Assembly (NCBI GenBank): GCA_913042205.1
Contig: CAJWIY010000012.1
Coordinates: forward strand, 1-40,897
Length of the DNA: 40,897 nt
Source of the DNA: an uncultured Gammaproteobacteria bacterium
GTDB taxonomy: Bacteria > Pseudomonadota > Gammaproteobacteria > Pseudomonadales > Litorivicinaceae
Direction: 5' to 3'
Shown here in pieces: positions 1-40,897 of this stretch (the first letter of the stretch is position 1; each line of letters opens with the position of its first letter). The position numbers and the translations under genes are program-made. The notes beneath the pieces are model-generated. The model was given only the letters and a program-made list of their open reading frames with translations, was not told where the DNA came from and did no database searches.

Positions 1-717
1 TCCGAGTTGGTGACCGAATTCCTTTGGAATGGGTTGAGTGAGTTTGCAGACTGCCATTGCGAGGGGGCGTCGTTGCATAACTGGACATTTTTGTGAGAGC
101 TCGGATAACAGAGCTTCCGTCCCCTCACCGGCGGTCAAAATGACATCCCCACGGATCTGGCCAGCAGAGGTTTCGACACCGACTACTTTGTCATGTTGTA
201 CTAACAATTGGGTGGCCTCGGCTTGGAAGACCTGTCCATCGAGGATTTCGGCAAATGCGTGCACCAATGTATCGAGCTTCAATACAGGTTCTGACAATCG
301 ATAAAGATAGCCTTTAAAATCAGGGTGATTGAATGCTGCCTCGGATTGCGGGTCAATGCGCTCCATGCGAGATTGCATCGCTTTGCTTGCGAAGAATCCC
401 AAAAGGTTCGCAGCAATTGATTCGACAGACCATAACAACTGATCTTCTCGTTCGAGTTGAACGCGGCTTAAGTCAATCGTTCCCTCGCCCTTCAAAGCCT
501 GTTTCCAGCGCGCGGGCATGGCACCAATTTCACTGGCTGCTTTGGTTAATAATCCATCAAGTGCATACTTAGTGCCACCATGAATCATGCCTTGGCTTGC
601 CAGGGTTTGACCTTGGCCAAGTGCGTTTTTTTCGATAACACAGCATGAAATGTTGCGAGCTTTCAGTTCAGCTGCTAGCCACAGACCTGAAATCCCGCCA
701 CCAACGATGATCTTCAT
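1..717 (-). CDS. FAD-dependent oxidoreductase, glycine/D-amino-acid oxidase type (partial)
   Basis: The 5' end of a minus-strand gene that runs off the left edge; about 239 residues are visible with no stop. Translating from the ATG at 717 gives an N-terminus MKIIVGGGISGLWLAAEL, a Rossmann dinucleotide-binding motif (GGGISG) directly at the start, followed by VIEKN, the acidic residue that usually binds the ribose. This is the typical layout of the DAO/glycine oxidase superfamily of soluble FAD amine oxidases. A later GDVILTAGEG segment fits the second FAD-contacting strand. Substrate cannot be told from this half. It is divergent from waaA with only about 24 bases between the starts, so the two promoters must sit in or near coding sequence. 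Confidence 0.75.
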   Translation of the reverse strand, partial: MKIIVGGGISGLWLAAELKARNISCCVIEKNALGQGQTLASQGMIHGGTKYALDGLLTKAASEIGAMPARWKQALKGEGTIDLSRVQLEREDQLLWSVESIAANLLGFFASKAMQSRMERIDPQSEAAFNHPDFKGYLYRLSEPVLKLDTLVHAFAEILDGQVFQAEATQLLVQHDKVVGVETSAGQIRGDVILTAGEGTEALLSELSQKCPVMQRRPLAMAVCKLTQPIPKEFGHQLG

Positions 718-741
718 GCAGGCATGCTAGCATCTTCAATT

Positions 742-1968
742 ATGGGACGACATCTGTATTCACTGCTTTTACTGTTTTGCGCGCCATTGTTGATTGCGCA
801 CGTGGTCTGTAAATATCGTCGCGAGAATCAAGATCCGATGGTTGCTCAGAGACTTGGCTTTCGTGTCCCGCTGCAGATGTTCGGTTGTATCTGGATTCAT
901 GCCTGCAGCCTTGGTGAATCCAAGGTTGGAGTGGAGCTGGCTCGAGCTTTAATAAGAAAAGATCCGTCGTTACGGATTTTAATGACAGCAACCACTCCAG
1001 CTGGCCTCCAAGTCCTAGCTCAGAGTGAATTTTCAAGCCATGTTTTTCCTTGGGATTTTCGCTGGACTTGGTCCCGGTGGCTATCTAAGTTAAGACCTAA
1101 AGCACTGATCATCATAGAGACTGAGCTTTGGCCCAACTTGCTGGCAGCGTGCGATAGTGAGGGTGTTCCCGTAATTCTGGCCAATGGACGACTAAGTGAT
1201 CAATCGGTTCGCGGCTACCAACGTTTCGGTTGGTTATCGAAACCGATGTGGTCAAGGGTCTCGCGTGCACTTATGCAGTTCGAGGGTGATGCTCACAATG
1301 CGCATATCCTCGGGGTTCCTGCCCATGTGATTTCAGAGGTTGGCTCTATAAAGCTTGATCAGCCCGCGCCTCAGGTTCCCAGGGGTCAGGCCGATCGCAT
1401 TAGCGCATGGAAGAAAGCCCACGTGTTAGTTTGCCTGATGAGTAGCCATCCTCACGACGAGGCACTCTTTTTGAGCTGGGCTCGTCGGAATTTAGGTTTG
1501 CGTTTGTTGATCGTGCCTCGCCATCCGGTTCGGGGATCCGAGATCAATAAGGCGGCAATTGACGAGGGTCTAAGCGCATGCCAGTCATCCCTTGAAATCG
1601 ACGACTCCGCTCAGGTTCTCATAGGAGATACGTTCGGCGATATGGGCGCTTATCTTTCACAATCTGACGTGGTTGTGATTGGCGGAAGCTTTTCTGGAAA
1701 AGGCGGACAAAACCCAATCGAACCCGCTTTACTTAGTAAACCTTTGGTTGCTGGACCATCGATGCATAACTTCCAAGCAATCAGTGATGGCCTAGAGGCC
1801 GCAGGCGGACTTATTCGAGCAGATGCTGACGAGATTTCGGAGGTCATTGAAGAGGCGCTTCTGGGAGCGAACAAGCTGGGAAACGCGGCCCGTGCTTGGG
1901 TTATAGCTAACAGAGGATCGACCGAGCTTCAGGCTCAATGGATCTTGGCGACACTTGCTGCCGATTAG
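742..1968 (+). CDS. waaA: 3-deoxy-D-manno-octulosonic acid (Kdo) transferase
   Basis: Transfers Kdo from CMP-Kdo onto lipid A precursor at the inner membrane, the first step of LPS core assembly (GT family 30). The product has the expected N-terminal hydrophobic anchor ([15 protein letters not shown]), the conserved [10 protein letters not shown] block that carries the catalytic Glu of the family, [10 protein letters not shown]-like sequence ([11 protein letters not shown]), a central VPRHPVRG block and the C-terminal [17 protein letters not shown] sugar-nucleotide site. An ATG at 724 is also in frame, but the start at 742 (MGRHLYSLL) gives the usual N-terminus and leaves room for an upstream leader. 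Its 3' end overlaps the argH stop by four bases, convergent. Family assignment is firm; the choice of start is less so. Confidence 0.93.
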
Positions 1969-3359
1969 CGTTTCTGGAGCTTTGCTTTGGCTCGAGCCGC
2001 AGCCGCCTTGACTTGGACGGGCGCTGTTCCACCCAGATGATTCCGTGCACTCACAGACCCTTCAACGGTTAGCATCGAAAAAATATCAGCCTCGATCAAA
2101 CCGCTAAAAGCTTGGAGTTCCGAAAGCTCTATTTCAGAAAGTTCGCGTTTGGTTTGAACGCCTAGGGCAACTACTTGACCAACAACGTCATGGGCCTCAC
2201 GGAACGGAAGACCTTTTCGGACCAGATAATCTGCGAGATCGGTTGCTGTGGAAAATCCACAAATGGCTGACTCTTTAAGCACTTCTTTGTTAACCAGTAG
2301 TGACGGCATCATGTCAGCAAAGGCACGAAGCGATCCTAAGAGGGTATCTGCCGCGTCATACAAAGGCTCTTTGTCTTCCTGATTGTCTTTGTTGTAGGCG
2401 AGTGGCTGTCCTTTCATCAACGTGAGAAGACTGATCAAATGACCAAACATTCGGCCTGATTTACCGCGTACTAGTTCAGGCACGTCGGGGTTCTTTTTTT
2501 GCGGCATGATCGAACTACCCGTGCAAAATCGGTCGGGTAGATCGACAAATTTCCAAGTGGTCGAATTCCAGTTGATGAGTTCTTCGGAGAACCGTGAAAG
2601 ATGCATCATGATGATGCTGGCGACACTCAAAAATTCGATACCGAAATCTCGGTCAGAGACAGAGTCTAGGCTGTTTTCGGTTGGCTTGTCGAAGCCAAGA
2701 AGTTCTGCGGTTCGCTCACGATTGATCGGATAGCTCGTTCCAGCCAGAGCCGCAGCCCCTAGGGGGCATTGATTCATCCGCCGTCTGCAATCAATAAGAC
2801 GCTCTGCATCACGTTCTAGCATTTCGTTCCAAGCAAGCATGTGATGCCCAAAAGTCACAGGTTGAGCGGCTTGAAGGTGCGTAAAACCGGGCATAATAGT
2901 TTCTGCTTCACGCTCAGCAATAGTAACTAAGCCCGATTGTAATCGAGTCAGCTCGCTGAACGCACGATCGACCATATTTCGCAGCCATAGTCGAATGTCC
3001 GTGGCTACCTGATCATTTCGGGAACGACCGGTGTGAAGCTTCTTGCCGGTATCGCCTATTAGATCTATCAGCCGCGATTCGACGTTCATGTGCACATCTT
3101 CTTGATTGATTGACCAAGAAAATTCACCTGCCTCAATTTCACTTTCGATCTGGCGAAGCCCATCGATAATCGTATGAGTCTCGGTTTCATTGAGGATTCC
3201 CTGTTCGGCCAGCATCGTGGCGTGCGCGATTGATCCCTGAATATCCTCTCCCGCCATTCGTCGGTCGAATTCCACAGATGCAGTGAATGCTTGGACAAAC
3301 GAATCGGTCGATTCCGTAAAGCGACCGCCCCATAAAGCTTTAGGCCTTTGCTGACTCAT
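1965..3359 (-). CDS. argH: argininosuccinate lyase
   Basis: Cleaves argininosuccinate to arginine and fumarate, the last step of arginine synthesis (cytosolic homotetramer of the fumarase/aspartase superfamily). The start at 3359 is chosen because the reading frame from there begins [14 protein letters not shown], the usual ArgH N-terminus, and an AAGGAGT ribosome site lies just upstream; the open frame itself continues 24 codons further back. Visible signatures are [13 protein letters not shown] near residue 110, the TxLQxAQP block, and the superfamily signature [12 protein letters not shown]. The length of 464 residues is normal. It diverges from hemC across about 50 bases that contain a shared palindromic -10-like box. 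Confidence 0.97.
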
Positions 3360-3382
3360 AGAGACTCCTTTTACCAGCATCC

Positions 3383-3390
3383 AGTATACT
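3383..3390. promoter_or_regulatory. palindromic -10-like box between argH and hemC
   Basis: The sequence AGTATACT is its own reverse complement and contains a good -10 hexamer (TATACT) on both strands. It sits roughly mid-way in the 52-base gap, so it could serve argH leftward and hemC rightward with short leaders of about 15-20 bases each. No convincing -35 hexamer was identified on either side, and this remains a prediction. Confidence 0.4.
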
Positions 3391-3411
3391 TCGTGTAACA
3401 AAGGACCACAC

Positions 3412-4347
3412 ATGCAAAAAACGTTAATCATTGCAACGCGAAGGAGTCCATTGGCTCTTTGGCAGGCTTGTCACGTGAAAGATCGGCTTCAAGCAAGTTA
3501 TCCGGAGACCACGATTAAGCTTTTGGAAATCTCAACGCAGGGTGATGAACACCTTGATGTATCACTCACTAAAGTCGGCGGGAAGGGTGTCTTTGTGAAG
3601 GAGTTAGAAACCGCGCTGTATGATGGGCGCGCGGATCTGGCCGTGCATTCATTAAAAGATGTGCCAATGGAGCTGCCAGTTGGTCTGGACTTATGCTGTC
3701 TGACCGCGCGCGAGACACCAACAGATGCATTGGTGCATCGTATTGGAACGAAAGCCTGGATTGATTTTTCTGACATCCCATACGGCACACATCTGGGGAC
3801 TTCGAGCTTGCGACGGATTGCCCAGATCCGGGCATTGCGTCCAGACCTAAAGCTATCGCCTGTGCGGGGCAACTTGGGAACACGTTTAGCAAAGTTGGAT
3901 TCAGGCGAGTTCGATGGATTGGTATTGGCATCAGCTGGGCTGAAGCGTCTTGGGGTTACCAGTCGCATTGCTTTTGAGACAAAACCTGAAGAGATACTGC
4001 CCGCCTGTGGGCAGGGCATTCTTGGAATTGAGATCCGTGAAGATGATCGAGCAACGCGTGAGATGGTGATGATTCTAAGAGATGGCCACGGCGAAATCAC
4101 TGGTCGTGCTGAGCGTGCACTTAACCGTCATCTGAACGGTGGCTGTCAAGTGCCAATTGCTGCATATGCAATGGAACGTGGTGGAAACTTATGGTTGCGC
4201 GCTCTGGTGGGCTCACCAGACTGTGGAACACTCCTTAGGGCAGAAGATGTTGGCACGTCGGAAGAAGCGGAAGCGCTTGGGGTTCGTGTGGCGGAGAATC
4301 TAATAGCCCAAGGGGCTAGAGAGCTCCTCGCCCAAGTGGGTTTATAA
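3412..4347 (+). CDS. hemC: porphobilinogen deaminase (hydroxymethylbilane synthase)
   Basis: Polymerises four porphobilinogen molecules into hydroxymethylbilane in tetrapyrrole synthesis. The N-terminus [14 protein letters not shown] is the family hallmark, followed by [20 protein letters not shown] and the AVHSLKDVP block. LGTSSLRR and VRGNLGTRL line the active site, and Cys245 in NGGCQVPI is the residue that carries the dipyrromethane cofactor. The length of 311 residues is normal. An AAGGA site precedes the ATG. It is the first gene of a hemC-hemD-hemX-hemY operon: hemD starts on the base after its stop. Confidence 0.97.
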
Positions 4348-5070
4348 ATGAAGATTTGGTTAAATCGACTTCCCTCAGCGTTTCCTAGGGTCGTCGATTC
4401 ATTTCGTCGAGCTGGTTTTGACCCAATAGCAATTCCCTGTCTCCAGTCCCGCGCCTTGGACGTTTCTCTCGATCCTGCAATTGTTGACTTTGATCGATTT
4501 AGCGACGTGGTCGTGACGTCTCCTGAGTCAGCCCGACTACTAATTGACGCTATCACATCACGCTGGGCCCAGTGGCCAATTACACAGAGGTTGTGGGCTG
4601 TTGGATCCGGGACAGCAGACATTCTTGGGGAGGAGGTGAAAGACGTCAAGACAGCATCTGACCCAGGCTCTGCCTCACTCATTCAAGTCATGCGGTCAGC
4701 GATCCGGGCTGAGAGTAGATTGCTGATTGTCACAGGACGTGGTTCCGGACGTCAGTTCGAGCAATTGAATCGGACCCTGTCATATCCAGTTTCATACCTT
4801 GAGCTTTTTGAACTAATGGCTGGTCTTGACTCGGAAATTCGGACTTTGGACGATATTGTAGCGGTTGTTCACGGTTCGACAGTTTTGGTACAAGCGTTTA
4901 TGAAAGTGGCTAGCGAAAATGAATTGAACGTTATGCAATACACTCATTTTGTAACGAGTGCTGATGCGACAGCACAGTTGCCGTCAGGATGTCGGTATCA
5001 TCAAATTAATTCACCGACACCTGATGCGGTCAGACTCGCGATGCAAGGAGAGGAGAGTGTCAAAGACTGA
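4348..5070 (+). CDS. hemD: uroporphyrinogen-III synthase
   Basis: Closes hydroxymethylbilane with inversion of ring D to give uroporphyrinogen III. As usual for HemD the sequence is poorly conserved, but it shows the pattern of the family: an N-terminal WLNRLPSAFPRVVDSFRRAGFD segment, a VVTSPESARLLIDA block, and LWAVGSGTADIL. The length of 240 residues fits. It begins immediately after the hemC stop and its 3' end overlaps the start of hemX, so the operon is probably translationally coupled. Confidence 0.88.
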   Translation: MKIWLNRLPSAFPRVVDSFRRAGFDPIAIPCLQSRALDVSLDPAIVDFDRFSDVVVTSPESARLLIDAITSRWAQWPITQRLWAVGSGTADILGEEVKDVKTASDPGSASLIQVMRSAIRAESRLLIVTGRGSGRQFEQLNRTLSYPVSYLELFELMAGLDSEIRTLDDIVAVVHGSTVLVQAFMKVASENELNVMQYTHFVTSADATAQLPSGCRYHQINSPTPDAVRLAMQGEESVKD

Positions 5071-6175
5071 AAAGAGAACGGCTGAAGTTATCGAACAAGC
5101 AGTCACCGGTGAAGAGTTAGATTCTGATAAAGAACCGGAAGCCAAAGAGACTCTCAGTATATTTGAAGCGCTGAGAGCCAACTTTTGGGTTACTACACTA
5201 CTTAGTGTCTTTGCATGTGCAGCGGTTGGTTTGGGAGGCTGGTTCATGTGGACTGAGGTGCAGACTATGAAACACTCGATGGAGTCTGTGGACGAGGCAA
5301 TTCAGTCCGTTAACTCGCAGCTCGTTCAAATCGTCAGTCTGCGGGAAACCACTCGCGATATTAGGAGCCAGATGGAAAGGCTTGAATCTGGAATAGCTAG
5401 GGCAGACGAACGTAATCAGTCGGTCATCAATCGCGTAGAGACTGTGGCTGAAGAGCTGGCCAAGGCACAGGTCGATACCAGAAACAGTTATGTATTGGCT
5501 GAGGCTGAATATTTATTGAAACTCGCTGATCAGAGGCTATTAATTGAACACAACCCTGAAACTGCGACAAACTTAATGCAGACGGTGCAGGGGCTATTAG
5601 CAAAATTAGAAGATGGCCGACTGTTGTCTGTAAGAGAGCAGCTCGCACAAGATATACAATTACTTTCAGCAATTCCTCACGTCGATTTATTGGGAATTCA
5701 GGCTGAACTTTTGGCGCTTGATCCCGTACTTAACGACCTGAAACTTCCAATACGGAGATTTAACCTCGAGAGTGACTCTGAGCCCGAGGATGATGTTCAG
5801 AAATTTCTAGATGGTCTTCGTTCATTTATTCGGATTCGAGAAGTAAATGCTCCGATCACACCGCTTGTATCTGCATCGGATGCAGGGCGTGCACGAGAGG
5901 TACTTCGGTTAAGTCTCGAGCAAATTAAAGTGGCCTTGGTTCGTGAAGACCAGGAGCTTTTTAACGCAGGCCTCGCCCAGGCCAAGCGATTATCACGCCA
6001 TTTCTTTGACGTGACAGAGGGCGCTGGAAAAAGGGTAATGACGGTTTTGAGAGCGCTAGAGGGCACTCAGATCGCCCGAGATATACCTGACGCAGCGCAG
6101 GGCCTCAGGGCGCTCAGGACATATCGGGAAGCTCTGACGCAAGAGCGCCTGTCTACCGCGGCGGTGAAACAGTGA
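5057..6175 (+). CDS. hemX: HemX-like membrane protein of the heme operon
   Basis: A 372-residue protein in the position of HemX. It has a short acidic cytoplasmic N-terminus, one transmembrane helix (about residues 40-62, LLSVFACAAVGLGGWFMW), then a long periplasmic region predicted as coiled coil (MESVDEAIQSVNSQL to VETVAEELAKAQ) and a helical domain containing EAEYLLKLADQRLLIE. HemX is often annotated as uroporphyrin-III C-methyltransferase, but the visible sequence has no methyltransferase motifs. I chose the GTG at 5057 because AAGGAGAGGA lies just upstream and it gives a 14-base overlap with hemD. The precise role of HemX is unsettled in the literature I know. Confidence 0.88.
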   Translation: MSKTEKRTAEVIEQAVTGEELDSDKEPEAKETLSIFEALRANFWVTTLLSVFACAAVGLGGWFMWTEVQTMKHSMESVDEAIQSVNSQLVQIVSLRETTRDIRSQMERLESGIARADERNQSVINRVETVAEELAKAQVDTRNSYVLAEAEYLLKLADQRLLIEHNPETATNLMQTVQGLLAKLEDGRLLSVREQLAQDIQLLSAIPHVDLLGIQAELLALDPVLNDLKLPIRRFNLESDSEPEDDVQKFLDGLRSFIRIREVNAPITPLVSASDAGRAREVLRLSLEQIKVALVREDQELFNAGLAQAKRLSRHFFDVTEGAGKRVMTVLRALEGTQIARDIPDAAQGLRALRTYREALTQERLSTAAVKQ

Positions 6176-7011
6176 GCAGTTTCCTAAGAACCTCAATCTG
6201 GGTTCTGGTTCTCGGTACTTTACTTGCACTCGGGCTATATCTTGGTGATCGAGTCAAAACTGATCCTGGCTACGTTCTCTTCGCCTATGGCGGATATGCT
6301 GTCGAAATGTCTCTCTGGGTATTTTTAATTGCACTCGTTGTGTTTACCATCGTTTTCTGGATTGTATTTGGCTTAGGGGGTGCGCTCGGACGATTCCCAA
6401 CTAATGTCGTAAGGGCTTGGGCTCGAATACGCCACAAAAAAGCAGATTTACGTTTGATTGAAGGCGCATTATGGTTGCGCCGAGATGAGCCATCACGAGC
6501 ACTCTCAGTTCTGCAGAAGGACGCAAGGTCTGAGTCGTTACCGGCACTGCACTGGTTGTTAGCATCAGAGGCAGCCCGACGCCTTGAAAAGCTGGATGAA
6601 TCACAGCGTTATTTGGAATCAGCAGAACGTTTGATGGCTAGCATTCCAAAGGCTATCGAGCGTGATATTAAGCCTACTGAGTTAAGGCCACTCATAAAGT
6701 CTCTGAAAAAGGAATGGCGAGAAGATTGGGCGCTTGGCCTCGAGGTAGTAGGTGACGACGACGCACTATCTCGTTTGACTGTCCTGAATTCACTGGCAAA
6801 GAAGCACACTAATTCTCTTGCTTTAGCAATTGTTCAGGCACGACTGGCATTGTTAGCTGGGTTAGATGCCGAAGCAAAACACCATATTGAACGTGCCACT
6901 GAATTGGACTCTGAAAATCTCTTGGTTTTGTTGCTACATGCCGAACTTGAGAGTGGTAGGACAGAGGCGCTCGAGGATCTCAGACGCCGTTTGGTTGAAG
7001 AAACGATTTAA
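6172..7011 (+). CDS. hemY: HemY-like membrane protein, short form
   Basis: Starts at a GTG that overlaps the hemX stop (GTGA). Two transmembrane helices are visible near the N-terminus ([15 protein letters not shown] and [21 protein letters not shown]), followed by a TPR-like helical region with [18 protein letters not shown] and [14 protein letters not shown]. This matches the proteobacterial HemY family encoded after hemX, which is unrelated to the Gram-positive protoporphyrinogen oxidase of the same name. It is 279 residues, while E. coli HemY is about 400, so the C-terminal TPR part is shortened. The gene ends inside the 3' end of the convergent rho gene. Confidence 0.82.
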
Positions 7012-8267
7012 CGCTTCTTCATCGACTGGAAGAATTCTTCGTTTGTGGTGGTGGTCTTTATGCGATCAACTAAAAATTCAATAGCCTGAAGATCCTCCAT
7101 CGAATCCAGAAGCTTCCGTAAGATCCACATACGCTGTAGTTCTTCTTCCGTTGTGAGCAGGTCTTCGCGACGCGTACCAGACTTTCGGATATTGATAGCT
7201 GGGAAAATTCGCTTCTCAGCCGCACGTCTCTCTAAGTTTAATTCTGAGTTACCAGTACCCTTGAACTCTTCGAAAATCACCTCGTCCATTTTTGATCCAG
7301 TGTCGACCAGTGCGGTTGCAATGATTGACAAACTACCGCCCTCCTCGATATTTCGGGCGGCACCAAAGAAACGTTTCGGACGCTCAAGTGCGTGCGCGTC
7401 TACACCACCTGTCAGAACCTTACCTGACGACGGTTGGACCGTATTGTACGCGCGAGCCAATCGCGTGATAGAGTCAAGCAAAATGATGACATCGCGTTTA
7501 TGCTCTGTAAGCCGTTTGGCTTTTTCAATCACCATCTCTGCGACCTGAACGTGGCGAGATGGCGGCTCATCGAATGTTGATGCAACAACTTCTCCGCGAA
7601 CGGTGCGCTGCATCTCTGTTACTTCTTCTGGACGCTCGTCGATCAGCAAGACAATCAAGTAACATTCTGGGCTGTTGCGGGTAATGCTATTGGCGATGTT
7701 TTGTAGCATTAAAGTCTTACCTGCTTTTGGTGGCGACACGATAAGTGCTCGCTGGCCTTTTCCTATCGGGCAGACGAGGTCGATAATTCTTGCAGTTAGG
7801 TCTTCGGTCGAACCGTTCCCCTGCTCCATGGTGACTCGTTCCTGAGGAAACAGCGGTGTCAAATTTTCGAATAGAATCTTGTTTTTGGCGTTTTCTGGTT
7901 TATCGAAATTAATTTCATCAACTTTCAATAAAGCGAAGTAACGTTCGCTATCTTTTGGCGGACGGATCTTGCCTGAGATAGAGTCGCCTTTTCGAAGGTT
8001 AAATCGACGAATTTGACTGGGTGAGACATAAATGTCGTCAGGACCTGCAAGGTAACTAGAGTCAGCTGATCGCAGGAATCCAAACCCGTCCGATAGGATC
8101 TCCAACACTCCATCACCGTAAATATCTTCTCCACTTTTGGCGTGGGCCTTTAAGATGGAAAAAATAACGTCTTGTTTCCGGGACCGCGCAAGATTCTCGA
8201 GGTTCATGCTATCCGCAATCTCAAGGAGCTGCGGCATCGATTTTTTCTTAAGTTCTGTGAGGTTCAT
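7008..8267 (-). CDS. rho: transcription termination factor Rho
   Basis: Hexameric RNA-dependent ATPase that terminates transcription. At 419 residues it is exactly the length of E. coli Rho. The N-terminal [18 protein letters not shown] helical domain is followed by the cold-shock-like RNA-binding domain with [15 protein letters not shown], the Walker [11 protein letters not shown], the Walker [17 protein letters not shown], and the Q/R-loop region [21 protein letters not shown]. The gene lies downstream of hemB and trxA on the same strand, and trxA-rho adjacency is also seen in enterobacteria. Its stop overlaps the hemY stop region by four bases with no intergenic terminator. Confidence 0.98.
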
Positions 8268-8414
8268 GTGTTCTCTGGATTACTTCGGCTCGGACCGCAG
8301 GCGCTATTTACGTTGGTAAAGTTGTTTTCTGAAAATTGTTTTCTGAAAAAAAGAGGGTTGTGAAGAGCATCCACCTTTGTAGCTTAGGCGCTTTCGGTGT
8401 GCTCGTCTAGTCCT
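8268..8414 (-). promoter_or_regulatory. rho leader region with a 14-base tandem repeat
   Basis: The 147 bases between trxA and rho hold no gene that I can support. They contain an exact tandem repeat of TTGTTTTCTGAAAA at 8322-8335 and 8336-8349 (plus-strand reading) beside an A-rich run, which on the rho transcript becomes a T-rich run followed by the repeats. Enterobacterial rho is autoregulated through its leader, so this is the natural place for such control here. That role is inferred from position, not shown by the sequence. Confidence 0.4.
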
Positions 8415-8741
8415 TTAAATATTCGAATCAATAAAAGCGGCTAACTGGCTTTTCGAGAGCGCTCCCACTTTTGTTGCTTCCGGCTCACCATTTTTGAACA
8501 AAATAAGCGTAGGAATGCCACGAATATTAAATTTTTCCGCTGCATCTCGGTGATCATCGACATTTAATTTGGCAACCGCAACGCGACCGGTATATTCAGA
8601 AGCCAGTTCTTCCAAAACGGGAGCGATCGTTTTACACGGACCGCACCACTCTGCCCAGAAATCCACTAGTACCGGTATTTGTGCGTCTTGCAATACAGAA
8701 TCAAGGTTATCATTTGTGAGAGTTGTAATTTGGTCGCTCAT
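8415..8741 (-). CDS. trxA: thioredoxin 1
   Basis: Small cytosolic dithiol reductase of 108 residues. The active site WCGPCK is present with Cys33 and Cys36, preceded by VLVDFWAEW and followed by the conserved cis-proline segment [12 protein letters not shown]. All hallmark residues of bacterial thioredoxin 1 are intact. It sits 24 bases downstream of hemB and about 150 bases upstream of rho on the same strand, probably cotranscribed with both. Confidence 0.97.
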
Positions 8742-8765
8742 TGTTTCCCCGTTATGTTTTTATAT

Positions 8766-9827
<1,062 letters not shown>

Positions 9828-9880
9828 CTAGTTTCGCGTCTTTCAAGAGCGCGATCTCACGAAACTTTATTGGAGCCACT

Positions 9881-10570
9881 ATGGGACGAATAAGATGGGC
9901 TTTTGGTTTGGCTGCTCTACTTATTGTAATGTGGTTTGGTCGTGAATGGGTCAGCGTCCAAAATTTCCTTGATCAGTATTCAGAAAGTAAAAACATAATC
10001 AGAGATCACTATGTATTGTCTCTGCTAATTTTTTTTCTTTCATATCTAGGGTCAGTTAGTTTGTCTCTACCTGTTGCATCAACATTAACGCTCATGGGGG
10101 CAGCCTTATTCGGGTGGATCACATTCCCGATTGTCATAGCAGCAGCAACCTCGGGTGCCTTAGTGATCTTTTGGCTGGCTTCAACCGTTGCGAACAAATT
10201 TTTCTTTGAGCGAGCAACCGACACTCTTAAGAAAGTCCGAGCAGTGTTTCATCAAAGCCCAATCCGGTGGCTCTTGATGATGCGCTTGGTCCCTTTTTTC
10301 CCTTTTTGGCTGGTGAATATTATTCCCGCGTTGCTAAAAATGCGACAGCGTGATTATGTTTTCGCAACTATCCTAGGCATTATCCCCGGAACTGCTGTCT
10401 ATGTCAGTGTCGGACGCGGTTTAGATACGATGCTGTCTCAAGGCCTGAGCCTTCATTGGAGTATTACCGAGAACCCCGAGATCTGGGTACCACTGGTTTT
10501 GCTTGGTATATTTTCCGCCGCGTCTGCCCTGATTTCCAATCGTCAGAAGAGGGAGTTCCACGAATGTTAA
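9881..10570 (+). CDS. TVP38/TMEM64 (DedA-superfamily) membrane protein, YdjX/YdjZ-like
   Basis: A polytopic inner-membrane protein of 229 residues with the VTT-domain pattern: a first helix near the N-terminus, LLIFFLSYLGSVSLSLPVAS, a re-entrant-like TLMGAALFGW segment with glycines, and the conserved LLMMRLVPFFPFWLVN block followed by NIIPALLKM and FATILGIIPGTAVYVSVG. These are the family's signature regions. Members have been linked to lipid movement across membranes. The ATG at 9881 has a GGAG upstream; a TTG at 9821 is in frame but has no ribosome site. It overlaps ynjB by seven bases, so it belongs to the same operon. Confidence 0.88.
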   Translation: MGRIRWAFGLAALLIVMWFGREWVSVQNFLDQYSESKNIIRDHYVLSLLIFFLSYLGSVSLSLPVASTLTLMGAALFGWITFPIVIAAATSGALVIFWLASTVANKFFFERATDTLKKVRAVFHQSPIRWLLMMRLVPFFPFWLVNIIPALLKMRQRDYVFATILGIIPGTAVYVSVGRGLDTMLSQGLSLHWSITENPEIWVPLVLLGIFSAASALISNRQKREFHEC

Positions 10571-11760
10571 TTCGCTTAGTCACTTTAATTGGGTTACTTT
10601 TCGGAGTGCAAAACTTGCAGGCGTCTGAGTGGGGTGACACCGAACGTCGTGCGCGAGGTCAAACTGTCTACTTTTATGCCTGGGGTGGGTCGCCTTCGAT
10701 TAATCAATATATTAAGCGGTGGAGCGCGATTGTTAAGGAACGAAGTGGTGTCACGGTGAATCATGTCAAGGTTGACGACATATCTTTGGCTATACAGGGC
10801 ATCCAGACAGCCAAGCGCATAGGAAAGTCTGACCAGGGGTCGGTTGATGTTTTGTGGATTAATGGTGAGAATTTCGCACGAATGAAGCGTGATGGGTTAC
10901 TCGGTGAATCGTTTGTTTCAGCTTTACCATCGGCTAAAAATATCAATCTCGATGATCCAACAATCTTCGCTGATTTTTCTGTTACCACTGACGGCCTCGA
11001 GGCGCCGTGGGGTCGTGCCCGACTGGTTTTTATTTATGACCAGAGGCGGATGTCAAACCCGCCTCGATCAATGCAGGAAATGTATGAGTATGCCAGAGAG
11101 AATCCCGGTCGCCTGACCTATCCGGAGCCTCCAAATTTCCACGGCACGACTTTTCTTAAGCAAGCGCTTTTAGAGACAACCCATCATATTGATTGGCTAT
11201 CGGAGCCACATTCCGGTGAACGATTTGAGATAGTAACAAAGCCCCTCTGGGAATTTCTTGATTCATTGCACCCTCATCTGTGGCGGACTGGACGGGAGTT
11301 TCCTGACTCTGCTGAGGTTATGATGGATCTGTTTTCTGATGGTTTGCTCGATATTGCGTTAAGCTTCAATCCTAATGACGCATCTCAGCGGATCATTGAT
11401 GGCCGGTTTGCGTCATCGGTGAGAACCTATGTTCACGATGCAGGCACTATTGGTAACACCCACTTCCTTGCTATTCCCTTTAACACATCTGCGCGCGCCG
11501 GTGCATTAGTTTGGATAAATCTTCTGTTGAGTGCAGAGGCGCAAGCCGACAAAGCATCACCATCAGTCTGGGGGGATCCTACCGTTATTGATGTCATGCG
11601 TCTGTCCGAGAAGGATCGTGTGTTGTTTGAATCGATTGATTTAGGGCCCGCGACTTTGACCAGTGATGCGCTTGGCATGCCCCTTCCGGAACCCCACGCA
11701 AGCTGGGTTGAACCGCTAGAGGTTGCCTGGAAAGCACGATATTTTGGACAGACCCGGTGA
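10564..11760 (+). CDS. ynjB: ABC transporter substrate-binding protein, YnjB-like
   Basis: A periplasmic solute-binding protein of 398 residues. It starts with a signal peptide (MLIRLVTLIGLLFGVQNLQA, cleavage likely after QA) and then ARGQTVYFYAWGGSPSINQYI, the stretch typical of the YnjB branch of family 1-like binding proteins. The open frame extends upstream, but the ATG at 10564 follows AGAGGGAGTT and gives the signal peptide. The ligand is unknown in E. coli and here. The gene is followed by the matching permease and ATPase genes with overlapping starts. Confidence 0.9.
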   Translation: MLIRLVTLIGLLFGVQNLQASEWGDTERRARGQTVYFYAWGGSPSINQYIKRWSAIVKERSGVTVNHVKVDDISLAIQGIQTAKRIGKSDQGSVDVLWINGENFARMKRDGLLGESFVSALPSAKNINLDDPTIFADFSVTTDGLEAPWGRARLVFIYDQRRMSNPPRSMQEMYEYARENPGRLTYPEPPNFHGTTFLKQALLETTHHIDWLSEPHSGERFEIVTKPLWEFLDSLHPHLWRTGREFPDSAEVMMDLFSDGLLDIALSFNPNDASQRIIDGRFASSVRTYVHDAGTIGNTHFLAIPFNTSARAGALVWINLLLSAEAQADKASPSVWGDPTVIDVMRLSEKDRVLFESIDLGPATLTSDALGMPLPEPHASWVEPLEVAWKARYFGQTR

Positions 11761-13370
11761 CTCCGATTGAGCGACTGTTTGCGCTCATTCTCTTTCTGCC
11801 CATTGCTGGACTCATTGATGATGCTTGCGGGCGTTATTCAGGAATCAACTGGAGTAGCGGAGTTGATCGGTTGATCACCGAGCCCGCGTTGTTAGAGTCG
11901 ATTTTGCTGTCGGTTTGGGTCGCTTTCGCGTCACTTCTGATCTCCCTTTTCGTCGCACGTGCAGTTACACAGAAGGTGACGAAAACCCATGATTCCCCAC
12001 TTTGGCGGAGTCTATTATTAGCGATGCCTCATAGTGCTCTAGCGCTCGGATTATTGCTTGCTCTATCTGCTGGTGGTGTCGGCTGGCGGTGGCTGGCGCC
12101 CATTTTAGATTTGCCGGTGCATGCACAATACCTCTTTCCCAGAGATAAGTGGGGTCTGGGAGCGATACTATCGTTGGGTATAAAAGAGAGCGCGTTTTTG
12201 ACTGCGACCGCCGTGATTATCGCAAAGCGCCTTCCATTACAATCTTACCGTGTTATTGCTGCTCAGGCAGGTTTGACACCCTCTGAATGTCATCATCAAT
12301 TGATCTGGCCGCAAATACTGCGCTCCTTGTGGCCAGCTGTTTTTGTTGTCTTTGTTTTTAGTCTAACCAATCTGGAAGTCAGCCTAATTTTGGGACCTGA
12401 TCAACCACAGTTGATAGGGGTTCGTTTATTTCAGTTGCTTATAGATCCAGACCCTCTCAATCGGCAAGCTGGTTCCATTGGTCTGATAATATTATTATTG
12501 GTAATTGGACTGGTTTGGCTTGTATTCCAGATCCTTAATCGCTCGAGGGTGAGCAACAAACGCTGGTCCTTACCCGGTATTAATTTTGTGGCACGGCTTT
12601 TTATTATCAGTTTTTCTGGTCTTATCTGTATGGCAGTGGTCAGTTTATTGATCTGGTCGGTGACTTTGCGATGGGATGTATCGGAGCCTTTGCCGGTCTT
12701 TTCTGTCCATGCTCTAACGTCGGTTTTTTCTTTACTATCGCCGCTTGTTACGTCTCTGGTCATTGGTTTTTCTACGAGTGTTATTGCAGTTTGTATAGCG
12801 GTTGGAATTCTTGAATATTCTGTTTCTCGAGGGCGTAACCGATTACACTGGCTCTGGTGGGCATACCTCTGGATGCCTGCTCTTCCGTTGGCGTCGGGTC
12901 TTCTTGCTTGGGTTTATTTTTTGGGCGGAAGTCCTGGTGTTTGGCCCGTGATCCTTGGCCATACGTTGATTGCACTGCCTTATGTCATGATTATTGTGAG
13001 CGAACCTTGGTTTGATCGTGATATCCGCCATGAAATGATCCTCAAGCAGTCAAGTATGTCGGTCTGCTTGAGGCTTTTTCGGGTTTGGGTTCCACGGCAT
13101 AGCCGACTATTAGTTTTGGCTGGTGCGCTTGCGTTTGCGGTAAGCTGTGCTTTATATACCCAGACCGTGTTATTGGGCGGGGGTCGTGTTGAGACACTCA
13201 TGACCGAGCTGGTAGTCACTGTGGGGAGTGATCGAAGATCAGCTGCTTTGGCAGGATTGATTAATTTACTGTTACCGTTTGTGGCTTTTGCCCTCGCGTT
13301 GTTGATTAATCAGTCGTTGTGGAAACATCGAGCTGGGATGCAAGGGGAGGGCTATGCTGACTCTCGATAA
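11757..13370 (+). CDS. ynjC: ABC transporter permease, YnjC-like fused double permease
   Basis: A 537-residue, strongly hydrophobic protein made of two permease halves joined end to end, as in E. coli YnjC. Each half shows a membrane-embedded region; the first contains the coupling loop with AAQAGLTPSECHHQLIWPQI, the EAA motif that contacts the ATPase, and the second carries a diverged equivalent around SSMSVCLRLFRVWVPRH. The GTG start overlaps the ynjB stop (GTGA). One ATPase gene follows, consistent with one fused permease working with an ATPase dimer. Confidence 0.9.
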   Translation: MTPIERLFALILFLPIAGLIDDACGRYSGINWSSGVDRLITEPALLESILLSVWVAFASLLISLFVARAVTQKVTKTHDSPLWRSLLLAMPHSALALGLLLALSAGGVGWRWLAPILDLPVHAQYLFPRDKWGLGAILSLGIKESAFLTATAVIIAKRLPLQSYRVIAAQAGLTPSECHHQLIWPQILRSLWPAVFVVFVFSLTNLEVSLILGPDQPQLIGVRLFQLLIDPDPLNRQAGSIGLIILLLVIGLVWLVFQILNRSRVSNKRWSLPGINFVARLFIISFSGLICMAVVSLLIWSVTLRWDVSEPLPVFSVHALTSVFSLLSPLVTSLVIGFSTSVIAVCIAVGILEYSVSRGRNRLHWLWWAYLWMPALPLASGLLAWVYFLGGSPGVWPVILGHTLIALPYVMIIVSEPWFDRDIRHEMILKQSSMSVCLRLFRVWVPRHSRLLVLAGALAFAVSCALYTQTVLLGGGRVETLMTELVVTVGSDRRSAALAGLINLLLPFVAFALALLINQSLWKHRAGMQGEGYADSR

Positions 13371-13980
13371 CGTGTCAGTCAAGCGTGCTAATAGTCTCCT
13401 TTTTGAACCGATGTCCTGTGCTATCAAGCCAGGAGAAATATTCACTCTTCAGGGTGAATCAGGCCGTGGAAAGTCGACATTGCTTCATGCACTTATTCAC
13501 GAGGAACCACAAGTGGAGTTGGTCGGTCAGGTCACACTTGATGGTCAGTGCATGGATATGTCAGTTCGTTTGAGTGAGTGCGCGCAAACAGTGTTTCAGG
13601 ATCCGATGCTTTTTTCGCATTTGTCGGTTGGCGCAAACATTGCTCTCTCGATGCACCGATTTCCTCGATCCGAACATGAGTGTCGTGTTAATACGTTACT
13701 CAATCAGTTGGGCTTGGATGGGATGGCTAGGGCGGATCCATTTCGTTTGTCAAGAGGTCAAATGATGCGTGTTGCTGTCGCTCGAGCCTTGGCGCCGCAC
13801 CCTCGCGTATTACTCTTGGATGAGCCCTTCAGTGCGCTTGATATTGAGACTAGAGAATATGTTAAGACAGTACTTTTTGGGCAGATAAAAAACGACCAGT
13901 CGTATGGAATTTTGGTCACTCACCATGCTGAAGATCGGCCATCTGAGGGGGAATGTATATGCTTGATGCCTTCATTATGA
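13354..13980 (+). CDS. ynjD: ABC transporter ATP-binding protein, YnjD-like
   Basis: A 208-residue ATPase with Walker A GESGRGKST (about residues 34-42), Q-loop VFQDPMLFSHLSVG, a signature motif that reads LSRGQMMRVAVARAL instead of LSGGQ, Walker B VLLLDEPFSALD and the H-loop VTHHAED. The SRGQ form of the signature is seen in YnjD-type proteins as I recall. It overlaps both ynjC (17 bases) and the following phosphatidyltransferase gene, which points to one transcript. Confidence 0.92.
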   Translation: MLTLDNVSVKRANSLLFEPMSCAIKPGEIFTLQGESGRGKSTLLHALIHEEPQVELVGQVTLDGQCMDMSVRLSECAQTVFQDPMLFSHLSVGANIALSMHRFPRSEHECRVNTLLNQLGLDGMARADPFRLSRGQMMRVAVARALAPHPRVLLLDEPFSALDIETREYVKTVLFGQIKNDQSYGILVTHHAEDRPSEGECICLMPSL

Positions 13981-14603
13981 AACGTTTGAGGACCCCACTA
14001 AGAGCCATGGGGAGACCGTTGGCATCAGTCGGTATCACCGCAACTCAACTCACAGTAATTGGCGCCTGTTTTGGTTTTTTGGCTGTGATCGCAATCACAC
14101 TAGATGCTTTAGTTGTCGCGGTTCTGTGTTTCTGTTTGAATCGATTACTGGATGGACTCGATGGCACATTAGCAAGGATTCAAGGACCTACCGAGCGAGG
14201 AGCATTTTTCGACATCACGTGTGATTTCCTGATTTACAGCGCAATACCTTTGGGATTTGCAATTCGGGACCCGAGTGTCGCTCTGGCGGCCACTTTCCTT
14301 CTATTTAGCTTTGTCGGAACTGGTTCGACCTTTCTCGCTTTCTCTATTTTTGCAGCACGACATGGATTGCAAAATCAATCACTGAAAGAAAAGTCCATCT
14401 ACTATCTTCAAGGATTGACTGAGGGCTTTGAGACGACGGTAGTTTTACTCTTGATGTGTCTGATTCCAACTTGGTTTGAATGGCTCGCGTGGATCTTTGG
14501 TACTTTATGTTTGTTGACCACGTGCTCGCGCATTATCGAGGGAAATCGAGTATTGCGTGGCATTGCTACCCCAGAGCCTGATAGGCTTCCCGAATTAAAT
14601 TAA
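13959..14603 (+). CDS. ynjF: CDP-alcohol phosphatidyltransferase, YnjF-like
   Basis: An integral membrane enzyme that swaps CMP of a CDP-alcohol for another alcohol to make a phospholipid or related product. The CDP-OH-P motif is complete: NRLLDGLDGTLAR followed by G, D and D at the expected spacing in GAFFDITCDF, giving the metal-binding aspartates. GTGSTFLAFSIFAARHG and SIYYLQGLTEGFETT match the YnjF branch closely from memory. Two ATGs lie in frame at 13953 and 13959; the AGGGGG ribosome site ends at 13951, so the second is better spaced. The substrate alcohol is not known. Encoded at the end of the ynj transporter operon. Confidence 0.88.
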   Translation: MLDAFIMKRLRTPLRAMGRPLASVGITATQLTVIGACFGFLAVIAITLDALVVAVLCFCLNRLLDGLDGTLARIQGPTERGAFFDITCDFLIYSAIPLGFAIRDPSVALAATFLLFSFVGTGSTFLAFSIFAARHGLQNQSLKEKSIYYLQGLTEGFETTVVLLLMCLIPTWFEWLAWIFGTLCLLTTCSRIIEGNRVLRGIATPEPDRLPELN

Positions 14604-14612
14604 GGAGTATGT

Positions 14613-15299
14613 ATGAAATCATTGTTTCGGGGCGCTCTGATTGCGTCGTTGCTAGCGATTCCAGCGCTCGCCAACGAACCCTCAACTGATTTAGAGAAAC
14701 TAAGCTACAGTCTTGGTGTTGTCCTGGGTGAGCGAATCCAGAACGATTTTGGCGATTTGGATCCGGAGTTTGTGCTTGAGGGTTTGAAGGACTCGAAAGA
14801 TCCAAGTAGTTGGAAACTTGACCGGCCTGAGATTAATCAGGTCGTTCAAGACGCACAGGCACGGGTTCGTTCAGAACAACAGAAGCAGGTAAAGGCAATG
14901 GCTGAAGCAAATCTTAAGTCAGGCGAGGCCTTTTTGGCTGATAATTCAAAGAAGGATGGGGTGACTGTTACGGCTTCGGGTCTCCAATATAAGATTTTGA
15001 AGAAGGGTTCTGGAGACGCTCCAAAAGCCACTGATACGGTCAAGGTGCATTACGAAGGTCGGTTGATTTCAGGCGACGTGTTCGACAGCTCCGTAGCGCG
15101 GGGTGAACCGGTGAGTTTTCCGCTCAATGGGGTAATACCCGGCTGGTCGGAGGGAGTCCAGTTGATGAAGGTAGGATCAAAATTTGAGTTCACAATTCCA
15201 TCGGCTTTGGCTTATGGCCCCGCCGGGACAGGTCCCATCCCACCAAATTCAGTACTCGTCTTTGATGTTGAGTTATTGGAAATCAACCCGGCCAAGTGA
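14613..15299 (+). CDS. FKBP-type peptidyl-prolyl cis-trans isomerase, periplasmic (FkpA/Mip-like)
   Basis: A 228-residue secreted folding catalyst. It has a signal peptide (MKSLFRGALIASLLAIPALA, then NEPS), an N-terminal helical dimerisation domain (LEKLSYSLGVVLGERI and a lysine- and glutamine-rich long helix), and a C-terminal FKBP domain with VKVHYEGRLISGDVFDSS, GVIPGWSEGVQLM and ALAYGPAGTGPIPPNSVLVFDVEL. These are the active-site strands of FKBP. It starts nine bases after ynjF in the same direction and meets gshA end to end. Confidence 0.93.
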   Translation: MKSLFRGALIASLLAIPALANEPSTDLEKLSYSLGVVLGERIQNDFGDLDPEFVLEGLKDSKDPSSWKLDRPEINQVVQDAQARVRSEQQKQVKAMAEANLKSGEAFLADNSKKDGVTVTASGLQYKILKKGSGDAPKATDTVKVHYEGRLISGDVFDSSVARGEPVSFPLNGVIPGWSEGVQLMKVGSKFEFTIPSALAYGPAGTGPIPPNSVLVFDVELLEINPAK

Positions 15300-16874
15300 T
15301 TAGGTTTGATTGATATACGCCTCCACGAAGGCATCAAATGAGCCTTCGTTGCTGGCGGTAATTTTTTCTTCTGATTGATGGCTCTGTTCCGCCTCTTTCC
15401 TCATTGTGACCAATGCATCAGGCGAAAGGCTAACTGTTTTCCAGTCATCGTAATGTTTTTGGGCGCGCGTTAACCCAAACTCCAAGTGGCCCTCGTTAAG
15501 TGCAGCATTCTCAATTTCTTCAGAAAGTAATGGATAGGTACCATCTAGTCTTAGTCGCGCATCTTCTAGAGCACCTGTGAAGCTATCGGTTTGAAATGCT
15601 TTGTTTAAGGATTCGGCTATTGGATCAAGTGCTGCAAGGAACTGAATACCCGAATCTTTGAAGGACGATCGCTCGTCGAAGCGTTGATCAGAGCGGCGAC
15701 CAGCCCAGCTGGCGCGCGCATTAATTCCTTCGATGGCAATCCGTTCCTCCGGGCTGTTGAAAGGGCTGTCTGCAAGTGCGGAGACCGTCATCAACAGTGT
15801 TATCAGGGACGCCTCGTACTCCGTGATACCGTTTGGGGCGAATGGATTTAGATCTATGGCGCGCACCTCGAGATACTCAATGCCGCGATTAATAAGGGCC
15901 CGAACCGGACGCTCACCTGATTGTTGAATACGTTTGGGCCGGATACTTGAGTAATATTCATTCTCAATTTGTAGAACAGCGACGTTAAGTTGTTTGAAAC
16001 CGATTCTATCTTTGAGCCCCAAGCCCTCGTAGGTTGGCCATGGGCGATGAACTGCGTTAGAGAGGGTATTGCAGTATGTGTCTAGCTGGTTGAAGCAAAT
16101 ATTAATCGATTCCTGTGCCGCCGATTGGTACCCGAGATCGCTCATACGAAGGCTGGTTGCACCCTCGGCGAGACGCGTTCGACCTGAAATCCGAAACCGG
16201 TCGGTGGCTAGTAAACGGAAACTTTCGTCGACGGAAGGGCTGGATCCAGTCAAGAGCATGATTAACCACTGAATTCGCCTGAAGTTACGAATCGTCCGGA
16301 GGTAACCGGTATCACGAATGGTACGGATGTCAGGCTCACCCGGATTCGCACCCAAGCTTGCTTTCCATCGCCAAAAATCATCGCTAAAGGATAGATTAAA
16401 GTGCACTCCCGCGATGGTTTGCATTTGTCGCCCATATCGGAAGCCAAGTCCGCGTCGGTACACTGTTTTGAGTCGGCCAATGTGCGACTCTCCATAATAG
16501 GCTAGCGGTATGTCAGCGTCTGACTCTGGTAAGACGCACGGCATAGACAGCGGCCAAATTCGCTCATTTTCTAGTACAGAGCTTGCGAATCTTTGCAGTT
16601 GCTCGAGTTGGCTGATCGCTGCTTGTGGTGAGCTGTGTGTACCGGTGACAAATTCTAGCAGGGCCTCAGAGTAGTCGGTTGTAATATGTGGGTGCGTTAA
16701 CGCGGATCCCAATGCGTTTGGATGCGGGGTCTGAGCGAGCTCCCCGGTCTTGGCGTTGACCCTTAATCCCTCCTTTTCGACGCCGAATCGCATTCCCGAA
16801 AGATGGTGGTAAAGTACTTCAAGATTAGCTGGCTGAAGGACGTGTGAGGGAATCGATGGTAATTTTAGGTGCAC
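15300..16874 (-). CDS. gshA: glutamate-cysteine ligase, E. coli GshA type
   Basis: Makes gamma-glutamylcysteine, the first step of glutathione synthesis. Hallmarks include GMRFGVEKEGLRVN near the start (the FGVEKE ATP/metal site), TTDYSEALLEFVTG, AGVHFNLSFSD, and the YLEVRAIDLNPFAP block near the middle. The length of about 524 residues is typical of the gammaproteobacterial form. No ATG fits; the GTG at 16874 has GGAGA at a good distance and overlaps the preceding pckA-like gene by ten bases, while the GTG at 16898 has no ribosome site. It is the last gene of the ptrB-to-gshA operon. Confidence 0.95.
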   Translation of the reverse strand: MHLKLPSIPSHVLQPANLEVLYHHLSGMRFGVEKEGLRVNAKTGELAQTPHPNALGSALTHPHITTDYSEALLEFVTGTHSSPQAAISQLEQLQRFASSVLENERIWPLSMPCVLPESDADIPLAYYGESHIGRLKTVYRRGLGFRYGRQMQTIAGVHFNLSFSDDFWRWKASLGANPGEPDIRTIRDTGYLRTIRNFRRIQWLIMLLTGSSPSVDESFRLLATDRFRISGRTRLAEGATSLRMSDLGYQSAAQESINICFNQLDTYCNTLSNAVHRPWPTYEGLGLKDRIGFKQLNVAVLQIENEYYSSIRPKRIQQSGERPVRALINRGIEYLEVRAIDLNPFAPNGITEYEASLITLLMTVSALADSPFNSPEERIAIEGINARASWAGRRSDQRFDERSSFKDSGIQFLAALDPIAESLNKAFQTDSFTGALEDARLRLDGTYPLLSEEIENAALNEGHLEFGLTRAQKHYDDWKTVSLSPDALVTMRKEAEQSHQSEEKITASNEGSFDAFVEAYINQT

Positions 16875-18379
16875 TCGATCTCCATGGCTCTGAGCCACCG
16901 TTGTGGATCACTGGTCCGTTGCAGTTCACCAGCAATCAGGCTGATCAGTTTTGATAAATTGGATTGAAAATCACTGCACTCTGGCCAACGGTCCTCAGGA
17001 TTCCAGACGGTAGCGGTATCGGATTTCTGAGCAGGTATTGACAGTCCAAGTGAGCCGAGGTGTTGCCAATCAGCACAATGATGCATGCTGTCTATCACCG
17101 CGCTTTCCTCTGATTTGGACAAGGGACTGCCTTGGCCTATTTGTCCACCATGCCAGCCGGCATTCACCAAGAAGCACCGCGTCTCGTAGTTCTCCAATAA
17201 ATCTTCCAAAATAAGCACATAGTCGTTGAGATTCCTTGGCAGAAGTGTGTCCATAAATCCTGGCGTGAAACGAACATCAGTCTCTGGTAGCAGCTCCTCT
17301 AGCGGTCCAAGATGATTTCCGTAACCCAGCATAAACCAAGCTAGACATTGCTCATGCGAAATTTTTGCTAGTGGGGGTAGAACACCCAAAGGATCGGTGG
17401 TCAAAATAACAAGTTGAGTCGGTCCATCTGTGCGTGCTTCGGGGGTCGCGTCTAGCAGCTCTAGCGGCACGACCAAGTGCGCTGGTGTTCGTGTGCTCAG
17501 ATCGTTGTCTGGGTCATCAAGTGTTGGATTACGCTTATCTGTTAGGGTTAGATTTTCGGCAATGGTCCCGAATTGAAGGGCTTTATCGAGGCTAATGGGT
17601 AAGCTGTGGTTGAGGTGCAGACGGCAACCATCGGCCAGACGGTGCAGGCCATTGTTCGACCATGATAGAGCGCGGTCACCAATGAGCTGACCGCAACGTA
17701 GTGCCCATGTGCTCTTTTGTGTACCCGCTGGACCCAAGAAAAGTGTGATTTCTCCGTTGCCCTGCGCTGCTGCTCCGTGCAACGGTAAGGCATTTTTCTC
17801 TGGAAGAATTAAGCCTAGGAGGGTCATGAGTGTTCGTCGCATTTCTCCGGTTGTGAGGACGCCGCCCATCAGGATCTGACGTTTGCCGACATGGATTAAA
17901 ATGGCCCCACCATCGTGACTTAAAATTTCGGCGTCACCGAAACTGGAAAGTGGGGTCCAAATTAACTTCCACACCGGTTTTTCACGCGGATTAAATTCAC
18001 TGGGACAGTGACATAAATGGTGACAGCTTAACGCGTGCCATGCGTTCAATGTCGTGATCTCGAGGGGTACTGCGATGTCGGAATCGACACCCATGTGGGC
18101 TCGGACGCGATATCTCGAACGCTCGGCTACGTCACCTTTAACGCGCTCCCAGGTCGATTTAAAAACTCCGCTGTCTAATAAATGAAACTGCGCATCAGCA
18201 CGAATTACGTCACTTACTGAAGGCTCATTGACGATAAACCTTTGCACTCCCGTGTTTCGTTTAGGTGAAACTACCAGGGCGCCTTTTGCAGATAGCTGAC
18301 CCTCATCGAGCGCCAGCGCGTGTTCAATTAATTCGGAAACGGTGAGGTCGTCGTACCGACTAGACTCATCAGTTTTCAT
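16865..18379 (-). CDS. diverged ATP-type phosphoenolpyruvate carboxykinase homologue, several catalytic residues changed
   Basis: Recognisable as a PckA relative by order and context: a GEM-basic-basic segment (176-182), a histidine in LHGAAAQG (His201), a P-loop GPAGTQKST (216-224), WSNNG, TRTPAH, and FLVNAGWHGG. E. coli has the neighbours yrfG, hslR, hslO and pck in the same order. Compared with the E. coli enzyme (numbering from memory), the lysine pair Lys212/Lys213 is Arg181/Arg182, the metal ligand Asp269 is Arg236 in IGDRALSW, Thr255 is Ser223, and the GRSPKDKY segment with Arg65 is missing (GVQRFIV instead). Lys254 and His232 counterparts remain. It may bind nucleotide yet not carry out the standard reaction. 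The open frame is intact, so it is not an obvious pseudogene. Confidence 0.78.
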   Translation of the reverse strand: MKTDESSRYDDLTVSELIEHALALDEGQLSAKGALVVSPKRNTGVQRFIVNEPSVSDVIRADAQFHLLDSGVFKSTWERVKGDVAERSRYRVRAHMGVDSDIAVPLEITTLNAWHALSCHHLCHCPSEFNPREKPVWKLIWTPLSSFGDAEILSHDGGAILIHVGKRQILMGGVLTTGEMRRTLMTLLGLILPEKNALPLHGAAAQGNGEITLFLGPAGTQKSTWALRCGQLIGDRALSWSNNGLHRLADGCRLHLNHSLPISLDKALQFGTIAENLTLTDKRNPTLDDPDNDLSTRTPAHLVVPLELLDATPEARTDGPTQLVILTTDPLGVLPPLAKISHEQCLAWFMLGYGNHLGPLEELLPETDVRFTPGFMDTLLPRNLNDYVLILEDLLENYETRCFLVNAGWHGGQIGQGSPLSKSEESAVIDSMHHCADWQHLGSLGLSIPAQKSDTATVWNPEDRWPECSDFQSNLSKLISLIAGELQRTSDPQRWLRAMEIECT

Positions 18380-19266
18380 TGTAATGTGTCAGACCCCGGT
18401 GGCTGATCAGATAGTAGCCATTCTAAGTCAGCATGGTCATATTGGTACACCTGCCCGCAAAAATGACAGTCAACCTTTAGTGACGGTCGCTCCAAAAACA
18501 ATTGCTTGACCTCTTTTTCGCCAAGTGCACGAATGGCACGAGCAGATCGCTCTCGAGAGCATGTGCAGCCAAAATGGATTTCCCATGGATCAAGGCCTCG
18601 GGGATTGAGCTCATGAAATAATTTATAAATTAAGAGGGGACCAGCTTCAGAAGAAAGTTCTTTCTTCGTGATCGTATCCGCAAGTGTTGCCAGAGTTTGC
18701 CAATTTGAATCTTCTAGAAGTGCTCGGCCGCCTTCCGCTGGGAGGCGTTGGATCAATAGGCCACCAACACTTTTCTCCCTACTTGATAACCAAAGTTTAG
18801 TATCTAGCTGTTCAGAACTTTTAAAGTAATGATTTATGCACCCTTCAATTGAATCAGATTCTAATGGGACGATCCCCTGATAGCGTTCGCCCTGTTTTGG
18901 GTCGATTGTGACTGCTAAGTAACCCGTCCCCAAAAGCTCTCGAAAGCTTGCCGCCTCAGTAAGATCGTGCCATTGCGCTGTACTTCGAATCCTGCCCTCA
19001 GAGGAGCATTCAGCCACTATCATGGTGACTGGGCCGGATCCTTTAATTTGAACAATCATCTCGCCGTCGAATTTCAGCATATGTGATAGCATGCAGCAGG
19101 CGGCAACAAGCTCTTCACATAAAGACTTTAAGATGTCGGGCATGTTTTGATGATCAAGCATCTCATCCTTGGTGCTACCGAGCCTGACTGTTATTAAGCG
19201 TGCGTCGGGTGCATCATCGCAAAGGTAACGTCGAACGGCATTCTGGTCTGCTACCAAATCAGTCAT
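18376..19266 (-). CDS. hslO: redox-regulated chaperone Hsp33
   Basis: A holdase chaperone activated by oxidation. The C-terminal zinc-binding centre is present as CTCSRERSARAI and CHFCGQVYQYD, giving the four cysteines in a CxC plus CxxC arrangement. The N-terminal domain shows VRLGST, GPVTMIVAEC and GTGYLAVTIDPKQGERYQGIV, all family features. At 296 residues the length is normal. The gene overlaps its upstream neighbour hslR by eight bases and shares an ATGA with the pckA-like gene downstream. Confidence 0.95.
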   Translation of the reverse strand: MTDLVADQNAVRRYLCDDAPDARLITVRLGSTKDEMLDHQNMPDILKSLCEELVAACCMLSHMLKFDGEMIVQIKGSGPVTMIVAECSSEGRIRSTAQWHDLTEAASFRELLGTGYLAVTIDPKQGERYQGIVPLESDSIEGCINHYFKSSEQLDTKLWLSSREKSVGGLLIQRLPAEGGRALLEDSNWQTLATLADTITKKELSSEAGPLLIYKLFHELNPRGLDPWEIHFGCTCSRERSARAIRALGEKEVKQLFLERPSLKVDCHFCGQVYQYDHADLEWLLSDQPPGSDTLQ

Positions 19267-19645
19267 TGGATTTTCCTTTCAGCTTCGTCATCTGACGCCT
19301 TTCTTTTTTGTTTGGACGATGATCTGCCGGCTGATAACCCGCACGAGAATATCTAAAGAGATCACGCTCAGCTTCTCGCTTCTCAATTGATTCTGAAGTT
19401 TCTTGGTATAAAAGTTGCGCCTCGACGGCGGGTCTACGATCCTCCCGCACGTCGAGAACGTTTATCACCATGCTTGATTGCCCTCTTGATATTTCAATCT
19501 CCAATCCCGGGACCACCATCTTTGAGGGCTTAGCTTTGATGCCATCAAGATGAATTTTGCCACCGTCGATAGCATCACGGGCCAGGCCTCGTGTTTTAAA
19601 AAATCGAGCCGCCCAAAGCCACTTGTCGAGCCTAACACCACTCAT
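19259..19645 (-). CDS. hslR: heat shock protein 15, S4-domain RNA-binding protein
   Basis: A 128-residue RNA-binding protein; the E. coli form binds stalled 50S subunits that still carry nascent chains. The S4 domain occupies the N-terminal half: VRLDKWLWAARFFKTRGLA, then AIDGGKIHLDG and the VVPGLEIEI strand. The C-terminus is basic (DHRPNKKERRQMTKLKGK), as usual. It overlaps yrfG by an ATGA and hslO by eight bases. Confidence 0.94.
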   Translation of the reverse strand: MSGVRLDKWLWAARFFKTRGLARDAIDGGKIHLDGIKAKPSKMVVPGLEIEISRGQSSMVINVLDVREDRRPAVEAQLLYQETSESIEKREAERDLFRYSRAGYQPADHRPNKKERRQMTKLKGKSND

Positions 19646-20322
19646 GTTTTCATCATTATTTTGAGCCCCGGAATTAGAACATCAAAATCATCGATCCCTT
19701 GCTTCCATTTGGCCCTCGGCGGTTCAGAAAGATTTGGGTGTCTAATCTCAATAACCTCACGAATGCCTGCATGGTCTGCTGCCTCTAATACTCTTGGCGA
19801 ATCATCTATGAATACAGCACGGGCTGGATCAATTGCGTATTCATCGAACAGCGCCTTCCAAAAATCAGGGTGCTCTTTTGCGACACCGTACTGATGACTT
19901 GAAACGATCCCGTCAACCATTGCTGCGAGTGGCACTACATCGAGTTTCAACTGGATAACGTCAGGGTGCGCATTAGTTGCGATTAGCGTGCGTAAGGGCA
20001 GGGGTTTTAGTGCATAGAGAAACTGCTGAGCATGTGGCCTGAATCTGATTAAGTGCGCAAGCCGCTTCTTAGCTTCGATAATATCTATGCCAAAAAAAGA
20101 CGCCCAGTATGTTGTGCAATACCAGACGAGGGTGCCCTTATGTTTTTGCAGTTCTTGGTGAAATCGCTCACGGATCTTGTGTTCGGGCTCTCCTGTCAAG
20201 TTGGAAACAAGGGCATGTACGTTTTTCAGCCAAAAGGTTGCATCATAATTAAGGTCTAAAAGTGTCCCATCCATATCGAGCAATACGTCATCAATCGTCT
20301 GCCAATCAATGTCAAAGGGCAT
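19642..20322 (-). CDS. yrfG: GMP/IMP nucleotidase, HAD superfamily
   Basis: A HAD hydrolase of 226 residues that dephosphorylates purine nucleotides in the E. coli case. Motif I is DMDGTLLDL near residue 17, with the nucleophile Asp; motif II lies in LIATNAHPDVIQ, the conserved Lys in GVAKEHPDFW, and motif IV is VFIDDSPRVLEAA. The start at 20322 (MPFDIDW) is chosen since the upstream frame extension overlaps the ptrB gene more than is likely; this start leaves an 11-base overlap with the ptrB stop. Confidence 0.9.
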   Translation of the reverse strand: MPFDIDWQTIDDVLLDMDGTLLDLNYDATFWLKNVHALVSNLTGEPEHKIRERFHQELQKHKGTLVWYCTTYWASFFGIDIIEAKKRLAHLIRFRPHAQQFLYALKPLPLRTLIATNAHPDVIQLKLDVVPLAAMVDGIVSSHQYGVAKEHPDFWKALFDEYAIDPARAVFIDDSPRVLEAADHAGIREVIEIRHPNLSEPPRAKWKQGIDDFDVLIPGLKIMMKT

Positions 20323-22366
20323 GGGGTGCCTCAATTGGTAGTTTGAAGAGTTGGATAACAGTTTGATAAATTTTCGCGATGTCATCGAGGCCCGAATAAC
20401 GACCGCTTGGGCCACCATGACCAGCGTTAAGTTCGGTATACAACAGAAAAGGCCCATCAAGTCCAAGCGCTTGAAGACGATGAATCCAGCGGGCCGGCTC
20501 CCAATAAGTTACCCGCGGATCTGTCAACCCAGCCGTTGCAAGAATGCATGGATACCGCCTCTTATAAACCATTTGTGTTGGGGAAAAATGACTTAAACGA
20601 CGTTTTGCATCTTCAGATTCGATCGGATTCCCCCACTCGGGCCACTCCGGAGGGGTCAGCGGTAGATCTGCGTCAAGCATGGTTTTAAGTACATCGACAA
20701 ATGGAACGTCTGCTATTACCCCTCTGAATAGTTCAGGTCGACGCATGGCCACTGCACCGACTAGCAGGCCGCCTGCACTGCCGCCGTGTATGATTATGTG
20801 ACCCGCAGACGTATAACCATCTCGAATGAGTGATTCTGCTGCGCCCACAAAATCATCGAATGATTTATCTTTGTCAGCCATTCGCCCGGATCTGTACCAC
20901 TGATATCCCTTTTCCATACCTCCTCGAACATGCGCGGTTACGTGTATGACTCCCCGCGTTAGTAGTATTCTGCGAGTCGCACTGAAGCGTGGAGTCAGGC
21001 TCATCCCATAGGCTCCGTATCCGGTTAATAATACTGGGCTCCCGTGATTTGGGACCACGTCTTTATGGTGGACAATGGTCAGTGGTACTAGTTGCCCATC
21101 TCCTGATACCCCGTAATGTCTTTTGACAATATAATTTGCGGAATCGTGACCGTTCGGCGGTACTGAAATTTTAAGCTGTCTTGATTTGCCAGAGCGAAGA
21201 TCGATCTCTGTCACCTCCGGTGGCGAGGCGGGTGTAGAAATCTGCATGCGAATCGTTTCACGGTCAAACCCGGGTAACGGATCTAGATGGGCGTCGTGGA
21301 TAGATGTTTGGAGATCGAGTTCTTGCCGAATCCTGAACGTCACCGGATCCGGCTCAGCAATTAGATATCGACCACACCCCTCCTCTGAGTACTCGATGAT
21401 CCAGTGATTTTTGAGCACCTCGTAGTCGCTGAATACGGCCCCCTCGGTAGGCACCCACAATATTGTCCATGAATCTGGGTTACTGGGCCTTGAAATATCC
21501 GGAATTGGCGCCCTGTAAAGAGCGAAATCCTCATGGTCGTGGTTGCCGCGGATGATCAGATAAGAATTGAACTCCTCTACTTCATACTCTAGTCCCTTGA
21601 TCCAATCGGTCACTGGAAGTGGCGTCAAATCAGCGAGTGTCGCATCCAAAAGAAAACTCTGATTTGTTTGGTGATCATGGATATCAATCGTGATCCATTT
21701 CTCAGAACTCGTCTTGCCAAGACCAATGAACCGGCCAGGATGTTCGAGGTCGAAGACTAATTGATCGTCGTTCTGGATACTCCCGATGTCGTGACACCAA
21801 ACCGAGCTCGGTCGTTGATTCTCGTCGAGACGCGTGTAGAGAATTTTGGTGCTGTCAGTACTCCATTCAAAATCCCCACGGCAGTCAGTGAGTGAATCTT
21901 CCAGTTGTTCCTGCGTTCCTGCTTGAAATATAGTAAGCGTGTACCGCTCAGAGCCCTGCCGATCTTCAGTCACCGCGAAAAATTGATGATCAGGGGAATG
22001 ATCTGCGGCTCCTATATCATAGTAGGGATGATTTGTTGCCCGCATATCACCAGAGAGAAGGACCTCAGACTTTTCGGATTGATGTTGCCTCAGGAAATCA
22101 GGATGCTCAGCACCTTCAACAAATCGTTGCCAGTAGGAAAAAACTCCGTCGCTGATGGGTACCGAGTCGTCGCGGTCCCTGATCGTTGCCTTTAACTCAT
22201 CAATGATCCATTTTCGTGATTCTGTTCCTCCAAGCCATTCCTCAGTCCTACGGTTTTGTGTTTCGAGGTAGTGTCTGATGTCCTCTGGAAGACGGTCAGG
22301 ATTTTCGAGAACTTCCTGCCAATTGGAGGCTTTCAGCCAGCTGTTGTCGTTCGTTGGGATCTGCAT
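20312..22366 (-). CDS. ptrB: oligopeptidase B-like S9 serine peptidase
   Basis: A cytosolic peptidase of 684 residues, the usual length of oligopeptidase B (E. coli about 686). The N-terminal half is the beta-propeller (WSTDSTKILYTRLDENQRPS, RPSSVWCHDIG). The catalytic domain has GYGAYGMSLTPRFS, VRGGMEKGYQWYRSG, the nucleophile motif GGSAGG with Ser530, the acid region LTDPRVTYWEPARW and the histidine in AGHGGPSGR. It is the first gene of the six-gene minus-strand operon and starts 40 bases from the divergent EamA transporter gene. Confidence 0.95.
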   Translation of the reverse strand: MQIPTNDNSWLKASNWQEVLENPDRLPEDIRHYLETQNRRTEEWLGGTESRKWIIDELKATIRDRDDSVPISDGVFSYWQRFVEGAEHPDFLRQHQSEKSEVLLSGDMRATNHPYYDIGAADHSPDHQFFAVTEDRQGSERYTLTIFQAGTQEQLEDSLTDCRGDFEWSTDSTKILYTRLDENQRPSSVWCHDIGSIQNDDQLVFDLEHPGRFIGLGKTSSEKWITIDIHDHQTNQSFLLDATLADLTPLPVTDWIKGLEYEVEEFNSYLIIRGNHDHEDFALYRAPIPDISRPSNPDSWTILWVPTEGAVFSDYEVLKNHWIIEYSEEGCGRYLIAEPDPVTFRIRQELDLQTSIHDAHLDPLPGFDRETIRMQISTPASPPEVTEIDLRSGKSRQLKISVPPNGHDSANYIVKRHYGVSGDGQLVPLTIVHHKDVVPNHGSPVLLTGYGAYGMSLTPRFSATRRILLTRGVIHVTAHVRGGMEKGYQWYRSGRMADKDKSFDDFVGAAESLIRDGYTSAGHIIIHGGSAGGLLVGAVAMRRPELFRGVIADVPFVDVLKTMLDADLPLTPPEWPEWGNPIESEDAKRRLSHFSPTQMVYKRRYPCILATAGLTDPRVTYWEPARWIHRLQALGLDGPFLLYTELNAGHGGPSGRYSGLDDIAKIYQTVIQLFKLPIEAPHAL

Positions 22367-22406
22367 ATGCCTAGTGTACGCTAGACGACATATGTTGTGA
22401 GGTCTT

Positions 22407-23312
22407 ATGGCAGTCGCTGATTGGTTCCGTATAGTACTTCTGTCCCTCGTCTGGGGAGGATCGTTTTTCTTTATCGAGGTAATGCTCGAGGCGATGCCAC
22501 CTATGACGAGCGTGCTTGGTCGATTAATGGTTGGCCTGATTGGACTGGTAATCCTTTTGAAGATCCTTGGCTATCGCTTAGGAGCACTCACAGAACAGTG
22601 GCAATCCTTTGCATTCATTGGCCTTATTAACAACGCGATTCCATTCAGTTTGATCAGTTTCGGGCAAACCGAAATTACGGGGTCACTCGCCTCAATCATC
22701 AATGCGACCACTCCGATCATGACAGCATTAGTCGCTCACCAATTGACCACAGACGAGAGGTTATCAATCAATAAAATATTGGGAATTGGCTTTGGGTTCA
22801 GTGGTGTCCTCGTGCTATTTGGTCCGGCTGCGATGGAGGGTGGGGCATCTTTGTTGGGAATGACCGCTGGTCTTACTGCGACATTTTGCTATGCCTTTGG
22901 CTCTGTGTACTCCAAGCGGTTAAAAGAAAACGCCCCACTTATTAACGCAACAGGCCAGGTACTGTACGGGACTTGTTGGATGATCCCCATAGTCATGATC
23001 ATTGACAAGCCCTGGGCAATACCAATGCCCGGTCTTGCGCCCTGGCTTGCGGTCTTTGCAATCGGACTTCTATCAACGACTCTCGCGTTCTATATCTACT
23101 TTCGGGTGCTTAAAACGGCAGGCGCCAATAATGTGGTTTTAGTTACATTTTTAGTGCCCGTGAGCGCGTCGGGGCTCGGCGTTGTCTTTCTGGGAGAGGT
23201 TCTTACCCTGCAACATGTAATTGCTTATCTGTTAATTGCATTTGGGCTTGCGGTCATTGACGGTAGGATAGTTGCAAAACTGGGTGAATTAATACTAAAG
23301 TCGCAACATTAG
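22407..23312 (+). CDS. EamA/DMT-family transporter
   Basis: An inner-membrane permease of 301 residues with ten predicted helices in two repeated halves. The first EamA half starts LVWGGSFFFIEVMLEAMPP and ends near VLVLFGPAAM; the second runs from GMTAGLTATFCYAFGSVYSKRL to LLIAFGLAVIDG, with the typical FLVPVSASGLGVVFLGEVLT block. The substrate cannot be told; members export amino acids or other metabolites. A GAGG site precedes the ATG. Confidence 0.9.
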   Translation: MAVADWFRIVLLSLVWGGSFFFIEVMLEAMPPMTSVLGRLMVGLIGLVILLKILGYRLGALTEQWQSFAFIGLINNAIPFSLISFGQTEITGSLASIINATTPIMTALVAHQLTTDERLSINKILGIGFGFSGVLVLFGPAAMEGGASLLGMTAGLTATFCYAFGSVYSKRLKENAPLINATGQVLYGTCWMIPIVMIIDKPWAIPMPGLAPWLAVFAIGLLSTTLAFYIYFRVLKTAGANNVVLVTFLVPVSASGLGVVFLGEVLTLQHVIAYLLIAFGLAVIDGRIVAKLGELILKSQH

Positions 23313-23339
23313 GGTGAAGAGTCGTTAGACGGAGTTTCG

Positions 23340-24407
23340 ATGAAAAAAGCACTCGCAATAGTATCGTTTGTCTTGTCAGGCTGGGTCTCCGCTGAGACTG
23401 AAAAAGCCACCTTTGGCGGTGGATGCTTCTGGTGTCTGGAGCCATCCTTTGAATCAATTCACGGGGTAAGTTCAGTTGTCGCAGGTTATACCGGGGGCTC
23501 GATTCCGAACCCAACATATGCCCAAGTAACATCGGGGAAAACCGGTCATATTGAGGTAGTGGAGATAACCTACGACCCACGTATCGTCGATTATCAGACG
23601 CTGCTTGATACTTACTGGAAACAGATAGACCCGACTGATCCGGGTGGACAGTTCGTTGATCGGGGGCCGCAGTATCGGTCTGTAATTTTTACGCACACCG
23701 ATGAGCAAATGTCACTCGCACTTGAATCCAGGAGGCGTCTAACAGACGCGATGATTTTTGAAGCGCCGATTGTGACAGAAATTTTATCTGTACCAACTTT
23801 CTATCCGGCCGAGGATTATCATCAAGATTATTACAAAACCAACGCACTTCAGTATAAATTTTACCGATACCGCTCGGGCCGGGATCAGTTTTTAGAACGC
23901 GCTTGGGCACATCGCGCTGACTTTTTGCTTTTTGGCGAGGTTAATCTCAGAAAAAGTCCGTATCGGAAGCCAAGCCTGCTGGAAATCAGATCCCGATTGA
24001 CACCTTTGCAGTATGAGGTGACACAGGAAGATGGTACTGAACCGCCCTTTCAGAATGCCTTTTGGGATCAAAAACTTGATGGTATTTATGTCGATGTAGT
24101 TTCTGGAGAGCCGCTTTTTAGTTCGCTTCATAAGTACGATTCAGGTACGGGTTGGCCGTCCTTTTGGGAACCGCTGGAGTCCAGCCACATTGTGGAACGG
24201 GCCGATAACAAGCTCTGGATGAAGCGTATTGAGGTACGCTCCAAGTTTGGTGACTCGCATCTTGGGCATGTGTTTCCTGACGGTCCAAAGCCAACCGGGT
24301 TGAGGTACTGCATAAACTCAGCAGCTTTACGGTTTGTCGCGGTAGATGACCTGGAAAAAGCCGGTTACGGAAAATATTTGGAAGATTTTTCAACGGTTCA
24401 TAATTGA
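23340..24407 (+). CDS. msrAB: secreted MsrA-MsrB fusion methionine sulfoxide reductase
   Basis: Repairs both S- and R-methionine sulfoxide. A signal peptide ([20 protein letters not shown]) marks it as periplasmic. The MsrA domain follows with [13 protein letters not shown] (catalytic Cys29), [15 protein letters not shown] and EDYHQDYY. After a linker the MsrB domain contains [25 protein letters not shown] and the catalytic Cys324 in [11 protein letters not shown]. The 355 residues match two-domain MsrAB proteins such as those of Neisseria without their thioredoxin domain. The peroxidase gene tpx follows 50 bases downstream on the same strand. Confidence 0.95.
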
Positions 24408-24457
24408 AAAATAGCGAGCCGCCACCAGCTTCCTTCAGGAAAGTGGAGGCGTGAAAT

Positions 24458-24955
24458 ATGACAATACAAATCGGCTGGCGCGGAGAGACTGTCGACGTAA
24501 AGGGAAATCTTCCGCCAGTAGGCGAGCAGGCACCTGAGTTTGTTCTTACTGCGAATGACCTCACTGAGATAGTGTTGAGTGATTTTGGGGGCCGAAATCT
24601 TGTTTTGAATATATTTCCGTCGATCGATACCCCCACATGCGCTAAAAGTACTCGTAGATTTAATGAAGAGTTGGCAAACCTTGAAAATACAGCGGTTCTG
24701 TGTGTTAGTGCCGACCTGCCGTACGCACAAAAGCGATTTTGTGGGGCAGAGGGCCTTGATCGAGTGATCACTGCTTCTTCATTCAGGTCGTCTTTTTCAG
24801 ATGATTACGGCGTAACCGTCCTGACAGGAATTAGACGTGGGTTAACCGCGCGGGCCGTTATCGTCATTGATGCGAGCGGGATGGTTAAGCACGTCGATTT
24901 AGTGCAAGAGGTGTCAACTGAGCCGGACTACCAAGCGGCGCTGTCCGTGTTGTAG
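24458..24955 (+). CDS. tpx: thiol peroxidase
   Basis: An atypical 2-Cys peroxiredoxin of 165 residues that reduces peroxides with thioredoxin. The peroxidatic Cys61 is in PSIDTPTCAKSTRRFNE and the resolving Cys95 in ADLPYAQKRFCGAEG, both at the standard places. A TGGAGG site precedes the ATG. It follows msrAB, so the pair is likely an oxidative-stress unit, and its stop adjoins the end of the convergent regulator gene. Confidence 0.95.
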   Translation: MTIQIGWRGETVDVKGNLPPVGEQAPEFVLTANDLTEIVLSDFGGRNLVLNIFPSIDTPTCAKSTRRFNEELANLENTAVLCVSADLPYAQKRFCGAEGLDRVITASSFRSSFSDDYGVTVLTGIRRGLTARAVIVIDASGMVKHVDLVQEVSTEPDYQAALSVL

Positions 24956-25300
24956 TTATTTGAGCAATGAGGCGATGGTTTTACGAGTCGCCTCAGTAGC
25001 TTCTTCGGCCTCCTGCGTCAGCTGCTCATAAACATCTATAATATCGGTCGCGATCTTAGTTAGTTCGCTTCCGCCCCCAGACTGTCCGCCAGTTTGCGTT
25101 ACTAAAACTGGTCCACTGAGCGACTCATTTAGCTCTTGAATCAAAAGCCAAGCTTTACGGTACGACATGTTGATAGACTTCGCGGCTCGCGATAGAGAAT
25201 GTTCTTTTTGAATCGCCTTGAGCAACGCGATTTTCCCGGGGCCGATTAATGAGTCGTTGTCATCGAGTTGGAGTTTGAGCTTGAGGCGAGGTGTAGACAT
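24956..25300 (-). CDS. ModE-type winged-helix protein without a molybdate-binding domain
   Basis: A 114-residue protein matching the N-terminal DNA-binding domain of ModE: KLQLDDNDSLIGPGKIALL, then the helix-turn-helix LSRAAKSINMSYRKAWLLI, and VTQTGGQSGGGSELT in the wing. The C-terminal MOP (molybdate-binding) domains of full ModE are absent; only a short helical tail remains. Such short forms are common and annotated as LysR-like or ModE-like HTH proteins. No molybdate transport genes are visible nearby, so the target is unknown. The start is at the ATG at 25300; the open frame extends a further 20 codons. Confidence 0.85.
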   Translation of the reverse strand: MSTPRLKLKLQLDDNDSLIGPGKIALLKAIQKEHSLSRAAKSINMSYRKAWLLIQELNESLSGPVLVTQTGGQSGGGSELTKIATDIIDVYEQLTQEAEEATEATRKTIASLLK

Positions 25301-25302
25301 CG

Positions 25303-25650
25303 CTAACAGGTCCGACCCTCGACTCGACGCGCGACCCTGCGAGGATGAAGAACGTAACAAGTGCCTACACGCTGATCACCGCGGGTGACGAACATTCGGT
25401 AGGGATTACTTTTAACACGCACATGGAGCGAATCGCCGTATGGCCGCTCAAATGTCGCTGAGGCGCCAGCGAGGGACAATAGCGAACATTTTTTCATATG
25501 CGTATGAGAGACGCTCACACCAAACTCGGCGAGATGGTTGACGATGTCTTTACAGAATTCCTGACTGGGATCAGACCGAGAAAAATCAAGCGCGGTGGCA
25601 TTTGTCGCGCTGATTAATAACAAGCCGAGCAGGATGAAGGACTCTTTCAT
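25303..25650 (-). CDS. small secreted protein of unknown function
   Basis: 115 residues with a clear signal peptide (MKESFILLGLLLISATNATA, then LDFSRSD). The mature part has four cysteines (EFCKDI, KKCSLL, GTCYVL and the C-terminal C), which suggests two disulfides in the periplasm. I do not recognise a family. It ends two bases before the ModE-like start and its start overlaps the small gene upstream, so the three may be one transcript. Confidence 0.6.
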   Translation of the reverse strand: MKESFILLGLLLISATNATALDFSRSDPSQEFCKDIVNHLAEFGVSVSHTHMKKCSLLSLAGASATFERPYGDSLHVRVKSNPYRMFVTRGDQRVGTCYVLHPRRVARRVEGRTC

Positions 25651-25835
25651 GTCTTGAGCCTACTACAATTAAAAGCTCTGATTAAATGGATTTTATTCTG
25701 AACTTTTGACTCGATCTTGGTTATCAGGTTCTGTGTTGAGAGTTCGGCCTGTCTAACGGTTTGAGTCGTTTCACTGGTTTTTGAAACTGATGAGCGAAAC
25801 TTGGCCAGGCCCATGAGTCCTAGAGGCACTGACAT
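25647..25835 (-). CDS. possible small membrane-associated protein
   Basis: Reading from the ATG at 25835 gives about 62 residues, with a weakly hydrophobic start (MSVPLGLMGLA) and a polar helical tail (RQAELSTQNLITKIESKV). An upstream TTG at 25844 adds three residues; the frame stays open upstream to a stop, adding more hydrophobic residues without a good start codon. Its stop overlaps the start of the secreted protein gene by four bases, the main argument that it is real. No family recognised. Confidence 0.35.
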   Translation of the reverse strand: MSVPLGLMGLAKFRSSVSKTSETTQTVRQAELSTQNLITKIESKVQNKIHLIRAFNCSRLKT

Positions 25836-25962
25836 CGTAATCAAAAACGACAGCGCAACCGATTCACTGCCCGTCTGGACCTGTTGTACTTATAGAGTCT
25901 AACCGCATTTAAGATCATCGTTATTGTCGAGGCTGACATAGCGTTTACCGAGCTTTCTTGGG

Positions 25963-27852
25963 TCAGCTAGCGCGCTCGTCGAGCTCTAGAAATCGGAGGA
26001 ATTTCTCATCAAGCTCTGCCTGCAATTCCTGATAGCGGGTACTTTCTGTTGCAGCAAGCGCAGGGTCGGTCGTAAAGAAATCGGGATCTGTCATTAGGGC
26101 ATCTAGTTCTTTGATTTCTTTTTCGAGTCGCTCGACTTCGGAGCCCAGAGCCTCGTATTCACGCTTCTCATGGAACGCTAGTTTCTTTTTTGGGGCATTT
26201 CTAGATTGTTGATGGATTACTTTTGTGACTTGGCTTGTATTCTCGCTCGAGGGAGGCTCAGGTCGTTGGCGAATCCAGTCACTGTAGCCGCCGACATATT
26301 CCCGAAGTTGTTGATCCGGATCGAATGACCAAATACTGGTAACCACTGAGTCGAGGAAATCGCGATCATGGCTTATAACAATCAAGGTACCCTTGAACCC
26401 GAGGAGTGTGTCTCTAAGGATATCAAGGGTTTCGAGATCAAGGTCATTGGTTGGCTCGTCCATTATCAGTAAATTTGCGGGCTTCAAGAAGAGTCGAGCC
26501 AATAACAGCCGATTTCGCTCCCCACCCGATAGCATGCGGGTAGGGCCTCTTGCCCTCTCTGGAGAGAATAGGAAATCTTGCAGGTAGCCGATCACATGCT
26601 TTTTGCCACTGCCGGACTCAACGAAATCCGAGCCGTGTTGCAGGTTATCTATGACTGTTGCATCGTCGTCCAAGGTCTCCCTCAGTTGATCGAAGACAGC
26701 GATTTTCAAATTAGTTCCGAGTTTTGTAGTCCCTGAGCTTTGTTTGACTTGTTCGAGCAACGTTTTGATTAGGGTACTTTTTCCTGCACCATTGGGGCCG
26801 ATCACTCCAATACGGTCACCACGTAGGACGACTGTTGAAAAACTATCGAACAGCTTTTTCTCGCCTAACGTCAGGCCCAGTTTGTTCGCTTCAATAACAA
26901 GACGGCCCGATTTCGATGCATCCACCAGTGTGATGTCGGCTGTTTGTTGGCGCTCGCGGCGTGCAGCTCTATCGCGTCGGAGCTGTTCGAGTGCACGAAC
27001 CCGGCCCTCATTTCTGGTTCGCCGAGCCTTGATCCCCTGTCGAATCCACTCCTCCTCTTTGGCTAACTTTTTGTCAAATGCGGCGAATTGGTTGGCTTCT
27101 GCGATTAATTCTTGGTCACGACGTTCCAAATAAGTGTGATAGTCGCAGTCATAGCTCCGTAAGGCACCACGGTCTAGCTCCACAATACGGGTCGCCAAGG
27201 CGTCGAGGAAGCGGCGATCGTGGGTAATAAAAAGAACGGCGCCCTGAAATAATTTGATTTGTTCTTCTAGCCATTCTATTGCGGGTATATCCAGATGGTT
27301 TGTGGGTTCATCAAGGAGCAATAAATCAGGCTCAATTACCAACGCTTGGGCGAGAAGCACTCGTCGTTTCATGCCACCGGAGAGGGTAGTGAATTGTGTT
27401 TCCGGAGCCAGATTGAATTTTGACAGTGTTTGATCGACCATTTGTTCGATTCGCCAACCATTCGCAGCCTCCAGAGCGTGCTGACACTCCTCGAGCTCTT
27501 GCAGATTCTTTTCTGTTGGATCTTCAGAAACTAATCTCAAAGCTCGATGATACTTCTCAAGTAGAGGTGTCAGCTCGCCGAGACCGGAGGCCACGACTTC
27601 GAATATTGTGCCGTCGGTTCCTGCTGGAACATCCTGTACCAGACGCGCAATCTTTAGTTCCGCACTTTTATTGATCTCTCCGGAATCCGCATGAATCTCA
27701 TCCGCGATGAGTTTCATTAGTGTTGATTTCCCGGCACCATTGCGGCCCAGTAATCCGATACGTTCTTTTGGCTGGATTCTCAGATTTAAGTTGTTGAGGA
27801 TTGCTGGTCCGCCAAAACTTATCTGAATGCCCTGAAGAGATAGAATACTCAA
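25963..27852 (-). CDS. uup: ABC-F ATPase Uup
   Basis: A soluble tandem ATPase of the ABC-F family, acting on ribosomes or DNA structures rather than in transport. Two ABC domains are complete: GRNGAGKST with LSGGMKRR and [12 protein letters not shown] in the first, and GPNGAGKST with [10 protein letters not shown] and [11 protein letters not shown] in the second. Between them lies an arginine-rich linker ([14 protein letters not shown]), and the C-terminus is a coiled coil ([19 protein letters not shown]), as in Uup. The TTG at 27852 is preferred since it overlaps the trmL stop as TTGA and AGGGAG lies upstream. At 629 residues the length is standard. Confidence 0.93.
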
Positions 27853-28313
27853 TAACAACTCCCTGAAAATTTCAATTGCCGCCAGGCCTCATAAAGAACG
27901 ATCGCAACGGAATTGGATAGATTGAGGCTACGATTATTCGGAGACATAGGGATCCGGACGACTTCTGTTACAGCTGGGCTGTCTCGAATTTCTGCAGGAA
28001 GCCCCCGTGTTTCAGGCCCGAAAAGTAGGATGTCGTCCTTTGCGTATGAGATAGCCTCATAGGAAACGGAGCCTTTTGTGGATAGGGCAAAAAGTCGCTG
28101 TGAGCTCTTTTCAATGTAGCCTTCCCATGAATCAAATTCAGTGACTCGCGCCAGATCATGATAGTCGAGCCCGGATCGTCTGACTGATTTTTCTTCTAGA
28201 GAGAACCCAAGCGGTTTAATCAGATGCAGTTGGCTGCCGGTGTTGGCACACAGACGGATGATATTACCGGTGTTCGGGGGAATTTCTGGTTGGTATAGGC
28301 AGACTGTAAGCAT
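27849..28313 (-). CDS. trmL: tRNA (cytidine(34)-2'-O)-methyltransferase
   Basis: A SPOUT methyltransferase of 154 residues that methylates the wobble ribose of two leucine tRNAs in E. coli. The conserved segments are [52 protein letters not shown] and the trefoil-knot end [19 protein letters not shown] with the SAM-binding loop. It overlaps uup by four bases. A tRNA-Leu gene lies at the far right of this window. Confidence 0.94.
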
Positions 28314-28360
28314 GGCGAGAAGATACGCGCCTTCCCCAAGAAAAGAAAGTCGGCTTGAAA

Positions 28361-28377
28361 CGTTCCAAAATGGAACG
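28361..28377. promoter_or_regulatory. perfect 7-3-7 palindrome between trmL and the pirin gene
   Basis: CGTTCCA-AAA-TGGAACG is a perfect inverted repeat with a three-base centre, in the roughly 100-base divergent gap. A TTGAAA hexamer at 28355-28360 adjoins its left arm. The symmetry and place suggest an operator for a dimeric regulator of the pirin gene or of the trmL-uup unit. Which protein would bind is unknown. Confidence 0.4.
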
Positions 28378-28416
28378 GATCCAACGTCTAGAGTGGTCTT
28401 TTTACATTCGTAAATC

Positions 28417-29304
28417 TTGAAAAAACTAGACGTCGTGAGATCAATCGAAATACAAATTGTGCCGCGTACATCTGATATTGGAAATCTGGAAGTAAAGCGG
28501 GCCTTGCCATCGAGAGAGAGACGTTCCGTCGGGTCTTTTGTGTTCTGGGATCAGTTTGGACCAGGTGAATTACTAGAGAACGAAGGCATAGACGTGCGCC
28601 CTCACCCTCACATCGGACTGTCAACAATCAGTTACTTGTTCAATGGATCGATGCAACACCGTGACAGTCTTGGTAACGACGTTATCATCGGTCCAGGTGC
28701 CGTGAATTTAATGACCGCAGGCTCTGGGATTGTTCATTCAGAGCGATCCGACGAGGCATCGAGACAGGGTGTCGCAAAGCTCTTCGGTATTCAAAGCTGG
28801 CTTGCCCTTCCAATATCGTTGGAAGAGACTACACCAGACTTTGTGCACTACGGTCAGCCTTTTATACCAACATTCATAGATCAGGGAGTTGAGGGTCGGG
28901 TATTGCTTGGGACATGGCAGACGTTGTGTAGCCCAGTCTCTTTTCCATCTGACTCGTTATACGTGGATCTGCAGATGAAGCCGGCTAGTTACGTATATTT
29001 TCCACAAGATTATCATGAGCGTGCTCTCTTCAGTGTCAGTGGCCCTATCGAGGTTGACGGGATTTTCTACCCTTCATCACAGCTGTTAGTGCTTAAACCT
29101 GATCGAGATGTGTTGATACGTGCGCCCGAGGGTGCACGGGTACTTCTTTTCGGTGGTGAGCCACTTGATGCGCCGCGATATCTTTGGTGGAACTTTGTTT
29201 CATCAGATAAAGACCGGATTGAGCAAGCGAAGTCGGATTGGGTGCAAGGGAAATTTGATCGGATTACAGGTGATGATGAATTCATCCCACTGCCAGATAG
29301 GTAG
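28417..29304 (+). CDS. pirin family protein
   Basis: A bicupin of 295 residues. The first cupin keeps all four metal ligands of pirins: the two histidines in [15 protein letters not shown], the third in SGIVHSERS and the glutamate two residues later. FWDQFGPGE and [10 protein letters not shown] are typical. Bacterial pirins vary; some are quercetin dioxygenases, others act on oxidative stress. The start is uncertain: TTG at 28417 and GTG at 28435 are possible and neither has a good ribosome site. Confidence 0.9.
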
Positions 29305-29525
29305 CTAGAGATATTGGTTTAATTAAATCTGCAGGCCTTGAAATTGAACCGAGCGACCGTAGGAGTGGCTGATCCTGAATGGGGCGAAACGCAGAACTAA
29401 CCAATCGTTTAAAAATTTTGAAATAGTTTTTTTGGGATAGGCACGCGTCATATCATAAGTCCACCAAGGGCCAAGACTTCGAAATCAAACCCTCATACAC
29501 TACGGAAAGTAAGTAGGAGGCAAGA

Positions 29526-30323
29526 GTGAAACATCTGACTGACACGCACGCGCATTCAGTGGCCAGCACGCATGCATATTCTACTGTCGAGGAGTATTTT
29601 CGTGCAGCTTCAGAGAAAGGATTACAGTTATTCAGTATCACTGATCATGGCCCAGAGATGCCTGATTCACCGCATCCGTGGCACTTCGGGAACATGCGAG
29701 TACTTCCGCGTCTGCGGTACGGAGTAGCAATGCTTCGCGGGGTTGAGGCTAATATTCTGGCTGCAGCCGAGCATCGTCTTGACGTAAACGACACTTTGAT
29801 GAGTTTCATGGACTTCGGCATCGCAAGCTTTCATGAGCCCGTGTTCAAGCCAGCCAGTCGCAAAGAACATACCAAGGCCATGATCGCGGCAATGGAGACA
29901 GGCCTTATTCAGATTATTGGCCATCCTGGTAATCCAAACTATCCCATTAATATTGAGGACGTTGTTCGTGCAGCGAGGGATAATAATGTATTGGTTGAAA
30001 TCAATAACTCTTCTTTTATCAGCTCGCGATTAGGTAGTGAGCCGCACTGCATGCAGATACTGGAGACTGTGCAAAGGTTGGACTGGAAAGTCTCTTTATC
30101 GAGCGATTCTCATGTTCATTACACGGTCGGTGATGTTGGCGTTGCACTCGAAAAAATAAATCAGATCGGATTTCCTGAGAAAAATATAACTACTCTCAAT
30201 GCGCGAAGGCTATTGGAGTTCCTTGCTGAGCATGGTAAGCCTGTGGCCCGAGAACTTTCTGTCTGGTTGGATTCGGTCGAGTCTGCTGAAATTACTGAAG
30301 CTAAAAATGAGAGACGGTATTGA
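29526..30323 (+). CDS. PHP-domain phosphatase, YcdX-like
   Basis: A metal-dependent hydrolase of 265 residues with a trinuclear-type PHP site. Visible motifs are DTHAHSVASTHAYST (HxH plus third histidine), SITDHGPEM, the glutamate in GVEANI, GHPGNPNY and SLSSDSHVHYTVGD. PHPWHFGNMRVLPR matches YcdX-like phosphatases. The GTG at 29526 follows TAGGAGG. The 220 bases upstream hold nothing I can assign. The physiological substrate is unknown. Confidence 0.9.
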   Translation: MKHLTDTHAHSVASTHAYSTVEEYFRAASEKGLQLFSITDHGPEMPDSPHPWHFGNMRVLPRLRYGVAMLRGVEANILAAAEHRLDVNDTLMSFMDFGIASFHEPVFKPASRKEHTKAMIAAMETGLIQIIGHPGNPNYPINIEDVVRAARDNNVLVEINNSSFISSRLGSEPHCMQILETVQRLDWKVSLSSDSHVHYTVGDVGVALEKINQIGFPEKNITTLNARRLLEFLAEHGKPVARELSVWLDSVESAEITEAKNERRY

Positions 30324-30404
30324 GGTGGCATTTAGAAATGCGTCCTCTTTGGCTTTCGGATTTTGAGCCATACCTTCAGTGGTGACACGTAGAGATTGAC
30401 GTAA

Positions 30405-31163
30405 ATGGAAATTGCTGGTCTGGAGATACTTCTACTCATCTTCGTCGCCTTATTAGCTGGAGCTATTAATACAGTCGCTGGTGGTGGATCAAATCTTGTC
30501 TTACCAACCCTAATGATTATGGGAATGCCACCGGAGGTGGCGAATGCAACTAATCGCGTTGGAATATTTGTGGAATCAGTGGTCGCGGTATCTGAGTTCA
30601 AACGACATGACAGGCTAGAGACTTTTGACCTCAGAGCGATCTTGGTACCAATGGCTATTGGGGGGCTTTTTGGTTCTCTCGCGGCCGCTTTTTCTTCCCC
30701 AGAGATTCTAAAACCGCTGCTGATCGGTACGATGATCTTCATGTCGCTCCTTATCTTATTGCGGCCAGCGGTAGTGTCGCCCCCGACCGGCACCGCTATC
30801 CGTCGAGTCAGCGAAACACCATCCGCATTGCTTGGTCTTGTTATTGCTGGGTTTTATGGAGGATTTGTTCAGGCAGGTGTTGGATTTTTACTACTCGCGT
30901 CAATTGCTGGAACCTTGCGTTATGACATCGTCAGGGCTAACGCAATTAAGCTCGTTTGTACCCTCGTTTTCACTTTTGTGTCGCTCGTGGTCTTTATTTG
31001 GCAGGATCAGGTAGCATGGTTTGCGGGATTTATTTTGTCTTTAGGTTATGTGGCAGGGGCCTATCTTGGCGTCAAGCTCGCGGTCTACGCTGATCCGAGA
31101 ATACTTCGGTGGTTCCTTTTTATGGCCACTCTGCTCGCTGGCGGAGCAGCCTTGATGTCGTGA
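30405..31163 (+). CDS. TauE/SafE family (TSUP) membrane permease
   Basis: A 252-residue membrane protein with around eight helices in two half-repeats. The first half starts LLAGAINTVAGGGSNLVLPTLMIMGMPPEVANATNRVG and the second GLVIAGFYGGFVQAGVGFLLLASIAG, with the paired glycine-rich and N-R signatures of the family. TSUP proteins export or import sulfite, sulfoacetate and related compounds. No sulfur genes are adjacent, so the substrate is open. Confidence 0.9.
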   Translation: MEIAGLEILLLIFVALLAGAINTVAGGGSNLVLPTLMIMGMPPEVANATNRVGIFVESVVAVSEFKRHDRLETFDLRAILVPMAIGGLFGSLAAAFSSPEILKPLLIGTMIFMSLLILLRPAVVSPPTGTAIRRVSETPSALLGLVIAGFYGGFVQAGVGFLLLASIAGTLRYDIVRANAIKLVCTLVFTFVSLVVFIWQDQVAWFAGFILSLGYVAGAYLGVKLAVYADPRILRWFLFMATLLAGGAALMS

Positions 31164-31191
31164 GCTTACTTTCACGAGTTGAGTCGGGTGG

Positions 31192-31524
31192 TTAGCTCAT
31201 TACCAACCAAATAATGACCACCACAATGACCGCACCGACGATATATTTCATCGTTGCGCCACCTTCATCATCTGGCTCGTCGCTCGCAGGCGCGTACTGC
31301 GGGGTGGTTGTTGATGCTTTCTCTGGTTGAGGCGCCGGGTCACCCACAGGCTTCGATTTGGACACCGCTGCTCCGCTTGAGGAGGCTTTTTTTCCTTTTA
31401 GCTTGCTCTCGACCGCCGATGCTGTTCGGTCCAGTTTCTTGGCGATGTCACTGAAGGACGCACCTTCGCCCATCATGATGTTGGCTGTTTCTAACTCTTC
31501 TGTGGTCCAGCGACGTGGAGGCAT
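31192..31524 (-). CDS. SANT/Myb-like helix-turn-helix protein with a C-terminal membrane anchor
   Basis: 110 residues in three parts. Residues 4-44 (RRWTTEELETANIMMGEGA and FSDIAKKLDRTASAVESKL) resemble a SANT/Myb-type three-helix DNA-binding fold. The middle is a proline-, serine- and alanine-rich low-complexity linker. The end is a hydrophobic helix (YIVGAVIVVVIIWLVMS) with no tail after it, so the protein would be tail-anchored with the DNA-binding part in the cytoplasm. AGGGAG precedes the ATG. Function unknown. Confidence 0.7.
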   Translation of the reverse strand: MPPRRWTTEELETANIMMGEGASFSDIAKKLDRTASAVESKLKGKKASSSGAAVSKSKPVGDPAPQPEKASTTTPQYAPASDEPDDEGGATMKYIVGAVIVVVIIWLVMS

Positions 31525-31718
31525 CTTTTAAATCTCCCTTACTTCTAGTTGATTGATGATTCATTGAACGCTATATCTGAAGCGGAGCAGTATAGCTGAT
31601 GATTTGATATCCGGCGAACGCTAATAACTCCGAGAGTTCGACTCCAACAATTTGGATGGCTTGGTGTTTGTTGGTAGGGTCGGGTTTTTTAATAGTTCTA
31701 ACGAGATCCGGGGGCCAA

Positions 31719-31853
31719 GTGTCTGAACAAAGCCGAATAAAGGAGTTTCTTGAGCTCCGTGCTCGCGTCAAGAAAGACCCCAAACGAATAGCGGCCGTAA
31801 TTAAAAAGTGGATGGCCGAGGACGTTACTCCAAAGAAAAAACCTAAGAGATAA
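31719..31853 (+). CDS. small basic helical protein
   Basis: A 44-residue product from a GTG start with GGGGG four bases upstream. The sequence (RIKEFLELRARVKKDPKRI, then AAVIKKWMAED and a lysine-rich end) resembles the short C-terminal segment of flagellar FliF-like proteins and other small helical proteins. An in-frame ATG at 31656 would add a hydrophobic stretch but lacks a ribosome site. The next small gene starts 10 bases after its stop. No function assigned. Confidence 0.5.
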   Translation: MSEQSRIKEFLELRARVKKDPKRIAAVIKKWMAEDVTPKKKPKR

Positions 31854-31863
31854 AGGATAGGGC

Positions 31864-32028
31864 ATGACAGAAACGCACTCGTTTGTGCAGAAAGTGTGGT
31901 GGTGGATCGTGACTCTGTTTTTACTCACACGAGACATCGACACGGTGATTGTGCGGCTTCAGGCTAGGCAAGCCTGCGCAAAGGGCGCGTGTGATCTATC
32001 TGAGGTCACTAATAAGCCTCGGGGATAA
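31864..32028 (+). CDS. small single-pass membrane protein
   Basis: A 54-residue reading frame with AAAGGA upstream of its ATG. It encodes HSFVQKVWWWIVTLFLLTRD, a single tryptophan-rich transmembrane helix, followed by a short polar tail with two cysteines in CAKGACDL. It is 10 bases from the preceding small gene. I do not recognise a family. Confidence 0.5.
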   Translation: MTETHSFVQKVWWWIVTLFLLTRDIDTVIVRLQARQACAKGACDLSEVTNKPRG

Positions 32029-32148
32029 ACCATCCAGATGTGCCTCGTTACCCAGTTTTTTTTCACTTTTTAACATACTGATAAATCATGGAGATCACAA
32101 TGCTGTGTCACGCACTGCTATTTAACGAAATTGACGAGAGGGTAAGCT

Positions 32149-32340
32149 GTGCCGAAGAAAAAATGTGAAGTCGAGGTCTTGGTGCGAGGCGCGCATGATC
32201 AAATCATTTCAGGACTGATGCGGCTAAACGCGGATCAATTGCGTGAGGGCCTGGCATGGAGTCGAGCCAATTATGGCAAGCTTGATGTGGAACGGTTGCT
32301 AGAAATGGCTCTCGAGTTGCATGAAAAGACAGATCAATGA
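32149..32340 (+). CDS. small protein of unknown function
   Basis: A 63-residue product from a GTG with GAGAGGG seven bases upstream. It is charged and helical (LMRLNADQLREGLAWSRANYG). Its TGA overlaps the ATG of the next gene (ATGA), so it is the first gene of an operon with the chalcone-isomerase-like and DUF3833 genes. No family recognised. Confidence 0.6.
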   Translation: MPKKKCEVEVLVRGAHDQIISGLMRLNADQLREGLAWSRANYGKLDVERLLEMALELHEKTDQ

Positions 32341-32876
32341 TCTCCAACGTAATTCAATCGATTAAAACTTGCCTGAGCTTGTTTGCTGCGGTAGCGCTTG
32401 CGGTGAATGCTCAGGGTTCCTCTCTCGAGCGCGCTTGGATGCCTGACCTTATGCTATTAGGAGAGGGCCGCCTACGTGTCCTGTTTTGGGAAATATACGA
32501 TGCTAGTCTTTATGCGACAAATGGGGTCTACGACCCAGAAAAACCCTTTGCCTTATCTTTGACCTATCTTCGTGGATTCTCTGGATCTGAAATCGCACAA
32601 CGTTCTGTCGACGAAATTCGAAGTCAGGGGTTCGCTGACGAGACAGTGTTAGCATCCTGGTTGGCGCAGTTGGATGCCATCTTTCCGGATGTGGTCGAGG
32701 GTGACCAGATTACCGGCATCAGTCAGCCTTCCGAAGGGACGCGATTCTTCCTAAACGGCGCATTGATTGGAACGATCACAGATCAGAACTTTAGCAAACG
32801 ATTCTTTGATATTTGGTTGTCAGAGAAGACATCTGAGCCCGGTATGCGTGAATCACTTTTAGGGATCGATAAATAA
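32337..32876 (+). CDS. chalcone-isomerase-like periplasmic protein
   Basis: 179 residues with a signal peptide (SIKTCLSLFAAVALAVNAQG) followed by the bacterial CHI-like domain: LLGEGRLRVLFWEIYDASLYA, FALSLTYLRGFSGSEIAQRS and GTRFFLNGALIGTI. In other marine gammaproteobacteria this family lies beside a DUF3833 lipoprotein gene, a cyclopropane-fatty-acid-synthase relative and other lipid genes; here only the DUF3833 partner is seen. It overlaps both neighbours by one to four bases. Confidence 0.82.
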   Translation: MISNVIQSIKTCLSLFAAVALAVNAQGSSLERAWMPDLMLLGEGRLRVLFWEIYDASLYATNGVYDPEKPFALSLTYLRGFSGSEIAQRSVDEIRSQGFADETVLASWLAQLDAIFPDVVEGDQITGISQPSEGTRFFLNGALIGTITDQNFSKRFFDIWLSEKTSEPGMRESLLGIDK

Positions 32877-33406
32877 TGAAAAAAATATGTTTCATTCTAA
32901 TTGTCGCGGTGGGTCTGGCCGGTTGTGCTACGAGTCTAGACGGAGAGCGCTATCGATTAGTTGGGCCAAGCTTTGATTTGTTTGAGTTTTTCAATGGCAC
33001 TGTGAGGGCTTGGGGTCTTGTTCAGGACAGGGGTGGCGAGGTAGTCCAGAAGTTCGAGGTTAAAATTCGAGGTACTGTCATAGGAAATCAAATAACACTT
33101 GATGAGACGTTTCGATATGCAATCGGAACTGGACCCGAAAAACGGGTATGGAAAGTTGACAGACTTGATAACGGAGAATATCGGGGTGTCGCCAACGATT
33201 TGCTGGGAGAGGCGACTGGGTTGCTTTACGGTAATGCTTTCCGTTGGTCATATAGGATGGAGATTCCGGTCGGCAATACCTTGTATGAGGTTGGCTTTCA
33301 GGATTGGTTTTGGGCGATTGACGATCGGCGCTTATTTAACCGTTCTTACATACAAAAATTTGGGTTTGACATGGCAGAAGTCACAATTTTTATGGAGCGC
33401 CAGTGA
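32876..33406 (+). CDS. DUF3833-type lipoprotein
   Basis: A 176-residue lipoprotein. The lipobox VGLAGC places lipidation at Cys17. The mature protein has FDLFEFFNGTVRAWGLVQDRGG, TLDETFRYAIGTGPEKRVWKV and DWFWAIDDRRLFNRSYIQKFG, the pattern of DUF3833. TAATG couples it to the chalcone-isomerase-like gene. The family's role is not known to me. Confidence 0.85.
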   Translation: MKKICFILIVAVGLAGCATSLDGERYRLVGPSFDLFEFFNGTVRAWGLVQDRGGEVVQKFEVKIRGTVIGNQITLDETFRYAIGTGPEKRVWKVDRLDNGEYRGVANDLLGEATGLLYGNAFRWSYRMEIPVGNTLYEVGFQDWFWAIDDRRLFNRSYIQKFGFDMAEVTIFMERQ

Positions 33407-33509
33407 GTGACAGAATGCCTCAATTCGTTAAACCTAGTCCGAGACACGCTCGCTTGGTCAGACTGCTGATAGTCCTCATCACCTTGGGGTCTAGGTCTGG
33501 AGGCGTCGC

Positions 33510-34538
33510 TTGGATTCGATAACGCAAGCGGTTCTTGGCGGTACCGTAACCTACGCGGTGTTAGGCAAGCGCCTAGGAAAGCGTGCGGCGCTCTATGGCG
33601 CAGCGCTGGGAACGCTCCCTGATCTTGATGTTTTAATCGATTTTGGTGGACCGATAGAGAACATGACCTATCATCGTGGTTTTTCGCACGCATTCGTCGT
33701 TCAAGCTTTAGCTGCTCCCGTGCTCGCTTGGCTGGCGGTCCGCCCAAAATCGGTATCCGACCCATTTTTTCTACGATGGTGCCTCGCGATCTATCTCTGC
33801 TTTGTAACACACACCCTTGCTGACTTTTTCACCGTTTATGGCACGCAAGTACTGTGGCCATTTACTGACTACCCGTTTGCTCATTCGCTGTTATTCATTA
33901 TCGATCCGATCTATACGCTTCCTTTATTAGTGGGGTTTTTGGGAGCTTTATTAGTTAAAAGTATACCTCGAGCCTTGGCCCTGAACGCTTGGATGCTGTC
34001 GTTGTCCACGCTCTACCTCATCTGGAGCGCGTCCGCAAAAGTCATGATTGATGATAAGGTAATCGCCGCCCTCGAGGCGCAAGGGTTTTCGCCTGGCATT
34101 TATGAGTCGACGCCTGGGCCGTTTAATACCTTTTTGTGGCGTGGCGTGGCCATCGAGGGAAACGATTATTTTGAAATTTGGACATCGATCTTTGATGACG
34201 TCAGTGAGGTCCAAATCCGCAAGTACCCTCGAAATTTGGAATTAATCGAGGCCGTCTCAGACCACCTAAGTGTCCGAAGGTTACAATGGTTTACCAAGGG
34301 ACAATACAAGGCCTGGGAGTTAGACAATAAAATTTTCATTTCAGATCTCCGAATGGGGGTTGAGGGTGCCTATGTATTTAATTTTGAGGTTGGTTTAAGG
34401 ACCTTATCTGGGATTGAAATAGGTAGTTTTCAGGAGTTAGAGCGGAGACCCCGACTCAACCAGATTGGGCAGGTTTGGCGGCGTATTTTCGATCCTACGG
34501 TGGCGATAACGGAACGATCTCAGCCGCTAACGAACTAA
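33510..34538 (+). CDS. membrane-bound metal-dependent hydrolase, YdjM-like
   Basis: 342 residues. The N-terminal motif MDSITQAVLGGTVTYAVLG, then GTLPDLDVLIDFG and YHRGFSHAFV contains the acidic and histidine residues conserved in this family (PF04307-type), and a second HTLADFFTVYGTQ histidine-aspartate set follows. Four or so helices are visible, then a soluble C-terminal domain. The start is a TTG at 33510 with GGAGG upstream. Its substrate is unknown. It starts a run of four same-strand genes with small gaps. Confidence 0.82.
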   Translation: MDSITQAVLGGTVTYAVLGKRLGKRAALYGAALGTLPDLDVLIDFGGPIENMTYHRGFSHAFVVQALAAPVLAWLAVRPKSVSDPFFLRWCLAIYLCFVTHTLADFFTVYGTQVLWPFTDYPFAHSLLFIIDPIYTLPLLVGFLGALLVKSIPRALALNAWMLSLSTLYLIWSASAKVMIDDKVIAALEAQGFSPGIYESTPGPFNTFLWRGVAIEGNDYFEIWTSIFDDVSEVQIRKYPRNLELIEAVSDHLSVRRLQWFTKGQYKAWELDNKIFISDLRMGVEGAYVFNFEVGLRTLSGIEIGSFQELERRPRLNQIGQVWRRIFDPTVAITERSQPLTN

Positions 34539-34544
34539 AATCCT

Positions 34545-34853
34545 ATGACCGATAAGAACATCGAATCAAAAGGGGCTCAGATTGACAAACTTCGCGAGCT
34601 CGCTGAAAAGGAAACCGCGTGGCTTGAAAAGAACCGTCGTCTCTACACGGAGAAGAAAGTGAGGCTGGAAAAGCTTATTGAGGAACGTAGCCTAAACGAT
34701 AGTGAAGTCACTCTCGAAGAACGAGAGCTCTCTGAATCTATTATACTATATGAATCTAGACGCTCGGGTATGTGGGATTTGGCTAAACAAATTAATCACG
34801 AAGAACGGTTTTCGCTTGAGATGAAATCTAGCCACCAAAAGGGGTTTGATTGA
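34545..34853 (+). CDS. small coiled-coil protein
   Basis: 102 residues, almost all predicted helix with heptad-like spacing (IDKLRELAEKETAWLEKNRRLY, VRLEKLIEER). It is highly charged with no cysteine or transmembrane segment. The gene lies six bases after the YdjM-like stop and its own stop overlaps the dioxygenase start. Unknown function. Confidence 0.6.
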   Translation: MTDKNIESKGAQIDKLRELAEKETAWLEKNRRLYTEKKVRLEKLIEERSLNDSEVTLEERELSESIILYESRRSGMWDLAKQINHEERFSLEMKSSHQKGFD

Positions 34854-35464
34854 TGGATCCAAAAAGAAGGGCGTTTCTTTCTAAACTGACGGGTCTAACC
34901 CTTTTTTCCGCCTCTTATTTTGCCAGAGCTATGGTCACACCTAGCCAGAGTCTGGGACCGTTTTATCCTTCAAAAATCCCATTAGATAGCGATGCTGATC
35001 TAACCGTCGTGTCCGGAAGAGATGGGAAGGCAGCTGGTGAAATAACGAACCTATATGGGCAGGTATTCAGTACCGATGGCGAGCCTGTGCCTGACGCACT
35101 AATTGAAATTTGGCAGTGTGATGCCTTTAGCGCCTACCACCATCCATGGGCTGGCGGTGGAATTGATCCATATTTTCAGGGTTATGGACAGACCACTACC
35201 GATAGTGGCGGGAGATATCGTTTTAAAACGATTAAGCCGGTAGCTTATCCTGGACGGGCACCACATATTCACTTCAGAGTTTTGGTTGGTTCAATGGAGT
35301 TGGTCACTCAAGTCTATGTGCAAGGGGACCCCTCGAATAAACATGATTTTCTCCTGAATGCGGTCCCTGATAGCGCGAGACAAACTTTAATTATTCCTTT
35401 TGTGAGAGATTCCGAATTATCCAGAGGCGAATTGACGGCGGTTTTTAATCCGACCATCGGCTGA
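34853..35464 (+). CDS. secreted intradiol ring-cleavage dioxygenase
   Basis: About 203 residues with the fold core of protocatechuate and catechol dioxygenases. The iron ligands are visible: a tyrosine in SAYHHPW, a tyrosine in KPVAYPGR, and two histidines in PHIHFRV. IEIWQCDAFSAYHHP and YRFKTIKP are typical. The N-terminus MDPKRRAFLSKLTGL has a twin-arginine-like RRAFLSK motif, so Tat export is likely. The ATG at 34853 overlaps the previous stop; the TTG just before it is less likely. An aromatic substrate is expected but not defined. Confidence 0.85.
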   Translation: MDPKRRAFLSKLTGLTLFSASYFARAMVTPSQSLGPFYPSKIPLDSDADLTVVSGRDGKAAGEITNLYGQVFSTDGEPVPDALIEIWQCDAFSAYHHPWAGGGIDPYFQGYGQTTTDSGGRYRFKTIKPVAYPGRAPHIHFRVLVGSMELVTQVYVQGDPSNKHDFLLNAVPDSARQTLIIPFVRDSELSRGELTAVFNPTIG

Positions 35465-35465
35465 C

Positions 35466-36107
35466 ATGTGGTGCGATGCTTTGGACAAATTCTTAGTCTG
35501 CAGACTGTATTTGCTCGGTTTGGGGGCGCTTTTGATTTCAGAGATCGTGTATTCTCATGGCGGTGGCCTAAATGCAGAGGGTTGTCACAATAATCGCAAG
35601 ACAGGTGACTATCATTGTCATCGTGGCAATCCTGCACCTAAGCCCCCTCAAAGACCCAGCTCACGGCCAGGGTCCATAGAAAGATTAGGAACGCTAGAGC
35701 CAGTAATTGCTTATGATCGAGACTTATACGGCTATGAAAGTTATCCAACGTACGCAAAAAGTGGGTTTTATACTGGCCAAAGTTGCGATACCAACATTGA
35801 CCATGTCGTATCATTAAAAGATGCCCATGAGAGTGGTGCAGGCCGCTGGACTTTTGCCGAACGTGGGGCGTTTTCTAATGATCGTCTGAATCATGTCCCA
35901 AGCTGCAAACGTATCAACAGCTCAAAAGGCTCTTCTACACCCAGCGATTTTCTGAGAAAGAGTAGTGATGGGCGTGGTATGGAGTATGAAATCAAGCCAA
36001 AGTGTGCGTACTTAGGGATCTATTATCAGGTCAAGAGAAAGTACCGGCTTTCATTTCAGAATAATGACCCCAGCCTTTTTGTGTCCTGCGGCTTGGAGAT
36101 TGATTAG
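35466..36107 (+). CDS. secreted YHYH-HNH-type nuclease
   Basis: 213 residues. A hydrophobic N-terminus suggests export. A YHYH-type repeat follows (SHGGGLNAEGCHNNRKTGDYHCHRG), with its characteristic cysteines and histidines, then a proline-rich linker. The C-terminal half carries IDHVVSLKDAHESGAGRW, FSNDRLNHVPSCKRINSSKG and TPSDF, the HNH-like DUF1524 nuclease pattern with the catalytic D-H pair. Likely degrades extracellular DNA. It begins two bases after the dioxygenase gene. Confidence 0.8.
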   Translation: MWCDALDKFLVCRLYLLGLGALLISEIVYSHGGGLNAEGCHNNRKTGDYHCHRGNPAPKPPQRPSSRPGSIERLGTLEPVIAYDRDLYGYESYPTYAKSGFYTGQSCDTNIDHVVSLKDAHESGAGRWTFAERGAFSNDRLNHVPSCKRINSSKGSSTPSDFLRKSSDGRGMEYEIKPKCAYLGIYYQVKRKYRLSFQNNDPSLFVSCGLEID

Positions 36108-36160
36108 ATAAATAATCCCGGATTCGTTTTTGCTTGTTTCATTTTGGTTGTCAAGGCCAC

Positions 36161-36313
36161 ATGCCTCGCATTATTCATACAACTCTCGATTTGATAGCTG
36201 AATTCATGGTTCAGTCAGGCAATGAATTACCGACGCCTACTGCGGTTGGAAGCGTGGACCCGATGCTTCCGTACAAACGCCTAGTCAAAAGGGGTATTCA
36301 TCAGCTGTGTTAG
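36161..36313 (+). CDS. possible small ORF at the left edge of the island
   Basis: An open frame of 50 residues from an ATG with AAGG a few bases upstream; the product starts MPRIIHTTLDLIAEFMVQSG and ends in a basic KRLVKRGIHQLC. It overlaps the end of the polymerase-like gene on the other strand by four bases. I recognise no family, and it may be a chance frame. Confidence 0.3.
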   Translation: MPRIIHTTLDLIAEFMVQSGNELPTPTAVGSVDPMLPYKRLVKRGIHQLC

Positions 36314-37551
36314 CCCGCGAATGATTTTGCACTGGGGTGGAATGGATGCATCACATGTTGCCAGGCGTCTTCCATGGCAGTCTTGGCAAGCTCGTAGTTT
36401 TTCTCAGGGACAGCAATCGCGTCATGAATTGGCAGAGCAAAGACATCGAGGAGTCGCAGTTGCCTCATCGCAACCTGCAAGATTTCGCTCTCCAGCTGCG
36501 TCCCAACAAGCCCAAAAGGTTGCTTACCACTAAACAGCTGTACTTTGGGATACAGTCGTTCAAATGCCTCCATAATGCGCCTGCCGAATGTGTCTGGAAC
36601 TTTTGCTCCTGACCGGGCCCTCTCATATGACTCACAATGTAAAGCGGCAGTGAAGAAGGATTTAACGGTCGTACGATCGACTTTAGCGAGGTTGGCAATT
36701 TCCCGATAAGCGTCGGTTCCATCACCGTAGACATCTAGCTTGTTAAAGGCCAGGAAAAGCCGGAGGTCATTGGCGTTGAAGTCGACTTCTTTAATTGGTT
36801 CATCGTTGATGAGAGTATTCTGCCGTATTTTGTGAGTGCGAGCGGGGAGGTTTTGAAACTCTGTGTAAAGGCGGCCAGACGTAAAAGGATCATACTTAAA
36901 GATGCGGGTGATGGCCTCTTTACAAGCCCATTTCTGTACCCTTGCATACTCGTTGATCTCGGCCACTTTGTGATAGTTGTCAACTTTGGTGAGATCTGCC
37001 TTTCCCCAGCCTCGAGTTGGCGTATTTATTCTGATCAAAACTTTTTCGAAAGAAGCGTCAGAAGTCGCATCGAGTCCATACCGGAATAATTTTTCCCTGA
37101 GTTCACGGTTTGGGTAGTAAAGGTTTCCATGGGGGTTATCCTGATACTTTGCCCCATCAATTTTTGTAACAGTATCTGAGGCTACCAGCGCGTCCAAGAT
37201 TTTTGAGGTACGGGCTCGACTGTCAAGCCCTGCGGAGTGCATTAGGCCTCCCTTGGAGTAGGCCTTAGGATCATCAACAAAGATTGTCCAACGCTTCGTA
37301 ACTATGCTTCTTGATAAATTGAGCAGAATATTAGCTAGATGTCTTCGATGGGATTCTGCGTATCTGGCTTGGCTTGGAGCACAAATATCTCTGCCTATCT
37401 CGTCTACTAGTTTGTCGAAATGATTTGATTGGATCGCTAGCTCACCTGGGAATCTCTGACGATCGTCGGTGTCTGGAGCGTAGATGTCTTCGACGGCCTT
37501 GGCTATTTCAGTGTCTAGTTGAGATGTTATCGGCATAGCGGTCGGTGACAT
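36310..37551 (-). CDS. compact A-family DNA polymerase-like protein without exonuclease domains
   Basis: 413 residues; no hit in my memory by name, but the C-terminal half follows the Pol I order. SGRLYTEFQNLPARTHKIRQ (225-244) corresponds to the GRL...QNIPxR...IRQ stretch. Motif A is VDFNANDLRLF with Asp257 in the place of Asp705. Motif B is RTTVKSFFTAALHC with Arg293 and Lys297 at the RxxxK spacing of Arg754 and Lys758. GTQLESEIL precedes motif C IHDAI, with His376 and Asp377 matching His881 and Asp882. Differences are Asp262 for Glu710, Thr301 for Phe762, His305 for Tyr766 and Ala378 for Glu883. The N-terminal 200 residues are of unknown type and contain no visible 5'-3' or 3'-5' exonuclease motifs. 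Confidence 0.65.
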   Translation of the reverse strand: MSPTAMPITSQLDTEIAKAVEDIYAPDTDDRQRFPGELAIQSNHFDKLVDEIGRDICAPSQARYAESHRRHLANILLNLSRSIVTKRWTIFVDDPKAYSKGGLMHSAGLDSRARTSKILDALVASDTVTKIDGAKYQDNPHGNLYYPNRELREKLFRYGLDATSDASFEKVLIRINTPTRGWGKADLTKVDNYHKVAEINEYARVQKWACKEAITRIFKYDPFTSGRLYTEFQNLPARTHKIRQNTLINDEPIKEVDFNANDLRLFLAFNKLDVYGDGTDAYREIANLAKVDRTTVKSFFTAALHCESYERARSGAKVPDTFGRRIMEAFERLYPKVQLFSGKQPFGLVGTQLESEILQVAMRQLRLLDVFALPIHDAIAVPEKNYELAKTAMEDAWQHVMHPFHPSAKSFAG

Positions 37552-37873
37552 AGAGAGATGATGCTAAAGGTTTCATACAGAAAAGTTTCATTATTGCGAT
37601 ATATATCAATAAACATTAATTACTCGTGCATCTGAGGCGTTATCAGGTAGATCAATAAATAACATTAAATCCAGTTAAATTTAAAAAAATATGACAGTCG
37701 TTTGTGAGGCTATGCGGTCAGGGAAAGCATCTTTGTGGACATACGTGTTCCTGAATTTATCGAATTTTTCGGATTTTTTAAGGTATTTCCCGAATTTTAG
37801 AAGATTTTAGGGGCAATTTAATTTTTCGTCAGATATATTCTCGAGTCAGTAACTTGTTTGCATGAAACCAAAA
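37552..37873. other. AT-rich non-coding region with iteron-like repeats
   Basis: No gene is evident in these 322 bases, just upstream of the polymerase-like gene. At 37752-37778 three nine-base units run in tandem (TGAATTTAT, CGAATTTTT, CGGATTTTT), and two more lie at 37791-37799 (CGAATTTTA) and 37801-37809 (AAGATTTTA). A second pair, ATCAATAAA followed by CATTAA-type sequence, occurs at 37605-37620 and 37651-37670. Repeats and AT-richness are usual in replication origins and in regulatory regions of mobile elements; either could apply. Confidence 0.45.
37852..37868 (+). repeat. left copy of a 17-base outer inverted repeat
   Basis: ACTTGTTTGCATGAAAC on the plus strand matches 15 of 17 positions with the reverse complement of 40819-40835 (ACTTCTTTGCATGTAAC). 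It could be an integrase arm-type site or a chance match around the palindrome TGCATG. Confidence 0.3.
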
Positions 37874-38227
37874 TTAGTTGCGTTTGTCGGTTGCCTCTAA
37901 ATAAGACTCAACTAAATGGCAACACCAAGTATGAGTGAGCCCGCGATTCGATTGCCAAAGCTGAATACCTAAAAAGGCAACGTAAGCACCACCCATTAAT
38001 TTTAAAATCACAAATATTTCAGGATACGCCAGCATGATGGTGGCAGCACCAGCAAGCATTGCCAGAGCGACTACAGCAACGCCGACAAGCCGGCCAGCTA
38101 CTATTTATAAGGTCCCGTGGAACCCTATAGTCATGCTTAGAGACAGCGCCAAAGTCATGCATGAACCTGGGGCGGTGGATACAAAAAATGTTGGCATGAA
38201 TAGACCTAATAAGCTTAATTTACTCAA
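37874..38227 (-). pseudogene. LysE/RhtB-family exporter remnant
   Basis: Reading from a TTG at 38227, the frame gives LSLLGLFMPTFFVSTAPGSC, then MTLALSLSMTIGFHGTL, an in-frame TAA at 38105-38107, and then VAGRLVGVAVVALAMLAG and AYPEIFVILKLMGGAYVAFL followed by GIQLWQSN. This is the first third of a LysE-type exporter in its usual order. After about 37950 similarity stops and an unrelated tail is read to a stop at 37874, so the rest of the gene is lost. The gene is therefore broken by both a stop and a truncation, consistent with an island insertion or decay. Confidence 0.75.
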
Positions 38228-38281
38228 TCTAGTTCCCCGTGCGGATAATCTCGTTAATGGCTGTCACGATAAAGATATGAC

Positions 38282-38355
38282 TTGTAGGTAAAACAATGGG
38301 TAGAACATATTCAGCTGTTGCATACACCTATCTCAAACGTGGTGTGTATTACTTT
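38282..38355 (+). repeat. left arm of a 74-bp inverted repeat (5' end of the lyase gene)
   Basis: This segment, from TTGTAGGTA through the ATG at 38296 to codon 20, is identical at 71 of 74 positions to the reverse complement of 40709-40782. The three differences lie upstream of the ATG (A/C), in codon 5 and in codon 9. The match stops exactly at a codon boundary (38355). It includes the probable translation start and leader of both genes, suggesting that the lyase gene acquired the integrase 5' end or the reverse. Confidence 0.9.
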
Positions 38356-39603
38356 TTGGTTGCGGCTTTAATTACTGTGGGTTTGAGTGGATGCCAAACT
38401 ATCACGCCAAAATCAAACGGATTGGCTGAGAACGAATTCACAGAGTTTCTCAAGGCAAGTACGCCATCATCGACCGATAAGCCTTTAATTGATAAATTGC
38501 CACGACCCGGAAAAGTATCAGTAAACGCTACATCACGAATAAACTATGTAGATGGAAAAAACATTTGTGTCTCACAGGACTTTGATCGTCCGGTAACCGT
38601 TTTGGCTGATGTTTCAGCACCTGAAGGCTATGGATTAGATGATCGTTTTAATACAGTCTCTGATCAGTTCAAACGCTTATCTGAACGCTGTCTAGCCGGC
38701 TCACAGATTAGCTGTAGAACAATTCAAATCTCCTCTATTAAATGGGCAAAAGAATCAAAGCTTGAGAAGCCGAGATCTACCGAAGGGGGTGTTTGGAACG
38801 ATACGCTAACAATCAATATGCGGTTACTGTCGCCAATGCTGGCCGCTTTGGGTGTAGCGGAAGAGTTTTCTCCGATGCCTGAAGATGAGCGTTCAATCGT
38901 AATTCCATGGTTAGTGAAAATTACAGATAATTTTGAGCATGGAATGCGCCATGAGGGGTCATATGGGGGTGGTACCGCCGGAACTACCGCAAGGCGAGCA
39001 GCGCATAATCATGCTGTTCAGTCGTCTAATGCACAAATGTCTCTTGGTTCTTTCATTGGTGAAAGTGAGCGGTTTAATGTCGGAATTAATCAGTGGTTTA
39101 TTACGCTTGCCTCTATGAGAGGTGATGGGAGTTTGCCAATTGAGACACGAAGAGGAGCTAGGGCGCTCTTTTATCAAGGACGCACCATCACAGCGCTATC
39201 CTCGTTGGCGGAAAAAGCGAAGGTTCAAGGTGTGGATCTTTGGAATACCGCACCCAATGAAACACAAACTATTCACTTGGCGGTGAAATTTTTAATAGAT
39301 GCGATAGAAAATCCGAATCTCGTTCTACGCTATGCATCAACAAATCATGCTCCGGGACCTTCTAAAAATTATAAGAGGCAAGATATCGGTACAGGATCAA
39401 CTTTCGGGTGGGTAGCGCTGTATATGGCAAGGTTTCCAGACCACCCCAACACACGGCGGATGCAAAATAGGGTGGGTTATCCTCAAACCGTGACACACAA
39501 CTATCTTACGTTATCTCTCGACCAACAAATACAAAAGAACGGCACCGGCTCTGGAGATTGGAATTTTGTTAACGGACGATGTTTCTATGCAAAGGTTGAC
39601 TAA
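38296..39603 (+). CDS. alginate-lyase-like lipoprotein with an integrase-derived N-terminus
   Basis: 435 residues. The first 20 residues, MGRTYSAVAYTYLKRGVYYF, nearly match the integrase start encoded by the opposite strand at 40768. The next stretch, LVAALITVGLSGC, is a lipoprotein signal h-region and lipobox with Cys33, so the fused leader still has the basic residues KRG in front of it. The C-terminal half fits polysaccharide lyases of the alginate lyase type: a basic H-N-H set at 237-239 in place of NNH, and GDGSLPIETRRGARALFYQ (276-294), followed by LSSLAEKAKVQGVDLW. The catalytic activity and substrate (mannuronan-like) are inferred only. The 3' end overlaps the integrase gene by 35 bases. 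Confidence 0.65.
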   Translation: MGRTYSAVAYTYLKRGVYYFLVAALITVGLSGCQTITPKSNGLAENEFTEFLKASTPSSTDKPLIDKLPRPGKVSVNATSRINYVDGKNICVSQDFDRPVTVLADVSAPEGYGLDDRFNTVSDQFKRLSERCLAGSQISCRTIQISSIKWAKESKLEKPRSTEGGVWNDTLTINMRLLSPMLAALGVAEEFSPMPEDERSIVIPWLVKITDNFEHGMRHEGSYGGGTAGTTARRAAHNHAVQSSNAQMSLGSFIGESERFNVGINQWFITLASMRGDGSLPIETRRGARALFYQGRTITALSSLAEKAKVQGVDLWNTAPNETQTIHLAVKFLIDAIENPNLVLRYASTNHAPGPSKNYKRQDIGTGSTFGWVALYMARFPDHPNTRRMQNRVGYPQTVTHNYLTLSLDQQIQKNGTGSGDWNFVNGRCFYAKVD

Positions 39604-40768
39604 AACTAAAAAAATCCAGTGACTCCATCGTTTCGCAGGTCGTAAAAAGACTGAAGCCATCGCCGTACTTACTACCTACGGTTTGTGTACTCCATCCACC
39701 TAACTGGTCAATCATGTCAGTCGGAGCATTCAAAGCTCTCAACCTATCCCTGAATGCATGACGCATTCCATGCACAACACATTCTTTAGGTAAAAAGGTC
39801 TTTATCCACTTATTTAAAGCGGCACTTGCTGAGTTCGCATTGGTGGATATCCCATCAACATATTGAGGGAATAAAAACTCCCCTGAAACAGTGTCTGAGA
39901 GCCTCTGAGAAGCCCACAGAGCGGCTCCAACTAACGGGATGATTCGTTCGCTTCCTGATGTTTTTAATGGCCTCCATGGATGTTTCCTGATGACCACGTG
40001 TGGGACCTCATCAGTGAGCTTTAGATCATCTTTTGATGGTCCAACGGCTTCTGCCAATCGCATTCCAGTATCACTGATGAGTGCAGCTAACCATCGTAGT
40101 GAATCATCTTGTTCTCTGCATCGCTGTTGCAGCAGTTTGATTTGATCAATGGTCAGTGAGTAACGCTTGGTATGATTCTCATCAGAGGGGATGTAGACCT
40201 TGGCAAATGGATTATTAATTCCTAATCCTTCTTCTTGGATACAGAGATTCACCACGGCTTTAACAATGGTGAGATTGCGGGATACAGATGATCGTTTCAG
40301 ACCCTTTGCGAACAACCAATCTCTGAATTCACCGGCATCAATGGTTGTGTATTCGCCTAAGTCATTATTCCCCAAACATTCGATTGCGTACCCAACTGCA
40401 CGATCTGTGTGGGTAAAGAACAATTTTCCACGACCTCTGCCTTTAGTTCGTTTGTACACATCACATGCATGACTCAATGTGGAACCTAGCGTGACCGTAA
40501 TTCCATGTGTTTGTAATGAGGGATCCTTTAACAAATGACTACCCGGTACTTCTGTCCGTTTTAGGCGCAGATCAAGCCAATAATCATCCAGACGTAAGGA
40601 CAGCCTCTCTGATGCACGAGAGGCTCTGTGCAGGGACTTTGTCCGCAGACTCAAGATGAGACGATCGGTGCGATAGAACGTCTGTAAATCGCTAGGAATA
40701 CGTCTCACAAAGTAATACACACCACGTTTGAGATAGGTGTATGGAACAGCTGAAAATGTTCTACCCAT
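39569..40768 (-). CDS. tyrosine recombinase/integrase
   Basis: 399 residues from the ATG at 40768 (the open frame reaches 40810). An arm/core-binding N-terminus starts MGRTFSAVPYTYLKRGVYYF, typical of integrases with a short basic YYFVRR segment. The catalytic domain has Arg in SDTGMRLAEAVG, a basic HPWRPLKTSGSERIIP strand, His and Arg in HGMRHAFRDRL, then GGWS and the nucleophile tyrosine in SKYGDGF. It lies about 75 bases from a tRNA-Leu gene, which is the likely target. Its 3' end overlaps the convergent lyase gene. Confidence 0.92.
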   Translation of the reverse strand: MGRTFSAVPYTYLKRGVYYFVRRIPSDLQTFYRTDRLILSLRTKSLHRASRASERLSLRLDDYWLDLRLKRTEVPGSHLLKDPSLQTHGITVTLGSTLSHACDVYKRTKGRGRGKLFFTHTDRAVGYAIECLGNNDLGEYTTIDAGEFRDWLFAKGLKRSSVSRNLTIVKAVVNLCIQEEGLGINNPFAKVYIPSDENHTKRYSLTIDQIKLLQQRCREQDDSLRWLAALISDTGMRLAEAVGPSKDDLKLTDEVPHVVIRKHPWRPLKTSGSERIIPLVGAALWASQRLSDTVSGEFLFPQYVDGISTNANSASAALNKWIKTFLPKECVVHGMRHAFRDRLRALNAPTDMIDQLGGWSTQTVGSKYGDGFSLFTTCETMESLDFFSFSQPLHRNIVR

Positions 40769-40782
40769 TGTTGTACCTACAA
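40709..40782 (-). repeat. right arm of the 74-bp inverted repeat (5' end of the integrase gene)
   Basis: The reverse complement of this segment matches 38282-38355 at 71 of 74 positions and covers the integrase leader plus its first 20 codons. Its 3' boundary, on the integrase strand, is codon 20 (TTT); the next codons diverge (GTG AGA in the integrase, TTG GTT in the lyase). Confidence 0.9.
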
Positions 40783-40818
40783 TACTGCTGGACACGGTAA
40801 GTGCAGGCATATCAATGA

Positions 40819-40835
40819 GTTACATGCAAAGAAGT
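40819..40835 (-). repeat. right copy of the 17-base outer inverted repeat
   Basis: The reverse complement reads ACTTCTTTGCATGTAAC and matches 37852-37868 at 15 of 17 bases. It lies between the integrase start and the tRNA 3' end, where an integrase binding site would be expected. Confidence 0.3.
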
Positions 40836-40843
40836 GATGATTG

Positions 40844-40897
40844 TGGTGCCGGTGGCCAGACTCGAACTGGCACGAGGTTTCCCTCTCCGGATTTTAA
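40844..40897 (-). tRNA. tRNA-Leu, probable UAA anticodon (3' part only)
   Basis: The reverse complement ends in ACCGGCACCA with an encoded CCA and contains a five-pair T stem (GCCAG, loop TTCGAGT, CTGGC). A long variable arm (GAGGGAAACCTC) is present, so it is a class II tRNA. The visible end of the anticodon arm reads TTAAAATCC, which fits U33 followed by TAA. The 5' half is cut off by the window. The integrase gene lies beside its 3' end. Confidence 0.9.

Follow-up and report, generated by a model that had tools for sequence, protein, structure and literature searches.

Why do a tyrosine integrase gene and an alginate-lyase-family gene that face each other begin with the same sequence? The window, by which we mean the whole 40,897-nucleotide stretch analyzed, makes up contig C12 of a metagenome bin, an assembly that totals 2.0 Mb and comprises 93 contigs. 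An earlier note on this DNA had described convergent genes that overlap by 35 bases and share a 71/74 inverted repeat across their leaders and first 20 codons, and our analysis reproduced each of these features. Taken to 77 bp (38282-38358 versus 40706-40782), the arms agree at 73 positions and differ at four, with a longest exact run of 35 bp, a spacing of 2347 nt and an arm-against-arm blastn E value of ~3e-30; no other strong repeat is found within the window. Each arm spans 14 bp of leader and 20 codons of its gene, reading MGRT[Y/F]SAV[A/P]YTYLKRGVYYF, and the note was also right that recombination between the arms would leave both genes in frame. We propose that small islets seated at tRNA genes make up a family whose cis-acting left end is probably the shared unit, and that two of these ends face each other in the window.

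The inverted repeat and its setting

The features on which the argument rests are the following.

36310..37551, minus strand: gene for a 413-aa protein, within the flank right of tRNA-Phe; in G007 and G011 the orthologues are found on the far side of tRNA-Phe islets
37946..38227, minus strand: decayed LysE-like gene (assigned by eye), in the tRNA-Phe right flank in relatives; homology begins at most ~6 bp from copy 2
38282..38358, plus strand: 77-bp end unit, copy 2, inverted and in frame with the lyase; it lacks the outer ~90 bp that a left end usually has
38296..39603, plus strand: alginate-lyase-family gene (PF05426) whose reading frame starts in the end unit, as an in-frame fusion
38322..38349, plus strand: 28-bp imperfect dyad ATACACCTATCTCAAACGTGGTGTGTAT in copy 2, common to A- and B-type leaders
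39569..40768, minus strand: tyrosine integrase (DUF6538 and Phage_integrase, by domain matches), its body under purifying selection
40706..40782, minus strand: 77-bp end unit, copy 1 (14 bp of integrase leader, ATG, first 20-21 codons), the most conserved 77-bp stretch of the islet
40715..40742, minus strand: the same 28-bp dyad in copy 1, from the sequence
40783..40843, minus strand: outer part of the islet left end, from the tRNA 3' end to the 77-bp unit; recurs behind tRNA-Leu(UAA), tRNA-Leu(CAG) and tRNA-Phe
40844..40897, minus strand: 3' part of tRNA-Leu(UAA), the attL side, from the overlap with contig C86

The integrase is read from the ATG at 40768; another ATG upstream would move its start to 40810. 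The lyase also resembles alginate lyase A1-III (E 1.8e-12). Copy 1 contains the dyads TTGT-AGGT-ACAA, GAACA-N8-TGTTC and ATACAC-N16-GTGTAT, and the 28-bp dyad present in both arms is a candidate core or Int-binding site. A weak inverted repeat deeper in the two genes (38922-38953 and 39757-39788; 32 nt, 78%), where lyase and integrase both encode HGMRH, is probably due to chance.

Copy 1 lies beside a tRNA gene that the contig cuts through. As the contig stops within this gene, ARAGORN reported no tRNA for the window, and the gene was read from contig C86 (L066): positions 40843-40897 form a 55-bp overlap with that contig, which carries uvrC-pgsA-tRNA-Leu. The branch in the 55-mers falls one base beyond the tRNA-Leu CCA, which hints at other sequences behind this tRNA as well in the sampled population. 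On the side of copy 2, the window below ~38276 matches the chromosome to the right of tRNA-Phe in G007, G011 and G016. The contig thus links the tRNA-Leu side with the flank found right of tRNA-Phe. Two islet sites must therefore have taken part in a rearrangement, which means that islets of this family do rearrange. Neither mutY, which marks the tRNA-Phe left flank, nor the F21 gene, both sought to link the tRNA-Leu right flank of this genome with its tRNA-Phe left flank, was found in the bin. The right end and attR tRNA fragment typical of the family are likewise absent from the window. The window copy has thus lost an attR that the family has, and may for this reason be immobile or stranded.

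The 413-aa protein has no counterpart in Pfam or PDB; it matches phrog_4756, whose function is unknown, at E 3.8e-19 and contains the motifs VDFNANDLR and LPIHDAIAV, which look polymerase-like by eye only. Adjoining the tRNA-Phe right flank, 35466-36107 encodes a 213-aa secreted-looking protein with a GmrSD_C (HNH-type) match that is kept in G007 and G016. Elsewhere, an islet in G003 (L068, 1-2103) has tRNA-Leu(CAG) on one side and, at the start of the contig, a tRNA-Phe 3' end on the other; the two tRNAs face each other, which we take as another sign of rearrangement between tRNA sites.

Could the arrangement be an assembly chimera? The bin is fragmented, C12 ends at a 55-bp k-mer overlap and the window joins two tRNA neighborhoods, all of which might be expected of a false join. 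However, the arms share at most 35 identical bp, less than a 55-mer, the contig is continuous across both, and the same layout occurs in G017 and, with another leader, in G021. We regard a chimera as very improbable.

A dispersed unit at tRNA genes

Is the repeat a private feature of this locus? Searching 58 genomes by the leader, a procedure biased against fragments shorter than ~60 bp so that very short remnants would be missed, we found 19 copies of the 77-bp unit beyond the two in the window. They were spread over 11 of the 21 congeneric (Litoricola/Litorivicinus) genomes, and the 36 genomes from outside the genus had none. Several copies come from records that carry no metagenome-bin label (AG-900-B21, AG-905-C17, AH-657-M20). 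Most lie directly behind tRNA-Leu(UAA), tRNA-Leu(CAG) or tRNA-Phe(GAA), the tRNA CCA being separated from the unit by a conserved outer part, and most are not in inverted pairs. Codons 2-9 occur in two versions, A (GRTFSAVP) and B (SAQIDAPK), and both are followed by the 28-bp dyad and TACTTTGTG. Past TACTTTGTG, some copies run into an integrase and others into cargo: DUF1330 (four genomes), DUF218 (two copies in G014), YHYH, a guanylate cyclase, a PQQ-like protein, a second PF05426 ORF and unidentified sequence. Longer stretches of integrase persist as remnants in G003, G018 and G019. Neither the unit nor the integrase matched any of 2.9 million viral contigs, and a phage origin was rejected on this ground.

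The islets have a second end as well. At this right end they have in common a block that finishes with GCAGGTAATCATTG...CACTTC; behind it come ~15 bp of tRNA 3' end, and this attR repeat is present in the relatives L047, L048, L032 and L081. One end of an islet abuts a tRNA 3' end, and some members encode a tyrosine integrase in an intact frame. A clean two-kilobase islet in G018 (L036) consists of unit, guanylate cyclase, right end and tRNA-Leu 3' repeat, and is an example of an integrase-less member with the same ends as integrase islets. In G017, a right end, an att site and a left end follow one another (L032, 7584-7688), as they would in a circle or a tandem array, although this junction is not proof of either. 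The DUF1330 islet occupies tRNA-Leu in G018 and G004 but tRNA-Phe in G007 and G016, and the F25-F27 islet occupies tRNA-Phe in G018 but tRNA-Leu(CAG) in G003. These placements indicate that islets move between tRNA sites. The distribution of the unit, its junctions, its conservation and the mobility of cargo between tRNA sites are all apparent from sequence comparison.

The unit is conserved beyond what its coding role explains. Across four species (the window, G021, G019 and G003), the longest invariant stretch near the integrase start measures 76 bp, and its first base coincides with the outer edge of the repeat. Among the integrases of G000, G017 and G021, dS is 0.06-0.19 in codons 1-25 versus 0.42-0.55 in codons 26-360, with a body dN of ~0.05, so the unit evolves more slowly than its translation would require. 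It may be under DNA-level constraint, or it may often be exchanged. The tRNA-Phe islets of G007 and G016 are orthologues with 89% identity across 5 kb, yet one carries version A and the other version B. The difference in this 23-bp patch between otherwise collinear islets indicates that exchange among unit copies does occur, and the conservation of the unit could thus also stem from such exchange.

It is conceivable that the copies are leftover integrase 5' ends at tRNA genes into which unrelated genes have drifted, with the repeat as chance debris and the in-frame lyase as an accident. Copies in G004, G011, G018 and G019 are frameshifted or lack a start, and the window copy has neither its outer end nor attR. 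Since some copies without an integrase have lost either the ATG or the frame, decay must be part of the pattern. As a full account, however, decay sits poorly with the clustered junctions, the 76-bp invariant unit, the clean islet of L036 and the two in-frame signal-peptide fusions described below, and we consider it unlikely. The earlier note had offered, as the simpler alternative, a one-time duplication of the integrase 5' end that captured the lyase gene; this came nearer the truth, except that the event was not a single one, the same end being joined to at least seven other sequences within the genus.

Cargo fusions and a probable pair of opposed islet ends

The note had recommended a search for other genes fused to the leader, and there are such genes: a second PF05426 ORF in G017 and other cargo across the genus. 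The layout in G017 is that of the window: tRNA-Leu, unit, integrase and a convergent 427-aa PF05426 ORF in frame with a B-type unit. Apart from the leader, this protein does not clearly resemble the window lyase. The latter occurs in no other congener, and a search for its donor in 392 genomes of the order gave no close homologue, only partial matches of 24-30%. A further facing arrangement exists in G021, where an integrase opposes F24, a gene that follows the first ~60 codons of another DUF6538 integrase. The TTG start of F24 overlaps the stop of this remnant (L067, 9100-9700), which raises the question of translational coupling, and a 600-bp stretch with the G021 leader and F24 is 98% identical in G019.

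What does the leader contribute to the lyases? In the window lyase, YLKRGVYYF is followed by LVAALITVGLSGC, a junction that forms a predicted lipoprotein-type signal peptide; in G017, YLKRGVYYF is followed by VMWLVMGIDALESATA. In both fusions the leader supplies K-R and the onset of a hydrophobic stretch that the integrase does not have, with 12-residue hydropathy values of 2.4 and 2.0 versus 0.2. Removal of the leader on export may be the reason that secreted proteins tolerate it.

The fusions invite the idea that the unit is itself a recombination unit, behind which Int (or RecA) exchanges sequence while start and signal n-region stay fixed, somewhat in the manner of an integron cassette. 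Consistent with this idea, the change to non-integrase sequence is sharp, and for each of the eight cargo types it falls 24-48 bp past the start of the dyad; the copies at window position 38282 and in G014 (L042) are bounded at the same points on both sides; two dissimilar PF05426 proteins have their in-frame junction at an identical position; and the islets of G007 and G016, though orthologous, carry different A/B patches. Against it, the inner junctions vary by ~24 bp, which is loose for a single crossover point, no free cassette was found, and the right ends and tRNA repeats suffice to explain ordinary islet mobility. Nor is there an attC-like fold (DNA fold z-scores 0.3, -0.1 and 0.4); folding does not exceed that of shuffled sequence, and an integron-like fold or RNA structure was rejected. 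We judge this exchange rather unlikely. The more specific proposal that the unit is a recombination site bearing a start codon and half a signal peptide, through which the integrase swaps secreted cargo in frame behind a start linked to a tRNA, as a kind of N-terminal-fusion gene capture, we put forward as an unlikely speculation.

The earlier note had read the locus as an invertible switch. In such a cassette, the integrase would flip the 2.35-kb interior and thereby place either itself or the lyase behind tRNA-Leu, as in a phase switch. Inverted repeats do flank the segment, with identical 35-bp runs and the 28-bp dyad, and as recombination sites they are only candidates. The layout recurs in G017 with a different lyase; moreover, cargo adjoins the tRNA in G007, G016, G004 and G018, in the first two with an integrase C-terminal remnant facing it. 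This topology looks like a flipped state, but the cargo is different and it does not show inversion. Among the relatives searched for flipped versions, no two have the same cargo in opposite orientations. The contig is unbroken through both arms, with one assembled orientation and no alternative junction or arm on other contigs of the bin. Most copies across the genus are unpaired, and the second unit of G017 is continuous with att and right end, as befits an islet end rather than the arm of a switch. The arms have not been homogenized: they differ at 4 of 77 positions, and the arm at 38282 is no closer to its partner than to copies from other species, which argues against frequent flipping. 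Two islet left ends face to face appear likelier than a switch, which is unproven and in our estimate decidedly unlikely.

We therefore return to the islet ends and propose the following model. The 77-bp repeat would be the inner part of the left end of ~2-4 kb tyrosine-integrase islets seated at the 3' ends of tRNA-Leu(UAA), tRNA-Leu(CAG) and tRNA-Phe. The integrase gene would begin inside this end, so that autonomous islets read tRNA-end-integrase, and non-autonomous islets would retain the end with cargo directly behind it. The unit may be kept because the integrase must bind it in cis, as an arm or core site, and one integrase may serve all copies. In the window, an integrase islet at tRNA-Leu would be opposed by a reversed lyase unit, whose end would give the lyase its start codon, n-region and the first part of the h-region of its signal peptide. 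Ends opposed in this way would permit inversion or deletion by Int or RecA.

Significance and comparison with known systems

We know of few routes by which streamlined marine bacteria can swap single metabolic genes. Genus-wide tRNA islets of 2-4 kb that move polysaccharide lyases, cyclases and small enzymes would provide a concrete and testable one, in which the islet end unit would double as a translation start. The start of an integrase can evidently land on unrelated secreted proteins, and this would mislead annotation.

Our literature search found no published account of this Litoricola islet family. In hsdS systems and shufflons, inverted sites inside coding sequence preserve the reading frame. 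Unlike these, the present locus was seen in a single orientation, and its sites are dispersed in the genus and mostly unpaired. For SSV-type archaeal integrases, the recombination region overlaps the integrase gene. Integrases of this type, with attP inside int, are the topic of a review (PMC8371274); unlike theirs, the Litoricola gene stays whole when integrated, and the 77-bp unit may act as an attP arm.

Of the described systems that our literature search brought up, the nearest are the ssrA islands of Dehalococcoides, which have integrase-less members, and the tycheposons. The Dehalococcoides account (PMC3146451) describes ssrA islands and cis-mobilizable elements (CIMEs) in tandem at one RNA gene, marked by a short direct repeat of its 3' end; an integration module is present in some, and others bear nothing but cargo between their att sites. 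As given there, those islands use a serine recombinase and one RNA gene, whereas the Litoricola islets use a tyrosine integrase and three tRNA genes. The Litoricola end also runs 20 codons into the integrase gene, and the passages of that account consulted here make no mention of integrase-less islands that keep an integrase start. Tycheposons are tRNA-bounded cargo elements of marine plankton, reported to be 4-200 kb in size, with a tyrosine recombinase beside the tRNA (PMC10872708). The Litoricola islets likewise combine a tRNA with a tyrosine recombinase; those mapped here are ~2-4 kb long, hold one to a few genes and share an end unit made from the integrase start.
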